A stretch of DNA of 64,000 bases from Microcaldota archaeon (lineage in GTDB: Archaea; Micrarchaeota; Micrarchaeia; Micrarchaeales; Micrarchaeaceae): assembly GCA_021797495.1 (NCBI GenBank), contig JAJZZO010000011.1:1-64000 (forward strand), in the 5' to 3' direction. Within the stretch, counting starts at the first letter, position 1. The number at the start of each line of letters is the position of its first letter. This document shows positions 1-64,000 of this stretch, piece after piece. The translations under genes and the position numbers were made by a program. The notes beneath the pieces were generated by a model. It saw nothing but the letters and a program-made list of their open reading frames with translations. It had not been told where the DNA came from and ran no database searches.

Positions 1-1002
1 TTCTTCAGGAGGATAAGGGAAAAGAAGAAAGGAAAGAAGATAAAAGTTGGTTTTCCAAGATTCAAATCACAGGATAGATACGATTCACTAACATATCCTC
101 AGGACAACGGTTCATTCAGTATAGAAAAAGACAGACTTAGAGTTTCACGAATCGGAACGATGCGAATAGAACAGCATCGCCCAATAGAGGGAAAAGTAAA
201 GACCATGACAATAAAGAGAGAAGGAAGAGATTCCTACGCAATATTTACCACAATAAACGATGTAAAAGTCTCAGAAATGAAGGACACCAATCCAGTCGGC
301 ATAGACTTGGGATTGAACAACTTCATCGCCCTTTCCGACGGAAAGACAATGCAGAAACCGAAGTTCTTCAAGAAGAAGGCAAAGAGAATCGCAAGGTGGC
401 AGAGGATAGTCGCAAGAAGGACAAAATGGGAAGGCAGGAAGAAGGCAGAGAAGCAATCGAAAAGAAGGGAGGATGCAAAAGCGCATCTCTCCCAAGAATG
501 GGCAAATGTAACAAACCAATCAAACGACTTTGCGCATAAACTTGCAGACCATCTTATAAATTCAGGATACACCTCATTCGTAGTGGAGAAACTCAACATA
601 AAGAACATGGTGAAGAACCACAACCTTGCGCAGGCGATACATAACGCTGCATGGAGCCGATCCGTCGACTTCCTTTCATACAAGGCTGAAAGCGCTGGTA
701 TGAAAGTAATGAAGATAAATCCAGACAACACGACGCAGGAATGCAGCAGTTGCCATAATGTAAAAAGGGGAAAAGAGAAACTAACCCTGAAGGACAGAGT
801 ATACAACTGCTTTGTCTGCGGTCTGGTAATGGACAGGGATGTAAACGCATCAATAAACATACTCAATAGAGCTACCCTCGGACAGAGGGGAAGTCACGCT
901 CAGGGAGAAAAGACCTCTGCGGTGCAGCAGGCACCGAAAAGCCGTCTCGAAGAACTGAGAACCGATAAAACACATCCTTTGCAAGATGCAGTGATTGCAT
1001 GA
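1..1002 (+). CDS. tnpB: TnpB (IS605 OrfB) RNA-guided nuclease, 5' end outside window
   Basis: The open frame runs in from the left edge, so the N-terminus is missing; the first visible codons (FFRR, then VGFPRF) already match the N-terminal region of TnpB. RuvC-I is visible as GIDLGLNNF, RuvC-II as FVVEKLN, a zinc ribbon as CSSC and CFVC, and RuvC-III as DRDVNASINI, so the catalytic Asp, Glu and Asp residues are all present. TnpB proteins are guided by an omega RNA made from the 3' end of the gene and the right end of the element; the hairpin just downstream fits that layout. No TnpA lies next to it. The nuclease looks intact in what can be seen. Confidence 0.93.
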   Translation, partial: FFRRIREKKKGKKIKVGFPRFKSQDRYDSLTYPQDNGSFSIEKDRLRVSRIGTMRIEQHRPIEGKVKTMTIKREGRDSYAIFTTINDVKVSEMKDTNPVGIDLGLNNFIALSDGKTMQKPKFFKKKAKRIARWQRIVARRTKWEGRKKAEKQSKRREDAKAHLSQEWANVTNQSNDFAHKLADHLINSGYTSFVVEKLNIKNMVKNHNLAQAIHNAAWSRSVDFLSYKAESAGMKVMKINPDNTTQECSSCHNVKRGKEKLTLKDRVYNCFVCGLVMDRDVNASINILNRATLGQRGSHAQGEKTSAVQQAPKSRLEELRTDKTHPLQDAVIA

Positions 1003-1010
1003 ACGCAGGG

Positions 1011-1044
1011 GAAGCCCACGACTTTAGTCGTGGGAGGAGGTCAC
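1011..1044 (+). repeat. Right-end hairpin of the TnpB element
   Basis: A perfect 8-bp stem, CCCACGAC / GTCGTGGG with loop TTTA (1015-1034), followed by AGGAGGTCA, starts 12 bases after the tnpB stop. Such subterminal hairpins are what the Y1 transposase TnpA recognises, and in TnpB systems they form the omega RNA scaffold. The IS200 element at 6781-7305 carries the same design on the other strand, with loop TAAA and the same GGAGGTCA tail. Confidence 0.8.
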
Positions 1045-1337
1045 ATCTTATATTCGAGCAGAACCGGGCGCGCTTAGATAGCTACGAAGCGCGCGAACGC
1101 GCAAGGCTTAGCGCCGCGACGGTAGTCGCGGCAATAATCACGGAGCAGAACGGCTTCGACCCACGCAGAGCAGCAAAGGATTTGTTGCAGCCGCCTGACA
1201 AGACAATAACGCACATAAAGGCGCTTGGTTATGAAGGTGCTGCTGCGAGCTTGGAGAGGGTTAAGGCGTTGGTCAAAAACCAAGCTGATTACAACACTAC
1301 TCTTAATGCTCTTTTGCGCATCGACCCTGCAGTCTGA
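1045..1337 (+). pseudogene. 3' fragment of an unrecognised gene behind the IS end
   Basis: An open frame without its own credible start begins inside the IS right end and runs about 97 codons to a TGA. The composition is clearly more GC-rich than the island that follows, and the sequence is Ala/Arg-rich and helical (for example TVVAAIITEQNGF). The simplest reading is the 3' part of a gene cut by insertion of the TnpB element; the 5' part would lie left of the window. I do not recognise the family. Confidence 0.4.
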
Positions 1338-1541
1338 TTAGGTAATATATTGTTAGAATATCTAATACGTTTTGCGAATATATGTAAAAGACCAGTATTT
1401 CGCTTATAACTGCTTGTAGCTGCTTGGCATACAATTGCATGGTTTGCCTTTATTTAATGCGCTACAGCGCAAATAAAGTGGCATGTTTTTCGGCAAAACG
1501 CATCAAAAATCCACATTTTATGCATTTTTCACTACTGATTT

Positions 1542-1682
1542 TTATGCTTCCATATAAATGAAATCATAGATTTTTCTTTCATAATTATGAGCTAAAAAAT
1601 CCCTCTCGAGAGAAAGGTCATGTTTTACAAACTCCTTTGCCGCGCAATGCCACTTGCTTAACCAGAAAGCCCCGTTTTCCAT
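1542..1682 (-). CDS. Small hypothetical protein (46 aa)
   Basis: A short frame starting MENGAFWLSKWHC and ending with IYMEA lies just downstream, on the same strand, of the 225-aa membrane protein. It is rich in aromatic and charged residues and looks protein-like, but there is no clear ribosome binding site and the frame stays open upstream of the ATG, so it could be the tail of a decayed gene. The rest of 1338-1761 holds AT-rich sequence and a short inverted repeat at 1450-1477 around GCGCTACAGCGC. Confidence 0.3.
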   Translation of the reverse strand: MENGAFWLSKWHCAAKEFVKHDLSLERDFLAHNYERKIYDFIYMEA

Positions 1683-1730
1683 AAATTCGGAACATGAGCT
1701 TTTTCCAAAGCATGTTTTCGTTCCAGAAAG

Positions 1731-1773
1731 ATGGAAAATTAGTTTTTGTCTAATATTTTTCTTAATTTTCCAT
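1731..1773. terminator. Stem-loop at the 3' end of the membrane protein gene
   Basis: A perfect 11-bp inverted repeat, ATGGAAAATTA (1731-1741) and TAATTTTCCAT (1763-1773), has a 21-base T/A-rich loop and overlaps the stop codon of the minus-strand gene at 1762. It may end or protect that transcript; archaeal termination usually needs only T-runs, so the role is inferred. Confidence 0.4.
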
Positions 1774-2439
1774 TTTAACGGAATCAGTCTTATTAGTTAA
1801 AATATCCTTAGTATTGATATATAAAATAATAAAATTAGACACAAGGAAATAAATTGCGAGATAAATGGTTAGTATATAAAAAATAGCATAGTCCATTATA
1901 ACAATCCCAATCATACTGGAAAACGTTAATAATATCACTATGATGGTAGTTTTTATATATGGTAAAATACTATGTATTTCATATCGCAATCTGTCACTTT
2001 GTATCTTCCGAAGCTCCTGATTAATTATACTCGTACCCAACAAAAGAAAAGTTGCTACGATTAAAACAGACGTGTCTAAAGTTAGGAAAAAACTACTGTT
2101 AATTGCTGCGGTGCTACTAGAATTATAAAATATAAACGGTATTAATAATACTATTGATCCAAAAAAACCACCTACGGCAACATCATATAAATATGTCCAA
2201 AAGCCTTTACCAATTCTTTTATCATTTCTAAGTTCCTTAAGTGCATTTCCTATCGCACTTAAGTTGGATAAAATCAATATAGTAACTAAAATAGGTACTG
2301 TGTAGTGATTTTTAAAATTTATCAAGTTAGCTGTCATTATTGCAGCAATGAAAATATTATTTATACCTATAAGTGAGATCCAACCTATTTTAAAATACAA
2401 ACCCATGTTTTTTGTTTTTATATGGCTTATAAATTTCAC
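1762..2439 (-). CDS. Polytopic membrane protein, unknown function (225 aa)
   Basis: The protein has about six hydrophobic segments (near residues 12-38, 46-64, 88-108, 115-140, 160-182, 183-210) separated by short charged loops, and a hydrophilic C-terminus. I recognise no family. The start is taken as GTG, four bases after a copy of the 24-base island repeat; an internal ATG at residue 12 is an alternative. Base composition is strongly AT-rich compared with the core genes of this window, as expected of acquired DNA. It is the last member of the repeat-punctuated minus-strand series. Confidence 0.6.
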   Translation of the reverse strand: MKFISHIKTKNMGLYFKIGWISLIGINNIFIAAIMTANLINFKNHYTVPILVTILILSNLSAIGNALKELRNDKRIGKGFWTYLYDVAVGGFFGSIVLLIPFIFYNSSSTAAINSSFFLTLDTSVLIVATFLLLGTSIINQELRKIQSDRLRYEIHSILPYIKTTIIVILLTFSSMIGIVIMDYAIFYILTIYLAIYFLVSNFIILYINTKDILTNKTDSVKMEN

Positions 2440-2442
2440 AAT

Positions 2443-2466
2443 CCAACACTTTCATAGAAATTCTAA
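2443..2466 (-). repeat. Island 24-bp repeat, copy 1
   Basis: This copy differs from the consensus (plus strand CACTYTCATAGAAATTCTAA preceded by CCAG) only in having CCAA. It lies between a small decayed frame (stop near 2489) and the GTG start of the 225-aa membrane protein. Confidence 0.85.
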
Positions 2467-2528
2467 CACTATCTCACTATCAAACATACCTTTTCTTTAT
2501 TAATTCTCTTCTAACGAAATTAGTAAAT

Positions 2529-2633
2529 TTACCACCACTTCCAAAACCCTTTATGTTCCATTATTAGACGCTTATTAGTTAATTTAAGTTGACCGAATGA
2601 TGCAATCTCTTTTTCATCTGAGGTTATTTCCAT
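2529..2633 (-). pseudogene. Short PH-like fragment, probably frameshifted
   Basis: Starting at ATG, 34 codons read MEITSDEKEIASFGQLKLTN and on to a stop after WKWW. The central pattern of FGQLKLTNKRLIM resembles bacterial PH-like domains in which a charged turn precedes LTNKRL. A second frame overlapping the end continues from about 2549 to 2489 without a stop, so one indel probably truncated a protein of about 50 residues. Copy 1 of the repeat follows about 20 bases after that second stop. Family assignment is tentative. Confidence 0.35.
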
Positions 2634-2836
2634 AAGCACTCCCACAACAAAACATCCTTTGTTTCATGGTTTATAAAAATTTAATAAGGTTATGTAGATC
2701 GTTGTCCCATATGGTGGTGTGGCATTTGTACCAAGTCATTTTATTATTTTTGAATATACAAGCTGCAAAAGGGGTTTTAGAAGCTGTCACTCTCTCGACA
2801 GAGAAAGGTATAAAATTTTCGTGAACATGCTATTAT

Positions 2837-2860
2837 CCAGCACTTTCATAGAAATTCTAA
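2837..2860 (-). repeat. Island 24-bp repeat, copy 2
   Basis: This is an exact consensus copy. It begins two bases after the stop codon of the short minus-strand frame at 2863-2976. About 200 bases separate it from the next minus-strand frame. Confidence 0.85.
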
Positions 2861-2862
2861 GA

Positions 2863-2976
2863 TTATTTGTCTTCTTCGGAATTTTTATTTGCTTTCATAT
2901 GACCCAGTCTGAGGTCGCGTTTGATTCTACTACTGCCCTGGTGTTTTCTTCTAAGCACCACACTCAGAAATAACAT
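2863..2976 (-). CDS. Small basic protein or gene remnant (37 aa)
   Basis: The frame starts MLFLSVVLRRKHQG and ends KNSEEDK; it is Arg/Lys-rich. Support comes mainly from position: its stop lies two bases before repeat copy 2, the same spacing seen for the recognised genes in the island. It may be the 3' end of an older gene rather than a working one. Confidence 0.25.
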   Translation of the reverse strand: MLFLSVVLRRKHQGSSRIKRDLRLGHMKANKNSEEDK

Positions 2977-3076
2977 CTCTTTTGCTTAACATAAGACATT
3001 CATACTTCCTTAATTGCTTATTCGTATATAAAGATTTAAACTTTTACACAGCTGATATTATGGTGATTTGTTGAAG

Positions 3077-3355
3077 ATGCCAGATTGGAATAATATAGAG
3101 ATTGCTCTCTTAAAGGTCTTAGCTGAATGTGGTGGAGAAGCGCGATGCAAGGAGGCAACCGAGAAAACTATAGAAATATATCCTGATTTGCCGGAAGAAT
3201 CTAAAGAAAGCAAGCTACGTCGTAGTGGCGACCTCAGAATGCCAAACTTTGTACGCTGGGCTAGAAAGGAGATTAATCCTAAAAGGAGAATTAAATGGAA
3301 GCAAACACGGAATATGGATTATTACTTCACTAGGCCGCATGCGCCTAGAAACTGA
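3077..3355 (+). CDS. Winged-helix protein like the Mrr N-terminal domain (92 aa)
   Basis: The small protein opens MPDWNNIEIALLKVLAE and carries FVRWARKEI before a basic C-terminal strand region. This layout, helical start and then a WAR-type helix followed by a beta wing, resembles the DNA-binding N-terminal domain of Mrr-type restriction enzymes, but the nuclease domain is absent. A TATA-like stretch lies at 3026-3035 and GGTGAT at 3062-3067, which fits ATG 3077 or TTG 3071. It is one of the few plus-strand genes in the island. It could be a stand-alone regulator or a truncated restriction gene. Confidence 0.55.
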   Translation: MPDWNNIEIALLKVLAECGGEARCKEATEKTIEIYPDLPEESKESKLRRSGDLRMPNFVRWARKEINPKRRIKWKQTRNMDYYFTRPHAPRN

Positions 3356-3386
3356 GGGTCGGAACTGGCAACCTAAATATCACGAT

Positions 3387-3605
3387 TTAAGACCTAAGGG
3401 GTGATACTATCGCCTCTGCCTTTTCTTTCTTCATCCTTTTTGCGAGCTTGAAGAACTTATGTTTGTAAGTCTTCAACTGTTTGTACCATACGTTTATCCT
3501 ATTGTACACCTTCCTGTCCCTTGCTCAAGCATCTTCATGAACAAGCTCTCGTCCTTGATCTGCAGTAGTTCAAACCTTTCTTCGTGCCGATGCAGCGCAT
3601 CTGCT
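3387..3605 (-). pseudogene. Frameshifted remnant, possibly of a transposase-like protein
   Basis: Two minus-strand reading frames join near 3510. The first reads ADALHRHEERFELLQIKDES, the second KVYNRINVWYKQLKTYKHKF and on to a stop at 3387. Together they give about 70 Lys/Arg-rich helical residues without a start. The style is like IS-encoded proteins but I cannot name the family. A weak, shortened match to the island repeat lies at about 3626-3650, between this remnant and the gene ending at 3663. Confidence 0.35.
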
Positions 3606-3662
3606 TACTCGGACAGCTATTGTCACACTTTGTATAATCTACCAAAAAAATCTATTATATAA

Positions 3663-4202
3663 TCAGCCTTCTAATTTATTATATCGGTGTGTTATTTCTA
3701 TTATTATTTTCCCGATTTCTACAAATTCCTTAACGAATTCACCACCAGGTACGGATCCCATTATAATTCCTATGATGTCGAGTATTTTCACTGAGTGGCG
3801 TATATAATCTCTGGCGACTTCTTTTAGATTTTGTGAGGTCTCTTCTTCTTTACCTCTTTGTTGGGCTTCTTGCAGAAGTTTTCTCGATTCATCAAATTTT
3901 TCTTTTCTGTACCTAAAAAAATAGGTTTTAAGGCTGAGTTCTGGTCCGGTTAAGCCATGTTTTTTTAATGTATCTTCATTGAAATCTTTGTTGTCATCTA
4001 TTAACTTTTTCATTCTGGCTTTAACTTGTACCCCGGATTGTATAAATGCATCTCCATACCTCGATATTCTATCTGCTATATAATGCCTGTCATAAGCAAC
4101 TTTTAATATACTTATATCTTTGGTTAGTGCGTCAATCACTTCTTCGGAATCGTTTATTATACTAATTAGCAACTCCGTATCATTATTGCTGTTCTGGGCC
4201 AT
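3663..4202 (-). CDS. Helical protein with hydrophobic C-terminal segment (179 aa), last gene of a three-gene operon
   Basis: No family recognised. The protein is mostly alpha-helical and charged, with long heptad-like stretches at about 15-60 and 95-135, then a C-terminal region around ILDIIGIIMGSVPGGEFV and KIIIEI that is hydrophobic enough to be amphipathic or membrane-associated. It starts 16 bases after the stop of the nucleoside-deoxyribosyltransferase-like gene, so it is probably cotranscribed with it and the exonuclease. A membrane-active or oligomerising effector is one reading, but nothing in the sequence proves it. Confidence 0.55.
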   Translation of the reverse strand: MAQNSNNDTELLISIINDSEEVIDALTKDISILKVAYDRHYIADRISRYGDAFIQSGVQVKARMKKLIDDNKDFNEDTLKKHGLTGPELSLKTYFFRYRKEKFDESRKLLQEAQQRGKEEETSQNLKEVARDYIRHSVKILDIIGIIMGSVPGGEFVKEFVEIGKIIIEITHRYNKLEG

Positions 4203-4218
4203 TTAAGTCTAACCTTTT

Positions 4219-4620
4219 CTATACATTATCATTGAATATTTTTTGTGTCACATTTGGTGAACTTGTCCAACCGTAGAGCCTCCGAGTCATAGTTCTTGTG
4301 ATATATCTAACTGACTTCTTTACCTTCCTTAGTTTTGAGCCATTCAATTCGTACACGGTAATTCCCTTTTTGATTGCGTAATTTACTTCTTTTCCAACCC
4401 CTGTAGTTATCTTGTTTTTATAGCGTGTGAAAATAACTGTTTCGCACTCATCAATTAACTTAAAATAAAACTCCATCCCCCTAAATAGACTCTGAGAAGT
4501 TTGAAACTTGGCAGGGTTTGTTATTTGTGCTTTAGGGATGAACTTCTTTATTTTATATATCTCCTGTTTTTCGATGGAAGTTTTGTATGTAACGATTGCA
4601 TGGGCATAATACACTTTCAT
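4219..4620 (-). CDS. Nucleoside 2-deoxyribosyltransferase-like / DUF4406-like protein (133 aa)
   Basis: The protein begins with a hydrophobic strand, MKVYYAHAIV, and later shows a strand ending in CETVIFTR, then TTGVGKEVNYAIKKGITVYE. That order (N-terminal YYAHA, a central strand for the visible acid group, then G..KE...A...G..VYE) matches small Rossmann-like proteins of the NDT/DUF4406 type, which bind nucleotides or nucleosides. Catalytic residues cannot be confirmed by eye. It starts five bases after the exonuclease stop, so the two are probably cotranscribed. Related folds occur as nucleotide sensors or hydrolases in defence islands, which is context and not proof of function. Confidence 0.5.
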   Translation of the reverse strand: MKVYYAHAIVTYKTSIEKQEIYKIKKFIPKAQITNPAKFQTSQSLFRGMEFYFKLIDECETVIFTRYKNKITTGVGKEVNYAIKKGITVYELNGSKLRKVKKSVRYITRTMTRRLYGWTSSPNVTQKIFNDNV

Positions 4621-4625
4621 TTAAG

Positions 4626-5225
4626 TTACCAATTAATTTCGACTATTTTTACTTGTTCTTTACCATTGTCAGTAATAGAACACCGTATTCTTCCATCCCT
4701 TTTTCCCAACTCATAAATAGCTTTTAATATTTCAACGTCATTTTTACAGTAGTTTCTAACTTTCTGTTTTTCCCCATTTCTCCAAAGTGTCGGCGCTTCT
4801 GAGCCCTTAAGAGTTTTCTGTATATCTAGCTTGTTACTCAGAGCCAGATTATCCAGGCTTATATACTTACCAGTAGCTATTCGTAGTTTCTCCAAAGTAT
4901 CTACTGTTTTGCTTTTATATCTTGCTGCTACATCCATTTTAGTTGCAGTATTTAAAACAGGGTAATCGAACCTTAAGATATTATGACCTATAATCGTTTT
5001 ATATGAATCTAATATCTTTATCAATTTAATCTCATCACCTTCATCAAAAAAGTATATTTTTCCATTAGAATCTATTACACACGAGGTAGACATTTGCATT
5101 TTTAGCACTATTTCTGACCGCAACGTTTCCTTCTCATCAAACCTAAGTGTAGAATAATTTGGTTGTATGTCATCAAAGCTATATTTTGTTTCCAAATCGA
5201 AGAAGCAAACACTAGATCTTGACAT
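4626..5225 (-). CDS. Predicted 3'-5' exonuclease, RNase H fold (199 aa)
   Basis: Three exonuclease motifs are visible: FFDLETK near residue 8 (the DxE motif), GHNILRFDYPVL near 80, and NYCKNDVEIL near 159 (YxxxD type). Family B polymerase proofreading domains and the related stand-alone exonucleases share this pattern, and the length fits a single domain. It probably removes nucleotides from the 3' end of DNA or RNA. It heads a minus-strand operon with an NDT-like gene five bases downstream and a helical protein behind that. GTAGGGGTTT precedes the ATG. Confidence 0.75.
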   Translation of the reverse strand: MSRSSVCFFDLETKYSFDDIQPNYSTLRFDEKETLRSEIVLKMQMSTSCVIDSNGKIYFFDEGDEIKLIKILDSYKTIIGHNILRFDYPVLNTATKMDVAARYKSKTVDTLEKLRIATGKYISLDNLALSNKLDIQKTLKGSEAPTLWRNGEKQKVRNYCKNDVEILKAIYELGKRDGRIRCSITDNGKEQVKIVEINW

Positions 5226-5242
5226 ATTTAAACCCCTACATT

Positions 5243-5326
5243 TTATTCAACCACAACCTTAATATCCTTTCCGTCCAAAAATGCAGTGATGGACGGGTGC
5301 TTCTCTTCGACGTATCGATGTACGTC
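5243..5326 (-). pseudogene. C-terminal remnant of an unrecognised protein
   Basis: A minus-strand frame without a start reads DVHRYVEEKHPSITAFLDGK and ends after VVVE, directly upstream of the exonuclease gene. The regular helix-strand pattern looks like coding sequence, yet a stop lies immediately before it. It may be the tail of a decayed gene. The remainder of 5226-5412 holds nothing else I can support. Confidence 0.25.
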
Positions 5327-5412
5327 TTATGGATTATACTGATTGCACTTACGATCATGTTTACAGTCAGTGTAAAAATCATAAGTCTGATGCCTTATTA
5401 GTCCATTGAATT

Positions 5413-5904
5413 TCATTTTCGTACGCTAATGAGCCAATGCAGTAAGAGGGAGACGGGCCATATAGCTAACACGACTAAGAAAACAGTGAAGTTGCCACCA
5501 TCAAATGCTCCAAGCACCGCACCTGTCAAAATCAAGACTAAAAGCAGGATCGACCATAAAACCTTATTTTTCGTTCTCCGATATTTGGCTGTAGTGCGTT
5601 TCTGTTTGGACTTTGGCTCCCAGATAGCACATTCTATAAGGCCTAGAAGTAAGCCCAAACATCCGACGTAAAAACCTATAATGTCAGGATCACCTTTGCC
5701 CTTCATCTCCCTGTAAAGTAACCAAGAAAAGAAAAGGAGCCAGAGTAGTATAAATACCCACATGCCCAATCCTAATCCTAAAGTTTTGATAAAGTAAGAT
5801 AAAACAAAGGCTATGAGAAAGCCTAAAATAAACCATGACCATGAAATAGAATATGATACCCTCCCTTTCTTTGCTTCCCTCTTTTGATTTGTTTTTTGCA
5901 ACAT
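5413..5904 (-). CDS. Membrane protein, unknown function (163 aa)
   Basis: After a basic N-terminus (KREAKKGR) come about five hydrophobic segments, near residues 20-42, 45-63, 75-90, 112-133 and 138-158, with a basic cytoplasmic-type loop (KSKQKRTTAKYRRTKNK) between the third and fourth. GGTGACTT lies three bases before the ATG. A repeat copy (5963-5987) lies 58 bases upstream, so the gene is the next unit after a VapBC pair in the cassette-like series. Family unknown. Confidence 0.6.
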   Translation of the reverse strand: MLQKTNQKREAKKGRVSYSISWSWFILGFLIAFVLSYFIKTLGLGLGMWVFILLWLLFFSWLLYREMKGKGDPDIIGFYVGCLGLLLGLIECAIWEPKSKQKRTTAKYRRTKNKVLWSILLLVLILTGAVLGAFDGGNFTVFLVVLAIWPVSLLLHWLISVRK

Positions 5905-5962
5905 AATAAGTCACCCACTGCCAACGTTATCTGAATAATGAAATGTAACTTTCATTCAACCA

Positions 5963-5987
5963 CCTCACACTTTTATAGAAATTCTAA
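5963..5987 (-). repeat. Island 24-bp repeat, copy 3
   Basis: This copy is one base longer, starting CCTCACAC on the plus strand and keeping TATAGAAATTCTAA exactly. It begins 17 bases after the VapC stop at 6005 on the minus strand. Confidence 0.8.
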
Positions 5988-6004
5988 CATTATATTATTG
6001 ATAA

Positions 6005-6448
6005 TTATCCTTTAAGCTTTATTACCTTAAAGCCTTCCTTTTCTGCTATTTCGGATAGAAGTTTGTCTGCTGTTGCAAACCTGCCTGTTTGTATTTTTCT
6101 GGCAGTGGCTATCTGTAGGGCATCAGCAATATAGATATGGTGTTTTAGCACTAAATCTATCGAATGGGTAATTATGTCGCTAGACACATCCAAAATACTC
6201 AATGACCCGGCAACCAAAAGCTTCATGCTTTCACTAAGCAGCAGTTGTGTGCTTAACTTCGGATCGGTAGTTTTTCTGTGCTTGTCGAAAACTCCTACTG
6301 TTTCGCCCAAGTTCCAAATAGAGAAATATAACCTCACATTTCCCATTTCTGCATTTTTATACAATTCGTCTACTTTTTCACTATCCGTTTCAGTCAAATA
6401 CCTTTTTACGATAGCGCTTGTATCAAGATAAACGTCCTTCTCTCCCAT
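6005..6448 (-). CDS. vapC: VapC-type PIN-domain toxin (147 aa)
   Basis: PIN ribonuclease domain: the acidic metal-binding residues appear in VYLDTSA (residue 8), NLGETV (about 49), IADALQIA (about 109) and FATADKLL (about 128). VapC toxins cut tRNA or rRNA when freed from their antitoxin. The gene overlaps the upstream antitoxin gene by 26 bases, which suggests coupled translation. Length and motif spacing are normal, so the toxin looks intact. Repeat copy 3 follows the stop. Confidence 0.88.
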   Translation of the reverse strand: MGEKDVYLDTSAIVKRYLTETDSEKVDELYKNAEMGNVRLYFSIWNLGETVGVFDKHRKTTDPKLSTQLLLSESMKLLVAGSLSILDVSSDIITHSIDLVLKHHIYIADALQIATARKIQTGRFATADKLLSEIAEKEGFKVIKLKG

Positions 6449-6695
6449 CCCTCATCGCCCTTATGAGTTTTCCTGAATCCTTTCCAGTGCCTCTCTTCCT
6501 GGCAATATCTTCAAAGCTCGTATATTTTATTTCGATTCTTATCTCTTTGGAAATATCTTCCAGTCCGTACTTTGTAAAAGACTTAAGGAGTTCCTCGAAT
6601 GTTGAACTGAGGCTTAATCCTGATTTTATCATGTTTGCTCTTGCCTCTTTCAGTAATTCCTCATCAACAGAAAGGGTCAATTTTAATTTTGACAT
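6423..6695 (-). CDS. vapB: VapB-type antitoxin (90 aa)
   Basis: The N-terminus KLKLTLSVDEELLKEAR has the strand-helix pattern of a ribbon-helix-helix DNA-binding domain; the C-terminal part (ARKRGTGKDSGKLIRA) is basic and flexible, suited to binding the toxin. It lies immediately upstream of and overlaps the PIN toxin gene. An inverted repeat upstream (6705-6722) may be its operator. Between repeat copies 3 and 4 this pair is the only content. Confidence 0.8.
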   Translation of the reverse strand: MSKLKLTLSVDEELLKEARANMIKSGLSLSSTFEELLKSFTKYGLEDISKEIRIEIKYTSFEDIARKRGTGKDSGKLIRAMRDGREGRLS

Positions 6696-6704
6696 ATATA
6701 TTTC

Positions 6705-6722
6705 TATACATAAATAAGTATA
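6705..6722. promoter_or_regulatory. Candidate operator/promoter of VapBC 6005-6695
   Basis: TATAC (6705-6709) and GTATA (6718-6722) form an inverted repeat with an 8-base AT-only spacer, 10 bases upstream of the antitoxin start. A TATA element is included. Autoregulation through such sites is usual for VapBC pairs; binding here is inferred. Confidence 0.4.
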
Positions 6723-6739
6723 TAAGGCTTTCTATAACT

Positions 6740-6763
6740 CCAGCACTCTCATAGAAATTCTAA
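6740..6763 (-). repeat. Island 24-bp repeat, copy 4
   Basis: Consensus copy with CTC in place of TTT. It sits between the right end of the IS200 element and the VapB start at 6695. TTTCTAT at 6729-6735 and ATAGAAA inside the repeat could form a 7-bp stem around CCAGCAC. Confidence 0.85.
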
Positions 6764-6780
6764 TCTATTTTATTAGTTTC

Positions 6781-7305
6781 ATGACCTCCTCCCACACCTA
6801 AAGGCGTGGGTTTCGTCCGCGGTTAATTGAGGCGCCTTTGTCTTGGGTCGTTATCTTCCCTTACGTACCTGCTTACCGTCTCATCGTCGACATCGCTGAC
6901 CGACCTGTAGAAATAACCGCGGCCCCAGAAGTGTCCTCGCTGATACTGCGACCGGAATTTCGGATGCAATCGAAATAGGTCGTACGAACTCGCGCCCTTC
7001 AACAGGTTTATCGCCTTTGACACACTCATTTCCGGCGGCAAAAACACAACCATGTGCACGTGATCTGGCATCACGCCCAATTCTTTTATTACTATCCCAT
7101 GCCTTTCCGCCGCATTTTTCAACGCATTTTCACAGTCGACATAGTGACTTTCCTTCGACAGGGTTTCATACCTGTACTTTGTCACCCATTGCAGGTGATA
7201 TTCACTTACTCCGATTGAATGCGCGGCGTGCGCAAACTCTTTATTTTTATAGGTTCCACTATCCATAGTCTCGTGCCTTTGCGGCCTAACGGCCGCATTG
7301 GTTAC
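6781..7305 (-). mobile_element. IS200-like element (TnpA only)
   Basis: A single Y1 transposase gene is flanked by two hairpins. The left-end hairpin is GCGGCC / GGCCGC with loop TAAC (7281-7296), upstream of tnpA. The right-end hairpin at 6791-6810 pairs CCCACACC with GGCGTGGG (one mismatch), followed on the minus strand by AGGAGGTCA. The same right-end design follows the TnpB gene at 1011-1044, so the two elements are probably mobilised by the same transposase. The element sits between a hydrolase remnant and repeat copy 4. Exact ends are approximate. Confidence 0.8.
6823..7266 (-). CDS. tnpA: IS200/IS605-type Y1 transposase TnpA (147 aa)
   Basis: The HUH motif is visible as DHVHMVV near residue 68 and the catalytic tyrosine lies in the region GYFYRSVSDVDDETVSRYV (about 117-135). 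Length is typical for this family. TnpA acts as a dimer on single-stranded DNA, cutting at sites marked by subterminal hairpins, which are present on both sides. The first 15 residues are slightly unusual but the frame is intact, so the element may be active. No tnpB accompanies it; the nearest is at 1-1002. Confidence 0.92.
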   Translation of the reverse strand: MDSGTYKNKEFAHAAHSIGVSEYHLQWVTKYRYETLSKESHYVDCENALKNAAERHGIVIKELGVMPDHVHMVVFLPPEMSVSKAINLLKGASSYDLFRLHPKFRSQYQRGHFWGRGYFYRSVSDVDDETVSRYVREDNDPRQRRLN

Positions 7306-7370
7306 GTTTCTGTGTGAAGGACTAGAAATTTACAGGGCTTTTTCATCCGCATGTCTGAAGGCAAGGGATT

Positions 7371-7538
7371 TCAAAGCCCGATCACATTATTAAATTCCGC
7401 ACCCAACTGCTCGGCAACATACCTGCTTTTGTCTAGAGTTACGTATGGGTCATTATCCGAAGCGTATACGTAAAAGCCAGAGCAATTAACCTTTATCTTA
7501 TCCCCATTGAACTCCTTCTCCACAAAACTACTGTTCAA
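7371..7538 (-). pseudogene. C-terminal remnant of an RBBP9/YdeN-type serine hydrolase
   Basis: A frame without a start, directly downstream of a VapC gene, reads SGFYVYASDNDPYVTLDKSR and then VAEQLGAEF before a stop. The segment SDNDPYV followed by a helix and a LGAEF strand is typical of the RBBP9/YdeN alpha/beta hydrolases around the catalytic Asp. The N-terminal half with the nucleophile Ser and the C-terminal His region are gone. The stop is followed 38 bases later by a partial match to the island repeat and then by the IS200 left end. Confidence 0.55.
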
Positions 7539-7546
7539 TTTATAAA

Positions 7547-7945
7547 CTAAAGGACAGATATATCGCTAAACTTCTCGAAATCGCCGTCAAATGTTGCTAG
7601 CTTTGTTATAGAATTAGTTTTCATCGCCACTATTATGGTGCAGTCTGTAAAGCTAAGGCACGTATTTCGCTGGAATTTGAAAAGGCTCCAGGCTTCATCA
7701 AAATCATTCTTGGTTATGCATATGAGCTCGCTTGCTCCAAGCAGGTAGGTACCGATAGTAACCGCTTTGCCAAGGCCCTGCTTCGCAGCTAGGTAGGTAG
7801 TCGTCTCGTCGAATATATAGTCAGTTATGTTAACCTCTCCGTACTCGCCGGATGCAATCCTGGGCATCAGCTCCGAAGCCCGCTTATGATTTTTATCACT
7901 CGTGTTGTGATATGCGATGAGGAAGCTGGAATCTAACATTATCAT
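7547..7945 (-). CDS. vapC: VapC-type PIN-domain toxin (132 aa)
   Basis: PIN residues are visible in IMLDSSFLIA (residue 4), FDETTTYLA (about 46), SFTDCTIIVA (about 100) and LATFDGDFEKF (about 117-127). It overlaps its antitoxin gene by four bases (ATGA), a sign of translational coupling. Its last 45 or so bases recur, diverged, at 9100-9150. The stop reads straight into the hydrolase remnant region. Confidence 0.87.
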   Translation of the reverse strand: MIMLDSSFLIAYHNTSDKNHKRASELMPRIASGEYGEVNITDYIFDETTTYLAAKQGLGKAVTIGTYLLGASELICITKNDFDEAWSLFKFQRNTCLSFTDCTIIVAMKTNSITKLATFDGDFEKFSDISVL

Positions 7946-8196
7946 AGACGCCCACCGTAAAGGACCTCGTCTATTTCTGTGCTAGAATTCTCTGAGCCTT
8001 TGCCCCAATTTGTAGGCTTTATCTTCAAAAGGAGCATAGGATCCTTCTTGCGCTCGCCTTTCTGGGCTAGAAGGTGCTCTATCGCAGCATTCAGAGCATC
8101 CCCTACGCTTATGTTCTCTTGTAGTGCAAACGCCTTTAGCCTTTTGTACAATTTGGGATTAAGGTTCCTTACTGATTGTAGTTTTTGTTTCTGCAT
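7942..8196 (-). CDS. vapB: VapB-type antitoxin (84 aa)
   Basis: The N-terminal half (NLNPKLYKRLKAFALQ, then VGDALNAAIEHLL) has the ribbon-helix-helix pattern; the C-terminal half is flexible and ends IDEVLYGGRL, suited to wrapping the toxin. It is coupled to the PIN toxin by a 4-base overlap. A perfect 8-bp inverted repeat begins two bases upstream of the start codon. Confidence 0.8.
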   Translation of the reverse strand: MQKQKLQSVRNLNPKLYKRLKAFALQENISVGDALNAAIEHLLAQKGERKKDPMLLLKIKPTNWGKGSENSSTEIDEVLYGGRL

Positions 8197-8197
8197 A

Positions 8198-8215
8198 TGT
8201 AATACTTGTATTACA
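8198..8215. promoter_or_regulatory. Palindromic operator of VapBC 7547-8196
   Basis: TGTAATACTTGTATTACA is a perfect 8+8 inverted repeat with a TT centre, ending two bases from the VapB start codon, with an AT-only TATA region (8216-8229) just behind it. Its position across the likely transcription start suits autorepression by the ribbon-helix-helix antitoxin. Confidence 0.6.
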
Positions 8216-8378
8216 AAAATATATATATAGCTTGCGATTCGGGCGCATGCCTAGCCGCACTGCTCCTTGGCCTTTACTGCTCATTGTTCTCTCAAGCTCC
8301 ATTCTTACCACTAAGTAAGAAATAATAGGAATAAATATTCATACATTTGCTAGAGGCTGCGATTTAAAATGCAATAAT

Positions 8379-8402
8379 CGGCACTTTCAATAGAAATTTT
8401 AC
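8379..8402 (-). repeat. Island 24-bp repeat, copy 5
   Basis: Plus-strand CGGCACTTTCAATAGAAATT followed by TTAC; the TATAGAA centre has one extra base balance (CAATAG). On the minus strand it starts directly after the VapC stop at 8403. The 176 bases between it and the VapB start at 8196 hold only AT-rich promoter sequence. Confidence 0.75.
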
Positions 8403-8795
8403 TTATTCCTTTAATATAACAAGGCTATTTCCCATAGCGCCGGTTAGCTCCGAGAAGTCTTTTTTATCGTCTGTCACTAACGTTTCGCCATTGGCTATTG
8501 CTATCCCAGCTATAAGCAGATCCGCTTCCTTTTTGAGCTTGCCAGCGCCTTTCAGCTCACGATATAGTCTGCCGGCATGCTTCATCGCTATGCTGTCGAG
8601 CGGATATATTTTTATACGGCTGAATAGCTCATTCAGTTTAGCCTCCTCTGCAACTCCCACGTAGCCTTTGATGAGCTCGTAACCAGTTACCGCAGTTATT
8701 GCGATGCCTTCCGTACCATATTCACTTATCACCGTTGCTGCGCGTTCCTTCCCTCTTAAATAGTCGATTATTATATTCGTGTCAAAAACCGCCAT
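8403..8795 (-). CDS. vapC: VapC-type PIN-domain toxin (130 aa)
   Basis: PIN acidic residues: AVFDTNIIID (residue 4), GYELIKG (about 40), KEADLLIAGIA (about 91) and LVTDDKKDF (about 109). Complete, with normal length for the short VapC group. The antitoxin gene ends three bases upstream. The stop codon abuts repeat copy 5. Confidence 0.9.
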   Translation of the reverse strand: MAVFDTNIIIDYLRGKERAATVISEYGTEGIAITAVTGYELIKGYVGVAEEAKLNELFSRIKIYPLDSIAMKHAGRLYRELKGAGKLKKEADLLIAGIAIANGETLVTDDKKDFSELTGAMGNSLVILKE

Positions 8796-8798
8796 GAC

Positions 8799-9023
8799 TC
8801 ACGCCTTTCCAAATAGTTCCTCTCTCTCTTTCTTCAGTTTTTTCTTTAGGGTTTCAGCCGTTTTGTCATCCATTTTCCATGCTCCAAAGAGATCGCTTAT
8901 GTCTGCCTCTTTCTCCTGAAGCAATTCCATTATCACAGCTGTAAATGACTTTGCCTTCTCTCTTTCTTTGAGCTTATTCAGCTTTTCATATGCGATTTCC
9001 GATACTACTATTAATTTTGACAT
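8799..9023 (-). CDS. vapB: VapB-type antitoxin (74 aa)
   Basis: The N-terminus KLIVVSEIAYEKLNKLKER and the following SFTAVIMELL match the strand-helix-helix layout of archaeal VapB antitoxins of the DUF217 kind; the C-terminus is a charged helix (LKKKLKKEREELF). Three bases separate it from its toxin. A 16-bp AT palindrome lies directly upstream. Confidence 0.8.
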   Translation of the reverse strand: MSKLIVVSEIAYEKLNKLKEREKAKSFTAVIMELLQEKEADISDLFGAWKMDDKTAETLKKKLKKEREELFGKA

Positions 9024-9025
9024 AG

Positions 9026-9041
9026 TATATATTAATATATA
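9026..9041. promoter_or_regulatory. Palindromic AT operator of VapBC 8403-9023
   Basis: TATATATTAATATATA is a perfect 16-base palindrome three bases upstream of the VapB start. It may also act as, or overlap, the TATA element, together with the AT run to 9050. Confidence 0.45.
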
Positions 9042-9099
9042 AAGATATAAAAATCTTTATTGATTCTGAACTATCAGCCTCGACCTCTCAAGAATCTGG

Positions 9100-9213
9100 C
9101 TATAAAACAGATATATCACTAAACTTTCTAAAATTGCCATCAAATGTTCCATACTTTTGCTGTAGCTCTAATCTTGCTCTTTCATCTTCCTGTGCTTGAA
9201 TACCTCTACTCAT
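9100..9213 (-). pseudogene. Chimeric remnant carrying a VapC C-terminus
   Basis: The frame starts MSRGIQAQEDERARLELQQ and then changes to GTFDGNFRKFSDISVL and a stop. The second half matches the end of the VapC at 7547-7945 (ATFDGDFEKFSDISVL) at both protein and DNA level. The first half is not VapC. It therefore looks like a recombination product joining a duplicated VapC tail to another sequence. It lies ten bases after the DnaQ-like gene. Confidence 0.5.
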
Positions 9214-9223
9214 AACTGCCAAA

Positions 9224-9874
9224 TTAGGTTCTCTTGACCTTCTCTTTTGAGCTCTCCTGCCTTCTCAATAGTGCAGAAAATTCATTCATCCGAAGGAGGT
9301 ATCCGGGAATGGGCCGGTCTGCGTATTGCTCGAGCAGCCCCCTGCCGAGCAGCCTTGCGAATGCCTCCGCTTCCATCTTGGCACCGGTTATCGCCTTGTG
9401 AGGTTTCGGCTCAGGCCCTAATCCCACATACTCGAAAATCGTATCGGTTCTAAAGCTTGTCGGAACAGGGATTCCCCTAAGGTTCAGGCTCATAAGGTAC
9501 CAGTCGGATACGTCTACTGGATGATGGCCTGGGTCCCATGCTATCTGGTACCTTTCAGCAGAATCGATAAGGAAACCGCGGTCGAAGTTGATGTTGCTTC
9601 CAGCCAGCTCCCTGTTTCCTTCAATGCCGTGCGTCCAATCTATGAAATCCTCAAGAGCCTCCTTCAACGATGGTTTGGAAGGATCAGCAAGCCATGTCGC
9701 ACCGTTTACCCGCATTGCCTCCGGGTTGATTATGGCTCCGTCAAACGGCCTGCATTCAACGTAAAAGGTGTTCTTGGGATTCTCGAAGTGTACCGCACCA
9801 ATGCTCACTATCGAATGACCAAGCCGTGGTTTAAGGCCAGTGGTTTCAACATCTGTTACTATCATTATTTTCAC
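9224..9874 (-). CDS. DnaQ/RNase T-type 3'-5' exonuclease (216 aa)
   Basis: Motif I is VTDVETTGL (residue 7), motif II is SNINFDRGFL (about 96), and motif III is PHKAITGAKMEAEAF (about 158). Family DEDDh exonucleases normally carry H-x(4)-D in motif III; here the Asp position is Gly, with a Glu five residues on. The enzyme may use a shifted acid or be impaired. Start GTG 9874 or ATG 9865. It is more GC-rich than its neighbours, so it may have a different origin. Likely role is trimming DNA or RNA 3' ends. Confidence 0.8.
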   Translation of the reverse strand: MKIMIVTDVETTGLKPRLGHSIVSIGAVHFENPKNTFYVECRPFDGAIINPEAMRVNGATWLADPSKPSLKEALEDFIDWTHGIEGNRELAGSNINFDRGFLIDSAERYQIAWDPGHHPVDVSDWYLMSLNLRGIPVPTSFRTDTIFEYVGLGPEPKPHKAITGAKMEAEAFARLLGRGLLEQYADRPIPGYLLRMNEFSALLRRQESSKEKVKRT

Positions 9875-9908
9875 TTTTAAGTTACAGAATGTAAATGTAC
9901 TTCTTAGA

Positions 9909-10292
9909 TTAGTACCTAAGAAGATATTTTAAATTTAATCTCCGCATTGCGTTGACCTCTTCAGCACTCCGTATTATATATGGTTTAGCAGGTAAGTATA
10001 CTGACACAGTCACACGGTTGTTTTTTAGTTCTTCTTTATAAGATAAAATACTTTTGTGCCCATCGAGCCTCCATGCTACAAATCCAAACGCCATGTGTTT
10101 TCGTTCCGTGTCGGTCTCTTCAAGTTGCTTTTCTAATGGACCTTTTTTAATTACCACTCTTGGTGATTTTGTCTGCTTGAGAAATGATTCAAACTCGCCT
10201 CTCGTTAAACGTATAATGCCATCGGTGGTAACCATTTCTCGTAGCTTGGCTTCTACAACTTCTATTCTCTTAGTATCTTTAACTGCCTGCAT
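9909..10292 (-). CDS. Hypothetical protein (127 aa)
   Basis: No family recognised. A charged helical N-terminus (KRIEVVEAKLREMV) is followed by a beta-rich middle (SPRVVIKKG, MAFGFVAWRLDGHKSIL, RVTVSVYLPAKPYII) and a short C-terminal helix. GTGATTTT precedes the ATG. It lies between repeat copy 6 upstream and the DnaQ-like exonuclease downstream, so the two may form one transcript. Confidence 0.55.
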   Translation of the reverse strand: MQAVKDTKRIEVVEAKLREMVTTDGIIRLTRGEFESFLKQTKSPRVVIKKGPLEKQLEETDTERKHMAFGFVAWRLDGHKSILSYKEELKNNRVTVSVYLPAKPYIIRSAEEVNAMRRLNLKYLLRY

Positions 10293-10340
10293 AAAATCAC
10301 TTTAATTCTATTTATTATCAAATTATTTATACCTATTTAT

Positions 10341-10364
10341 CCAGCACTCTCATGGAAATTTTAA
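10341..10364 (-). repeat. Island 24-bp repeat, copy 6
   Basis: Plus-strand CCAGCACTCTCATGGAAATT followed by TTAA. On the minus strand it begins two bases after the phosphatase stop codon at 10367. Copies 6 and 7 bracket exactly one gene. Confidence 0.85.
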
Positions 10365-10366
10365 TA

Positions 10367-10783
10367 CTATTTATTACCTTCTTTTATCAGTCTCTTGACT
10401 CTCGAGTATATCTTATCTCTTGTCCTGGCCTTGCCTGCATGGGTCATGTGCTCCGGATCATCTACATGCCAATACCTTACTTTACGAGAGTGCCTGGCGT
10501 ATTCAGGAAGCCATTCCTTCCCTATCATCGATACCACAATGTCGGCTTCATCGAATATCTTTTGCGTGAGTGGCTTTGAAACCCCGTGAGAAACATCAAT
10601 GCCTATCTCATTCATGCACTCTATTACCAGAGGCTCCAACTCCTTGATGGTTTTGCCGCTTGAATCGCCGGGCTTCACGCCTGCGCTAATCGCCGTTGAA
10701 TGTCCATCTGCAAGGTGATTGAATATCGCTTCTGCCATCTGACTTCTGGCGACGTTAAGATAACATATGAAAAGGACTTTCAT
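10367..10783 (-). CDS. Low-molecular-weight phosphotyrosine phosphatase / ArsC-like protein (138 aa)
   Basis: The P-loop is FICYLNVARSQMAE: the CX5R signature holds (Cys7, Arg13), and the family Asp lies in VDDPEH near residue 112. The second P-loop Cys and the distal Cys pair needed by thioredoxin-coupled arsenate reductases are absent, so phosphatase activity is more likely than arsenate reduction. It is a single-gene unit between repeat copies 6 and 7, its start seven bases after copy 7. No arsenic genes are nearby. Confidence 0.75.
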   Translation of the reverse strand: MKVLFICYLNVARSQMAEAIFNHLADGHSTAISAGVKPGDSSGKTIKELEPLVIECMNEIGIDVSHGVSKPLTQKIFDEADIVVSMIGKEWLPEYARHSRKVRYWHVDDPEHMTHAGKARTRDKIYSRVKRLIKEGNK

Positions 10784-10790
10784 GCAATTA

Positions 10791-10814
10791 CCAATACTTT
10801 CTAAAAATTCTAAA
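10791..10814 (-). repeat. Island 24-bp repeat, copy 7 (diverged)
   Basis: Plus-strand CCAATACTTTCTAAAAATTC followed by TAAA; it keeps the order and ends of the consensus but has lost ATAG. It overlaps the stop codon of the VapC at 10810 on the minus strand. Confidence 0.6.
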
Positions 10815-11229
10815 ATGTTATTGCCTTTATCCCGATCTTCGATGCTACATGAACTAATTGTTTGTCAAAGCTTAGGATATGCGCACCTTTTTTTACGCTT
10901 AATGCAAGATAAAGGGAGTCATAAAAGGTTAGCTTTTCCGCCTTTGCAATATGCATTGCATCCTTTGATAATGTTTTTGTAGAAAAAATTTCCAGTTTAT
11001 TAAATACCTCAGTAACTGAATTTTGGGCAATTTCCAGCTGTTTATCGTCTATATCTTTTTTTAAGGACCTGTGCACCCACAAAACATTAAGAGCTTCTGC
11101 AAGAACTATATCAGGGGCGAGCAACGGTTCACCAATCCTTGTCCTAGAATAAATTAGGTGGCTTACCTCTTCGGAATATTGCTCCGTAATTGCAATCTTT
11201 ATCAATGCACTTGCGTCTATCACCATCAT
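10810..11229 (-). CDS. vapC: VapC-type PIN-domain toxin (139 aa)
   Basis: PIN residues are visible in VIDASALIKIA (residue 5), VLAEALNVL (about 45), LTFYDSLYLALS (about 105) and ILSFDKQLV (about 122). It overlaps its antitoxin gene by four bases (ATGA). The stop lies within repeat copy 7. Complete and of normal length. Confidence 0.88.
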   Translation of the reverse strand: MMVIDASALIKIAITEQYSEEVSHLIYSRTRIGEPLLAPDIVLAEALNVLWVHRSLKKDIDDKQLEIAQNSVTEVFNKLEIFSTKTLSKDAMHIAKAEKLTFYDSLYLALSVKKGAHILSFDKQLVHVASKIGIKAITF

Positions 11230-11453
11230 CTTGAATCACGGTAATGACGTATTATCTCTGCGCTTGATTCATTAATTTTTATCTTTTTCGCGTTTTTCCG
11301 GATTTTTTTAAGCATTGCGTGCAGTTCAAGGGATTTAGACCTGGATTCCAGGTACTCCCTTACTTCCTTGCTTATATCGAGTTTTGCCTTTTTCATTGTA
11401 ATTTTTATCCTCTTTGGCACCCGTATCGTTATGACTTCAGTGTTTTCAGCCAT
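11226..11453 (-). CDS. vapB: VapB-type antitoxin (75 aa)
   Basis: The N-terminus EVITIRVPKRIKITMKKAK followed by KEVREYLESRSK is a ribbon-helix-helix layout typical of archaeal VapB; the C-terminus (KINESSAEIIRHYRDSR) is the toxin-binding tail. Translationally coupled to VapC. It is the right-hand member of the minus-strand island. Confidence 0.82.
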   Translation of the reverse strand: MAENTEVITIRVPKRIKITMKKAKLDISKEVREYLESRSKSLELHAMLKKIRKNAKKIKINESSAEIIRHYRDSR

Positions 11454-11502
11454 TCAATCATCATCATTAAATTATCGGATCTGAAAGTATTTATGTATTA
11501 CG

Positions 11503-11514
11503 TTTGTATACAAA
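11503..11514. promoter_or_regulatory. Palindrome upstream of VapBC 10810-11453
   Basis: TTTGTATACAAA is a perfect 12-base palindrome 50 bases upstream of the antitoxin start, in a 255-base intergenic stretch that also contains the start region of the plus-strand peptidase gene (TATA-like GGTTTTAAAG at 11645-11654). It may be an operator; the distance makes this less certain than for the other pairs. Confidence 0.3.
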
Positions 11515-11717
11515 ATGTCTACAATAACGCATTATTTAATCGGAATATGTTTGGCATTGTCTCCATTCTGATCAATTGGAACCTTAATGCACCTTGCCCC
11601 ATAAATGTGGTTGTGGTGCAGGTATGACATATTTGCAGGAGGAAAGGTTTTAAAGTTTGATTCGTCAACATTGAATATATACTTATCATACAGGACATAT
11701 GCTAAGGGGTGAAGATG

Positions 11718-12581
11718 ATGAAGCTGCTGTTCAAAAATAGTGATAACATAACCAGGGCAACCTACTTATACAACAGTTTCGGTCCTCCAAATGCAATGCC
11801 GCTTGTTGCTAAAAGGGCTCCAGCACTTCTGGGTAAGGATTTTTACGAGACTGTAAAGATCGATTTCAAGATTAGAAACCTTGAAAACGGCTACACATCG
11901 ATATTCATGTACCTATCTGGCGAGAAGCTCAGCGAGAAAACAAAGGCCGAATGCGAAGAAATAACAAGAAAGCTGGAGAAGGCGATTTACATCCCGAAGG
12001 AGTACAACGCAAAGCTGCTCAAAGAGGTAGAGAACAAGTTTAAGGAATTGTATACAGGCATGGAAGCCAGGCTTGCAGATGAGATAAAAGACATGTTCGG
12101 TTTCGGGTTGCCTATCTATACCACTATAGCAATTAGTGGTGCATTCTACACTGATGGCAAGCACTGCAGCGGTAGCCATCTTTTTTCTACGCCAGACAAT
12201 CTATTCATTACCCTAGAAGTGTCTTATAACATTGACATGAAACGTGATATGGATACTTTATTTTCCGTGTTTATCCATGAGCTCCTACACGGTCTTATGG
12301 GGCAGAAAGGCCTTCGAATCAAAAGGGACGGCGATTATTTCGAGGAGGCGCTTCTCGACTATTTCGCACCGTATGGGCTTCTGGCGCAGAAACTAGGTTT
12401 GGCTAGAGTAGAAAGCGCAGAGAAATGTTACAGCGTAAATATTAGGAATAGACCTTATTCCCGGACAATGGGGCAACGGTTGTTACCGTACATGAAAGAG
12501 TATTACAAGGGGCATGATTCAACAGTATGGAGGTATCTGGCTAAGAGAGGCTTCAAGAAATATATCAAGACTGTATTTTAA
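11718..12581 (+). CDS. Predicted zinc metallopeptidase (287 aa)
   Basis: The zinc motif HELLHG (HExxH) lies near residue 188 inside VFIHELLHGLMG, with a possible third ligand in FEEALLDYF about 25 residues on, the spacing of gluzincin peptidases. No signal peptide or membrane segment is obvious, so it is probably cytoplasmic. I cannot place the family more precisely. Start: GGGGTGA at 11706-11712 fits ATG 11718 best (ATG 11715 and GTG 11709 are alternatives). It marks the switch from the minus-strand island to normal composition. Confidence 0.65.
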   Translation: MKLLFKNSDNITRATYLYNSFGPPNAMPLVAKRAPALLGKDFYETVKIDFKIRNLENGYTSIFMYLSGEKLSEKTKAECEEITRKLEKAIYIPKEYNAKLLKEVENKFKELYTGMEARLADEIKDMFGFGLPIYTTIAISGAFYTDGKHCSGSHLFSTPDNLFITLEVSYNIDMKRDMDTLFSVFIHELLHGLMGQKGLRIKRDGDYFEEALLDYFAPYGLLAQKLGLARVESAEKCYSVNIRNRPYSRTMGQRLLPYMKEYYKGHDSTVWRYLAKRGFKKYIKTVF

Positions 12582-12790
12582 ATTCGGCAGTGAACATAGC
12601 TTAGGGTGCTCTCGATATTTGTTACCTTATGCAGGAGTATACTCCAACAGCGCAAGCGTTCATCACTGCATTTCTGAAAGGAATATTAAGGTTGCGGTCG
12701 ATAGATTGGCAGTGCACGCGTTCCAGGGATAGGGTTGTAAGTCAAGTTACGGACCGCGTTCATAGCCGCAAGAGGCAATGAGATGACGTA

Positions 12791-13225
12791 ATGAGATTCG
12801 CGCCGAAACGCATACTTGCAATATCGGCTGTCCAGCTGGTTTACACGGTTGCAGTGCTCTATGTGGCAAGAGCAATGCCGTTTTTCGCATACGCGCTGCC
12901 TTTCTCAGATCTTCTATTATTGGACGTGATATTGGGAAATCCGCCGATAAACCGGAAATGGCCCTTGATGCTGTTAGGAGGCGCCGACCTTATAGTCACG
13001 TTCTTTACGTTTGGCACGCCCGGCGCGATAATTATTGCTAACGGGGTATTTGAAATAGGGTGGTTCCTGGCGAGCTTTGCCGGACCGCTTATTGGGTTGA
13101 TCCTTTTGGCTTCGCCATGTCCGAAGGCTTTGAACAAGCGGACAAGGAGAAAAAGCAGAGAAAGACAGGTAGGAAGCTTATTTACGGGAATGTTGCGTTT
13201 TATTCTATCCCTATTGCAGCTGTAA
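12791..13225 (+). CDS. Small membrane protein (144 aa)
   Basis: Three or four hydrophobic segments (about 8-28, 30-48, 60-75, 80-110) precede a basic tail. No family recognised. The final third overlaps the next gene by 109 bases in a different frame, which is long for a natural overlap; a recent frameshift may have altered the C-terminus, whose last 30 residues (TRRKSRERQVGSLF onward) look less natural than the rest. The 12582-12790 gap upstream holds nothing I recognise. Confidence 0.45.
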   Translation: MRFAPKRILAISAVQLVYTVAVLYVARAMPFFAYALPFSDLLLLDVILGNPPINRKWPLMLLGGADLIVTFFTFGTPGAIIIANGVFEIGWFLASFAGPLIGLILLASPCPKALNKRTRRKSRERQVGSLFTGMLRFILSLLQL

Positions 13226-13851
13226 TGACTGTGGTAGCTATGGTGTTTGGATATCTATCCTTCTGCTCAGGTCATCCGATTACGCACTTATACCTGATTT
13301 TCATCATTAGCTCTGCAATTATACTTTTCATCTTTACTGCATACATCGTACGCAAACGCAGATATCCGAAACTTGGAATAATAGCCAGCGGCGTCTTTAC
13401 AGTCGCAGTTTATTCCCTAGCAATGCTCTTATTCATCTCCATATTGGGATCGATAGGCATTTTCTCATGCCCTTCTGAGCCTGCGACTGTATGCACCTCA
13501 TCTGCGGGATATATCTGCAGCTTCCCTAACTTCAACAATGGGAATTTTACCGCAACCTTGGGTCAGAGTACAAGCTTACAGTGGTCCAATACAACCTTCT
13601 TTTTCGTTCCTAGTGGGATGCAAAGACCCTTGAGCTTGCCGAATGTCAGCAACTGCAGCGCCATACTAGCTACCCCTAAGGGAATCAGCCTTGCAAGCGG
13701 AGAAACCAAATTTTTCATTTTTCCATTAAGCAGCGCATGCAATACGATACATACTGCTCCTGGGACGTATGTTTCAGGATTCATTTTTGCCACAAACTCA
13801 ACTGAAGAACTGCCGCGGCAGTTTGCTTCGGTAGCACTTAGAGAAGGCTAA
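13117..13851 (+). CDS. Membrane-anchored secreted protein with Cys/Asn/Thr-rich domain (244 aa)
   Basis: A charged N-terminus (MSEGFEQADKEKK) is followed by three hydrophobic segments (about 27-50, 57-77, 87-112) and then an outside domain of about 130 residues with CTSSAGYICS, ATLGQSTSLQW and many Asn-x-Ser/Thr sites. This extracellular pattern, Cys pair then LGQ.TS..W..T.FFFVP, is one I associate with surface proteins of ARMAN/Micrarchaeota archaea. Role unknown; a cell-envelope protein is likely. Met at 13117 is chosen because the 19 upstream codons overlap the previous gene and are not hydrophobic. Confidence 0.55.
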   Translation: MSEGFEQADKEKKQRKTGRKLIYGNVAFYSIPIAAVMTVVAMVFGYLSFCSGHPITHLYLIFIISSAIILFIFTAYIVRKRRYPKLGIIASGVFTVAVYSLAMLLFISILGSIGIFSCPSEPATVCTSSAGYICSFPNFNNGNFTATLGQSTSLQWSNTTFFFVPSGMQRPLSLPNVSNCSAILATPKGISLASGETKFFIFPLSSACNTIHTAPGTYVSGFIFATNSTEELPRQFASVALREG

Positions 13852-14003
13852 CGGTTTACTTCTGCCTCGTTCACATATTTGAGCTCCGAAAAAGCAGGCA
13901 GTACAACTATGGCAAAGCCTGTGTTCCCTGGGTCTTGTGCAGGCCGGGAAAATGTTGATTCATGTTAAGCACACATAAGCAAACGAAGTCTGCGTATCTG
14001 TCT

Positions 14004-14780
14004 TTAGGTCTTGATAAACTTGAATAGTATTACCATCGGCACCTTGCTGTCGCGTTCATATACCTCTGGGTTAACTTTCTTCATACTTTTCGGGGCCTTT
14101 GGCTCCAGAAGCGTGTCGAGTACAAATCCTGCAGCTTTAGCACCCTCAAATATCTCAGAAAGGGGTACGTAATGGAAGCGTACAGTATATTTGCCATCGA
14201 ACCAATGGGTGTGCATTACCCGTTTCGAGAAATAGTCCCCTTTCATTATATACTTGTCGTTCTTTTTTATGTAACCGAACAGCTTTGAATGCTGTCCGTT
14301 TCTGTTGCCTTTCTCTGGATCCCTTACAAGTATATCGAGTATCGGATGTGAAGTGGAGAAGATGAAGATGCCATTGCGTGAAAGCAAGCGCGATACGTTT
14401 TCCATCAGCTTGTTCATGCTGTTGGCGTAATGAACCGACATGTCAGCGTACACGACATCGAACTTTTTTCTAGGGAACGACAGCTTATCGAGTGGCATCA
14501 CGCGAAAGTCTATACCCTCGAAATTGCGTTTCGCATACTCAATCATGGCCTTCGATAGGTCAATGCCCACCACTTCAGCTGCCCCCTTGCTCCTGATATA
14601 GTCGCATTCTTCTCCGCTGCCGCACCCAAGACATAAGACGCGTTTCCCGGAGAGGTTCTGAAGTAGCGAGTGCATGGCCGGCTTGTCCAGATAAATATGA
14701 AAGAGGTCCTCTTTCTCTGCATCCCTGAACATTTGCGCGAAATTCTCCCTTTTGTACACAGTTCCAAGATCCTTAGACAT
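14004..14780 (-). CDS. SAM-dependent methyltransferase, class I (258 aa)
   Basis: Motif I is VLCLGCGSGEECDYI near residue 49, motif II is VVGIDLSKAMIEYA near 72, and motif IV is FDVVYADMSVHY near 109, the usual order of the ubiquinone/biotin-type methyltransferase fold. The substrate cannot be told; the C-terminal half has HTHWFDGKYTVRFHYVP, seen in some small-molecule methyltransferases. GGGTGCC lies five bases before ATG 14780, favouring it over the TTG at 14792. Divergent from the AlkA gene, sharing a short promoter region. Confidence 0.8.
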   Translation of the reverse strand: MSKDLGTVYKRENFAQMFRDAEKEDLFHIYLDKPAMHSLLQNLSGKRVLCLGCGSGEECDYIRSKGAAEVVGIDLSKAMIEYAKRNFEGIDFRVMPLDKLSFPRKKFDVVYADMSVHYANSMNKLMENVSRLLSRNGIFIFSTSHPILDILVRDPEKGNRNGQHSKLFGYIKKNDKYIMKGDYFSKRVMHTHWFDGKYTVRFHYVPLSEIFEGAKAAGFVLDTLLEPKAPKSMKKVNPEVYERDSKVPMVILFKFIKT

Positions 14781-14820
14781 TGTGGCACCCAAACATCAGA
14801 AGTACTCTTAAACCCGAATA

Positions 14821-14827
14821 TTTATAT
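14821..14827 (+). promoter_or_regulatory. TATA box of the AlkA-type gene
   Basis: TTTATAT lies 30 bases before ATG 14857, in a stretch AT-rich in both directions, so it may also serve the divergent methyltransferase. The distance suggests a leaderless or near-leaderless transcript. Confidence 0.5.
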
Positions 14828-14856
14828 GTTTTTTACACAATGTTGCAAATACTGCA

Positions 14857-15525
14857 ATGATGAACAGCATGCCAAAGACAAAAGTCATAAAACTTACCGA
14901 TAAAAAGTACTGGGAAGAGGGCGTAAAATTCCTTAGGAAAAACGACCCGAAACTTGCAAGGGTAATGTCCAAGGATTATTACAGAAAGATGAAACTTGAC
15001 ACTGACTATTATGGCGCCATAATAGAATCGATAATATTCCAGCAGCTGGCAGGGAAAGCCGCGGAAGCAATATTGAAAAGGTTCAAGGGGCTTTACAAAG
15101 GCAGAATACCTAAACCAGAGGAATTCCTTAGTACCGCAGAGCACGTTGTAAGGTCTGCCGGGATATCCCCGCAAAAATACTCATACATAAGCGACCTCTG
15201 CAAAAGGCTTGATTCCGGGATTCTTGAATTGGAATCGCTCAGAAACGAGCCAGACGATAAAGTGGTCGAGAAGCTCAGCAAAGTAAGGGGCATAGGCAGG
15301 TGGACTGCAGAGATGTTCTTAATATTCAGCTTAGGGCGTACCGATGTCATGCCTGTTGATGACCTTGGCGTCAGAAAAGGCATACAGAAAGCTTATAATC
15401 TAAGGAATCTTCCGGACAAGAAGAAGATATTCGCCCTTTCCAAAAAATGGCACCCCTACTGCTCGATAGTAACGCTTTATATGTGGAATTACCTGGACAT
15501 GGTAACTGTGGGGGATGCAAACTAA
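14857..15525 (+). CDS. DNA-3-methyladenine glycosylase, AlkA/HhH-GPD family (222 aa)
   Basis: Helix-hairpin-helix motif LSKVRGIGRWTAEMFLIF near 144-161 is followed by the catalytic Asp in MPVDDLGVRKG near 170. IIESIIFQQLAGKAA near 53 is the conserved substrate-pocket helix. The enzyme removes alkylated bases (3-methyladenine, 7-methylguanine) at the start of base excision repair. No iron-sulfur Cys cluster is present, which separates it from EndoIII/MutY. It ends three bases before the convergent MFS gene. Confidence 0.88.
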   Translation: MMNSMPKTKVIKLTDKKYWEEGVKFLRKNDPKLARVMSKDYYRKMKLDTDYYGAIIESIIFQQLAGKAAEAILKRFKGLYKGRIPKPEEFLSTAEHVVRSAGISPQKYSYISDLCKRLDSGILELESLRNEPDDKVVEKLSKVRGIGRWTAEMFLIFSLGRTDVMPVDDLGVRKGIQKAYNLRNLPDKKKIFALSKKWHPYCSIVTLYMWNYLDMVTVGDAN

Positions 15526-15528
15526 TTC

Positions 15529-16710
15529 CTAGATTCCTGAAGTCCTTCCGAATCCCAGCAGTATGATTCCCGCTAATATGGCCATTATAGACGCAAAACC
15601 GTACGCGTAAAGTGGTCCTAGCACATAAAGGAATCCCAAAGCCAGGTTAGCAACGAAAAGGCCTACGCTTCTTGATGCGGTAAGTGCACCCATCCCGCTG
15701 CCAGAATTCGCTTTACTTTTTACGAGCGATATTATTGTGGGTTCAAGCGTTTCTATAGTACCGACAGCGACGCCTATTAGGAATATGCCAAAGTATGATG
15801 CGATTATGCCCAGACCGAAATGGTAAGACAGCCCTATCGCAAGGGAGCCTATGCCCGCAAGGAAATATCCGTAAACCGCAAGGTTGCGAAGGACCCTGCG
15901 CGTCAGAGTTCCGGCAACATAGCCGAAGAGCGCAGACACCAGAAGGAAAACTGCGTATGACAAAACTCCGTACAATCCTGTTGACTCCTGAGCTATTGTA
16001 AGAACCGGGAAGCTTAAGCTGTAGAAGCTGAGCCCATATATGCCAGTTGCGAGTATCACACCCTTATAAGCACCAGCCTTTGCCTTAAGCCTTTTCGATG
16101 CAAGCTCGTGCAACGGCTGTTTTTTCCTGGACGATTTTGCGCGCTTTGGCAAGCCTTTATAACTCACTAGGAAAAGGCATAACGACGATAACAATATTGG
16201 TATGGCAGTTACGAGAAATATCAATTTCAGTGCCACTCCGAGATATATGCCTATTGACAGGTAGGTTACTGCGATAACGCCGCCTCCAACGTCAAGGGCG
16301 TTTAGGAACCCGTAGACCTTCCCCTTGTCCAGCTTGCTAGATATATCGCCAATCATGGCCCTTCTCGCAGGTGTCCTGAAGTTCCTGGCCCACCATCCTG
16401 CCGAAAATATTACCATAGCTTCGGACGCAAGCGATGCAAAACCAGTGAATGAGAGTATCGGTATGAGTATGTTTCCCAGGATTGCAATCTTCTTCTTGCC
16501 ATGCTTGTCCGCAAGCCTGCCCCCCACATAAGCGAAAACAGAACCTATGCCGTAAGCTAGAGCCATAGCTATTCCGAGGTAGTATACAGGCGCCTTGAGA
16601 TAAAGCACCAAGAATAACGGAAATCCTGCTATAAGCGCCTGGTATCCGGCATCGGCGAAGAAGGCCGAAAGCGATAAGAGCAGAATGTCCCTTGTTAGCC
16701 AGCGTTTCAT
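15529..16710 (-). CDS. MFS transporter (393 aa)
   Basis: About 11-12 membrane segments are visible. The loop between segments 2 and 3 has GGRLADKHGKKKIAI (about 63-77), a good major-facilitator signature (G-x3-D-x2-G-R/K-K). A basic central loop (KGLPKRAKSSRKKQP, about 190-204) separates the two halves. Substrate unknown; drug or metabolite export is common for this size. TTTAAATT-like sequence lies before the start. Single gene, converging on the AlkA gene. Confidence 0.85.
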   Translation of the reverse strand: MKRWLTRDILLLSLSAFFADAGYQALIAGFPLFLVLYLKAPVYYLGIAMALAYGIGSVFAYVGGRLADKHGKKKIAILGNILIPILSFTGFASLASEAMVIFSAGWWARNFRTPARRAMIGDISSKLDKGKVYGFLNALDVGGGVIAVTYLSIGIYLGVALKLIFLVTAIPILLSSLCLFLVSYKGLPKRAKSSRKKQPLHELASKRLKAKAGAYKGVILATGIYGLSFYSLSFPVLTIAQESTGLYGVLSYAVFLLVSALFGYVAGTLTRRVLRNLAVYGYFLAGIGSLAIGLSYHFGLGIIASYFGIFLIGVAVGTIETLEPTIISLVKSKANSGSGMGALTASRSVGLFVANLALGFLYVLGPLYAYGFASIMAILAGIILLGFGRTSGI

Positions 16711-16785
16711 ACATTTAATTTAGGAAAAATCTATTTAATGATAACTGCGTGCCGAGCATACTGATACACAGACTAAAGTGCAGTA

Positions 16786-17685
16786 CTACTTTTTGCGTTT
16801 TTTTAATTCGCGGAGCGCAGCGTCCATCATCGTATCATAGTCTGCTTCCTGCCCGGTAAAAAGCTTGAACGCCACCGCTTGGTTATAAACGAGAAGCTCC
16901 AGGCCGTTTATTGTTGTACAACCCTTGGCTTTGGCATCGCTGATAAGCTTGTTGTCTAACGGCGCATAGTTGGCATCGAAGATTACCATGTCGCTTTTTA
17001 AAACGCCTTTGTCTACAGGCGAAAACTTCTTGTTTTCCAGTGTTATGTTAGTGGCGTTTATTATATACTCGGAATCTTTTAATGCGCTTATGGATTCTCT
17101 GGCACCAAGCTCAAACGATCTGACAGAGATTTTCCCGAAACGCTTTTTCAGGGAGCGCACGAGTTCCGTCGCATGCGTTGCAGTCCTGTTTATTATGGAA
17201 AAATCTTTTACCCCTTCGTGCGCCAAGCCGAACGCTATTGCACGTGCTGCGCCGCCTGCGCCGAAAATAGAGTATTTCGCGTTTCTCTCGAGCCCGTACT
17301 TTTTTATGGCGTTGACTGCGCCTGGCTCATCAGTGTTGTACCCGTAAAGCGTTCCATTCTTGTTTATTATGGTGTTTACCGCGCCTAGCTCAAGCGCCAT
17401 CTTGTCTATTTTATCGATATATTTCATGACTGCTTGTTTGTGCGGGCTTGTGAGCACAATTCCCTTTATACCGAACGCTATCTGCCCGTAAACCGCATTC
17501 TTCAGTTGCTCTTTGGGAACATCAAACGCAGTGAATATTGCATCTATGCCGTGCTTTTTGAACGCCGCATTTTGTATCGTTGGCGAAAGCGAATGGTGCG
17601 CCGGCATGCCTATTATGCAGTACAAGGAGGTATGTCCAGTTATACCTGTTGTAATATCCCTATCAAACGCTTGCATACGATTCAA
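16786..17685 (-). CDS. aroE: Shikimate dehydrogenase (299 aa)
   Basis: Shikimate-binding HSLSPTIQN (about 31), TSPHK with the catalytic Lys (about 79; the family usually has NVTxPxK), YNTDEPG with the catalytic Asp (about 115), NADP-binding FGAGGAARAIAFGL (about 137), NRTATHA (about 161), INATN and GLELLVYNQAVAF (about 262) are all present. It reduces 3-dehydroshikimate to shikimate with NADPH in aromatic amino acid synthesis. No other aro genes occur here. The start overlaps the flavin-type gene upstream by four bases, so the two are translationally coupled. Confidence 0.88.
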   Translation of the reverse strand: MNRMQAFDRDITTGITGHTSLYCIIGMPAHHSLSPTIQNAAFKKHGIDAIFTAFDVPKEQLKNAVYGQIAFGIKGIVLTSPHKQAVMKYIDKIDKMALELGAVNTIINKNGTLYGYNTDEPGAVNAIKKYGLERNAKYSIFGAGGAARAIAFGLAHEGVKDFSIINRTATHATELVRSLKKRFGKISVRSFELGARESISALKDSEYIINATNITLENKKFSPVDKGVLKSDMVIFDANYAPLDNKLISDAKAKGCTTINGLELLVYNQAVAFKLFTGQEADYDTMMDAALRELKKRKK

Positions 17686-18215
17686 CCAATAGGAACGGTT
17701 ACGCTTCTGCCGTTGTTGTTTATATAAAACTTTTCGACTTTTATCTTGAAAAACTTGAATTCCGAAGGCCCCGAATAATCACTTTTCTTATAATCTGCGG
17801 TTATATCTTTGCCCGTGGACTTTGACTTTATGCGTTCAGCATAAAGCTTTATTACAGCATCAAGATCATCGTCTTTGACTATCGACGCTTTGCCTTCAAG
17901 TTTCAGTTCTTTCGTTTCGCCTATCCCCTGTGATGAATCATATATTATAGCTGAAACATTGCCATTAGAGAGGATATTAATCGAATGTTTTGCATCTACG
18001 GCAGAAATAAAATACACATTGTAGCTATTGTCATAAGCATAGAATACAACACAGCTCCAGGGCATGCATTTTGAATCCATAGTGGCGAGAGCCATATATT
18101 TATTATCAGATAATAAAGAACTTATTCTGCTATCGACAAAGTTCATTTGATCCCCATACTCCGCTGATAATGATTCTGAGGGAGAATTTATAACTGTATA
18201 GTACCTGCCCCTCAA
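17682..18215 (-). CDS. Pyridoxamine 5'-phosphate oxidase-like flavin/F420-binding protein (177 aa)
   Basis: The split beta-barrel pattern is visible: KYMALATMDSKCMPWSCVV (about 40-58), VYFISAVDAKHSINIL (about 68-83), NVSAIIYD (about 86), LKLEGKASIV and a C-terminal KFFKIKVEKFYIN. Such proteins bind FMN, F420 or heme. The reaction is unknown. The visible start gives a 23-residue leader before the likely core start (MNFVDSRIS). Coupled to aroE by a 4-base overlap. The divergent SWIM gene lies about 90 bases away across a palindromic site. Confidence 0.7.
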   Translation of the reverse strand: MRGRYYTVINSPSESLSAEYGDQMNFVDSRISSLLSDNKYMALATMDSKCMPWSCVVFYAYDNSYNVYFISAVDAKHSINILSNGNVSAIIYDSSQGIGETKELKLEGKASIVKDDDLDAVIKLYAERIKSKSTGKDITADYKKSDYSGPSEFKFFKIKVEKFYINNNGRSVTVPIG

Positions 18216-18267
18216 ATCGCTTTCATGGGCGTGGCCGCTTTCAGGTAACTGCTTTAAATATTTGATT

Positions 18268-18287
18268 TTTTATATGTACAGTACATA
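18268..18287. promoter_or_regulatory. TATA box with palindromic operator between divergent genes
   Basis: TTTTATAT (18268-18275) is positioned about 30 bases before ATG 18303. It overlaps TATGTAC A GTACATA (18273-18287), a perfect 7+7 inverted repeat around one base. A second TATA-like TTTAAATA (18253-18260) faces the minus-strand operon. A dimeric regulator could control both directions from here. Confidence 0.5.
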
Positions 18288-18302
18288 ATTTAAGGTAATT
18301 TA

Positions 18303-18893
18303 ATGCCAGACGCAAGCACGCAGAGAGAGGTGGACAAAAAACCGTTAAACCTGCTGAGAACGGCTTATCCGAAAGAGGAGAAAAAAGGTGCCGTTGACAT
18401 TGCGAATACAGTGTATAATTTATACAAAAATGGCGATATTGAATTTGCAAAGGAGATTGCCAGATACCTGACAAGGCTGGATTGGAGAAACAAAAAGCAT
18501 GACATGATTTACAGAGTAGAGAACGGGATGAAAGCCATAGGCGACGAGGGCTTTAAAACCTTCATCGAAAGCATAAAAAGAGAAAGAAGAGGCAAGCTTC
18601 CAATGGATATCGGTGGTGAAGTCGCTGTGGCGTATAAGGACAGATCAAAGAACAGCATCAGGATAACTGTTAGCTTATGGGGTAAAATATTGGCAGAAAG
18701 GCTGGACGAACCTGATAACTGGAGGGTGCATTCGCACGCGGATTCCGATAAATGGTATAGCGTCAGGCTGGGTCAAAAGCCTGAATGCACTTGCGAGGAT
18801 TTCGTATACAGGAAGAACAAAGTTGGAGGCAAATGCAAACACATATACGAAGTCGAAGCGGTAAAAGCAGTATTGAACATAGCAAGCACATGA
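18303..18893 (+). CDS. SWIM zinc-finger protein (196 aa)
   Basis: The SWIM motif CxCx(n)CxH is seen near residues 163-181 as ECTCEDFVYRKN and GGKCKHIYEVEAV, after a beta strand (DKWYSVRLG). SWIM domains bind DNA or protein; the N-terminal 100 residues are helical and charged (KEIARYLTRLDWRNKKHDM) with no enzyme motif. A chromatin or repair accessory role is possible. AAGGTAAT precedes the start. Confidence 0.75.
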   Translation: MPDASTQREVDKKPLNLLRTAYPKEEKKGAVDIANTVYNLYKNGDIEFAKEIARYLTRLDWRNKKHDMIYRVENGMKAIGDEGFKTFIESIKRERRGKLPMDIGGEVAVAYKDRSKNSIRITVSLWGKILAERLDEPDNWRVHSHADSDKWYSVRLGQKPECTCEDFVYRKNKVGGKCKHIYEVEAVKAVLNIAST

Positions 18894-19074
18894 CACTTTC
18901 CATAACTAGTACGTCGGAACATTATAAGCAATAGCGCAATATGAAAATTTGCGTAACGCTCCTAATTTATATGCAACGCCTAGTTGCACAAAAAGCATAA
19001 ATATAACCGCGCGTGCCTTATAAAGAAAGACTCTATCAAGTACTTGTCTGGCGATTTAATGCAGCAATGATTGT

Positions 19075-19387
19075 ATGGACGTTGCAGCCTGTTGTGTTTT
19101 TCGAATATCGACTTCAGCAGAAGTGCAATAACTTTTTGCTGAAGCTGCAACTTTTGTGGCCTTTCGAAATTTGATTTCTGAGTATTTATGAAACCTATTG
19201 CTTCTGTAGTCAGGGTGTTGAGCTCCTTACCGACGTATCTTACGCGTTCCGCATACTCCCTTTCATATTTCTTTCAATCTGTTTCTGTAGGGGCACCGCA
19301 TTTCGAATATATATCAGAAAGTGCCTTGAACTCCCCGTAGAACTTCCGGAATCGCCTATTCGTTAACCTTTTGTGCTTTTCCATCAT
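19075..19387 (-). pseudogene. Transposase N-terminal remnant with in-frame stop
   Basis: From ATG 19387 the frame reads MMEKHKRLTNRRFRKFYGEF, reaches an in-frame TGA at 19274-19276 where Trp would fit, and continues KKYEREYAERVRYVGKELNT to about 19094 before becoming incoherent. The long helical, basic N-terminal pattern matches archaeal IS transposases, but the catalytic core is missing. It lies back to back with an intact DUF2080-type gene, the usual companion of such elements. 18897-19074 holds no other gene. Confidence 0.55.
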
Positions 19388-19444
19388 AATATTATTGCAT
19401 AGAAAGATATTTAAATATATATTTAATATATATTAAGTGATGTT

Positions 19445-19612
19445 ATGAAAAAAGTTACTGTCAATAAGAAAACAGAACTAAAAATCAGCGATATAGTGGG
19501 ATTTATGATTAAAAAAGTAACACCATTTGGGACTGGTGCGAAAGTAGATTGCCCAAAAGAGTATATAGGAAAGGAGGTTTATTTGGTTGTGACCAACAAG
19601 GAAATTGATTGA
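19445..19612 (+). CDS. Putative transposon-encoded protein, DUF2080-like (55 aa)
   Basis: The short protein MKKVTVNKKTELKISDIVGF continues with KKVTPFGTGAKVDCPKEYIG and ends KEVYLVVTNKEID. The pattern K-V-T-P-x-G-x-G-A-K-V-x-x-P-K-E-Y-I-G-K-E-V is the swapped-hairpin (AbrB-like) signature of DUF2080 proteins, found beside archaeal insertion sequences. It likely binds DNA. TATA-rich sequence (19411-19436) and GTGATG precede the ATG. Its transposase partner is decayed. Confidence 0.7.
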   Translation: MKKVTVNKKTELKISDIVGFMIKKVTPFGTGAKVDCPKEYIGKEVYLVVTNKEID

Positions 19613-19655
19613 CGACTTTTGTCCCAGAGTCACAAAGGCAAAGCTATACAAAAAG

Positions 19656-19665
19656 TTTAAATATA
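19656..19665 (+). promoter_or_regulatory. TATA box of the PEP-synthase-like gene
   Basis: TTTAAATATA is centred about 36 bases before ATG 19697; TAGGTAAT, a ribosome-binding-like sequence, lies just before the start. Confidence 0.5.
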
Positions 19666-19696
19666 ATGACCATATCCAAACAATGTAGGTAATTTT

Positions 19697-21815
19697 ATGT
19701 CAGACGCAATAAAAGGCATAGACGCACGCAGTCTAGGTGGCAAGCTTGCAAATCTTATCCTTTTAGAACGGTGGCTGCTTTAAAATACCCCCTACTTTTA
19801 GTCCGGATTCTGTAGATTATGATAAACTTAGAAAAGACAAACTTTATGCAGTGAGGAGCAGCGCTGCCTTGGAAGACTCGGCAACACGCACGGCTGCAGG
19901 AAGGTATAACACAATGTTAGGGGTACAATATTCCCAGCTGAAAGAAGCGGTTGGAATTGTAAATTCAGGGTATCCAAACGGTTCAGTTGCTATACAGGAA
20001 GACATTACAGAATCCATGCAATATTCGGGGGTTGTCTACACTAACCTGAACGGCAGAATGGAAATTTCCATAGGTCCTAAAGATTTTGTGCATGATATAG
20101 TCAAAGGCATACTTCCTCCGACGAGAGTAAGCATAAACAACAATATTGAAGTAATGGGAGAACCGGTAGCCCAGTCCCTGATAAAAAGTATATGTGAGGA
20201 ATGCTCAAAGGCCGAAGCGTATTTCGGTACTCCATTAGATATAGAGTTTGCATTTACGAACGAAGGATTTGTTTTTCTGCAAGCTCGGCCCCTGCCTGCT
20301 CCTACTGATAAAGCAATCAAGGCGCTGGAGCTCAGAAGAGCAAAAAGCGTGCTTTCGAACACGTACTCGTTGGGTGTTGACGATATCCCTTTAGGCATAG
20401 GGAATTACAGAGAGATACTGGGTGATAGCAAAGCAACCGAGCTGAGCATATCGGTATTTAATTACATATTCTCCGGAGACGGCAAAAGCATAATGGGAGC
20501 AGTACAGCTTGGAAGGACAGCTTTGGGGTATGACGTAGGAAAAGAGGCATTCCCATGGGTAATCAGCCTTGGTGGAAAGGTATATTATAACTTTATAGCG
20601 GATTCACTGCAGTTTAGACCCCAAGGGGTTAGCCTCGAACGATACATAAAGCTCATAAACAAGCATTACATTCCAGAGCTCAAGACAGCACCAGAGAAGC
20701 TTAATTACCCGGAGCTTGGACTATACATACAGTTCCAAAATGAGGCCATAGCCGCGGGGCTGGATCCAGAACCGTTCGCAAAAGTGGTAGAAAGCAACAG
20801 GAAAGCGGTATCTTCCATAAACGTTCCAAATGAATCCCCATCAGGCGTAAGTATTGAAATCCCTTCCAGCGCAAAAGAGTGCATAGCGATGATAAAGGAT
20901 ACTGCAGACATGATAAGAAAGGGCAGCGCAAAAGATTATGTGATAGCGGCAAGGTTAGCGTTCTTCGCGATGGAGGATGTAAGAAATTATTTAGCCGAAA
21001 CAAGCGAAAAGAATCCAGCAGCATACGGGAAACTTTGCACTGAGTTTTCAGCAAAAGGGATAGAAAAGCTCAGGAATGCGATATTATATGATGAAAGCAT
21101 ACGAAGCTTTGAGCTGGAGCCCACGGAAAACAACAGGTACATAGGCAGCTTCGAGCTTTCCACCGAAAGGGATTTTCCGCCGAAGAGAAGGTATAAAAGC
21201 GGCAGAGGAATAGATGACAAAAAACTTGCGGCGCTGGTGGGGTCTGCAAGGACCGCGCTTGAAAATAGGGAGAAGGTGAAGTTCTACCTTTTCAGGGACT
21301 ACAACAGCTTAAGGCAAGCGGTTTTGCACCTGGCGGAACTTTCGGGAATCGGAGATAATATGTTCGGGCTTAGATTAGAGGAGCTTGATTTGGTAAATGA
21401 GAAACCGATGTTGGCGGAATACAGATATATGCTCAGGAAAAGCATAAAACCTCGCGGAGATGCAATATTTTCAGACCCTCTGTTCCTTAACAGTGCCGAA
21501 TCCTTGATAAAAGCGAAGGCAAGCCCAAAAACCGAGTTGGTATTCGGTACCCTCAATGACGGAGAGCATAAGTTCATCGATAAATCGTATATTGCCATGA
21601 TAAAAGAGGTGGATCAGACCAAGGCGTTTCCCGAAGAGTTGACCTTAGTGATTGTGCAGGATAATATAAGACCAGGTTCTCATATATTTACGCAGCTTTC
21701 GGATTACGGAGTCCCTGTGATTTCTATGAACAAAGAACTTTTCGATGCGGTTGCTGAAAGCAATGGCTTTACAATTAAAAAAACAGGTGAATCGATTGAA
21801 ATTGTATGTAATTAG
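19697..21815 (+). pseudogene. PEP synthase/rifampin phosphotransferase-like protein, one frameshift
   Basis: From ATG 19697, 24 codons give GIDARSLGGKLANLILLE, the N-terminal signature of PEP synthase ATP-grasp domains, then a frameshift near 19769-19780 leads to a stop. The next frame resumes at once (KIPPTFSPDSVDYDKL, then YAVRSSAALEDS) and runs 650 codons to 21815. Visible parts: ATP-grasp to DIEFAF...FLQARPL (about 150 residues on), a long helical middle with KFYLFRDYNSLRQAVLHLAE, and a C-terminal swivelling-type domain with RPGSHIFTQLSDYGVPVIS, where His matches the phosphohistidine. The C-terminal PEP barrel is absent, as in rifampin phosphotransferases. It could be a real pseudogene, a sequencing error or programmed frameshifting. 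Confidence 0.7.
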
Positions 21816-22347
21816 ACATGGAAAAACACCATCCAGCTGGGACACACTCCAGTATCCAGAACTGCTTAAGCTGGTAAAATTGGAGAACGACCCAGAACCG
21901 GACATGAAGTTCCTGGAAGAGAATCTGGACAGGCAAAAGGCGCTTGAACTCTCCCCGAAGATTATATATGCGTCTCCGCTGAAGAGAGCAGCGGTTACCG
22001 CGGAATATATTTCAGGAATAACCGGTTCAGAAGTAATAAAAATAGACGGATTGGAAGAGATATCGTTTGATGCAATACCGAAATCTGTTTATGACAGAGG
22101 AAGTGAATCGATAAGAGAATATCTGGTCATGGAAAGCATAAAGCGCAGGAGGAGTTTGGACATGGGTCTTTTTGAGGAAGGGTCTATGCTGTTGACACAC
22201 GGTTTCTTCATGAGGCATATATACGCGCAGGTATTCGGCGAAAATATAGCTTCGCTCACGAAAAGCGATTTGTTTACAAATTATCTTTCCGGTTTCGATA
22301 CAAAGAGGGGGGAACGCCTGAGCCTGCTAAAGGCAGTAAAGGTTTGA
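21796..22347 (+). CDS. Histidine phosphatase family protein (183 aa)
   Basis: The phosphoglycerate mutase-like signature LYVIRHGKTP is at the very N-terminus (catalytic His in RHG), followed by YASPLKRAAVTAEYI near 53 (second Arg) and a late LLTHGFFMRHIYA near 132 (second His). The TTG at 21796 is chosen because AGGTGA lies five bases before it; an upstream ATG at 21745 would add 17 residues within the previous gene. It overlaps the PEP-synthase-like gene by 20 bases, so the two are coupled. Phosphatase or mutase; substrate unknown. Confidence 0.78.
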   Translation: MKLYVIRHGKTPSSWDTLQYPELLKLVKLENDPEPDMKFLEENLDRQKALELSPKIIYASPLKRAAVTAEYISGITGSEVIKIDGLEEISFDAIPKSVYDRGSESIREYLVMESIKRRRSLDMGLFEEGSMLLTHGFFMRHIYAQVFGENIASLTKSDLFTNYLSGFDTKRGERLSLLKAVKV

Positions 22348-22397
22348 TTAGAACGTTATATGCATGTTCACATGCAGTAAAACGGCAAAGGTTAAGG

Positions 22398-22405
22398 TTT
22401 AAATA
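22398..22405 (+). promoter_or_regulatory. TATA box of the FKBP gene
   Basis: TTTAAATA is 26 bases from ATG 22428 and is preceded by purine-rich AAGG (possible BRE), predicting a leaderless transcript. Confidence 0.6.
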
Positions 22406-22427
22406 ACAATAGACAAAAGGGATTACT

Positions 22428-22955
22428 ATGCCTGAAGAACAAAAGAAGAAGGTAAATAATTATTATTACATCATAGCAGGAGCTGTTGTAGCAATAATGA
22501 TAGTGCTGGCAATATATTTTGTCGCGGGAAGCAGCTCCGCACAGACAGTGGTAGCAGGAGACAATGTTAGCGTTGATTATGTGGGTACATTTACCAACGG
22601 AACGGTTTTCAGCAGTAATTTCAATTCTACGCCATTGAATTTCACTGCGGGCTCAAACCAATTAATACCTGGCTTTAGCAATGCTGTAATAGGAATGCAC
22701 GTTGGCCAGACTAAGAATATCTCATTGCCGCCGAAGGATGCTTATGGATACCCAAACAGCAGCAAGGTGATTACTGTGCCAATCTCAGACTTTGGAAACC
22801 GCACGGTAAAGCCAAATACCATAGTTACCTCTGCAAGCGGTCAGCAGGGAATAATAGAATCTGTAAACTCCACTTCCGCAGTAATCAACCTGAATTCACC
22901 GCTTGCGGGAAAGACGCTCGACTTTGAGATAAAGCTCCTTACGGTTAAGAAATAA
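22428..22955 (+). CDS. Membrane-anchored FKBP-type peptidyl-prolyl isomerase (175 aa)
   Basis: A lysine-rich start and one membrane helix (about 15-34) act as an uncleaved anchor. The outside part begins with the FKBP core: VSVDYVGTFTNGTVFSSN, then LIPGFSNAVIGMHVGQTKNI and a PPKDAYGY turn, the order found in SlyD-like archaeal FKBPs. An insert-in-flap segment follows (KVITVPISDFG...), ending LDFEIKLLTVKK. It speeds proline isomerisation in folding surface proteins. A T-rich terminator follows. Confidence 0.88.
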   Translation: MPEEQKKKVNNYYYIIAGAVVAIMIVLAIYFVAGSSSAQTVVAGDNVSVDYVGTFTNGTVFSSNFNSTPLNFTAGSNQLIPGFSNAVIGMHVGQTKNISLPPKDAYGYPNSSKVITVPISDFGNRTVKPNTIVTSASGQQGIIESVNSTSAVINLNSPLAGKTLDFEIKLLTVKK

Positions 22956-22966
22956 ATACGACCGCA

Positions 22967-23000
22967 TTTTTCTTTGTATTTTATTTTCTACTTTTTTGTA
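22967..23000 (+). terminator. T-rich terminator after the FKBP gene
   Basis: Several T-runs (TTTTTCTTTG, TTTTATTTTC, CTTTTTTG) lie 12-45 bases after the stop, as expected of archaeal termination. Confidence 0.55.
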
Positions 23001-23106
23001 TTGCCTCTGCGATAGTTAGCCGTTGCTTAATTTTTAGATTGGTTTATAAATATTTCCATAGAATAGTGGAATAAAGGTTAGATACAGAGTTGGATGGGTA
23101 ATTGTA

Positions 23107-24525
23107 ATGGCTGGAATGAAACTTAAGTCTGGTTCGTTAGGCTTCTGGGGTTTGGTTTTTTACGCTGTTAGCGTTATATTTCCCGCAGGTGCTTTTGCAG
23201 TAACAGGAGTTACTGCAATGACATATGCTGGCACAACAGCGCCGCTGGCATTCCTCATAGGAGGTGCTACGCTTTTCTTAGCCATAATAGCGGTATACAT
23301 ATTCAGCTCCAAAGTCTCCAATGCCGGAGGTTACTACAAATATGTGGAATCCAGCGTTAAAAACAAATATCTCTCAAAAAGCATGGGAATGTACCAGCTT
23401 TTTTGGGTAATAGGGGACATGATAGCCGCAAGCATAATAGTTGGGTGGTTCCTCTGGACCGGCTTGGTAACCCTTACTGGATATTCACTGCCATTATTCG
23501 CAGTGCTGCTCATAGCGTTCATAACCCCTATAATATACCTTGCCGTAGGTTTCTTCTCAATAAAAGTAAGCCAGAAGCTCGCCCTTATATTCGGAATAAT
23601 ACAGATAGCTTTCTTCTTAATTCTCGCCGTAGCACTGATAATAAAAGCGCCGTATAACGGGGTGCAGTACTTCAACATAGGTAATTCGCTCAACGGGCTT
23701 TATGGGTTCTTCTTAGCGATGGTTGTCGGTGCGTTCCTGGCCTATGGCGGCTACGGTTCTATAGTATCTTTCGGTGAAGAGGCAAAATTGCCCAAACGCA
23801 CGTTGAAAAAGGCCATAGTAACCGCATTGCTTATCATGGTCGCATTCGACACTTTTGTAGTGTATGCTCTTGAGGCCAGTGCTGGACCGAACCTTTCAAC
23901 CGCCCTGCAGTTCTTCGCACCGGGATTATACCTCACTAAGGCGTATTTCGGAATAGCTCTAACGCTCATAGCCTTTGCTATAGTGGAAATAGCCCAGCTC
24001 ATGTCTCCAGTATTGTTCGGCAACAGCGCTGCCAGGACAATATTTGCTTTATCAAGAGATGGCATGCTACCCAAGATACTCACAAAAGTACATCCTAAGT
24101 ACGGAAGTCCATATATGTCAGTCATAGCGGTTTTTGCGGTTGTCGTAATCGGAGTTATAGTTACCATGGTCCCATTAGTATATGCTTATGGCGAATCAAA
24201 CGGGCTGTTCGATTCGTTTGTAATATGGGGTACTGCGATAACAGTATTCACCTTAATATACCATATAGCAGTTAGTGAATCGCTACCGATAATGATGCAC
24301 AGGCTAAAGCGCCTCAATGCTGTAAGCCACATAATAGCACCTACAGCAGGGTCAATAATAATGGCCGTAGCCATATACTTTTCCCTGCAGGGACTTACCG
24401 GACCGCTGGAAGCTGTGCTCGTTATGATACCTGCGTGGATAATCATATCGTTGGTTGTGGTTTATGTTAGGAGAAACAAGATCAAGATGGATCCCCTGAT
24501 AACGAAATCACACCCGACAAATTGA
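23107..24525 (+). CDS. APC-family amino acid permease (472 aa)
   Basis: Twelve membrane segments are evident. The first contains FYAVSVIFPAGAFAVTGV, matching the APC helix-1 G-containing unwound region, and KVSNAGGYYKYVE (about 65) is the typical loop after helix 2. FGEEAKLPKRTLKKAI (about 220) is the conserved cytoplasmic loop of the family. It imports an amino acid or related compound by ion coupling. TTTATAAATA (23043-23052) is the promoter. It begins a four-gene plus-strand run with an aminotransferase nine bases downstream. Confidence 0.88.
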   Translation: MAGMKLKSGSLGFWGLVFYAVSVIFPAGAFAVTGVTAMTYAGTTAPLAFLIGGATLFLAIIAVYIFSSKVSNAGGYYKYVESSVKNKYLSKSMGMYQLFWVIGDMIAASIIVGWFLWTGLVTLTGYSLPLFAVLLIAFITPIIYLAVGFFSIKVSQKLALIFGIIQIAFFLILAVALIIKAPYNGVQYFNIGNSLNGLYGFFLAMVVGAFLAYGGYGSIVSFGEEAKLPKRTLKKAIVTALLIMVAFDTFVVYALEASAGPNLSTALQFFAPGLYLTKAYFGIALTLIAFAIVEIAQLMSPVLFGNSAARTIFALSRDGMLPKILTKVHPKYGSPYMSVIAVFAVVVIGVIVTMVPLVYAYGESNGLFDSFVIWGTAITVFTLIYHIAVSESLPIMMHRLKRLNAVSHIIAPTAGSIIMAVAIYFSLQGLTGPLEAVLVMIPAWIIISLVVVYVRRNKIKMDPLITKSHPTN

Positions 24526-24534
24526 GGCAATTGA

Positions 24535-25668
24535 ATGGTAGTGCCGGAGTTTAGGGGTTTCCCCTTCACGGTCAGTGGTACTGACCGCTTCTATGTTCTT
24601 GCCGGAAAGAAAAGGTATTTGGACTTCTCCGGGTCCGCCATGACTACAGGTTATGATTTCCTGAGCAAGAGCGACCTCGTATCTCCGGTAAGCACACTAG
24701 TTTTCAAAAGCGTATGGAACGAAAGGCTCACGCGCAAGCTCAGGTACATATCAAAAATGGAAAACGTAGTTTATTGCACTTCCGGAACCGAGGCGTGCGA
24801 AACTATGCTTTCAAGATACGCCACACCAATATTTGCATTGGAAAACGCATACCATGGAAAAGGGTATCTCACATACAGGGCTTCAAACGGCGTAGGGATA
24901 GACCCTAAAAATTGCATAATACACCTAAAGGTTCCCCGCAACATCACCGAGGAAAAAAGCGCGGCGTCGTATAACGACGACATTGTAAGGAAGGCTTCGA
25001 AGCATTTCGATATAAACGGTTCTACGCTTATAATGGAATTGGTGCAGTCCGATGGCGGAGTCAATGCATTGTCAGATGCATTTATAAAAAGCCTTGTCTC
25101 GATAAGCACCGAACATTCAATGCACCTTGCGGTTGACGAGGTCTATACCGGCATGGGACGAAGCGGAGAGCTTTTGCTTTCCAAGAAAAGGCACATGAAA
25201 CCAGAAATGGTTTGCATAGGCAAGGGCATGGCTGCGGGACTGCCGCTTTCCGCAGTTATGTATGATGGCGATTGGAACATCTCGTATAATGGCGCTTTCG
25301 GCATGCAATCCGGGAATATGCTATGCTCAAGGCTTGCGTTGAAAACGATTGCCGGGCTTAACAATAAAAGGTTGGCTTTCGTAAGGAACAGTGGAAAGGC
25401 CATAATAAAACGGCTTTCAGCCATAAATAACGAAAAAATACTTTCGGTAAGGGGGATAGGATTCATGATCGGGGTCGAACTTTCGGAAAACAAAAAACCC
25501 CTTACGGAATACGCATATAAAGTAAGGTCGGAGCTTTTAAGATCTGGAGTGGTGTGCTCATTGGTCGGTGCAAGCAATAACACGTTAAAGATAACCCCTC
25601 CGCCATACATAGATGCTGGTACCCTGGAAAAGGGCATAGGCAAAATAGCAGAAGTTTTAGGTGAGTAA
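24535..25668 (+). CDS. Class III pyridoxal-phosphate aminotransferase (377 aa)
   Basis: Visible: VYCTSGTEACETML (about 80, phosphate-binding loop), NAYHGKG (about 104), LAVDEVYTGMGRSGEL (about 198, with the ring-pairing Asp), CIGKGMAAGLPLSAVMYDG (about 229, Schiff-base Lys in GKGMAAGLPL), and a C-terminal TLKITPPPYI. This is the order found in GABA/ornithine/acetylornithine aminotransferases. The exact substrate is unclear; the permease and dipeptide epimerase neighbours suggest amino acid or peptide breakdown. The next gene starts one base past its stop. Confidence 0.88.
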   Translation: MVVPEFRGFPFTVSGTDRFYVLAGKKRYLDFSGSAMTTGYDFLSKSDLVSPVSTLVFKSVWNERLTRKLRYISKMENVVYCTSGTEACETMLSRYATPIFALENAYHGKGYLTYRASNGVGIDPKNCIIHLKVPRNITEEKSAASYNDDIVRKASKHFDINGSTLIMELVQSDGGVNALSDAFIKSLVSISTEHSMHLAVDEVYTGMGRSGELLLSKKRHMKPEMVCIGKGMAAGLPLSAVMYDGDWNISYNGAFGMQSGNMLCSRLALKTIAGLNNKRLAFVRNSGKAIIKRLSAINNEKILSVRGIGFMIGVELSENKKPLTEYAYKVRSELLRSGVVCSLVGASNNTLKITPPPYIDAGTLEKGIGKIAEVLGE

Positions 25669-25669
25669 G

Positions 25670-26776
25670 ATGGAGTCAAGGCAAAGCGAAATAAAATCCG
25701 AATTTACCATCGGGGATGTTAAAATAAAAAAAGCGTATGTATATAAGGTAAATGCCAAAATGACTGAGCCTTTTTCCATATCCTTAGGCACGCAGTATGA
25801 TTTTGAGGGTGTTTTTGTCCAGCTTGTGGGCGAATCTGAAAACGGTTATGGGGAATGCAGCACAATACCGGAGATAACCGGAGAGTTCCCGAACGCGGCG
25901 CATGATACCGCAGTCATGTTGTTGTCAGCAATGAAGGGCAAGCGTTATGAAAGCATTGAGGATTTCTCCGAACATGTTAGCGGGATGATATATGGCAGTA
26001 GCGCAGTTAAGAATGCCATTGAAATGGCCGCGCATGATCTTTACGCAAAAAGCAACGGCGTGCATGTATCAAAACTTCTCGGAGGATCTGTAGAACCCAG
26101 AGAGACCAGCGTAACCATAACTCTCGGAAGCGTAAACGACGCAGTAAAGGCGCTAGGAGCCATACAGAAGACCAAAGCTAAGGATATAAAGATGAAGGTA
26201 GGAATTAGCGCTGAACTTGACATAAAAAGGATACGAGCGGTTTCCGAAAAGTTGAAAGGAGAAAGGTTTTATGTTGATGCAAACCAGGGGTACTCGCTTC
26301 AAGATGCCATAAGAGTAGGGAGAGCACTGAACGATGTCGGAGCCGCATTTTTCGAACAGCCTATGGACAGGCATGATCTGTCAAAAATGGCTTACCTCAG
26401 GAAAGAATCAGGAATTCCGATAATGCTTGACGAGAGCATTTCAAGTCCAAGGGACGTTATAGAAGCCATACTTCACGATTCGGCAGATTACGTCAACGTC
26501 AAACTTACCAAAAGTGGCGGCGTTAGGCAGGCAATGAAAACCCTGTTCACCGCACAGGCTTATGGCATAAAGGCAATGGTCGGCTGTATGATAGAAAGCA
26601 AGCTGGGCATAGCCGCAAGCCTTGCCGTTGCGCTTTCAGCAAAAAACGTAATTTTTTACGACCTTGACGGATTTCAGTTCCTCAAGGAACAACCTTTCGG
26701 CTCTGGAGTGGAATACAGCAATGGCATGAATTCATTGGCAAAAGGAACAGGATTCGCATGCAAAAGGCTTTTCTAA
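25670..26776 (+). CDS. Dipeptide epimerase, enolase superfamily (368 aa)
   Basis: The MLE-subgroup fold is complete: KDIKMKVG (KxK base pair, about 173), YVDANQGYS (Asp ligand, about 204), FFEQPMDRH (Glu, about 229), IMLDESIS (about 255), VKLTKSGG (second KxK base, about 280) and CMIESK (about 302). YDLDGF (about 328) is the DxD motif used by dipeptide epimerases to hold the substrate amino group. The enzyme changes the chirality of the second residue of a dipeptide such as L-Ala-D/L-Glu. AGGTGA five bases before ATG 25670 fixes the start. Confidence 0.85.
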   Translation: MESRQSEIKSEFTIGDVKIKKAYVYKVNAKMTEPFSISLGTQYDFEGVFVQLVGESENGYGECSTIPEITGEFPNAAHDTAVMLLSAMKGKRYESIEDFSEHVSGMIYGSSAVKNAIEMAAHDLYAKSNGVHVSKLLGGSVEPRETSVTITLGSVNDAVKALGAIQKTKAKDIKMKVGISAELDIKRIRAVSEKLKGERFYVDANQGYSLQDAIRVGRALNDVGAAFFEQPMDRHDLSKMAYLRKESGIPIMLDESISSPRDVIEAILHDSADYVNVKLTKSGGVRQAMKTLFTAQAYGIKAMVGCMIESKLGIAASLAVALSAKNVIFYDLDGFQFLKEQPFGSGVEYSNGMNSLAKGTGFACKRLF

Positions 26777-26865
26777 ATTTTTTCCGTTGTGCCTGATAAC
26801 AGCATACAAAAGCATTTTAGCTTTGACGTCACGAGAATATGCGTTTTAAAGGGTTAGGTGCCCCT

Positions 26866-27873
26866 ATGAATAAACGCATAATAGCAGTGGACAAAGCGGT
26901 AAAGAGCTTCAGGACCTATGAAAACAAGAAGGGTTTCATGAGCTCCTTGAGGAGGAAATCCTACATGAAAAAGGCACTAAAAGGAGTAAGCTTTAGCATA
27001 AGCGAATCCGAGATCGTTGCGTTGCTGGGACGCAACGGAAGCGGCAAATCAACAATGATAAAACTCATGAGCGGCATATTATACCCTGATTCCGGCAGCA
27101 TTTCCGTACTCGGAATGGACCCGTGGAAAGAGCGAACAGATCTTGCTTGGAACATAGGTGTCATATTCGGGTCTACGCACCCGCAGCTATTCTGGGACCT
27201 CCCTCCGATAGACACTTTCATATACGTAAAGGAGATCTACAACATAAGCGATGAGGATTATAATTCGCGCTTAAGCTATCTCAAAAAGATACTCGACATA
27301 GAAAAGGTTTACAAAAGGCAGACAAGGCAGCTTTCGCTTGGCGAAAGGATGAAATGCGAATTCACCGCCTCGATGTTGCACATGCCGAAGGTGGTTTTCA
27401 TGGACGAGCCAACAGTAGGGGTAGACCTGCCCTCAAGAATGGCAATAAGCAGGGCGGTATTAGACCTAAGGGAAAAGTTCGGGACCACGTTCGTCCTTAC
27501 CACGCACGTTGTAGACGATGTTGCAATAGCCGACAGGATAATACTGCTGGACCACGGCCGCAAGCTTTTTGACGGCTCGCAGGAAACGCTCAAGAAAAGG
27601 TTCGGAAAGTACGCGATATTGGAACTCTACTTCAATCCCGAGAGCAAGCCAGACATAAGCAAGTATGAGATATTGGGCAAGGTCTTTTCGAAGAAAGACG
27701 GATATATCGGATTGAAAGTAAAGCCCGAGATAACAAAGGAAAAGAGTTTTACTGCAATATTCGATGACAAGGACATATTGGACTACAGGCTTTCTGAGCC
27801 TGGACTAAGCAGCATACTGGAAAGCACGTACAAGCGCATCGACAAAAACGGCAAGGGCAGTAAAGGCGATTGA
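26866..27873 (+). CDS. ABC transporter ATP-binding protein, ABC-2 (DrrA/NatA) type (335 aa)
   Basis: Walker A is LLGRNGSGKST (about 53), the signature is LSLGERMKCE (about 150), Walker B is VVFMDEPTVGVD (about 170) and the switch His is in LTTHVVDDV (about 206). The C-terminal 90 residues form the extra domain found in DrrA-type exporters. TAGGTG five bases before ATG 26866 supports that start. The matching permease gene directly downstream has decayed (27875-27979), so the ATPase may serve another permease or be on its way out. Confidence 0.88.
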   Translation: MNKRIIAVDKAVKSFRTYENKKGFMSSLRRKSYMKKALKGVSFSISESEIVALLGRNGSGKSTMIKLMSGILYPDSGSISVLGMDPWKERTDLAWNIGVIFGSTHPQLFWDLPPIDTFIYVKEIYNISDEDYNSRLSYLKKILDIEKVYKRQTRQLSLGERMKCEFTASMLHMPKVVFMDEPTVGVDLPSRMAISRAVLDLREKFGTTFVLTTHVVDDVAIADRIILLDHGRKLFDGSQETLKKRFGKYAILELYFNPESKPDISKYEILGKVFSKKDGYIGLKVKPEITKEKSFTAIFDDKDILDYRLSEPGLSSILESTYKRIDKNGKGSKGD

Positions 27874-27874
27874 C

Positions 27875-27979
27875 GTGAACAAATACCTTTCCGTGTTCAA
27901 GATTTTCTCCAAGAATTGCCAGGGGTTGATGAGTTGTGCGCATTTAGTAAAAATAAGCGCGTATTATAATTTTTTATAG
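27875..27979 (+). pseudogene. Truncated ABC-2 permease start
   Basis: One base after the ATPase stop, a GTG frame reads MNKYLSVFKIFSKN and stops after 34 codons. The first 14 residues are typical for the N-terminus of ABC-2 permeases encoded behind DrrA-type ATPases; the rest has no membrane segments. A deletion probably removed the permease. 27980-28054 holds no gene. Confidence 0.45.
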
Positions 27980-28054
27980 CATATGAATATGTTAGATATA
28001 TATAGCTTACTGTTTGTCTAAACGCCGGTTTGATGACGTTCACATGCGTGCGAT

Positions 28055-29227
28055 TCATATATTTGGGGTTGCTAGGCTCGCCGTGTTTGACCTTGCCTTC
28101 TTTGAAAGCAGCAAGGGCATTATCAGCGAAAGTATTATCGTGCCCACCAATACCACAGTATAAAGCTGGTTGTTTATTATCCCTCCCTGCAGCGCAATGG
28201 TGGCTATTATTATCCCTACGGCACCCCTGCTACCCAAGATCCCTATGGACTCCCTGCTGCTTATTCTCGAAAGCCTGTTCTTGGCGACGAGGTAGTTGAG
28301 TATGCCTCCAACCAAGGCGCTTATGAGAACCATGCTCAAAAGAAGCTCGGAAAAACCAAGCGACGGAACGGCAAAATCAAGTCCGGCAATGCTGAAAAAT
28401 ACAGGTATGAAAAAGCTGTCGTTGAGCCTTCTGAACGTGTTTTCCAGCATGCGTGTTGCATGCGCACCTACCGTAGTCTTATGTATGAGCATGCCGGCAA
28501 AAAGGGCGCCAAGCACATAAGTAATCCCTATCAGCTGTAGTATCGCAGCTATAACCAAGCTTAATATTATGACTATCGCGAAAATAACGGCCTCCTCTTT
28601 CTCTTTCAGCATGCGTTCGAAAAAGCCGCGGACTTTTACATCGTGGTAGCGCAGGGTTCTGTCTATGTAGAGCAGTACGGCAAGAAATACTATTATGCTT
28701 ATTACGACCCCTGCAAGATGCGATATCTGCAGCGCCGCCGCCAATACGACAAAAGCGAGTATGTCTGCCATGATTACGCCGCTCAGTATGCGCTTTCCGT
28801 CCTCGAGGTTTATCATCGAATACCTGTATACGAGAACCGAAATTATCGATATGGACGGCACGCCTATCGCAACTGCTGTTATCACGCCGGAGGCAAGCCC
28901 TAGGTGGAATACAAATATGGCTATGAGGACCATTAGTATTACTGGCATCGCAAAAGACGACGCGGTGAATGTCATTGCGCTTTTGAGGTGGTTTGTCAAT
29001 ACCTCGGTGGTTATCTGCAGGCCTATGAAAAGCAGTATGAAGAATATTGCCACTTCGGCGATGCCGGACAGCACGGTTGATGGTGATACTATGTTGAATA
29101 CCGCAGGGCTTAGCAGCACTCCGGCTATTATTTGCCCTACTATTTCAGTTATGCCGAGCCTCTCGAACAGCTTTCCCAGTATGGTCGAAAACGAGAGAAG
29201 CAACAGCAATGCGATGAGGATTTCCAC
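28055..29227 (-). CDS. Cation:proton antiporter, CPA2/KefB-like (390 aa)
   Basis: About 12 membrane helices. The N-terminus ALLLLLSFSTILGKLFERLG and TEIVGQIIAGVLLSP (about 27-41), FFILLFIGLQI (about 62) and the region SGVIMADILAFVVL (about 148-161) match the Na/H exchanger domain, with the ion-binding Asp in ADILAF. No C-terminal nucleotide-binding (TrkA) domain follows, so it is the short form. Exchanges Na+ or K+ for H+. TTTAAATA at about 29245-29252 is the likely promoter, giving a near-leaderless transcript; LonB diverges. Confidence 0.85.
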   Translation of the reverse strand: MEILIALLLLLSFSTILGKLFERLGITEIVGQIIAGVLLSPAVFNIVSPSTVLSGIAEVAIFFILLFIGLQITTEVLTNHLKSAMTFTASSFAMPVILMVLIAIFVFHLGLASGVITAVAIGVPSISIISVLVYRYSMINLEDGKRILSGVIMADILAFVVLAAALQISHLAGVVISIIVFLAVLLYIDRTLRYHDVKVRGFFERMLKEKEEAVIFAIVIILSLVIAAILQLIGITYVLGALFAGMLIHKTTVGAHATRMLENTFRRLNDSFFIPVFFSIAGLDFAVPSLGFSELLLSMVLISALVGGILNYLVAKNRLSRISSRESIGILGSRGAVGIIIATIALQGGIINNQLYTVVLVGTIILSLIMPLLLSKKARSNTASLATPNI

Positions 29228-29344
29228 AGAGAATTTCTAGTAATGAACTTATTTAAACGATGTGTATTAGATGCAGCGCATGCATCGCAATAGCAGCATC
29301 GCAAACAATAATATAGTTTAATAGTAAACCGAAATGCAAAAGTG

Positions 29345-29351
29345 TTATAAA
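29345..29351 (+). promoter_or_regulatory. TATA box of lonB
   Basis: TTATAAA ends 20 bases before ATG 29371 and predicts a transcript starting at or very near the start codon. Confidence 0.55.
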
Positions 29352-29370
29352 GCTTTATTGGATAATTCAT

Positions 29371-31326
29371 ATGCTTTCTACAGGGCATAATATGAGCGAA
29401 AAGGAGATAAAAACAACAAAAGACATAGAGGTTCCTGAAAAGTTGATCGACCAAGTGATAGGCCAAAAGGAGGCCATCGCGATAATAAAAAAAGCGGCAA
29501 AACAGCGCAGGAACGTTCTTTTGATAGGTGAACCTGGGACCGGAAAGACAATGCTAGCCCAGGCAATGGCTGAGTTGCTCCCTGTAACAGACCTTGAAGA
29601 CATATTAGTGTATAGGAATGTCAATGACGAAAATGTCCCGATAATAAAAACGGTAAAGACATATGCCAACCAGGAGGATAGGAAAAAACACCTGGACGGG
29701 CAGGGAAGGCAGATAGTGCAGAAGGAAAGGGCCAATGCAAGGATGGCTCTCAGCAAAAGCACCTCGCTCGTAACCCCGATAGTATTCATATTGGTAATAG
29801 CGCTCCTTGCGCTTTCCCTAAGCGGGCTGATTAAAGGATTTGAGATAATAGTGCTTGCAGCACTCATACTCGGCATAATGATATTCGGCTCAATACTATT
29901 GTTCATGAGCGGCCTCACGAGGCGTGTTGGCATGCCAGGAATGGGCGATGGCAACGAACCGAAGCTTATAGTCGATAATACTGGAATGGACCATGCTCCC
30001 TTTATGGACGCCACGGGCTCGAAGTCCGGGGCTCTTTTTGGCGACGTGAGGCACGATCCCCTTCAGACGGGAGGTCTTGGAACCCCTGCACATTTGAGGG
30101 TGGAAAGCGGCGGCGTGCACAAGGCAAACAAGGGCGTGCTTTTTATCGACGAGATATCAAGCCTCGATCCAAAATCGCAGCAGGAATTGCTGACTGCGAT
30201 GCAGGAGAAAAAGTACCCGATAACCGGACAGAGCGAGATGAGCTCAGGCGCATTAGTAAAAACAGAGCCGGTTCCATGCGACTTTATCCTTGTAGCTGCC
30301 GGAAACCTTCAGGACATACAGCGCATGCATCCTGCATTGAGGTCAAGGATAAGGGGCTACGGTTACGAGGTCTTTATGGAATCTACGATGCCTGACACGC
30401 CGCAGAACAGGAAACAGCTTATGCAGTTTGTAGCCCAGGAGATTAAGAAAGACGGCAAGATACCGCCATTCGGAACCGATGCCATCGAAGCGGTGATAGA
30501 AGAAGCAAGAAGAAGAGCAGGCAGGAAAGGCATGCTCTCGCTCATACTAAGGGATTTAGGAGGCTTGATAAGGGCAGCCGGAGACATAGCCGTAGAGCAT
30601 GGCAAAGATGTAGTCACGGCAAAGGATGTAGACGATGCAAAGGTGCTCGCCATGCCCATCGAGGCGCAGGTGATTTCACAACAGATAAACTATAGGAAGG
30701 ATTACCAAGTGTTTACCAACAAGGGCTACGCAGTTGGCAAGGTGAACGGCTTGGCTGTCGTAGGTGCATCGATAATGACTGCAGGGATTATTGTACCTAT
30801 TGTAGCAGAGGTTACTCCTGCGAGCTCAAGGAGCGAAGGCAGATTCATACCTACGGGCAAGCTTGGAAAGATAGCCAGCGAGGCTGTGAAGAACGTCAGC
30901 GCGATAATAAAGAAGCATATGGGGAAGGACGTGGCCAACTACGACATGCACGTGCAGTTCCTGCAGACTTACGAAGGCATAGAGGGCGACAGCGCAAGCA
31001 TATCTGTTGCAGTAAGCATAATATCTGCCATGGAATCGCTGCCTGTGGACCAGAGCATAGCCATGACGGGCTCGCTTTCGGTAAGGGGTGCCGTGCTTCC
31101 CGTAGGCGGCGTCACCAGTAAGGTGGAGGCAGCCATAAGTGTAGGAATGAGAGCGGTAATAATACCTTATTCTAACAAAGACGACATTTACATAAACAGG
31201 GAGCGCATACGCAAGATAAAGATAATACCCGTAAAGAGCTTCGCCGAAGTTCTGAAATACGCTTTGAGGAAGAGCAAAAGGCGCGACGGGATAATAAACG
31301 AGCTCCAGAAATACGAAAAGCTTTGA
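29371..31326 (+). CDS. lonB: Archaeal Lon protease, membrane-anchored LonB (651 aa)
   Basis: AAA domain with Walker [15 protein letters not shown] (about 54), interrupted by the two-helix membrane insert typical of LonB (about 128-180), then Walker [13 protein letters not shown] (about 254). The C-terminal protease domain holds the Ser-Lys dyad: [12 protein letters not shown] (Ser about 537) and [14 protein letters not shown] (Lys about 580). It degrades abnormal proteins with ATP at the inner face of the membrane. No N-terminal substrate domain, as expected for LonB. ATG 29371 is placed by the TATA box; an ATG at 29392 is possible. top6A follows 13 bases on. Confidence 0.93.
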
Positions 31327-31339
31327 ACATGTGATCATA

Positions 31340-32470
31340 ATGCCCAAGAAAGGAGCACAAACAGGGGATTCGAAAGAGGAGGAAGAGCCTGCAAAGAGGC
31401 TCGAACGGTTCGGATCCAAGATATTGGGCGATGTCGAGAGGAAGCAGAACCCGTCGTTCAGCGTTACGACCAGGACCAGGTCCAACATAATGTACGATGA
31501 GAAAGAGGGGTTCCTCAAGCTCGGCGCCTCTTCGGAGGAACACAATTTCATAAACATCGCGCAGTCCAAGAGGTTCATGCAGACGGTAGCCATAGCCGCA
31601 AAGTGCCACGATTTCGTGAAACAGAACCTGCACACGACCATAAGGGGACTGTTTTACCAGCTCAAATATTCGCTCGGTGAGGACATCGACGAGAACATAT
31701 TCAACGAGCAGAGCGAATCGAATCCCCTCATAGAGGACTTGGAAGTCGCACTGGATATGAAAAGGGAAAACCTCAACCTTAACGCAAACAGGAAAGGCGT
31801 CCTTACGGGAAATATGAGGGTTCTGGACAGTTTCGGAAACGAGAAGACCGAGATAGATACCAGCAAAATGGGAAGAAGCGGATGGGCAATCCCTAGCGAC
31901 GTAGACAACGACATAGAGTTCGTTGACGTCAAGGCCAAATATGTCCTTGTGGTGGAGAAGGACGCCCTGTGGCAAAGGCTTAACGAAGACGGTTTTTGGA
32001 AAAAGGAAAACGCGATACTGATAAGCCCGCAGGGCCAAGCAGCAAGAGGGACAAGGAGGATAATAAGGAAGCTTGCGGATATGGGGCTCCCGGTTTACGT
32101 TTTCAACGACGGCGATGCGTGGGGCTGGTACATATACTGGACCATAAAAACCGGAAGCATGAACCTCGCTTATATAGGGAGGGACATAGCCACGCCTGAA
32201 GCCAGATTCATAGGAGTCACTATGTCTGATTTAGAAAGGTACGAATTCCTCAAGAGCATGACAATGCGGGCCACTGAAGTTGACCTTAAAAGGGCTCAGG
32301 AGATGCTTAATTACCCCTGGATAAACCAGCACAAGGAATGGGTCTCGGAGCTCAAGGAGGTCCTTAAAACAAAGAAGAAGCTGGAACAGGACACGTTACA
32401 GGGGCCAAGGCTCACTTTTGTGGACGACTACATAAGGGAAAAAATAAAGAACAAGGAGTTCATGCCGTAA
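31340..32470 (+). CDS. top6A: DNA topoisomerase VI subunit A (376 aa)
   Basis: Spo11/Top6A fold: the active-site Tyr is in TIRGLFYQLKYS (about 92), and the Toprim metal site is in KYVLVVEKDALWQRL (about 197-211) and VYVFNDGDAWGWYIYW (about 252-267). It cuts both strands to allow strand passage, together with ATPase subunit B, to relax supercoils and unlink chromosomes. Subunit B usually neighbours it but is not in this window. GTGAT four bases before ATG 31340 favours this start over GTG 31331. Probably cotranscribed with lonB. Confidence 0.93.
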   Translation: MPKKGAQTGDSKEEEEPAKRLERFGSKILGDVERKQNPSFSVTTRTRSNIMYDEKEGFLKLGASSEEHNFINIAQSKRFMQTVAIAAKCHDFVKQNLHTTIRGLFYQLKYSLGEDIDENIFNEQSESNPLIEDLEVALDMKRENLNLNANRKGVLTGNMRVLDSFGNEKTEIDTSKMGRSGWAIPSDVDNDIEFVDVKAKYVLVVEKDALWQRLNEDGFWKKENAILISPQGQAARGTRRIIRKLADMGLPVYVFNDGDAWGWYIYWTIKTGSMNLAYIGRDIATPEARFIGVTMSDLERYEFLKSMTMRATEVDLKRAQEMLNYPWINQHKEWVSELKEVLKTKKKLEQDTLQGPRLTFVDDYIREKIKNKEFMP

Positions 32471-32473
32471 TCA

Positions 32474-33124
32474 TCAACTGCTTGCCCATGCGGCGTAGAG
32501 CTCTTCTTTTATATACGGCGCAGTGTACTCGTTTAACATAAGGTTCTGCATGAGAAGCTTTATCTGCGAGTAGTGCGTGTTTGACATCTTATCGGGATTT
32601 TTCCTGGCATAGCGTATCCCGTCGAGCATGCCCGAACCCATGGCATTTAGCAAGGCTTCGTCCTCGCTGAATGAGGCTTCTTTCATCATATCCTCAAACA
32701 CCACAGCTTTTTTGAATGAATCTGCTCCCTTCTCCGAAATCAATGTGTCGATGGCATAGCTTACCAGTTTGTAAAAATCGTTTTTTGATTTCGATATCCT
32801 CTGATCCGAAACCAATGTCCCTAGAGGAGTATTATAGGTTGTGTCTTCTTCCCATTCTCTCGGGCCTAAGTAGGATATGTTTTCACGCCTGTCTAGCAGT
32901 TCTTCCAATTCCGAACCTATGCCGCGTTTTTCGAAACGCCTGAGCATGCTTGCTGAAAGTTCAAGCTCGCTTAGCAATGACCCCATAGATTTGGCAAGCT
33001 CGCTGTATCCTTTGTCTTCCGCCACTTTTATCATGAAAGCCAGAGTGCTGTAGTTGCTCTCTTCAAGCTTCTTCTCGTTGTTTTTATCCTTATTAACCTT
33101 ATCTATTATTTTGTCATTGCCCAC
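32474..33124 (-). CDS. Hypothetical helical protein (216 aa)
   Basis: No family recognised. After a lysine-rich start, the protein is almost all alpha-helical (for example SELAKSMGSLLSELELSASM and YKLVSYAIDTLIS), without membrane segments or enzyme motifs. A GTG start with AAGGTGC seven bases upstream is used; a TATA-like AGTATAAATA lies at about 33165-33174. It converges on top6A with three bases between the stops. Confidence 0.6.
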   Translation of the reverse strand: MGNDKIIDKVNKDKNNEKKLEESNYSTLAFMIKVAEDKGYSELAKSMGSLLSELELSASMLRRFEKRGIGSELEELLDRRENISYLGPREWEEDTTYNTPLGTLVSDQRISKSKNDFYKLVSYAIDTLISEKGADSFKKAVVFEDMMKEASFSEDEALLNAMGSGMLDGIRYARKNPDKMSNTHYSQIKLLMQNLMLNEYTAPYIKEELYAAWASS

Positions 33125-33246
33125 AATAGCACCTTTGTAAGTAGATATGTGGCTTTAGGAGATATTTATACTTTTTCTGGCACTGCGGCAATACTCTAAT
33201 CTAAGAACAAGACAGTAATAGCACCACAAGAGGCATATGTGCTGTT

Positions 33247-33660
33247 TCACACGACGCTTAGCGTGGTTTTTTTCTTTACGGCATTAAGCACATGGCCGTA
33301 GTCCCTGTAATGGGATATTGTAGTTATGGCTATCGTATATTCGCCTGGATCCGCGTTGAGCGTATTATATATGTCGAGCCTTGATTCCTTTTCTTCGCCA
33401 GGTTTTATCTCACCGAGCCTTAACTCTTTTTGCTTCTGCATCCCCATGCCGTCGAATCCGAGCTGGTTCGGAAGTTCTAGAACAACCGATGTGAGAAGCA
33501 CCTCCTTTGTGGCGTTCTTTATCTTCAAGAAAAGCGAAACCTGGCTTTTTCTATCCGAATACAGTTTGTAAGGTACAAGTTCGGTGCTTATCCTATAAGG
33601 CACGGCTCGCGTAAGCTCCGACGCTGCGTCCTTTTTCCCGAATATATTGAAGAGTGCCAT
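33247..33660 (-). CDS. Hypothetical beta-sandwich protein (137 aa)
   Basis: The protein has alternating beta strands (SQVSLFLKIKNATKEVLLTS, EYTIAITTISHY, KKTTLSVV) with a pattern like CARDB/Ig-like domains: a K-N turn, then LGEIKPGEEKES and a final strand. No signal peptide or membrane helix, so cytoplasmic. AAGGCGATC before ATG 33660 supports that start. The promoter region is shared with the divergent gene at 33734. Confidence 0.55.
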   Translation of the reverse strand: MALFNIFGKKDAASELTRAVPYRISTELVPYKLYSDRKSQVSLFLKIKNATKEVLLTSVVLELPNQLGFDGMGMQKQKELRLGEIKPGEEKESRLDIYNTLNADPGEYTIAITTISHYRDYGHVLNAVKKKTTLSVV

Positions 33661-33702
33661 CTGATCGCCTTCCAAATGTTAAAAATATTTCTACGATTAT
33701 GC

Positions 33703-33710
33703 TTATATAT
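33703..33710. promoter_or_regulatory. Shared TATA region of divergent genes
   Basis: TTATATAT lies about 25 bases before GTG 33734 on the plus strand, and reads as ATATATAA for the minus-strand gene at 33660. One AT element may serve both. Confidence 0.4.
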
Positions 33711-33733
33711 GTTCTTGTCCAATAGTAAATAAA

Positions 33734-34210
33734 GTGCAGTATATGCCGATAAAGTACAACATAACAAAATATGATGTCCTTGTTGGTGAAATACATAGGC
33801 TAGTACAGAAGTGCAATTCACACCATACGTACAGGTTAGATGGCAGACCCGACGGTGAAGCTTTAGACCTCACCGAAAAAGAATTGCAGCTTAAAGCGGT
33901 TGCGGTCATAATAGCATCTTTTTCTTCGGGACATTCATGGCAAACGCACAAATGCCTGCAAAGCGAAGGACAGTTTGACAAGACGGAAGTCAAGCAGGAG
34001 TACCTGGAAGCCGAGAATAGCAGATGGAAAAGCGTAACGCTCAACGATGTGGAGGAATTGGCCAGTACTGCCATATCCGATTCCGCTTTTTACAAATGGC
34101 TCTTCTACAACGTCGGAAAGGACAAGCAACAGGAGTACAAGAACGCGTGGAACATGCTGAAAACCGAATTCGACAGCACGTGCGACGAACTTGAGCAGAG
34201 CAAAAATTAA
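33734..34210 (+). CDS. Hypothetical protein (158 aa)
   Basis: No family recognised. A helical, charged soluble protein with a central LTEKELQLKAVAVIIASF and a C-terminal helix (QQEYKNAWNMLKTEF). Several His and Cys residues (CNSHHTY, GHSWQTHKC) could bind metal but are not arranged in a known motif. The GTG start suits the TATA box; ATG 33743 is the alternative. After it, 34211-34410 holds TATA-like sequences for nrdJ and no certain gene. Confidence 0.55.
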   Translation: MQYMPIKYNITKYDVLVGEIHRLVQKCNSHHTYRLDGRPDGEALDLTEKELQLKAVAVIIASFSSGHSWQTHKCLQSEGQFDKTEVKQEYLEAENSRWKSVTLNDVEELASTAISDSAFYKWLFYNVGKDKQQEYKNAWNMLKTEFDSTCDELEQSKN

Positions 34211-34410
34211 TCGGAACAGCAATATATTCCGCTTTTAGAGGAAATTCCGGAATAGCGGAAGTGCCAATAAAGTATTGGATTGACGACAAGAAAAAATAGC
34301 TTTAAAAGAATAGTGGAAGTGTGCGTGCCATTTAGGTATAGGGGCTGCGTATATTGCTTTTTAAACATTCATTCCAAATTATCAATTGCAACAAATTTGC
34401 GGGTGCTGAA

Positions 34411-36684
34411 ATGGTGACCAATGTAATAAAAAGGAATGGTGGAAAGGTGGCTTTCGATGAAAGCAAGGTGGTGGGGGCAATATCAAGGGCTTTTTCTGAT
34501 GTCTATATAAGGCGCGGCGCCGAGGAGAATATGAAAGAGGCTGCGCAGATAGCTAAAGAGGTCATAGAACTTGTCAACAATCTGGGCAAGGATTCCGTGC
34601 ACGTAGAAGAGATACAGGACATGGTAGAGCAGGTCCTCATGGAAAAGGAGCCTTCGGTGGCTAAGAGCTACATATTATACAGGCACAAGAGGGCAGAGGT
34701 AAGGGCTTACAAGGCATCTTTAGGGATATCAGAGGACGACTTGAAGCTTCCGATAAACACCCTGATAGTTTTAGCCGCGAGATACTTATTAAAGGACGAG
34801 ACTGGCAAGATCATGGAAAGCCCCATGCAGATGTTCAGGCGCGTTTCAAGGGCGATATCAAGCTCGGAAGCTAATTACGACAAGAACGACAAGGAAGTTG
34901 AAGATATAGAAAACCAGTTCTACAACGCCATGGTGAACTTCAGGTTCATGCCGAATTCTCCAACGCTTATGAACGCCGGGACAAAGCTTGGCCAGCTCAG
35001 CGCTTGCTTTGTGCTGCCGGTAGGCGATTCGATACCTGAGATATTCGATTCCGTCAAGAACGCTGCACTGATACACCAGAGCGGTGGGGGTACGGGGTTC
35101 GCGTTCTCAAGGCTGAGGCCCACCAACGACATAGTCAGAAGTACAGGAGGAGTGGCTTCAGGGCCGATATCCTTCATGAAGGTATTCGATTCCGCTACGG
35201 AACAGATAAAGCAGGGTGGCAAGAGGAGGGGAGCCAACATGGGTATTTTGAGGATAGACCATCCGGACATACTAGACTTCATAGTTTCCAAAGAGAGTGA
35301 GGGAACCCTGAAGAACTTCAACATATCCGTAGGTATAACCGAAAAGTTCATGGATGCGCTCAAGCACAACGCCGAATACAGCCTGATGAACCCGAGGAGC
35401 GGAAAGCCAGTTGGGAAACTCAACGCAAGGGCAGTATGGAACCTGATAGTGACAATGGCATGGAAGACCGGAGATCCTGGCTTGGTGTTCCTTGACCGCA
35501 TGAACTCGACATACTCCAATCCTGTTCCGGAAAGGGGTCCGATAGAATCCACCAACCCGTGCGGCGAACAACCGCTTTACCCGTACGATTCATGCAACCT
35601 CGGGTCGATAAACCTTGCGAAAATGCTAAAACCAGTTGACGGACATTTCGAGGTCGACTGGGAACTGCTCAGGGACACAGTAAGGCTTGGAACAAGATTC
35701 CTTGACGATGTTATAGATGCTAACAACTATCCGCTAAAACAGATAGACGAGGTATCAAAGGCGATAAGGAGGATAGGTCTTGGAGTAATGGGCTGGGCCG
35801 ACATGCTCATAAAACTCGGCATAAAGTACAACAGCAACGAGGCTTTGCTGCTCGCCGAACGCGTGATGTCTTTCATAACGGAGAACGCGAGGCAGATGAG
35901 CCACGAGCTTGCGGAAGAGAGAGGCCCGTTCCCTGATTTCGAAAGGAGCATATGGTACAAGCTCGGGTTCAAACCGCTAAGGAACTCCACAGTCACGACG
36001 ATAGCGCCAACCGGAACTATAAGCATAATATCCGGAGGAGCGTCGCAGGGCATAGAGCCCATATTCTCGGTGGTTTACATGAGGAACGTACACGAAAGCC
36101 TCGGGTCGAACCTCATAGAGGTAAACAACGAGTTCGAATGGTACGCGCTGCAGAAGAACTTCTATTCCGATGAACTGATGAAGAAGCTTGCCGGAAGGGT
36201 TTCCATACAGGACGTTGAGGAAATCCCGAAAGACGTAAGGGAGCTTTTCGTGACAGCTTACGACATTGCACCTGAGTGGCACGTAAAAATGCAGGCTGCG
36301 TTCCAGAAGTACACGGACAATGCAGTTTCCAAGACGATAAACTTCCCAAGCTGGGCTACGCCGCAAGACATAGAGAGGGCTTACACTATCGCTTATGATC
36401 TTGGCTGCAAGGGAATAACGGTCTACAGGGACAGCAGCAAGAGCGTGCAGGTATTGCAGGCGGTGAACGCGGACCAGAACCAGAAGACCATAGCGCAGAT
36501 GAAGGAGAAGCACATGGGCGCCAAGGAGGAATCCAAGGTGACGATGGAGTATATACGAAGCAGCGCCAACAGCTACATTATATCCGCAAAGGAGGAAGTC
36601 AAATGCCCAGAATGCGGAAACGCCATGGTGGCGAGCGAGGGCTGCTTCACGTGCCCGAAATGCGGCTATAGCAAGTGTGATTGA
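34411..36684 (+). CDS. nrdJ: Adenosylcobalamin-dependent ribonucleotide reductase, class II (757 aa)
   Basis: An N-terminal ATP-cone (VIKRNGGKVAFDESKVVGAI, residues 4-23) precedes the catalytic barrel. MNAGTKLGQLSACFVLP holds the first redox Cys, and NPCGEQPLYPYDSCNLGS holds the radical-transfer Cys and Glu; TGTISIISGGASQGIEP is the phosphate-binding loop. A zinc-ribbon-type tail with CPECGN and CPKCGY supplies the reducing thiols. It makes deoxyribonucleotides for DNA using B12 and needs no oxygen. GGGTGCTGAA just before ATG 34411 favours this start over 34354. A T-rich terminator follows. Confidence 0.93.
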   Translation: MVTNVIKRNGGKVAFDESKVVGAISRAFSDVYIRRGAEENMKEAAQIAKEVIELVNNLGKDSVHVEEIQDMVEQVLMEKEPSVAKSYILYRHKRAEVRAYKASLGISEDDLKLPINTLIVLAARYLLKDETGKIMESPMQMFRRVSRAISSSEANYDKNDKEVEDIENQFYNAMVNFRFMPNSPTLMNAGTKLGQLSACFVLPVGDSIPEIFDSVKNAALIHQSGGGTGFAFSRLRPTNDIVRSTGGVASGPISFMKVFDSATEQIKQGGKRRGANMGILRIDHPDILDFIVSKESEGTLKNFNISVGITEKFMDALKHNAEYSLMNPRSGKPVGKLNARAVWNLIVTMAWKTGDPGLVFLDRMNSTYSNPVPERGPIESTNPCGEQPLYPYDSCNLGSINLAKMLKPVDGHFEVDWELLRDTVRLGTRFLDDVIDANNYPLKQIDEVSKAIRRIGLGVMGWADMLIKLGIKYNSNEALLLAERVMSFITENARQMSHELAEERGPFPDFERSIWYKLGFKPLRNSTVTTIAPTGTISIISGGASQGIEPIFSVVYMRNVHESLGSNLIEVNNEFEWYALQKNFYSDELMKKLAGRVSIQDVEEIPKDVRELFVTAYDIAPEWHVKMQAAFQKYTDNAVSKTINFPSWATPQDIERAYTIAYDLGCKGITVYRDSSKSVQVLQAVNADQNQKTIAQMKEKHMGAKEESKVTMEYIRSSANSYIISAKEEVKCPECGNAMVASEGCFTCPKCGYSKCD

Positions 36685-36697
36685 GCATATAGCCCCC

Positions 36698-36743
36698 TCT
36701 TTTTTTCTTTTGTTCTTTTTGGTTATCTTTTTATTCTTGTTTT
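36698..36743 (+). terminator. T-rich terminator after nrdJ
   Basis: Five T-runs (such as CTCTTTTTTTCTTTTG and TTCTTTTTGG) begin 14 bases after the nrdJ stop. Confidence 0.6.
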
Positions 36744-36767
36744 ACAAAGCTTAGTTAGAGATTAGCA

Positions 36768-38696
36768 TTGCCTTTCACAGCTTTAAGTGAGTTTTTGCAT
36801 ATTACGAAAAAAAATAACATTGCATTGTACCATAACTTCCTGCTATTTGCGGTAATAACAGCAGCATCAATGCTTACGCTTGATATCCATTCTGTATATG
36901 TTTACGCACCTGGCCTGTTGAGCATGATAGCAGACATTGCAGGAATCATTTACATAGTATATGCAACGACATTCGCTTTTTTAAACTCGGATAAACGTTT
37001 CAAAAAACCGAGCGGGATTGTTGCTATAATAAGCATAGTGCTGTTGGTTGCTGCACTTTTCAGCATAGGGGGCTTCAACAACGGCGTAATTCTTCTCGCA
37101 AACATATACCCGTTGCTGGTCGCATATTCGATAGCCCTACCAGTGATTATCCTCATACTTCTTGCCTTTTACCTGATCCGTAACCACAGTTTCAAGCATT
37201 CCGATATAGTAGCCCTTGCACTTTTCATTTTTGCAGTAGCCTTATTTTTCATATATCAGGTTTATATATTCGGATACAAGGGCATAGGCATCGACGACGA
37301 GACTGTAATAGCATACCGTGCTTTGAGTGCGATGCTTGCAGGGCATAATCCTTACCTGTTTAATTCGGCAGGCATAATGGCAAACAATATAACAAAATAC
37401 GGGTTTACAATGCTTACGAATAACACAGTAGTGGGTAGGCTTGATTACCCTGCCCTTTATATGCTCGTTGGGCTCCCATTCTATGCACCTTTTAACGGAA
37501 GCGTTGTGAACATAATAGACAACGGCAACGCTTTGGGATATCTAATGATGTTCCTGCTGTCGCTTTTCGTTTTCGGCTTCATAGTGGGAAAGAAAAGCAT
37601 TGGAGATTTAAAAATATTGGCACCCGCTATTTTTGTATTCATTTTTTACTCGCTTCAGATAGTTTCACCGCAATATTCGATCGCAATCATATTGCTGCTC
37701 CTGCTTCTGCGCTATATCGATAACAAGTATATCTTCATCATTTTGGGCATTGCGGCTTCATTGCAGGAGTTGCTATGGGTTCCTGTACTGCTGACATTAG
37801 CGTATATATCAAGCACTAGGGGCGTAAAGCATGGCGCAAGGTATGTATTGCTTACCCTCTTGGTATTCCTGCTTATAAACGGATATTTCATCGCCATGGG
37901 ACCAGGTGTCTTTGTATCGCAAGTGCTGAAGCCGTTGAACGGAAATCTTTTGCCTTTCTATTTGGCCCCTATATCATCGTTAGTGCAGGGAATAACCCCG
38001 ATCCCTCTGGGTGGCTACGGGATTTTATTTTACATATTATTTGCACTTTCTGTAATAATTACTTTATACAGTGCCAACAAATTGACAATATTCACCGGTA
38101 TGATTCTCAGTTATTTTGCCTTGAGCCACTCGTTGATAATATACTACTTGATGCCAATAGCTATCATGGCATCAGCATTTGTGATGGACCAGAAGCTTTC
38201 GGGAAAAAGCAGGTTTAGGAGCTGGTTGCTAGACCATAAAATAAGCAGAAGAAGCACAGCAATTACAGTTTCGATCTCAGCAGTTTTATTATTTGTTATA
38301 ATGATTGCATATTTCCATAGTATATACGCAACAGGATTTGGCGTCAGTGTTTACGGGCAAATGGTGGTCAGAAATAATAATGGTACATTTGACAAAGTTA
38401 GTGTTTACAGCAGCACAAATACCAGCCAAAATGCTTATATGCTGGGCTTTTATTATCCCAATAATTCCCAGACTGACGAAGAGGGGCTGGCTCTGTTGCA
38501 AAACAGCAAAATAACAAATTCAAGCTGCACTGAAAACTGCTCAGTATCTGGATATATGAACTTTAACATTGCAACGCTTCACAAAGGATTGAATCATGTT
38601 TATTTCTACGTGCCTAAAAATGCGACGTCCTTCGATTGCAGCTTTTACAGGGGGAAATATTTTTACTTGTGCCCCCCCATATATATTGTAAAATAG
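36768..38696 (+). CDS. GT-C-like polytopic membrane glycosyltransferase, first of a tandem pair (642 aa)
   Basis: About 13 membrane helices and a C-terminal outside domain of about 120 residues with Asn-x-Ser/Thr sites and a Cys pair (SSCTENC). The first large outside loop has GIDDETVIAYRALSAMLAGH followed by NPY, then RLDYPALYML; acidic residues in this loop, followed by a G-H-N-P-Y turn, recall GT-C/DUF2029 (GT87) lipid-linked sugar transferases. Substrate unknown. It starts at TTG. The next gene is a paralogue with the same plan. Confidence 0.6.
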   Translation: MPFTALSEFLHITKKNNIALYHNFLLFAVITAASMLTLDIHSVYVYAPGLLSMIADIAGIIYIVYATTFAFLNSDKRFKKPSGIVAIISIVLLVAALFSIGGFNNGVILLANIYPLLVAYSIALPVIILILLAFYLIRNHSFKHSDIVALALFIFAVALFFIYQVYIFGYKGIGIDDETVIAYRALSAMLAGHNPYLFNSAGIMANNITKYGFTMLTNNTVVGRLDYPALYMLVGLPFYAPFNGSVVNIIDNGNALGYLMMFLLSLFVFGFIVGKKSIGDLKILAPAIFVFIFYSLQIVSPQYSIAIILLLLLLRYIDNKYIFIILGIAASLQELLWVPVLLTLAYISSTRGVKHGARYVLLTLLVFLLINGYFIAMGPGVFVSQVLKPLNGNLLPFYLAPISSLVQGITPIPLGGYGILFYILFALSVIITLYSANKLTIFTGMILSYFALSHSLIIYYLMPIAIMASAFVMDQKLSGKSRFRSWLLDHKISRRSTAITVSISAVLLFVIMIAYFHSIYATGFGVSVYGQMVVRNNNGTFDKVSVYSSTNTSQNAYMLGFYYPNNSQTDEEGLALLQNSKITNSSCTENCSVSGYMNFNIATLHKGLNHVYFYVPKNATSFDCSFYRGKYFYLCPPIYIVK

Positions 38697-38714
38697 CATC
38701 AGAGATGTTTGTAT

Positions 38715-40619
38715 ATGGGAAAAAGTAGTGAAATGTCAGGCACTCTGATTTTTACTGCAGCTACTGTAATATTCCTGCTATTCATGCTTCTATACTCCTC
38801 CAACATCTATTTCTCCGATACACTATCTATATTAGCTGACTCCCTTTCAATCATGTATCTGGTTTTTGCGATATTATTCTCGTTATTTAGGGATAGAAAA
38901 AGCACCCTACGATATTATATTGCAATATTTATTGCACAGGTCGTGGTCGTAATAATTTCCTTTTATTATATGATGTCGATACCATTGTTTGTAACTTCTG
39001 TTTTAGACGAGACTTTTGGCTTAGGGATAATGCTTGCCGTATCGTTTCCTACACTGGTCATTTCGGTATTTGGATTTTACCTTATAAGGTCAAATGTCAT
39101 TAAGAATTATTCAAAGCAGATAGGAACCGTATTATTGATAATAGCCATTATCTTTTTCTTTTATTACCAAATTTATGGATTTGGGTATAAGGGCGTTGGA
39201 GCAAATGACGAAACAGTAATAGCTTATTATGCATATAACGCAATAGAATCCGGGCATAACCCATATACTATAAATGTAAAAAATGTATTAGAGAACAATG
39301 CAACCACATACGGGTTTACACTTAGAACTGACAATCACATAGTGGGTTATTTAGACTATCCAGTGCTTTTTGTCGCAATAATGGCCCCCTTTTACTATAT
39401 TTACCATGGAACCGCAGGTTACATAATAAGTTCGGGAAACTCTTTAGCATATTTGATATTTTTAGTAACGTCCCTGCTTGTATTTGCAGCTTTGGTAAAC
39501 AGAGATAGGCTTAAGAATTTTGGTTTGATACTGCCGCCAATGCTGATTTTTATTTTATATTTCGCGCAGATGCTTTCTGTCCAATACCTGTTTATGGTGA
39601 TAGTTTTAATGCTGATTTTTTACAGCATCGACAAGTGGTACGCATTTCTCTTTATCGGAATTGCAGTTTCCATACAGGAACTTTTATGGATACCCGCATT
39701 GCTTGCACTGGTTTACATAGCATCCACAAGAGGCATCGTTAAAGGGGTTAAGAATATAGTAGGCACTGCGCTTATATTTATCTTAATAAACGCATATTTT
39801 ATTTTACAGTCGCCGATGCTTTTCGTGAGAGACGTCTTTGCCCCGGTAAACGGCATGCTTTTGCCTTTACTCCTTTCACCTGGACCTTCGCTGCTTGCAA
39901 TGTTTTATCCGATATCCATGCACGGTTTTGAATACATTTTTTATATCTCGATAGTTATATCAATCATCGGTGTATATTTTGCCAGAAACAAGCTTCTCAT
40001 CGCTTCCATGAGCCTGTTTTCTTATCTTATGCTGTACCATGCAATGGTGGCTTATTTCGCAATGCCTGCAGTATTGATGTTCGTGATAATAGTTATGGAA
40101 AAACCCGTTTATGGAAACATAGGTACAATAAAGACCATTAAAAGGCACCGTAAAAACAACGTCAAGGATTTACGCAATAGAAATGCGTTAATCGCTATTT
40201 CCGGGGCAATAATCGTATTGTTTCTGCTTATAATATATTTCCATGCTTCATACATCAATAATTTTGGAATACATGTTTCTTATAATGGAACTGCAAGGAA
40301 TGAAACATACGCAGTGTTAAGGATATCTGACGAGAGTATTTATACGAGAAATGTGAGTATACTCGAGATTTATTCCACTAACGCCATAGAAGAGAACACC
40401 GGCGGACTCAGCGTTTCCAATACGAGGTATATAACAAATGCCAGCTATTGCAATCAGCTTTGTATGAATGAGAATTATATCAATTATAACATATTGCATC
40501 TCAAATCTAAAAGCACCAATAAGGTACTGCTTTTTATACCGAACGGAACGGAGACCTTGCGCTGTATCATTTACACAAGCAGGTACTATTATGAATGCCC
40601 TGCCTTAACGCTTCAATAG
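38715..40619 (+). CDS. GT-C-like polytopic membrane glycosyltransferase, second of a tandem pair (634 aa)
   Basis: The layout is the same as the upstream gene: GANDETVIAYYAYNAIESGH, then NPY and GYLDYPVLFV in the first outside loop, about 13 helices and an Asn-glycosylation-rich tail with CNQLC. Segment-by-segment similarity with the first copy (YGFGYKGVGAND versus FGYKGIGIDD; RGIVKGVKN versus RGVKHGARY) shows an old tandem duplication. One acid (DDE to NDE) differs in the loop. ATG 38715 chosen over TTG 38709. Probably cotranscribed with the first copy, 18 bases away. Confidence 0.6.
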   Translation: MGKSSEMSGTLIFTAATVIFLLFMLLYSSNIYFSDTLSILADSLSIMYLVFAILFSLFRDRKSTLRYYIAIFIAQVVVVIISFYYMMSIPLFVTSVLDETFGLGIMLAVSFPTLVISVFGFYLIRSNVIKNYSKQIGTVLLIIAIIFFFYYQIYGFGYKGVGANDETVIAYYAYNAIESGHNPYTINVKNVLENNATTYGFTLRTDNHIVGYLDYPVLFVAIMAPFYYIYHGTAGYIISSGNSLAYLIFLVTSLLVFAALVNRDRLKNFGLILPPMLIFILYFAQMLSVQYLFMVIVLMLIFYSIDKWYAFLFIGIAVSIQELLWIPALLALVYIASTRGIVKGVKNIVGTALIFILINAYFILQSPMLFVRDVFAPVNGMLLPLLLSPGPSLLAMFYPISMHGFEYIFYISIVISIIGVYFARNKLLIASMSLFSYLMLYHAMVAYFAMPAVLMFVIIVMEKPVYGNIGTIKTIKRHRKNNVKDLRNRNALIAISGAIIVLFLLIIYFHASYINNFGIHVSYNGTARNETYAVLRISDESIYTRNVSILEIYSTNAIEENTGGLSVSNTRYITNASYCNQLCMNENYINYNILHLKSKSTNKVLLFIPNGTETLRCIIYTSRYYYECPALTLQ

Positions 40620-40657
40620 CTATAAATAGTTTCAAAGGCATTCTCTGATGTGTTGAA

Positions 40658-41563
40658 ATGAGAAAGGCAATAGACATCATTGACAATGCCAGGATAATAG
40701 GCTTTGACGCAAGCGATGGGCTCATGCTTTACGGGATGATTAGGGAACCGAGAAAACGAAAAAAAAGCGCAATATTGCATATACACGGGCTCCAGGGCAA
40801 CTTTTACGGGAGCAATAGCATATCAGAGATAGCAAAAGAGGCAAACAAGAAAGGCATAGCTTTCATGTCTATCCAGACAAGGGGAAGTTATATTGTTGAA
40901 GATTTTTCTTACAAGAACAGCAAGCAAGAACTGCTTGCGGGCGCAGCTCTTGAAAAATTTGAGGACTCTGTATACGATATTGAGGGAGGCATAAATGCCC
41001 TTATCTATATGGGCTATAGGCAGATATTTGTAGAGGGCCATAGTACCGGATGTCAGAAGGTACTCTACTACCTGAAATCCAAGAGCTATCAAAAACGCAA
41101 AAAGAATATCGCAGGAATAGCGCTCTTAGGGCCCGTAGATGATTACAACTACGACAGGCTTAATCTAGGCACAACAAAATTTGAGAAAATGAAGAGATTG
41201 GCAAGAAAGATAAGCGGAAAAACTTTGTTCATGCCGATAGGACCAAATGCCACAGGTAACAATGTAATCGGGATCGATAGATTCCTTAGCACAGCATCGG
41301 AGGGTAAGCCTGAAGCAGAAGCCCTTAATTATAGAGGAGACCTGAAGTATATAAAATCAATCGGCATACCTATGCTGGCAGTTTTCGGATCTAATGACGA
41401 ATACATGATAGATACGAAACCCAAACGGGCATTAGAACTCATCAAGGAAAAATATTCCGGAAAACTTCTCGAGACTCATATGGTAAAAGGCACGGGGCAT
41501 ACGTTCAGAGGCAAGAGAGAGGAGCTTGCAAAGGTTCTGGTGCGCTTTTATTCGAAGTTATGA
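40658..41563 (+). CDS. Alpha/beta hydrolase (301 aa)
   Basis: The nucleophile elbow is VEGHSTGCQ (Ser near 131), the Asp sits in FGSNDEYM (about 248) and the His in GTGHTFRGK (about 282). An oxyanion-type HIHGLQGNFYG near 44 precedes them. The long inserted loop (about 160-215) resembles the DUF1749 group of hydrolases. Substrate unknown; esterase or acyltransferase is likely. It starts 38 bases after the second GT-C-like gene, so it may act on the same surface glycolipids, which is an inference from location only. Confidence 0.75.
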   Translation: MRKAIDIIDNARIIGFDASDGLMLYGMIREPRKRKKSAILHIHGLQGNFYGSNSISEIAKEANKKGIAFMSIQTRGSYIVEDFSYKNSKQELLAGAALEKFEDSVYDIEGGINALIYMGYRQIFVEGHSTGCQKVLYYLKSKSYQKRKKNIAGIALLGPVDDYNYDRLNLGTTKFEKMKRLARKISGKTLFMPIGPNATGNNVIGIDRFLSTASEGKPEAEALNYRGDLKYIKSIGIPMLAVFGSNDEYMIDTKPKRALELIKEKYSGKLLETHMVKGTGHTFRGKREELAKVLVRFYSKL

Positions 41564-41578
41564 ACGACGGCATTGCGA

Positions 41579-42523
41579 TTACTTCGTAAGCACTTCGCAG
41601 CCGTCTTTCGTGACAAGCACCGAAGCTTCAAACTGTGCCACCTGGGAGCCTGAAAGTTCTACCAATACGGGATGCGCTTCTATTATGCCAAGGCGTTCTA
41701 GCTCTAAAAGCCCCGAGTAGAGTTCGAATCTGTTCGAAACAGCACTGCCGAGCCACCTGGCTGCGAACGGTTCATAAGCAAAATCCTTTTTTATCATTGA
41801 CAGCAAGGTCCTGGAATTTGGCATCCTGGGCTGCGCAAAGTCGCCGACAAAACTGAATATCTCTTTTATATCGCCGTTTGCGACCAATCCCCTGCCGCTT
41901 GCAAGGGTGGCGAAAGGTTCTATGGCTATTATGGTATTCTCCTCTAGCACTGCCGTATCTCCATTGTCGTAATTCGGTATAAACGGCTCATCATGCAATT
42001 CGTGTATGCCGACCCCATGCCCGCCAAGGTTTTTTATAGGCTTGAAACCCTTTTTCCCTATGGTTTCAGCAATGAGCCTGCCTATTTCACGGACTTGTAC
42101 CCCTGCTTTAACCTTAGATATTGCGTTTTCCAGCGCCTCTTTGGAAGCTTCTGCCGGTGCGCTATAGTCTCCTGACAAATCAACAGTCAAGGCGCAATCA
42201 CCCAAAACGCCATTCATCGCCGCTCCAAAATCGATCTTAACGAGTCCTTTTTCAGGGAATGTAGAATCGTCCCCAAACGTTGGGGTGTAGTGCGCCGCAT
42301 TGCCTGCGATGGATATGTTTATCGGGAATGCCGGCGCGAATCCTTCGTCTCTAAGCAATTTTTCCGCCTCTTCTGCAACCTTAAGCAGGCTTTCGCCCTT
42401 GCGGACGTTTTTCTCGGCATTCTTGAGCGCAGCATATGATGCAGCGCCGACTTTAAGAGCGGTTTTCCTGAATTCCGCCTCCGACATTTCCTCTTCACCA
42501 TTTTCGATTGCTTCTTTTGCCAT
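41579..42523 (-). CDS. map: Methionine aminopeptidase, type 2 (314 aa)
   Basis: All five metal ligands are visible: KIDFGAAM (Asp, about 90), GDCALTVD (Asp, about 101), GGHGVGIHELHDEP (His, about 166), AIEPFAT (Glu, about 199) and AQFEASVLV (Glu, about 300). The helical insert before the last ligand (about 225-285) is the type 2 mark typical of archaea. Removes the first Met from new proteins. It follows the polymerase gene by four bases, so the two share a transcript. Confidence 0.92.
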   Translation of the reverse strand: MAKEAIENGEEEMSEAEFRKTALKVGAASYAALKNAEKNVRKGESLLKVAEEAEKLLRDEGFAPAFPINISIAGNAAHYTPTFGDDSTFPEKGLVKIDFGAAMNGVLGDCALTVDLSGDYSAPAEASKEALENAISKVKAGVQVREIGRLIAETIGKKGFKPIKNLGGHGVGIHELHDEPFIPNYDNGDTAVLEENTIIAIEPFATLASGRGLVANGDIKEIFSFVGDFAQPRMPNSRTLLSMIKKDFAYEPFAARWLGSAVSNRFELYSGLLELERLGIIEAHPVLVELSGSQVAQFEASVLVTKDGCEVLTK

Positions 42524-42527
42524 AAAA

Positions 42528-45023
42528 TCATGCCCCTAATTTTTTTTGCTTTCCTAGTCCTTTTATCTCATCTTCACTATAATTAAGCTCCTTTAATATC
42601 TTCATCGTTGCAGGCACTACCTGGTTGTTTATGTAGTAGTCCGGGTCGTAATCTTTCGCGAGTTCCAGGAGCTTAGCCTTATCCGATATCGAATCGCCAT
42701 GCTTCGTAATCACGTAGCTTATTACCGCGTGCTCGACCTCGTCCTTGGTTTTTATCCCGGAAGATACTGCATCCTTCGCCGCGGCGAGCTCCGGTGACTT
42801 GGAATCGTAGCCGTCTATGCTCTTCCTTAGCTGCGTGCTTATCGAGAGCTCGGACAACGGCACGTTGCCTTCCCTGAGCTCCTTTATCACGTCTTTCACT
42901 ATCTGTATTGCTTTCTCGGCGCTGCCCTCCTTGAGTATGGTTTCAAGAACCTTCCTCTGCGTTTCCCTGGCTATTTTTGACCAGTCGCGCCTTACGAGCT
43001 CAAAGCCCCTTATCTTTATGTAGCCGGTCTCTGTTATCAGCGCGTATTTTTTCTTTGCACCGGTAATGGTTCCCTTCTCAGTCTTTTTACCTACGAATAT
43101 CCCCCTTTTATAAAAGTCTTCCAGTTCGAGTTCCATTGACCCGGGAAGCTTTTTGTTGAATTCCGCAACGAATGCTGATGCCTCCTCTTTTGACTTGTTT
43201 CCCAAAAGCATCACAATAGAATCGGTGTCTCCGTAGATTACCTTGAATCCTGCAGCTTCGGCCTGTTCTATGGTGTTGTGTATGTACTGCCTGCCGTATG
43301 CGGTTACGCTCGAGGCGCACTCCCTGGAATACCACCTTGAACGCGCATAGCCCAGGTAGCCGTAGAACGAGTTCGAGGTTATCTTAAGGGCCTGCGACCT
43401 TGAACCTAAAAATATGCTACCCTTGTCCTTCTTGTAAAGTTTTTTCACTTCCGCACGCTGTTTTACCAGCAGGTCAAGTATTGTGGGCATTATCGCTTTC
43501 TTTGTCTTGCTGAACTTATCGCCAGTAGGCGATTCGTAATAGTCCGTGCAGTCCCTGCACAACGAAGATGGATCTATATTGTGCGATATTATTATTGACG
43601 GATATAGTCCCCTGAAGTCAAATATTGCCATGTTTTCGTATATCCCAGGGTCGGGGGTCTTTACGTAAGCGCCCTCTATCGGATCCATGAGGCGTGCTTT
43701 TATCTCCCGTTCCGTTGGCTTGTTTGGTATGAGCTCGTTGAACTCGTGCGCATACCTCATAAGCATGTATTCTACCAGTTGGCCTGTCGTAGATACCGAC
43801 ACGTCGCTTATGCTGTTGCCGGTGGTCCTGGAAAGCTCTATCATTATAGGCACGAACGTCTCGTAGACTTTCCTTAACGACTCGGAGTCGCTCAGGTTGT
43901 AATCCGCAAGGAGTTCAAGGCCTTCAGGGCCTGCATCCCAAAGCTCGTTTATGTCCTTCCATTTCTGACCCTTTGTCTTTTCTACGGTAAGCTTTTCGTC
44001 CTTGCTTATCGCGTCGTAGACATTTTTCAGCGTATAGCTGTTCAGTTTCAATATGCTTTCAGCGGCTCCGACAACAGCTACGAATTTTACCACAAGGTAC
44101 ATGTCTATATGCACCCTGCCTCCGATTTTTACCTTGTCCACTAGCCCGTGCTTCTCTATCCTTGTTTCTCCGTCGAACCTGCTTATGTTAAAATCTATCT
44201 TAAGCGCTTTCGCCCTTTCTATTAGGTAGTTGAAGTCGAAGTTCGCGGAGTTGTACCCCGATATTATGTCTATGTCAAGCTCCAAAACCTTCTTGGCGAA
44301 GCTTTCGTAAAGCGCTTTTTCGTCTTCCACGCACTCCACGAACGGCTTGTTTATTTCCTTGAATGTTATAACGCCGTTGCCTCTCTTCCCGTTTGATGAG
44401 TAGGAATAGCTGAGCATTATAACGGGATCTCTTTCCGGGCGCGGTATTCCCAATGGGCTGTATGTCTCTATATCAAAGCACATGGTGTTAAGTTCCAGGC
44501 CGGTGCCAGGGTCCTCTTTCTTCTCGAAACCTATTATGGCTAACCTGCCTTTGGACTTTTTAAGCTTGAAGACCGCTTTGGTGAGAACCGGGATTTCCTT
44601 GTCTATAAGGTACCTTTTTGAGAATGGAATATCGTATTCTAACGTATCACCTATAACCCTTAAACTCTCCGCGGTTTTTGGCACATCAGTAGGGTTCTTG
44701 ACGTATACCCTGTACGAATCCAAAGGCTTGCCGAATATGCTTCTCGGTTCGTTTATGATTTCGGATATTTGACTGTACGGATCCTTAGGCATCGCCGCTA
44801 CCCTTTCCAGCGCTGCATCATCTTTCGGGACGAAAAAGAAGTATGGTCTGAATTCCTCGTCTATCGCCTCGTATGCCTTGCCATCCGAGCCCTTTATCGT
44901 AAGCCTTATCTTGACGACCTCGTTTATGGTTGTGTAATCGGCCTCCAACAGTATTCCTTCTATATCAAGAAGCTCCTCTGATTCGTCTTTGTCAGTATTC
45001 TCTATTGGCTTAGAATCAGGCAT
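42528..45023 (-). CDS. polB: Family B DNA polymerase (831 aa)
   Basis: Exonuclease motifs: CFDIETY (about 186), SGYNSANFDFNYL (about 258) and ADYNLSDSE (about 371). Polymerase motifs: A, IFDFRGLYPSIIISH (about 471); B, KITSNSFYGYLGYARSRW (about 552); C, YGDTDSIVML (about 602). KKKYALI near 665 is the KxY motif. Both activities therefore look intact, and length is near normal for archaeal PolB. It is a replicative or repair polymerase with proofreading. The gene leads a two-gene unit with map. Confidence 0.95.
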   Translation of the reverse strand: MPDSKPIENTDKDESEELLDIEGILLEADYTTINEVVKIRLTIKGSDGKAYEAIDEEFRPYFFFVPKDDAALERVAAMPKDPYSQISEIINEPRSIFGKPLDSYRVYVKNPTDVPKTAESLRVIGDTLEYDIPFSKRYLIDKEIPVLTKAVFKLKKSKGRLAIIGFEKKEDPGTGLELNTMCFDIETYSPLGIPRPERDPVIMLSYSYSSNGKRGNGVITFKEINKPFVECVEDEKALYESFAKKVLELDIDIISGYNSANFDFNYLIERAKALKIDFNISRFDGETRIEKHGLVDKVKIGGRVHIDMYLVVKFVAVVGAAESILKLNSYTLKNVYDAISKDEKLTVEKTKGQKWKDINELWDAGPEGLELLADYNLSDSESLRKVYETFVPIMIELSRTTGNSISDVSVSTTGQLVEYMLMRYAHEFNELIPNKPTEREIKARLMDPIEGAYVKTPDPGIYENMAIFDFRGLYPSIIISHNIDPSSLCRDCTDYYESPTGDKFSKTKKAIMPTILDLLVKQRAEVKKLYKKDKGSIFLGSRSQALKITSNSFYGYLGYARSRWYSRECASSVTAYGRQYIHNTIEQAEAAGFKVIYGDTDSIVMLLGNKSKEEASAFVAEFNKKLPGSMELELEDFYKRGIFVGKKTEKGTITGAKKKYALITETGYIKIRGFELVRRDWSKIARETQRKVLETILKEGSAEKAIQIVKDVIKELREGNVPLSELSISTQLRKSIDGYDSKSPELAAAKDAVSSGIKTKDEVEHAVISYVITKHGDSISDKAKLLELAKDYDPDYYINNQVVPATMKILKELNYSEDEIKGLGKQKKLGA

Positions 45024-45116
45024 GATATCATTTGTATTCGGTAATACTAAATAAATTTGTTACGGAAAACCGTAAAAAAGTAAATTCCGCAGGGTCTATG
45101 CCCTGCGATTTGGCAT

Positions 45117-45533
45117 TTACTTCTTCTCTTCTATCTTGGTCCTTGTTATTACAAGTGGTGGTATGAGCCCAAGAGAGTAAGCCACTAGAGTGCCTGTGGC
45201 ACTGCACCTGAAGTTTAGTCCGTTTATAACCTCTTCTGCTAAATCGACCGGCAGTGTGTGCGATTCGCCCCACTTCTTCAAGACGCTGCTAACGACATCC
45301 TTTGACTCGTTCATTTCTATGTTGCCGCTCAGCTTTATCTGGCCTATGGACTTTGCGTCCGCAGTCTCGCTTGCATAATAGTCGGCAACGAATGAGTATG
45401 TTATGTTCAGGGTATCGCCCTTTGACGAAACGTCTTCCACGTTGATGTTCAGTTTCGGGAATTTTTGCTGGGCAAGGGCTGAATTATCTGTTATCTTGCC
45501 TTCCACGTTGGAGATATTGAATGCTGTTATCAT
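45117..45533 (-). CDS. Hypothetical protein, possibly SecB-like (138 aa)
   Basis: A beta-rich protein: KLNINVEDVSSKGDTLNITY, YSFVADYYASETADAKSIGQ, KLSGNIEMNES, then a helix with SSVLKKWGESHTLPVDLAEE and a final NGLNFRCSATGTLVAYSLGL. The order of strands, W, then a C-terminal helix with LGLIPPLVI resembles archaeal SecB-like proteins (about 140 residues), export chaperones of the preprotein pathway. I hold this loosely. AGTGATT precedes the ATG. Confidence 0.45.
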   Translation of the reverse strand: MITAFNISNVEGKITDNSALAQQKFPKLNINVEDVSSKGDTLNITYSFVADYYASETADAKSIGQIKLSGNIEMNESKDVVSSVLKKWGESHTLPVDLAEEVINGLNFRCSATGTLVAYSLGLIPPLVITRTKIEEKK

Positions 45534-45730
45534 TTAATCACTTAAGAGAGTTTTAAAAACAATATATTTAAATTTTTGCAATTGTTAGAGGGACGCACAA
45601 GGAACGCTACACCTTAAAAGGCATGCCAAGACATTGAAAGACCTTCTTTATGTTGGAGTATGCATTTCGGATAAACGGAGCCATGCCAATCAGGCAAACA
45701 GGGGCGTGGTCGATGGATTAGATATTGCCC

Positions 45731-46414
45731 TTATGGCTTAATGCGAGTTATTCGCTTGCCCGTGCGCAGACCGGATTCGAAAGCCTTGAGCGCTTCTTCC
45801 ATGCTGCCGAATTTAAAATCAGGTTTTGCTGCAAGCAGCGATTTAGCACTGGAGAAGCCGTTAAGCATGGCAGCGGAGCCCATCCCTGCTTTCTTGGCTG
45901 CGATGATATCCTCAGGTCTGTCCCCGAAATATATGCACCTGCGCCTGTTGGCTTTGAGCGTTCTTGCTATTATCTCAAGGCCCGTTGGATCCGGCTTTAT
46001 CCTTTTTATCGATTGAGCGCTCAGTATTACGTCAAAATAATTTAGCGCGTTAAGGTGCTTCATCTCCACGTATACCCTTTTTAGACTTCCGTCGGTGAAA
46101 AGCGCTGTAGTCTTACCTGATTTATTGAGTTTTTCCAGGAATTCCCTTGCACCGTTATGGAATCTTGGCTTTAAAAGGGAAAAAAATATATCGGCAAGCT
46201 TTACGAACGACGTATTCTCAATATCATCAAAATCTCTCCTTGCCTTTCCGAAAAAGGCGTGCTTCATTGAAGATACAATCTCGTTTTCGCTTGCTGGAAG
46301 GTCGTTAATCAAGCCAGATTTTTTGAACATAAGCCAGATAGGGTGGTTGATTATCGTCGGGCTGTTTAATGTCCCGTCCCAGTCGAATATGTAGGTATCG
46401 AACCTTTTCAACAT
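45731..46414 (-). CDS. HAD-family hydrolase (227 aa)
   Basis: Motif I is YIFDWDGTLNSP (nucleophile Asp near 8), motif II is ALFTDGSL (about 110), motif III Lys in KRIKPDPTG (about 145), and motif IV YFGDRPEDIIAAKKAG (about 164). The order and the alpha-helical cap match phosphoglycolate phosphatase-like enzymes. Removes phosphate from a small metabolite; the substrate is not evident. The start at 46414 is used because the upstream ATG (46438) lies inside leuS. The 45534-45730 gap holds nothing I recognise. Confidence 0.8.
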   Translation of the reverse strand: MLKRFDTYIFDWDGTLNSPTIINHPIWLMFKKSGLINDLPASENEIVSSMKHAFFGKARRDFDDIENTSFVKLADIFFSLLKPRFHNGAREFLEKLNKSGKTTALFTDGSLKRVYVEMKHLNALNYFDVILSAQSIKRIKPDPTGLEIIARTLKANRRRCIYFGDRPEDIIAAKKAGMGSAAMLNGFSSAKSLLAAKPDFKFGSMEEALKAFESGLRTGKRITRIKP

Positions 46415-46428
46415 GACATTAGCTTCCA

Positions 46429-49257
46429 TCAAGCCCACACCACGTCTATGCTTGGCTTAAGGGTTTCTGCCCTTGAAGCGCGTTTGGAGTCAGATTCCGA
46501 TTCGGATTCTATATCAATGTTGCATCTTATTTTTAATTCCATGAACTTTTTCGCTTCGGTGAACGCTGTATTCATCTCTTTTTGGGATATCTCAGGCATT
46601 GGTTTTATTGAGTTCAAGCCCTTCATGTACTTGGACAGGAACTTCGCAAGCTCCTGCTTTTCTACGCTGGCGAACTCCTTATTCGAAAGCGCCTTTTCCA
46701 TAGTGCGTTCTTTGCAGAGTGCATTGTAAGCCTTACACTTCCAGTCAGATGCTAGTATTATGCGCACGCTTTTCGGACCATTTTCCGAATCCTTAGGCTT
46801 TGTCAGTGATATTGCCCTTGTCACGTCGTCTATTGTCGCTTTTATGGAATCCTCGATTGCCTCTTCCTTTTCGCTTATCATGGAATTATCGCATTCTGGC
46901 CATTTTTCGTTAACTGCAAGGCTGTTGTTTCCGAGTTTGTGCCACAGCTCCTCCGACGTATAAGGTATTGCAGGAACGAGCATAAGGAGCACTTTCTGCA
47001 GATATTCGGAAACCACGAGCTGGTTTTGCGCACCTCGGTCAATGTACCATTTGAGCTCATTCACGGATTCGTAGAACGCTTCCACATAAGCACTCCTTAC
47101 CGAAAGTATTTCCATGGCTTTTGTTACCTTTTCTATCTTCGAATTGAGCTTTGAGTACAGCCAGTAATCCATGTGCGTTAGCGGACCGGAGCTCATCGTA
47201 TCAAGCCCTTCGGCGATGTCGTTGAGGAAGCTTATCTTGGCGTTCACAGAATCTACTGCGCCTGGGCTGAAATCTACGTCGTTGCTTAGGTCTGCAGTAA
47301 GGACCTGTATGAACCTTACTGGATCCGCACCGTAGTCTTTTATTGCCTTGAGGAGCGGAATCACGTTCCCAAGGCTTTTGCTCATTTTCTGTCCTTCGTA
47401 ATTCACCATGCCGTTAAGCACCACCTGTTTTGGCCAGTTGTCGCTGTCGAACATTGCAACGTGGTTGAAAAGGTACATGGTAATATGGCTGGGTATAAGC
47501 TCTGATGCCGAATGCCTTGATGTGAACTTATACCAGTATGAGAAGGATTCCCTGCATTTTTTTATTGCTTCTATGTCAAGCTTTGTATGCTCCGCAACCT
47601 GTTCCGGTTTTCCGGCACCCCTGTACACGTACTCGAAGAATTCGCCGGTAAGCTGCTCCGGCCTGGCTCCCATGCGCTTTAGTATGTGCACTATCGTGTA
47701 GAAAGCCATATATATAGTGGAATCGGAAAGCGATTCTATTATGTGGTCCGGAGCAAACGGGAACCTCGTTCCGAGGCCCTGGGACCTTTCAGCAGCCCTT
47801 AAGTCTATCCAGTCTATTGAGGCGTTTAGCGCCCCCTTGAACTTCTCTGGGTATACGTTCACATTCGGCATGTACTCGTGCAGCTTTGCCTTCCACTGCT
47901 TGTTGCCATAGTCTATAAACCACTGCTTGTCCAGCAGCTTCACAATAACGCGCTGCCCGCACCTACAGTAGACCGGCTTCTCGTTAGCTATTATGTAAAG
48001 GTATGATAGTTTTCCACCTTTTTCCATGTCGGAAGCAATCGCCTCCCTTGCGTTTTGCACAGGCATGCCGGAATATGCGCCTATGAGCATCATGCCGTGC
48101 CTCTGCTCGTCCCTGTAAAGTTTCTTTGTTGCGACTTCTATTTCCGAATCAGAAACCTTTGCAATGTCCTTTGCCTCTTTTTTCAGGTATGCAAGCGAAG
48201 GAATTTCGGTGTTTTCTTTTTCTGCTCCGACGGCAATGACTTGTGTGTACTCTTCTTTAGGCGCTTTCTGCGCATCGCCCTGTTTAAGCCTCGAGAGCGC
48301 CACGTAGTCGAACGGCGCGTGTGCAGGTACTGCCATCACTATTCCAGTACCAAAATCCGGTTTGACGAAATAACCGTCGATGACCGGGATCTCCTTGTTG
48401 TCGATAGGGTTTATGGCAGTTTTTTGCAATAGTTCCGAAGGCTCAACTGCCCTTTCGGTAACGATCGAGTATTGCCCTGACATGTTTTCTATTGCCTCTT
48501 TTGCAACATAATATTTCTCATCGCCGATTTTCACCAACGCATACTCGCTTTCTTTTTTTATGAATAGGTTAGTTACACCGTACAGCGTTTCCGGCCTGTA
48601 TGTTGCACACCCTATATACGATTCTTCGCCCTTTACTGCGAATTTCACAAGGTACATCTTTTCTATTTCCGGCTGCACGTCGCTTTTAGTGTCGTGCTGT
48701 CCTACTGCATTTTGCTCGTTGCTGCACCAGCCAACCGGGTGCTTCCCCTGTACCAAAAAACCTTCATCCATTAGCTTATGGAACTGCCATTCCACCATCT
48801 TGCTGTACAGCGGATCTATTGAAACAAATTCGCGCCTCCAGTCTATGCCCATGCCTGCCTTTTGGAATGCTTCCTTGAATTGCTTGGTAAAAAAGTTGGC
48901 GACCTCCAATGGGTCTGTCATTTTGGCGATGTCATCATCGCTCACTCCGAATTCCTTGAGCTCCTTTATCAGGCTTTGGTCCTTGTTCTGCAGCCTTTTA
49001 ACTATTGCAAGTATTGGCGTGCCTGTATAGTGCCACCCCATCGGAAATATGACATTGTAGCCCCTCATTCGCATGTATTTGGAATAGAAATCCGCAGTGC
49101 CGTATGTTCTTAGGTGGCCTATGTGCGGAGGCATATTCACGTAAGGCCATGCTGCCGTTACGAGCAGAGATTTGCGTTCGTTGGGATCGTGCTCGAATGC
49201 TTTCGATTCGGACCAAACATGCTGCCACTTTTTTTCTATTTCTGGATAATCCATCAT
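46429..49257 (-). CDS. leuS: Leucyl-tRNA synthetase, archaeal type (942 aa)
   Basis: Class I signatures: PHIGHLRTYGT (HIGH, near 47) and GQKMSKSLGNV (KMSKS, about 644). WPYVNMPPHIGH and the connective editing domain with GCATYRPETLYGVTNLF (about 227) are typical of archaeal LeuRS. It charges tRNA-Leu and edits mischarged forms. ATG 49257 is preferred to GTG 49290 because the family starts at MDYPEIEKKWQ. It ends 14 bases before the HAD start. Confidence 0.95.
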   Translation of the reverse strand: MMDYPEIEKKWQHVWSESKAFEHDPNERKSLLVTAAWPYVNMPPHIGHLRTYGTADFYSKYMRMRGYNVIFPMGWHYTGTPILAIVKRLQNKDQSLIKELKEFGVSDDDIAKMTDPLEVANFFTKQFKEAFQKAGMGIDWRREFVSIDPLYSKMVEWQFHKLMDEGFLVQGKHPVGWCSNEQNAVGQHDTKSDVQPEIEKMYLVKFAVKGEESYIGCATYRPETLYGVTNLFIKKESEYALVKIGDEKYYVAKEAIENMSGQYSIVTERAVEPSELLQKTAINPIDNKEIPVIDGYFVKPDFGTGIVMAVPAHAPFDYVALSRLKQGDAQKAPKEEYTQVIAVGAEKENTEIPSLAYLKKEAKDIAKVSDSEIEVATKKLYRDEQRHGMMLIGAYSGMPVQNAREAIASDMEKGGKLSYLYIIANEKPVYCRCGQRVIVKLLDKQWFIDYGNKQWKAKLHEYMPNVNVYPEKFKGALNASIDWIDLRAAERSQGLGTRFPFAPDHIIESLSDSTIYMAFYTIVHILKRMGARPEQLTGEFFEYVYRGAGKPEQVAEHTKLDIEAIKKCRESFSYWYKFTSRHSASELIPSHITMYLFNHVAMFDSDNWPKQVVLNGMVNYEGQKMSKSLGNVIPLLKAIKDYGADPVRFIQVLTADLSNDVDFSPGAVDSVNAKISFLNDIAEGLDTMSSGPLTHMDYWLYSKLNSKIEKVTKAMEILSVRSAYVEAFYESVNELKWYIDRGAQNQLVVSEYLQKVLLMLVPAIPYTSEELWHKLGNNSLAVNEKWPECDNSMISEKEEAIEDSIKATIDDVTRAISLTKPKDSENGPKSVRIILASDWKCKAYNALCKERTMEKALSNKEFASVEKQELAKFLSKYMKGLNSIKPMPEISQKEMNTAFTEAKKFMELKIRCNIDIESESESDSKRASRAETLKPSIDVVWA

Positions 49258-49343
49258 TCTACCACTGCTCAAAGTAGCAATCACTTTCACGATAATTTAT
49301 ACGTAAAAGATAATAAAGAGTCTGTATAAGGCAAAACGATGCA

Positions 49344-50768
49344 CTAACCCCTGAGCATGCTGCTTTCCTGTCCGCTTCTTTGCATATAAGCCAGCTCCGC
49401 AGTTGCAGCCCTCAGGTATTCCGCTGAACTCCATATGAGGTCCATCGCCGGTTTTTTACCATTTGAGTCGTTTTCACTCTCCCTTTCAGGATTAAGAAAA
49501 ACCTCATCTATGGGTTCTTGTTCTGGAAGCCTGAAGCCGTCTTTCGGCACGAGCTTTTCTATTTCTCCGAGTACGTATTTTGCCCTGTTTGTGTCCCCTT
49601 CGTTTATGCTTATGCTGGCTTCCAATGCAGCTAGAAGTATCCAACCTGCGCCGCCGAAATACCTGTCCCCATCATAGCGCTTAGGCATGGCGCTCTCGTA
49701 TACCTTTGTGCCGTCGGTTGACTTGAATATGTGGTTCTCCCTTAACGCTTCCATCGTCCTCATGTATGTTTTTATATCTATAAGATCATGGTTTTTGTCG
49801 ATCAGCGCAAACAGTATGTATGCTGAAGCGTCAACTTTTGGGTACTCTTCGACATCGGCTCCAAACTCATGCCTGTACTTTCTAAGCACCCCATCTTTTA
49901 CAAAAAATTCGTTGATGAAGCTTGCAATGCCGTTTTTGCCGTATAACTCGGTGTTTATCTTTTCGGAATCCAGTTTTATCCCAAGGGCTTCGCTTATTTT
50001 AAGAGCAGAAAGCAGACCGCCGTATGCAGTTCCAACGCTGTACGAATGAAGCATATGCGGATTCTGTTCCCAAGCGTCTGCGCACGGGCACTTATACACG
50101 TTTATGATATAATCCGAAAGTATTGCCAGATTCGCTTCGATTTTTTCCCTTAACCCATTAGGGAGCGCCTCCGCTCCGAAACCTTTTATGAATTCCGATG
50201 TTGCATACAATACCAAAGGCACTGAGTCGAACTGCTTTAGCCAAGAGTTGGGGTTCTCAGCCTCTGCAACATCGTTTATGCGCTTATCCTCAAGTACCAT
50301 ATCTGCAAGGCTGCCGTCGCTCGTTATCCTTGCAGGTATGTGGTTCTTTAATTTTTTAAACTCGAAATCCTGCAGCTTCATGGAAACGGTTGATGCGAGT
50401 TTAGGTTTGCTTGTATCCAATATTCCCCATTCCTTGTATATGATTTTGAGCGCAGTATCTCTTGCTTTAAATGAGTCTGCCAGCATATCCTTGTCGTCAA
50501 GCTTCAAAAATGTCGCAGCGGCTTGAGACAATGCCGAGGAGATCAGGGACGAGTCCCTAAACCACATTAGCTTATACCACGTATAATCAGTGGCAGCCCT
50601 GACATAACCGTCGGCAGTTATGCTATCGCATATGTGATCTATTGCAGCCTTTATATTCCTCTTCTTATCCGATATGATTTTATCTGGATTGTATTTGTTT
50701 TGAAGGTCATTTGAATCGGCTTCGCCGAAACGTTGCTGGTCCTGGAGCGATACCCCTTTTTCCAACAT
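49344..50768 (-). CDS. GH15-like glycoside hydrolase (474 aa)
   Basis: The (alpha/alpha)6-barrel signatures of glucoamylase-like enzymes are visible: YTWYKLMWFRDSSLISSALS (about 62-81, substrate-binding W and R-D), PCADAWEQNPHMLHSYSV (about 228, catalytic Glu in WEQ), and YFGGAGWILLAALEAS (about 382), with LPEQEPIDE near 424 as second catalytic region. It lacks a signal peptide, so it probably acts inside the cell on starch, trehalose or similar glucosides. AAAGGTG precedes ATG 50768; TATTTATA lies at about 50806-50816. Confidence 0.75.
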   Translation of the reverse strand: MLEKGVSLQDQQRFGEADSNDLQNKYNPDKIISDKKRNIKAAIDHICDSITADGYVRAATDYTWYKLMWFRDSSLISSALSQAAATFLKLDDKDMLADSFKARDTALKIIYKEWGILDTSKPKLASTVSMKLQDFEFKKLKNHIPARITSDGSLADMVLEDKRINDVAEAENPNSWLKQFDSVPLVLYATSEFIKGFGAEALPNGLREKIEANLAILSDYIINVYKCPCADAWEQNPHMLHSYSVGTAYGGLLSALKISEALGIKLDSEKINTELYGKNGIASFINEFFVKDGVLRKYRHEFGADVEEYPKVDASAYILFALIDKNHDLIDIKTYMRTMEALRENHIFKSTDGTKVYESAMPKRYDGDRYFGGAGWILLAALEASISINEGDTNRAKYVLGEIEKLVPKDGFRLPEQEPIDEVFLNPERESENDSNGKKPAMDLIWSSAEYLRAATAELAYMQRSGQESSMLRG

Positions 50769-50904
50769 TACACCTTTACGGATTCCAATACACACTCAAG
50801 TTCAAGGTATAAATAGCTTTTCAGCATTTAACCTATATGCGAGTATATGGTTAATCCGCAATAATGTGGGTGCTGGCATAGATCAACGGATACAGAGGAT
50901 GTAA

Positions 50905-51789
50905 ATGCAACTCCTGGTTTTAAGGATTATAATATTTTTGGCGCTTGCTTTGGCTTATATGCTCTTTGACATATTTAACAATAGGAATGTACCGTCGTAT
51001 TTTGCTTATGCAAGCCTCGTGGTTGGGGCAGTATTTACTTTGCTGTACCTGAACCTTTCGCAGATTTTTTATAGCACACTCATAGCCATAGCAACGTTGG
51101 GCTTCGGCTATGTAGTATACAGAATAGGTCAGCTCGGTGCCGCTGATGTCATAGAGATTGCGGCATTGTCCATGATAATACCTTTCATGGGAAAGCCCCT
51201 AATCTATGGCGTGACGCAGTCATACATGCCAGTAGCACTTTCTATAGCGATAAACAGCGGCATAGCCGCATTGATAGTTGTGCCATTGTATTACATCCCA
51301 AAGGCATTGCACGTAAAGACTCCAGATTACAGCAAATCTAAAAAACAATCCAACTATTTCAGGATAGCGCTTATAATCACAGTATATGCGTTCTTCGGCG
51401 CATTTTTGTTTTCTGTGCTTCATGCTTCATATGCTGCGATTGTCTTATTAGCCATAATAGCGTTAGGTTCCGCATTGGTTCTCGCATTTGAAGATAGAAT
51501 GATGGCTTATATGTCGCAGTATGTTACATATAAGAATATGGAACCAGGCGACATAATAGCCACCGGCATGATGAAAAAGCGAGAGATAAATGTGTTGGAA
51601 AAAAAATTGGTCCATTTTGAGAGGCTTGTCGGCCCAGAACTGTTGAAAGAACTCAAAACAAAACTGCCTTCACACAAGTTCCCAGTATATAAGAAGCCTA
51701 TACCGTTTGCAGTGCCTATTTTCATAGGGGTTGTGGCAACAATAGCGTTTGGGAATGTGCTCCTGCTTCTACTTCCTGCATACCCCTAA
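50905..51789 (+). CDS. A24-like prepilin/preflagellin peptidase homologue (294 aa)
   Basis: Polytopic (about eight helices) with the two Asp positions of aspartic prepilin peptidases: FDIFNNRNVPSYFAYASL (about 22, Asp of D-x-(5,6)-R-N-x-P) and LGAADVIEIAALSMIIPF (about 74; GAAD in place of GxGD). A long C-terminal region with MEPGDIIATGMMKKREINVL (about 211) and a last helix is larger than in FlaK or PibD. It likely matures type IV pilin-like signal peptides, though the changed second motif needs testing. GAGGATG precedes the ATG. Confidence 0.6.
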   Translation: MQLLVLRIIIFLALALAYMLFDIFNNRNVPSYFAYASLVVGAVFTLLYLNLSQIFYSTLIAIATLGFGYVVYRIGQLGAADVIEIAALSMIIPFMGKPLIYGVTQSYMPVALSIAINSGIAALIVVPLYYIPKALHVKTPDYSKSKKQSNYFRIALIITVYAFFGAFLFSVLHASYAAIVLLAIIALGSALVLAFEDRMMAYMSQYVTYKNMEPGDIIATGMMKKREINVLEKKLVHFERLVGPELLKELKTKLPSHKFPVYKKPIPFAVPIFIGVVATIAFGNVLLLLLPAYP

Positions 51790-51890
51790 CCGTAATTTAG
51801 TTACCTTAGTTATTTTTATGGAAGTTTTTTGTTTGAGCTGTTTTAGGAAAGATTTTTAGCCTATTGCATAAAATGAATTAATGTGATTGC

Positions 51891-52673
51891 TTGAACTACG
51901 CCAGAGAGCATATTAAGAGGTATTGGATTTTCGCTTATAGACGAGCGTTAGGTATATCGATGTTCACTTTTGCGATAGCGTTGGCAGTAGGAATGCTTTT
52001 TACTTCTATGCTTTCCAACATTTTTTACCTAAGCCCGCTGGCAGGAATACTCTTCTGGGCTGTGTTGGTCTTAATAACAGTACTGACTTTAATGGTTAGT
52101 TTCGTGGATGCACATATATCCACTATTAAATTCATGGACGAGGAGGAGCGGAAAACCCACAGTAAATACATAGGAGTATGGATATTCTCGCTAGTGGTTG
52201 GAGCCCTTGCATTCATAGTTCCAGCAGTGTATTCGCAAGATTATGCTGCAGAACCCATAATGCTGCTCTTCTCATTTGGTGGCATATTGTGGGTCATATA
52301 TGCCTCTGTTAGGGTTCTTTTTAAGCACAGTTACTTTGAGATCGCATATGGTGGAAGCGTTCTCTGGATAATATTCGTTATAGGCATTGCATTCTTGAGC
52401 GGAGTTCAGGGACCACTGAATACATCACAAGGAGTAGCGGTCCTGTTTGTGGCTATGGCCTCTCTTATAGTGGTCTTCGGGAGCTTGGGCATAACTATGA
52501 TGTTCAAGTCTACGAAAGAATTTGTAGTAGATTTTGAAAACGTCATGAGGGCCATGGAGGGCAAACCTGGCATACGCATGAGGGATCAGTATAACATAGG
52601 TGTTAAAGCAAGAAAACACAAACCAGCAGAGAGGCAATCGCGCAGGACAGGAAAAACCAGAAAACGCTCTTGA
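51891..52673 (+). CDS. Membrane protein, unknown (260 aa)
   Basis: Six or seven hydrophobic segments (about 20-45, 48-70, 98-118, 124-145, 150-170, 178-206) and a basic C-terminal tail (RKHKPAERQSRRTGKTRKR). The second segment pair and the cytoplasmic EEERKTHSKY loop recall the membrane platform proteins of type II/IV pilus systems, but no conserved motif can be pointed to. TTG start with GTGATT five bases upstream. The A24-like peptidase gene is about 100 bases upstream. Confidence 0.5.
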   Translation: MNYAREHIKRYWIFAYRRALGISMFTFAIALAVGMLFTSMLSNIFYLSPLAGILFWAVLVLITVLTLMVSFVDAHISTIKFMDEEERKTHSKYIGVWIFSLVVGALAFIVPAVYSQDYAAEPIMLLFSFGGILWVIYASVRVLFKHSYFEIAYGGSVLWIIFVIGIAFLSGVQGPLNTSQGVAVLFVAMASLIVVFGSLGITMMFKSTKEFVVDFENVMRAMEGKPGIRMRDQYNIGVKARKHKPAERQSRRTGKTRKRS

Positions 52674-53573
52674 CTAGGTGCTTTCTTCTGCGAGCTCGTA
52701 AAGCTCCTCAGTATCTTCAAGAGAGTATAATTTCCTCTTGCTTATCGTAGGTATCCCGAACAACTTTTTGTGCATCTCTTTCTTAGTAATTATAAATTGG
52801 ATATCGTCGAATATTGCATTAAAGGCTTTATAGAAATCCGACCATTTTTTAAGCGTCCTGAAGTCGGCCAATTCCGCAAACTCGAACCTCGTCTTGTCTT
52901 TGAGAGCTTTCTTGAATGGCTCTTTGTTTATATCAAGCAACGCTATGCCGTGACCAGCAGCCTTGATGTTGTAGTTGTGCTCTAGAGATTGGTTGACTGA
53001 GAGTTTGGCCGATAACGCTTTTTCTAATTTTTCAAGATTTAACGGGCTCGCAGAGGTATAGCCGTTTTCATACCTGTATATGCTGTCCACGGAAACTTCC
53101 GAAATTTCCGAAAGCTGCTTCCTGCTCATGCCTGACAGTTTCCTTAATCTCTTCAGCTCTCCGCCATTTATTTCGACATTCTCCCTGAAAAACTTCCTTG
53201 CCAGCCTGAAACTGCCGTTATACAGCATTATCTCCAAGGTCGAATCGCTTATGCAGCTGATGCCGTGCCTTGTAAATACCTTGCTTTCCTCGAGCTTCGT
53301 ACCTTTGTACGACTCCCCGACTACATAAGCCTCGGCATCGAAGAAATAGGACAGTTTTGAAAGCGCCTTACCGTCTTCAGGAGTTATCGAATCAATATTT
53401 CTTACCGCCTTTAGTATTAGCGACCTGCCGTTCCTCCCGGCTATTATGTCAAACGGTGCGTGGAAATTCTCAACGCTCACGCTTGAGAAGCCCGCTGCGT
53501 TTACGGCATCGTTGCATAGTTTAACGCGTTTCTTGGATTTGCTTGAGGCAGATTGCATAGAAATATAAGGCAT
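52674..53573 (-). CDS. HTH-type transcriptional regulator, MTH967-like (299 aa)
   Basis: A Cro/C1-type HTH lies at about 138-190: LKRLRKLSGMSRKQLSEISE and VSVDSIYRYENGYTSA. The N-terminal 130 residues (FDIIAGRNGRSLILKAVRNI, YFDAEAYVVGE) have the nuclease-like strand-helix layout usual for this conserved archaeal regulator family, lacking a clear active site. The C-terminal part (KKEMHKKLFGIPTISKRKLY) is typical too. Targets unknown. It converges with the membrane protein with no gap. Confidence 0.75.
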   Translation of the reverse strand: MPYISMQSASSKSKKRVKLCNDAVNAAGFSSVSVENFHAPFDIIAGRNGRSLILKAVRNIDSITPEDGKALSKLSYFFDAEAYVVGESYKGTKLEESKVFTRHGISCISDSTLEIMLYNGSFRLARKFFRENVEINGGELKRLRKLSGMSRKQLSEISEVSVDSIYRYENGYTSASPLNLEKLEKALSAKLSVNQSLEHNYNIKAAGHGIALLDINKEPFKKALKDKTRFEFAELADFRTLKKWSDFYKAFNAIFDDIQFIITKKEMHKKLFGIPTISKRKLYSLEDTEELYELAEEST

Positions 53574-53601
53574 TCCATAATTCTTAGATTTTTGCTTTGG
53601 C

Positions 53602-55719
53602 TTAACCTAGCTGTGCGAATACCTTTGAAGCGATCTCCTTGCCAAGGAGCGATTCCACCTTCTGCCTGTTCTCACGTATGTCCTTTACGGTGCGTATGCC
53701 GTTATCGAACAGCCTGCGCGCCCTCACGCGGCCTATCTGTTCCAGCCTTACCAGGTCGAGAAGCTCAGCTTTTATGCCGTACCTGAGCCTGACCCTGATA
53801 TCGACTATGCGCCTGGCCGACACGTGCGATAGCTTTGCGAGCTCTATGGCTGAATAAAGTATCCAGTCGGCATTGGAAAGCTTCGCATAAAGCGCTCCGG
53901 GCGTTACGTGGTATTTCTTTATTATTGACTCCTCGTCTATTTCGCTGATCCAGTCACGCAGCATCAGGGCGGTGGCAAAAGGCTCTACAGGGTTGTAATA
54001 ACCATAGGAAAGCTCTTCATATTTGTACAGCAATTCGCTTCCGAACCTGTCCTTGTAAAAAACGTATTCCGCTTCAGCCTCCTCCGTTGGCCTTATGTAC
54101 GGCCTCATTTCCACAGTATTAGATACTAAATATAATGTTGAAACCTCGTCGGTTGCGCTTCCCATGAACTCAAGCATCCATTTTGCCGATAATGGGTCTA
54201 TATAGAGCTCGCTTACGCGCTTCCCTATCCTCGTGGCGACAAGCTTACCGTAGTCCTCGTTCAGCAAATCCCATTCGGCCAGTTCCTTAAGTACCTGCCT
54301 AACGACGCCTTTTATATGCGAATCATTTCCATATACGAAACCGTAGAAGCTTTTCTTTATGAACGCTTCGATACCTTCTATGGTATTCAGGAAATCCTCA
54401 GCAACGAAAGAGAGTATGTGCATCCTTAGCACAGATGCGACGCCTAGGGCCGAGTCTATCGGTTCTGGGGTGCCTATTATATACCTAGCGTATAGCTCTT
54501 GCACCTCGTAGCGTTTGCTCGATGCTATCAAAGCCCTGCCTTCTGTATCGTATTTTGGCCTTCCTGCCCTACCGAAAAGCTGTAGCACCTCATTGACGCT
54601 TATTCGCTCTGCGGTTACGCCGTTATGCCGCGTGAGGTCTCTTACAAGGACAGTATGAGCGGGAAGGTTTACCCCATACCCCAATGTGGTGGTGGCACAT
54701 ATCACCTTTATCAGCCCTTTCTTGAACGCATCTTCCACCATCGCCCGTTGGACGTTTACAAGCCCGGAGTGGTGGAAAGCGACACCTGAAGAGGCGCATA
54801 ATGCCAGCTTGGCGCATTGGCTGGTCGGTTTTTCCAATGCGTTCAAAATGGACTGGCTTACTTGGTCCAATAGTTTTTTTTCGTCATCGGAAAGCTTCCC
54901 CGAAAGCATAGATGCTATTTTCGACGCCCCGGATTCTGCGTTTCGTCTTGTGGAATAAAATATTATCAACTGCTTATTCTGGGCCAATGTATCTTCTACG
55001 AGCCTGAATTCCGGAGTCTTGCTGGATCCTTTCAGAGCAAATTCCCCGATTGCACCATTTTCCCAATGATATATTTTGCTGCCCTCGAGAACGCCTTTTT
55101 GCAGCTTTACTGGCCTGTAATCGCTCTTTACGAGCTTTGCCTTAAGCCAGTCCGCCAACTCCTGGTCGTTCCCTATCGTGGCACTCAACGCGACTATCTG
55201 CGCGTCGCTTACCTGCATCAGTTTCGTTATCAGCAACTCCAGCGTTGGACCCCTGCTCATATCCGAAAGCATGTGTATTTCGTCGAACACTATGCAGCCC
55301 ACCGAGTTAAGCCACGGGGCTCCGTGCCTTATCAGACTGTCGAGCTTCTCCGTGGAAACAAAGAGCATTTCGTACTCGCTAAGCCATTGGTCCGAGGAGT
55401 CGAGGTCGCCCATGGATATTGCCGACTTTATGTAGGGATACGATGAATGGAATTCCTCGAACTTTTCAGCAACTATGGCCCTCATCGGGGCTATGTATAT
55501 CGCTTTCCTGCCTTTGGCTATTATGGCGTTGGCACACGCCATTTCCGCTACGAGGGTCTTGCCGCTCGCAGTAGGGGAAGCGACCAGAATATTGGCCCCG
55601 TTAAGTAGCCCTGCGCTTATGGAAAGTTCCTGGGGGGGCGTAAGCGTGCTTATCCCCCTTGAGATTATCGACTCCAGTATCTCGTTTGGCAGCCTGCCCT
55701 TGAGCTCCATTATTTCCAT
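53602..55719 (-). CDS. hel308: Ski2-like DNA helicase, Hel308 type (705 aa)
   Basis: SF2 motifs: Q-motif TLTPPQELSI (about 25), I VASPTASGKTLVAEMA (about 47), II FDEIHMLSD (about 145), III LSATIGN (about 174), and VI QLFGRAGRPKYD (about 389). The ratchet domain and C-terminal helix-hairpin-helix (LVRLEQIGRVRARRLFDNGI, about 660) complete the Hel308 layout. Unwinds DNA at stalled forks and removes lagging strands during repair. Starts at 55719, or at Met 4. Confidence 0.88.
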   Translation of the reverse strand: MEIMELKGRLPNEILESIISRGISTLTPPQELSISAGLLNGANILVASPTASGKTLVAEMACANAIIAKGRKAIYIAPMRAIVAEKFEEFHSSYPYIKSAISMGDLDSSDQWLSEYEMLFVSTEKLDSLIRHGAPWLNSVGCIVFDEIHMLSDMSRGPTLELLITKLMQVSDAQIVALSATIGNDQELADWLKAKLVKSDYRPVKLQKGVLEGSKIYHWENGAIGEFALKGSSKTPEFRLVEDTLAQNKQLIIFYSTRRNAESGASKIASMLSGKLSDDEKKLLDQVSQSILNALEKPTSQCAKLALCASSGVAFHHSGLVNVQRAMVEDAFKKGLIKVICATTTLGYGVNLPAHTVLVRDLTRHNGVTAERISVNEVLQLFGRAGRPKYDTEGRALIASSKRYEVQELYARYIIGTPEPIDSALGVASVLRMHILSFVAEDFLNTIEGIEAFIKKSFYGFVYGNDSHIKGVVRQVLKELAEWDLLNEDYGKLVATRIGKRVSELYIDPLSAKWMLEFMGSATDEVSTLYLVSNTVEMRPYIRPTEEAEAEYVFYKDRFGSELLYKYEELSYGYYNPVEPFATALMLRDWISEIDEESIIKKYHVTPGALYAKLSNADWILYSAIELAKLSHVSARRIVDIRVRLRYGIKAELLDLVRLEQIGRVRARRLFDNGIRTVKDIRENRQKVESLLGKEIASKVFAQLG

Positions 55720-55782
55720 CTTGCATCAGCCTAATACAGCGATTTGATAAGTACATTGAACTTTACCCAATGCACCAATTAA

Positions 55783-56880
55783 TTATCGAAGGTAATCTTT
55801 AATGGAGTACCTGTTGCCGCGCCACGTTATGGTTTTCATGCGGCTGGCAGTTATTAAGTTTGCCAGGTACACGAAGTTTGTCAGAATGTATATGAACCAA
55901 AGATCTGCGCTTGCGTTGTTGCCCGCCCTTTTGTATGTCTTTGCAATGCCTATCACGAACGGGATTAGAAAGAGCAGGTATGCGTATGATATTAAAAGCG
56001 ACATTATTATGGCAGATGCGAGAAGCAGTATTCCTGAAACGTATACCACAATCCCGTAATATAATACCTTCCCGTTACCGCTTATAGAAAGTGCAGTTTG
56101 CCTATTCGACCATTCCCAAAATCTCTTGAAATCATCATCGCTGTTTATGACTGCAACCCTTTCCTTTACGCTGTTTATCTTAAGGCCTTTGCGCTTCGAA
56201 GCGGTAGTTATTGCGATATCGTCCGAAATCGAATGTTTGAAATTATCGTAAGCCTTGCCAACAAGCAAGTCTTTCCTGAACGCAAGGGAGCCGCCCCATC
56301 CAAAGCGCGTCAGCGTTGACTCCATCATGCCGTCCCCCACGAAACCCCAGACCATTTTTACCTTTGACCAAAAACCAGCCTTTGGCTTAAACAGGGGAAA
56401 AGTGGTCGATATGCCTATCGCAGGATCAGACAGAGGCATGACAAGCTTGCTTAGCCAGTCTTTTTTGGCTTCAACGTCGGAATCGGCAATCACGTAAACA
56501 TCATAGCATGTATAGGTTTCGAGAGCCGTAGAAATTGCACGCACCTTTCCGCTGCAATCCTCGCATATTTTTTTTGATATTATGTAATCGACCATATTAT
56601 CTTTCAGAAGCTGTACTGCAGAGTCTTGGTCATTATCGACAACCCCGATGAGCATGAAATTCTGGTAGTCCTGGGATTTTAAGGATTTTATGTTGGAATC
56701 CAGCGTGAGGTCAGCGCCCTTGCAAGGCAATATGATGAGCACTTTGGGTGCATAGCTTTTGTCATATGCCTTGTTCTCTTTTTTGGACTTTAGCCCTGCA
56801 ATGTTGACCGTCATCAAGCCTAGCCATACCAAGGACATAAAGGCAGTAAATATCTCCAATGGCAAACGCATTCTATGCAC
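55783..56880 (-). CDS. GT2/GT21-like membrane glycosyltransferase (365 aa)
   Basis: An N-terminal helix, then VLIILPCKGADLTLDSNIKS (about 47), YVIADSDVEAKKDWLSKL (about 126; DxD-like metal site), GWGGSLAFRKDLLV (about 193) and HSISDDIAITTASKRKG (about 216; third Asp), FWEWSNRQT (Q/RxxRW-like), then C-terminal membrane helices. The D1-D2-D3-(Q/R)xxRW order is that of ceramide glucosyltransferase and HpnI-like enzymes, which add sugars to lipids. Start GTG 56880 or ATG 56871, two bases after the aminopeptidase gene, so the two are cotranscribed. Confidence 0.8.
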   Translation of the reverse strand: MHRMRLPLEIFTAFMSLVWLGLMTVNIAGLKSKKENKAYDKSYAPKVLIILPCKGADLTLDSNIKSLKSQDYQNFMLIGVVDNDQDSAVQLLKDNMVDYIISKKICEDCSGKVRAISTALETYTCYDVYVIADSDVEAKKDWLSKLVMPLSDPAIGISTTFPLFKPKAGFWSKVKMVWGFVGDGMMESTLTRFGWGGSLAFRKDLLVGKAYDNFKHSISDDIAITTASKRKGLKINSVKERVAVINSDDDFKRFWEWSNRQTALSISGNGKVLYYGIVVYVSGILLLASAIIMSLLISYAYLLFLIPFVIGIAKTYKRAGNNASADLWFIYILTNFVYLANLITASRMKTITWRGNRYSIKDYLR

Positions 56881-56882
56881 TT

Positions 56883-59462
56883 TTATAGGCCGTTTTTGCT
56901 TTTGAAGGTCGCATTTGCTGCTACGCGTTCCAAGGTCTTCTGCAGGGATATCTTTATATCCCCTCGGAAGTTCTCCTTTTTACCGAAGAACGATTTCATC
57001 GAGTAATACTGCTCGTAGGTATTTCCCATTGATAAGTTCTCAATAAAACGCTGCAGTATGTGGGTTCCTATGCTGTATTTTTCCATTAACTTTTCCCAGT
57101 TTGCGTAAGTCCATGATTCAAGTTCTGCATAAGCACTTGGATTTCCTGAGAGCATGGCAGGTATTACAAACGAGTCCTGAAGCCTCACGTCGTTCGACAT
57201 GCATATTTGCAAAGCCCTTTTGATCTCTTCCTTGCCTTTGAAGAAGCCAAGAGTCTGGAGAAAACGACGCTTTTCTTCCGGATTGCCCTCGTTTTTATAA
57301 AGATTAAGGAATTCATCAAAAAGTTTCTTCCCTGAATTTGAAGCGCAAGAAATGAATACGGATGTCTTGAAGTCCGGATCTATTTTAGCCTTGCCTTTCA
57401 GATAGCCATCGAGAATCTTTGTTGCTTTGGAAACTGTATCCTTGTCTCCGAACTGGCCCAGTAACCTTATGGAATGCGAGCGTACAAGCGATTCTATGTT
57501 GCTCTCGCCCTTTTTCCTGTGCCATCCCAGCCCGTCCAGTATGTTCCGGGCAAAGTTTATACCGAGCTTTTGGACGGTATCATGCATTATGCTTGTTCCA
57601 TAGAGCATGAAATCGAGCCATTCTATGTGGCTTAATATTGAAACGTTCGCAGGATAACCTACGTGCATGCAGTAGTTCTGGACGAAATCTAGGTATTTAC
57701 TAACAGTTATATTACTTGAACGGGCCAGGGAATACAGGTCGTTTTCTACTCCCCAAGCATCCAATCCTGAAAGCTTGCCCTCTTTTATTCCCTTGCCTAA
57801 AAGCTCAAGGGTTTTTTCCTTGTACATAACCCTATACAAGTAATCCTGCCCGTAGTTGAGCTTGAAAAAACCGTCCTTGTCGGTTTTTATAGATGTATCC
57901 CTTTTATCCATTAATTTTGAGGATACCCTGCCTTTGTTAAGGTATTTCAACGACATAACCCATGTCTGTTTGTCCGAAACCTTTTCCAGAGGTTTTGATA
58001 TCAGGAATCTTTGCTGCCTGATTTTTACATTAGGCGCAGGGGTTTTTTGTATTATTATAGGATATCCCTCATTGTCGAGCCATTTGTTGGCAAACACCTT
58101 TATTTTTTCGTTGTTCGGAGTATTCAATTTTTTTGCTTCTTTGGATATGGAATTCCAAAGGTCGTATTTTGTAGCGTTGCCGTACGAATGGGCTTTAAGA
58201 TAGTTGTGTAGCCCTCTCCTGAATACTTTTGGTGTTGCAAAATCCTCCAACATGTGCAAAAATGTCCCGCCTTTTTCGTAGCTTATTTCATCAAATATCT
58301 CGTTTATCTCTTCGGGCGTTGAAACGTTAACGCTTATCGGGTGTGTATGAACCAAAGAATCTGCAGAAAATGCGGTAGATATAACCTCATCAAAATATTG
58401 CATATTGGATTGCCATTCGGGAAACACGGCATTCATGGCCTTGAAACTCATAAAAGTGGCAAAGCTCTCGTTCAGCCACAAGTCGTTCCACCATTCCATC
58501 GTTACTAAATCGCCAAACCATTGGTGGGCCAGCTCGTGTGCTACAGTTTCAGCTATTTGCTGCTTTGTAGCTGTTGACGAACTTTTCGCATCGCCAAGCA
58601 TGGCTGTTTCCCTGAAAGTTATCGCGCCCCAATTTTCCATGGCCCCTGCGGCGAAATCCGGGATTGCGATAAGGTCCACTTTTGGCAGCGGGTATTTTAT
58701 GCCGAAATAGTTTTCGTAAAACAATATGAACCTCTTTGCATAATCCAATGCAAGGGCGCATAAGGCTTTCTTCCCAGGGGTTGCATAAGCATTGACTTCG
58801 AGTCTGCCCAATTTTGAGCTTAATTTTTCGAACTTGCCGACACCCAGAAATAGCAGATACGAAGACATTTTTGGCGTGGTAAAAAATTTGACTGTTTTCC
58901 TGTCGTTAGAAACTAGCTCGGATTTTATCGGCATGTTGGAAATGGCGTGCATCTCCTTCGGCACCTCCATCGTTACGTCAAAAGTCGACTTGAACCCCGG
59001 CTCGTCAAAGCAGGGAAATGCAGCTCGTGCATCAGCAGCTTCGAACTGTGATGCCAATATGTATTCGCTGTGACCGCCCTGGGCCTTGTATGAACTCCTG
59101 TAAAAGCCGTACATCTCGTCGTTGTTCTTGCCAGTAAAATCAATCGATATCGTTGCAGTTCCCGAAACGAGGTTTTTTACATGCAGTTTTACAGTCTTCT
59201 TTTTTTGGTTAGGCGAGATTACGCAATCCTGCTCGATTCCTTTTGAAATTATCTTCGCGCGAAGAAACTTTATTTTGTTTGCATTGAGCAGTATCTCTTT
59301 TGTGTTTTTCCTTATTTCAACCTTTATCTCTTCTTTTCCAAAATACTCAAAAGTTTTGAAATCAGTATCGAAAAAAAGGTCGTAGTGTATCGGTATCACA
59401 TTGTACCCAAGCCTGTTATCCCGAGAATCTCTAACCCTGTCTATTTTTATTGAATCTGACAT
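56883..59462 (-). CDS. M1-family aminopeptidase, tricorn-interacting factor F2/F3-like (859 aa)
   Basis: The GAMENWGAITFRE exopeptidase motif (about 262) is followed by the zinc site TVAHELAHQWFGDLVTMEWW (about 299) and NDLWLNESFA with the third ligand Glu (about 321). N-terminal beta domain (QFEAADARAAFPCFDEPGFK, about 130) and a helical C-terminal half complete the family plan. Trims peptides left by the proteasome or tricorn. The start at 59462 is supported by GGTGT five bases upstream, over a 17-residue longer start. Confidence 0.92.
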   Translation of the reverse strand: MSDSIKIDRVRDSRDNRLGYNVIPIHYDLFFDTDFKTFEYFGKEEIKVEIRKNTKEILLNANKIKFLRAKIISKGIEQDCVISPNQKKKTVKLHVKNLVSGTATISIDFTGKNNDEMYGFYRSSYKAQGGHSEYILASQFEAADARAAFPCFDEPGFKSTFDVTMEVPKEMHAISNMPIKSELVSNDRKTVKFFTTPKMSSYLLFLGVGKFEKLSSKLGRLEVNAYATPGKKALCALALDYAKRFILFYENYFGIKYPLPKVDLIAIPDFAAGAMENWGAITFRETAMLGDAKSSSTATKQQIAETVAHELAHQWFGDLVTMEWWNDLWLNESFATFMSFKAMNAVFPEWQSNMQYFDEVISTAFSADSLVHTHPISVNVSTPEEINEIFDEISYEKGGTFLHMLEDFATPKVFRRGLHNYLKAHSYGNATKYDLWNSISKEAKKLNTPNNEKIKVFANKWLDNEGYPIIIQKTPAPNVKIRQQRFLISKPLEKVSDKQTWVMSLKYLNKGRVSSKLMDKRDTSIKTDKDGFFKLNYGQDYLYRVMYKEKTLELLGKGIKEGKLSGLDAWGVENDLYSLARSSNITVSKYLDFVQNYCMHVGYPANVSILSHIEWLDFMLYGTSIMHDTVQKLGINFARNILDGLGWHRKKGESNIESLVRSHSIRLLGQFGDKDTVSKATKILDGYLKGKAKIDPDFKTSVFISCASNSGKKLFDEFLNLYKNEGNPEEKRRFLQTLGFFKGKEEIKRALQICMSNDVRLQDSFVIPAMLSGNPSAYAELESWTYANWEKLMEKYSIGTHILQRFIENLSMGNTYEQYYSMKSFFGKKENFRGDIKISLQKTLERVAANATFKSKNGL

Positions 59463-59485
59463 GTATACACCACATATGCGCTTTT

Positions 59486-59665
59486 TTAGCCGCTTAATCG
59501 TACATCCCATTGGATTAAGGTTTCCTGTACTGCGAGCTCCACAGCTTCATCGCTGGAATACCTGTTTTTCCAACCCTTTGCATAAATTTTCTTGGGTGAA
59601 AGTTCGGCAACCTTCACATCGCCTTTCCAACCGCCGCCTGTTACTATAATATGTTTGGACTCCAT
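59486..59665 (-). CDS. Small conserved-looking protein (59 aa)
   Basis: The frame reads MESKHIIVTGGGWKGDVKVA and then ELSPKKIYAKGWKNRYSSDE, ending with a helix (AVELAVQETLIQWDVRLSG). The pattern strand-turn-strand then helix is compact and plausible; a Trp-Lys-Gly-Asp turn is notable. I do not recognise it. It lies between the VirB4-like gene (41 bases upstream) and the aminopeptidase (23 bases downstream) on the same strand. Too short to be certain, but the codon pattern is coding-like. Confidence 0.5.
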   Translation of the reverse strand: MESKHIIVTGGGWKGDVKVAELSPKKIYAKGWKNRYSSDEAVELAVQETLIQWDVRLSG

Positions 59666-59706
59666 AACAACACATATTATTTAAAAAAAGAAATTATAAA
59701 AACTGG

Positions 59707-61953
59707 TTATAGTTCCAATTTTATCTCCCTGCCCGATTCGAATTCAATGCTTTTAAGCTTTTTGCGATGTTCGTTGAGCAATTCTATCGAATATGTACGG
59801 GATTTTATCAGCTCATGCTTGAATTCAACCGCATTTGATATTATCGGAACCTCTAACATGAACGCACCCAGATAACAAAGCCTAGCGTAAGCAGGTAGTT
59901 TTTTCTGTTCCTTAAAAATAATATTTATACTAGAAACGAATGTGGCCGTTGCCGCGGAATTAACCCTGTGTCGATTAATAATAATGCTTTCCCGGTTCTT
60001 CCCATATAAATCCAATGACGAGTTGAAGTCAGTGTAACTTATTGTTTTTACAAAAACAGTATCTGGATTAACCTTTATCTCATTTTTTTTCACAACGTAG
60101 TTTAAGGCGGCGTATCCTGACTCCATGTGCTTAAGCTTATTTACCACATCGTCTTCTTCTACACCTGAAAATATCAGGTCCTCAGCCGCTTTCTTAGCCA
60201 CATCAGTAGGTTGTTTTAAGTAGAGTTTTGATTGGCAAAGCCTCCTTATATCCTGGTCTATGTCTGTTATGCTATGCACAAGCAGCATCAGGCCGATACC
60301 CTGCTTCCTGAAATCCTGTATTCTGGAGCGGATGTCAATTACGGTAGCGGATTTCGGATCGCGAAACAGCAATTGCGCTTCTTCTATACATATGAGCATC
60401 CTGAGTTTATCATCGCCTTTTATGTCGAATTTTGAGGCGATAGAGTAAAGCTGATTCAGTATTAATGCATAGAAAAAGCTTTTCATTTGGACGCTGACAG
60501 CCGAAACGTCGAATATTACTCCGCTGCTTAAAAATCCCTCGATGTCGTTCTTGCCTTCATCTGAGTATTCAGGAAATTGCAGGATTTCTACCAGGCTCTC
60601 GAGTGATGATTTTATATTCTCCCCATGTTTTGTATATTTAACAGCAGTATTGCTCCTGGTTCCATGCAGCTCTATTATGGATTCCTGTATTTCCTTGAAC
60701 AGTAAAACCGGGTTTATTACGGAATTTGATGAATAGTAACGCCTGAATGCGTTGATAAGGCATTTCTCAAGTGGTTTTTGGTACGGTCCTGATTCAGATG
60801 CCGAAGCGAGCAGTATGGCTAAATCCTGATAAAATCTCTTTATATCGACCCCCGCTGGAGGCGAGAAAAAATTTATTGGGAAACCGTCACTGCAAAGCCG
60901 TATTACCTTCATCCCCCTATCATGGCCAAAAGTTGACCATTCGGAAGTAGGTGCTATAATTGCTAAATACGGTTTTTCACTTTCCTTGCTTATCTGCGAG
61001 ATTATCCCCATAGCTTCGCTGGTTTTCCCGGTTCCGGGTAGGCCGCTTATAATCATCCCTAGGTTGAAAAGGCTTTTCTGCATTTTTATCTCCCTAAAAT
61101 CCCCAGATGACCAATAATTCACTGAGCCTATTTTTATTCCAGACTCTGAAAATGACGGTTTTGAGCTTATCGGATACCGTATTTCGTAATCCCCATAGGG
61201 CTTTATCAAACCTTCAGAGAATGCATTGCCAAAGGGTATCGCGTTCACTGAAGCTATGCTTTTTATTATCCCTACGACAGTTGCCTGTTTGATGTAATAA
61301 TCCTTGAGCATCAGAACCTTCGAGCTTATGTACTCTGAAATCTTTTGCTTATATTCCCGGTCAACCGAATCCAGCAACGCTATCTTGTAGGATAAACCGT
61401 TGTTCATTATTGAAAAGTTTATCTGCTCGAGGGCTTCTTTCAAAATCGAGGATTCCTCCGAACGGTCAAAAATTTCGTGCTGAAATGATGTTGAGTCACC
61501 CCTCCCAGCGGATAAAAAGCCCCTCAAAGTCGCATTGAACCTGCTTGGCGTTGAGCCTAATATACGTTCAATTTCAGTTTTAGTCTTACCCACATTGGCC
61601 AATGGTGTTGGAATAAAAGCTATAGCGAAAAAACCAGACCTTATGCCAATGTTAAATATGTCGGAGAATAGGTTTGGGCTAAGTGATTCGATCGATTTGT
61701 AAAATAGTGATATATGGACATTTTCCATATCGATCTCTTTTTTAATATTAGAAAATTCTATGCCGTTGATTATGCTGGATATCGAATTTATTTTGTCGGA
61801 AGGATTTTCGCAATTTAGGTATAATAACGTTGAATGCGAGGAAAAATCATAAAAAAGGACGAGTGCACTGTTAGATGCCTGTTCTAAGATAGCTTTTGCA
61901 TCTAAACCCTTACTCGGCACACCGTCAAATTTAAACAGGCTTATTTCAGGCAT
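59707..61953 (-). CDS. VirB4/CedB-like ATPase of the HerA-FtsK superfamily (748 aa)
   Basis: An N-terminal domain of about 300 residues, then Walker A in GMIISGLPGTGKTSEAMG (about 300-317), Walker B in LRMLICIEEAQLLFRD (about 517-532), and a sensor region with IQDFRKQGIGLMLLVHSITD (about 545-564). The order fits VirB4/TraC, which drive pilus and DNA-transfer machines, and CedB of archaeal DNA import. It starts at ATG 61953, overlapping the upstream gene by eight bases (ATGCCTGA). The last and largest of six coupled genes. Alternative: another HerA-type helicase; no NurA neighbour is present. Confidence 0.75.
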   Translation of the reverse strand: MPEISLFKFDGVPSKGLDAKAILEQASNSALVLFYDFSSHSTLLYLNCENPSDKINSISSIINGIEFSNIKKEIDMENVHISLFYKSIESLSPNLFSDIFNIGIRSGFFAIAFIPTPLANVGKTKTEIERILGSTPSRFNATLRGFLSAGRGDSTSFQHEIFDRSEESSILKEALEQINFSIMNNGLSYKIALLDSVDREYKQKISEYISSKVLMLKDYYIKQATVVGIIKSIASVNAIPFGNAFSEGLIKPYGDYEIRYPISSKPSFSESGIKIGSVNYWSSGDFREIKMQKSLFNLGMIISGLPGTGKTSEAMGIISQISKESEKPYLAIIAPTSEWSTFGHDRGMKVIRLCSDGFPINFFSPPAGVDIKRFYQDLAILLASASESGPYQKPLEKCLINAFRRYYSSNSVINPVLLFKEIQESIIELHGTRSNTAVKYTKHGENIKSSLESLVEILQFPEYSDEGKNDIEGFLSSGVIFDVSAVSVQMKSFFYALILNQLYSIASKFDIKGDDKLRMLICIEEAQLLFRDPKSATVIDIRSRIQDFRKQGIGLMLLVHSITDIDQDIRRLCQSKLYLKQPTDVAKKAAEDLIFSGVEEDDVVNKLKHMESGYAALNYVVKKNEIKVNPDTVFVKTISYTDFNSSLDLYGKNRESIIINRHRVNSAATATFVSSINIIFKEQKKLPAYARLCYLGAFMLEVPIISNAVEFKHELIKSRTYSIELLNEHRKKLKSIEFESGREIKLEL

Positions 61954-62224
61954 AAATAACCACAAAGGATAATTCAAGCATTATTATCGCGGAAAGCATT
62001 AGGACTGCATTTCTATCGAAATCGTTTTTCGCCAGAAGATTCCGTAAGTTCAACATTGCGACGGAAAATGATATAGCTATGGGAAAAACCATTAGTTTAT
62101 TGTGCGTACTTAATGCCATAGTACAAAATAGCCATGAAAGAATGACAGATACAGATAAAGCCATTTTGTTACTTACCCATTTGCTACTTTTCTTCCCGTA
62201 TAGCTTAGCGATATTTTCGAGCAT
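61946..62224 (-). CDS. Small membrane protein, VirB3-like candidate (92 aa)
   Basis: A basic N-terminus (AKLYGKKSSKWVSNK) is followed by three hydrophobic segments (about 21-38, 44-60, 70-92) with short polar turns. VirB3 proteins, encoded directly before virB4, are small and membrane-embedded with about this size. It starts adjacent to the stop of the 56-aa gene and overlaps the VirB4-like gene by eight bases. Assignment is by position and topology only. Confidence 0.5.
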   Translation of the reverse strand: MLENIAKLYGKKSSKWVSNKMALSVSVILSWLFCTMALSTHNKLMVFPIAISFSVAMLNLRNLLAKNDFDRNAVLMLSAIIMLELSFVVIYA

Positions 62225-62395
62225 TCAGGCACCCATCAGAATTACTACACCGACAAGCATTATGGAAAGAGACACAAATAACCCTCTCAAAAGGCGGTTT
62301 CCTGTAAAACCATAACCCAAGGAAGCCAGCGATTCTAAAAGGCATAAGAGGTAGAATGATGTGTAAACCACTGTATAGTTAAATTGAAATATCAT
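62225..62395 (-). CDS. Very small two-helix membrane protein, VirB2/CedA1-like candidate (56 aa)
   Basis: The protein MIFQFNYTVVYTSFYLL has a first hydrophobic helix (about 6-29), a short polar/basic turn TGNRLLRG (about 31-38), and a second hydrophobic helix (about 39-56). Two helices with a basic cytoplasmic turn is the plan of VirB2 pilins and CedA1-like archaeal subunits, here without a signal peptide. It starts inside the end of the upstream gene (17-base overlap) and its stop abuts the start of the next, so it is clearly part of the operon. Confidence 0.5.
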   Translation of the reverse strand: MIFQFNYTVVYTSFYLLCLLESLASLGYGFTGNRLLRGLFVSLSIMLVGVVILMGA

Positions 62396-63086
62396 CTATG
62401 ACCAACCTGTTTGATTCGAGCAACATCAACGCCAAGGCGTTTTTTCTGGAAAAGCTGCACAGCATCAGGTTTAACTCTGATTTTTCATGGATTTTGCATG
62501 TTACTATCGTCAACATTCCAGACTTAGGCAGCATTGATGACAGTTTTTTTGCTGTTTTTATGCGGATAAATGATTCGAAATCCAGCATTGCTGCTTTTGC
62601 CATTATTTTTGGCCCTGATTTTTCTGATGGGTATATGCCGGATTTTATGCAGCTTTCATATGCATATCTTGAAACCACGGCCTTTGAAGAACTAGATGAT
62701 TGGGAAACAAAACCGCCAATCCGGACAAGAGTATTGTCGCTATAGTTGATCGGGCAATACCCTGTTGATGACTCCAGAAGCGCGGTTTCCAGCTCAGTGA
62801 GGTATGGTTTATCCAATAAATCGCTTTTTAAGAAGGCACTCATGTTTTTGTTTGCCGTATTTTCCGTAGCTGTTTCTTTATATACGGATTTTTGTTTGTT
62901 CAGATGGCTATGATATAAAGTTACCGCATTCATGCTATTGATTTTATATGATGCAAAAAGGAGAAGGAAAAAACCGAAAGCGCCAAATAAAAGATATCCT
63001 TGGACCACACCACGCTGAACGAGTATTGTTCCGAATATTAATGAAAGAATTGCATATACTATGACCTCACGGCTAGTTGTGATCAT
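62379..63086 (-). CDS. Membrane-anchored protein of the VirB4-like operon (235 aa)
   Basis: Two N-terminal membrane helices (about 7-22 and 29-48) are followed by a soluble domain of about 180 residues with no recognised motif (ELETALLESSTGYCPINYSD, GIYPSEKSGPKIMAKAAMLD). ATG 63086 is chosen: it overlaps the previous gene by 14 bases and removes a 38-residue leader that has no hydrophobic segment. Could be an assembly or VirB8-like scaffold factor, by position only. Confidence 0.5.
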   Translation of the reverse strand: MITTSREVIVYAILSLIFGTILVQRGVVQGYLLFGAFGFFLLLFASYKINSMNAVTLYHSHLNKQKSVYKETATENTANKNMSAFLKSDLLDKPYLTELETALLESSTGYCPINYSDNTLVRIGGFVSQSSSSSKAVVSRYAYESCIKSGIYPSEKSGPKIMAKAAMLDFESFIRIKTAKKLSSMLPKSGMLTIVTCKIHEKSELNLMLCSFSRKNALALMLLESNRLVIDDISI

Positions 63087-63711
63087 TGTTTTGCACCGAC
63101 CTGTTGTCCTTGGCCCATCCCACCAAGGACGAATCAATCCCTGTAGACTCACAGAATTTGTTAATTGAGTACTCATCGACCCAATAAAACTTGTCAACAA
63201 ATTCTAATATCTTCGCATACTTGGAAATTATTTCGTCTTTTTGCCTGTTTTTATCAGCTTCTTTTATGGCGATCCTGGAAAGGGTTATATTGCTGTTTCG
63301 AAGCTCTTTCATGAATTCCAGTTGCAACGGGCTTTGATGCTCATGCGTTTCCTTAACCTTTTCCAGATCGCGCAGGGCAGAAATTACCAGAGGGTATAGT
63401 GATTCTAACCTAGCCTCATACACGCCTTCCAGATATGTAAGTATGGAAAGGGCAATCATAACCACCTTGTTCAGGCTAGGAAGTGAGTCGTATCTGGACC
63501 TAAATTCCATAGTTATAATGTCTTTACCAAAGCTCATGTGCACAGATGAACCATGAACCCCCAAATCTATTTGGAATATGCTACGTGTTCCATCGGAAAG
63601 CAATTTAGCATTAGGCATGCAAGACATTACACGCAAGAGCTCCTGCTTTGTGGCAGTCCTTCTCGCGCGTATTTCTATCTCCCTTCTTATAATCTGCAAA
63701 TCCTCTTTCAT
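63073..63711 (-). CDS. Soluble protein of the VirB4-like operon (212 aa)
   Basis: Starting at ATG 63711 (one base after the previous stop), it opens with a charged helix (MKEDLQIIRREIEIRARRTA), then a beta-rich part (IFQIDLGVHGSSVHMSFGKD, ITMEFRSRYDSLPS) and ends with long helices (SKYAKILEFVDKFYWVDEY). No family recognised; no membrane segment except a weak one at KVVMIALSILTYLEG. It overlaps the next gene by 14 bases. Confidence 0.55.
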   Translation of the reverse strand: MKEDLQIIRREIEIRARRTATKQELLRVMSCMPNAKLLSDGTRSIFQIDLGVHGSSVHMSFGKDIITMEFRSRYDSLPSLNKVVMIALSILTYLEGVYEARLESLYPLVISALRDLEKVKETHEHQSPLQLEFMKELRNSNITLSRIAIKEADKNRQKDEIISKYAKILEFVDKFYWVDEYSINKFCESTGIDSSLVGWAKDNRSVQNNDHN

Positions 63712-63712
63712 T

Positions 63713-63964
63713 TCAATCCCTGACTTTTGACAATGCTGACCCAATCGAATCTGCGATAAAAAAGTCGTCAACCCCCAATTTTCTAAAGAAGTATATTATT
63801 TTTTCCCTGCTGCATTCATTTTTCAAAAGCAATAAAGCTATTTTTTCCATATCTACAGATTTCATATCGCTCTCTATGAGAAAATCGAGTTTTGCCTCTA
63901 TATCCTTGCCCAATACTGGAGCAGCAATCTCCATTATCGTGCGTTTGGTCATTTTATATTCCAT
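63713..63964 (-). CDS. Small helical protein, first gene of the VirB4-like operon (83 aa)
   Basis: A short all-helical protein (TIMEIAAPVLGKDIEAKLDF, EKIALLLLKNECSREKIIYF) without a recognised motif; the repeats of A-I-A-L-L-L and K-L-G suggest helix pairs that bind a partner. ATG 63964 is upstream; a TATA box 25 bases from the ATG at 63952 suggests that leaderless start (79 aa) may be the real one. No gene precedes it in the last 36 bases of the window. Confidence 0.5.
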   Translation of the reverse strand: MEYKMTKRTIMEIAAPVLGKDIEAKLDFLIESDMKSVDMEKIALLLLKNECSREKIIYFFRKLGVDDFFIADSIGSALSKVRD

Positions 63965-63971
63965 TGTACCA

Positions 63972-63983
63972 CACTTTAAAGTG
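63972..63983 (-). promoter_or_regulatory. Palindromic promoter of the VirB4-like operon
   Basis: CACTTTAAAGTG is a perfect 12-base palindrome whose centre TTTAAA reads as a TATA box about 25 bases before the ATG at 63952. It could be both promoter element and operator for the six-gene operon. Confidence 0.5.
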
Positions 63984-64000
63984 CAAAAATTAATCGAAAA

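Follow-up and report, generated by a model that had tools for sequence, protein, structure and literature searches.

The 64,000-nucleotide stretch of Micrarchaeota DNA analysed here (the window; contig C5, same numbering) ends within a minus-strand operon of nine genes that very likely encodes a translocation machine like a type IV secretion system (T4SS), apparently a small archaeal relative of the conjugation and secretion machines by which DNA or proteins pass from cell to cell. We think it probable that this is a chromosomal, vertically inherited, minimal T4SS-like machine of the Micrarchaeota, with parts as proposed below, that most likely moves DNA via a contact pilus. No earlier description of the operon was found in the open-access literature.

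Organization of the operon

All operon coordinates given below refer to the minus strand. The initial annotation had described six overlapping genes, and five of these open reading frames are as it described them, with offsets of 1, 14, 17, 0 and 8 bases that are exact when ATG starts are used. The supposed sixth gene, an 83-aa frame at 63964-63713, was rejected as a separate gene because its frame continues beyond the window as far as contig position 64792; what the window shows (63713..64000, where its edge cuts the gene) is the C-terminal part of A359, a 359-aa ATPase of the VirB4/CedD/HerA type. The limit of six genes was also given up, since three further genes, P238, M334 and M134, lie upstream beyond the window and bring the operon to nine. 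These three and A359 are tightly spaced, with gaps of 8, 9 and 12 bases.

Housekeeping genes flank the operon. S462 (462 aa), encoded just upstream, was considered as a part of the system and rejected, because its homologue is retained in G010, a genome of the same genus that lacks exactly the nine operon genes, missing as one block. At L004:16746-17933, upstream of the operon by 8-9 kb, there is a gene for a tyrosine recombinase with a zinc ribbon.

Pilin, candidate channel and split VirB4

M134 (66544-66948, outside the window; 134 aa) has a signal-peptide-like N terminus. Members of its family matched T4SS_pilin PF18895 (27 of 36, best 4.8e-7) and TrbC/VirB2 PF04956 (23 of 36, best 4.1e-5), and hhalign related it to TrwL of R388 (E=5.7e-5); the window organism's own M134 scores below the curated cut-off, at 17.9 versus 26.6 bits. 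Judged by these matches, the M134 family appears to supply the VirB2-like pilin of T4SS-like systems, a place that had first been given to the 56-aa protein.

It had also been stated that a VirB6/CedA-like channel is absent, but by its position and its 6-7 TM helices M334 (65527-66531, outside the window; 334 aa), just past the window end, is a strong candidate. Searches of Pfam, of PDB sequences and of PDB folds did not match M334 to VirB6, and hhalign found no link to R388 TrwI or to the polytopic protein of pNOB8/pKEF9. Its N-terminal hairpin is weakly similar to the operon's own VirB2-like pilin M134, and a pilin-like N terminus of the channel is a trend reported for CedA/CedA1. Because a sequence or fold match to VirB6 is lacking, we infer the channel role of M334 from topology, gene order and this weakly VirB2-like hairpin.

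P238 (64801-65517, outside the window; 238 aa) combines two TM helices with the fold of a VirB4 N-terminal domain. Its family gave no Pfam match. With an AlphaFold model of pLDDT 88, a Foldseek search against the PDB returned as matches 1-12 only R388 T4SS structures containing TrwK/VirB4 (probability 0.99-1.00, best E=3.6e-5), and the matches beyond these twelve were noise. The adjoining A359 in turn matches the ATPase domain of TrwK in profile comparison. Since Foldseek places P238 on the R388 VirB4 and the ATPase domain lies in A359, VirB4 here is two genes, and the operon has a VirB4-type ATPase with a VirB4 N-terminal domain, split over A359 and its neighbour. The profile scores of A359 were 3.3e-17 for CedD, 1.2e-14 for VirB4 CD1110 and 3.4e-14 for CedB, and hhalign related it to conjugative-plasmid ATPases with E about 1e-14; the best PDB sequence matches of its profile were HerA-like helicases. 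With 62 bits against a Ced family cut-off of 600 for CedD, and 52 against 700 for CedB, A359 is assigned by sequence to the superfamily of CedB and CedD and not to the same family.

A putative second motor and the small middle genes

V748 (59707..61953; 748 aa) had been taken as the VirB4 of the system. Its membership of the HerA/VirB4/CedD superfamily holds, but the pair P238 (N-terminal domain) and A359 (ATPase domain) is the better VirB4 match. V748 carries a Walker A motif GLPGTGKT and a Walker B-like CIEEAQ, an N-terminal domain of ~280 aa and a C-terminal beta domain with weak CarboxypepD_reg-like matches in relatives. CedD was matched by 15 of 22 family members (best 5.6e-10), the best PDB matches were HerA-like, and in hhalign V748 was closer to a HerA-like ORF of its own genome (in L003) than to R388 VirB4. 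Homology of its N-terminal domain to P238 was considered and rejected (hhalign E=0.25). These comparisons mark V748 as a putative second, divergent motor of the HerA/VirB4/CedD superfamily.

Directly upstream of V748 lies T92 (61946..62224; 92 aa), a three-TM protein that found no match in a family search; its position and topology are kept in most loci with an adjacent V748, and it is possibly the membrane anchor of this ATPase. T56 (62225..62395; 56 aa) is a two-TM hairpin with relatives of about 47-82 aa, conserved in position and topology, including an orthologue in Ca. Micrarchaeum sp. A_DKE (phmmer E=9e-9). P232b (62379..63086; 235 aa) has 1-2 N-terminal TM helices and a soluble domain, and P232a (63073..63711; 212 aa), directly after A359, is soluble and has homologues in most loci; family searches gave no match for P232b and no confident match for P232a.

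Conservation and inheritance

About 40 independent genomes carry homologues arranged in this order, so that the arrangement is far beyond chance and the gene set is conserved in the Micrarchaeota. The order M134-M334-P238-A359-P232a is found in nearly all of 41 neighbourhoods, and the core cassette of pilin, channel candidate, P238 and ATPase keeps its order in dozens of Micrarchaeota and in distant families of the same class. Order, size and TM topology of the small middle genes are kept in most loci. V748 is present in 37 of 40 operon-bearing genomes, at a locus separate from the cassette in many; V748 and M334 occurred together in 36 genomes, M334 only in three, V748 only in one and neither in 11 (Fisher p=8.5e-8). 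The operon is also present in the co-cultured A_DKE (L075, NZ_CP060530.1).

The trees of five components each split the two main families, f1 and f2, without error. For this reason the inheritance of the operon looks vertical across much of the host-dependent phylum Micrarchaeota, unlike that of a mobile element. Among the neighbouring genes examined, no DNA-processing or relaxase gene recurred beside the operon, and no effector-like genes were consistently linked to the f1/f2 loci. Searches of viral contigs gave no match, and tblastn of A359 against plasmids returned only short matches of <36% identity. The cassette is followed in some distant families by large proteins that have weak Ig-like/macroglobulin matches; Pfam searches of the cassette-adjacent genes in distant families gave one transglutaminase and otherwise weak Ig-like matches.

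Proposed mechanism and alternatives

We propose that M134, once exported and cleaved, would assemble as a VirB2/TedC-like pilus or conduit, and that M334 would be the membrane channel, taking the position that VirB6/CedA has elsewhere. P238, in which a TM hairpin of VirB3 type is joined to a VirB4 N-terminal domain, would dock A359 under this channel, the two presumably assembling into one VirB4. V748, for which the three-TM T92 is the probable anchor, may act as a second motor of VirB4/CedD type, which would make this a two-ATPase machine comparable to CedB plus CedD in Sulfolobales, and T56, P232a and P232b would be accessory parts. DNA would move through the contact pilus, probably as Ced-like import from partner or sibling cells.

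The locus itself does not identify the substrate, since no relaxase or DNA-processing gene recurs next to it. Ced-like DNA import would be our best guess, and we assign DNA import as the main job of the machine plausibly but tentatively. The same machine may carry another cargo, translocating proteins (or metabolites) towards the Thermoplasmatales host, as proposed for Patescibacteria and nanohaloarchaea. The group to which the organism belongs is host-dependent, A_DKE of the same genus grows with a Thermoplasmatales host (PMC8975820), and the Patescibacterial T4SS is usually without a relaxase and proposed to be co-opted (PMC12102498); the lack of recurring DNA-processing genes beside the operon and the large proteins after the cassette in distant families would also fit. 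We nevertheless consider this reading rather unlikely, as the f1/f2 loci lack consistently linked effector-like genes, the best ATPase matches include the DNA translocators CedD, CedB and HerA, and absence of the system from G010 indicates that it is not universally needed.

It is very improbable that the operon is a HerA-NurA-like module for DNA repair or end resection lying beside unrelated membrane proteins. The best PDB matches of V748 and of the A359 profile are indeed HerA-like, but a search for NurA (PF09376) at E<=0.1 found none in the genome, with positive controls and a genome 89% complete, and throughout the class the ATPase is accompanied by a VirB2-family pilin and a VirB4 N-terminal domain. 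Several membrane proteins are also kept together with it. The initial annotation would have been refuted by an ATPase grouping with HerA/NurA repair helicases and small proteins not conserved with it; instead the genes co-occur and NurA was not detected. The general idea of that annotation, an archaeal machine of the VirB/Ced/Ted kind for transfer or secretion whose ATPase travels with conserved membrane proteins, is supported. That the operon is a mobile conjugative element, be it an ICE or a plasmid, transferring its own DNA is likewise very improbable: VirB-like parts and the upstream tyrosine recombinase would suit it, whereas the perfect separation of the two families in five component trees gives no sign of recent horizontal spread, the flanks are housekeeping genes, many genomes carry V748 at a separate locus, and neither a viral-contig match nor a neighbouring relaxase was seen. 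Recognisable relaxases are in any case lacking from archaeal conjugative plasmids (PMC12857230).

Comparison with known systems

The Ced system of Sulfolobales (CedA, CedA1, CedA2, CedB; CedD and CedE in PMC11868833) is likewise a reduced chromosomal archaeal T4SS-like set with no recognised relaxase, with a VirB2-like pilin, a polytopic channel (here the candidate M334) and two VirB4-superfamily ATPases. In contrast to Ced, the Micrarchaeota operon has one gene for the VirB4 N-terminal domain and its TM helices (P238) and another for the ATPase domain (A359), and adds T56, T92 and P232a/b, and none of its sequences reaches the Ced family cut-offs expected of CedB/CedD orthologues. In Ted of Thermoproteales (TedA, TedB, TedC; PMC9905601) a pilin gene is also followed at once by a polytopic gene, and the pilin has a signal-peptide-like N terminus, which in TedC is cleaved (PMC9905601). 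However, the HerA, Rad50 and ParA genes common with Ted did not turn up as recurrent neighbours here, and the Micrarchaeota operon has a split VirB4 and the divergent second ATPase V748.

The conjugative T4SS of plasmid R388 (TrwL/VirB2, TrwM/VirB3, TrwK/VirB4, TrwI/VirB6) shares with the operon the TrwK-like P238 fold and A359 ATPase domain and the TrwL-like M134; no gene for VirB5, B7-B11, VirD4 or a relaxase was recognised in the operon, and M334 is without demonstrable homology to TrwI. Patescibacteria (PMC12102498) are also ultra-small, host-dependent monoderms with chromosomal, mostly relaxase-free T4SSs, and PF18895, matched by M134, is used there among the VirB2-like pilin profiles; their system differs in its bacterial MPF_FATA-type VirB4 and separate VirB3, with no split VirB4 reported in the sections considered. 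The Sulfolobus conjugative plasmids pNOB8, pKEF9 and pING1 carry DUF87/VirB4-type ATPases and a three-TM pilin-like protein of ~106 aa, and pNOB8 and pKEF9 encode an 8-9-TM protein. Unlike the operon they are mobile, their VirB4-like protein is in one piece of >1000 aa, and the polytopic proteins of pNOB8/pKEF9 have no detectable homology to M334.

Implications

Pili-like contacts of ARMAN cells with Thermoplasmatales are on record (reported in PMC5864196, PMC5498576), with no known transfer machine by which such host-dependent DPANN archaea and their hosts would exchange material, and the operon is a concrete, conserved candidate whose predictions are testable in the co-cultured A_DKE. The T4SS superfamily would gain a split-VirB4 architecture, and chromosomal T4SS-like systems in archaea would extend beyond Ced and Ted. 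It is possible, if somewhat doubtful, that the operon represents a class-wide, undescribed family with a two-piece VirB4, paired in Micrarchaeum-type lineages with the second motor module T92-V748, through which DNA or proteins may be exchanged between host-dependent archaea and the cells they live on.

Operon layout and a VirB4 split over two genes

The full operon runs on the minus strand from 66948 to 59707 of C5, a 77,295-bp contig (window, 1-64000) in a 0.96-Mb genome congeneric with Candidatus Micrarchaeum sp. A_DKE. It encodes, in order, M134 (pilin-like), M334 (candidate channel), P238 (transmembrane (TM) hairpin plus VirB4 N-terminal domain), A359 (ATPase), the accessory proteins P232a and P232b, T56 (two-TM), T92 (three-TM) and V748 (ATPase). 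The first five genes, M134 to P232a, are separated by 12, 9, 8 and 1 bases, and the last five, P232a to V748, overlap or abut by 14, 17, 0 and 8 bases. An ORF check on the window confirmed the initial annotation exactly for its five downstream ORFs and each of its five offsets; its "83-aa first gene", however, proved to be the C-terminus of the 359-aa ORF A359, truncated by the window end. Outside the window and some 8 kb upstream of the operon, C5 74745-75932 (L004:16746-17933) encodes a tyrosine recombinase bearing a zinc ribbon at its C terminus, adjoined by a 333-aa ORF without a confident family match.

The AlphaFold model of the A_DKE orthologue of P238 (60% identical; mean pLDDT 88) consists of two long N-terminal helices, predicted to be TM, and an alpha/beta domain. 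Against the PDB, hits 1-12 were all R388 structures containing TrwK/VirB4 (probability 0.99-1.00), followed by noise. A359 matches DUF87, AAA_10 and the TraG P-loop, together with CedD, VirB4, CedB and HerA, and its profile matches conjugative plasmid ATPases. P238 and A359 jointly span one VirB4. Besides A359, only two DUF87 matches were found in the genome, L003 (C15 42752-42955) and L002 (C17 59493-59852), in ORFs of 575 and 536 aa.

V748 and A359 belong to one ATPase superfamily (hhalign, E=1.4e-12), and V748 members match CedD, VirB4 CD1110 and CedB. We found no sequence relationship between the V748 N-terminal domain and P238. The C-terminal ~110 aa of V748 (59707-60080) weakly resemble, in some relatives, a CarboxypepD_reg-type beta sandwich or Ig-like domain, an unexpected end for a VirB4-like ATPase.

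Pilin and candidate channel

Pfam T4SS_pilin was matched by 27 of 36 M134 members and TrbC/VirB2 by 23 of 36; profile alignment with R388 TrwL gave E=5.7e-5. In most members, a small-x-Ala site (lenient motif) comes after a hydrophobic N-terminal stretch. M334 has invariant cysteines at 80 and 89, and its predicted model (pLDDT 84) has long membrane helices; neither sequence searches for VirB6 nor comparison of the model with solved VirB6 structures gave a match. The M334 N-terminal hairpin aligns weakly with M134 (E=5e-4; reversed control, 0.11), resembling the channel-pilin relation described for CedA/CedA1 and VirB6/VirB2 (PMC9905601).

Conservation and inheritance

The order M134-M334-P238-A359-P232a is kept in nearly all of the 40 regions fetched around A359 relatives. 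Where V748 is adjacent, the genes between P232a and V748 are mostly constant in size and topology: the P232b position holds a 142-341-aa protein, usually with 1-3 predicted TM segments, the T56 position a two-TM protein of 47-82 aa, and the T92 position an 80-114-aa protein with two or three TM segments. An M334 profile scan of GTDB contigs returned 56 loci. Close relatives account for 54 of these; their labels are without exception Micrarchaeota-related (Micrarchaeum, Mancarchaeum, Micrarchaeota) or the depositors' name Marsarchaeota. Families more distant within the class still have M134-M334-P238-A359, or most of the cassette, with an A359 of ~480-530 aa and the V748 module mostly missing. 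Two Micrarchaeota contigs (L129:1-11757 and L130:1-8543) bear distant M334-like genes in plus-strand tandem arrays of three to four, adjoined on the opposite strand by proteins of 1030-1827 aa. One MAG, G188, contains the whole locus twice, in closely similar copies (L058 on C2, L059 on C3), which suggests a strain mixture or a recent duplication.

Of 40 genomes with the operon, 37 also encode V748, many of them at a separate locus. A hand tally over genomes of the two main families, f1 and f2, at least 90% complete gave 36 with both M334 and V748, 3 with M334 only (G050, G192 and G017, whose M334 has a stop codon), 1 with V748 only (G155) and 11 with neither (Fisher p=8.5e-8, among related and thus non-independent genomes, a few negatives being inferred from absence among the matches listed). 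In G010, of the same genus, the gene order is CPSF-like protein, homologue of S462 (the 462-aa neighbour just upstream of the operon) and aminopeptidase, with 144 bp in place of the nine genes. The difference amounts to gain or loss of one clean block, and S462, being kept there without the nine genes, is ruled out as part of the unit. In each of the trees of M334, V748, A359, P238 and M134, the f1/f2 split appears with zero misplaced tips (support 0.97-1.0), which argues for vertical inheritance of the operon.

Proposed mechanism and cargo

Earlier work describes Ced, Ted, archaeal conjugative plasmids, Patescibacterial T4SS and nanohaloarchaeal VirB4-fusion proteins (PMC9905601, PMC11868833, PMC12857230, PMC12102498, PMC10266531). 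For Mia14, the genome paper names type IV pili, Sec and Tat as secretion systems, and we found no mention of VirB in it (PMC5498576); a recent T4SS review covers archaeal plasmid systems, and its searched passages do not mention DPANN (PMC12857230).

A repair module of the HerA-NurA type, to which the HerA match of A359 might point, is disfavoured because no NurA was found in the genome and the ATPase is accompanied by a pilin and a VirB4 N-domain. The main rival to DNA import is protein export toward a host. From the relation of the ATPases to CedD, CedB and HerA we infer DNA as the most likely cargo, and analogy suggests import as the most likely direction of transport. In the proposed machine, secreted M134 would build a pilus or conduit on an M334 base, P238 would hold A359 beneath M334 as a two-piece VirB4 motor, and V748, possibly anchored by T92, would act as a second motor. 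Such a second motor would parallel the Ced system of Saccharolobus, in which import requires both of its motors, CedB and CedD (PMC11868833).
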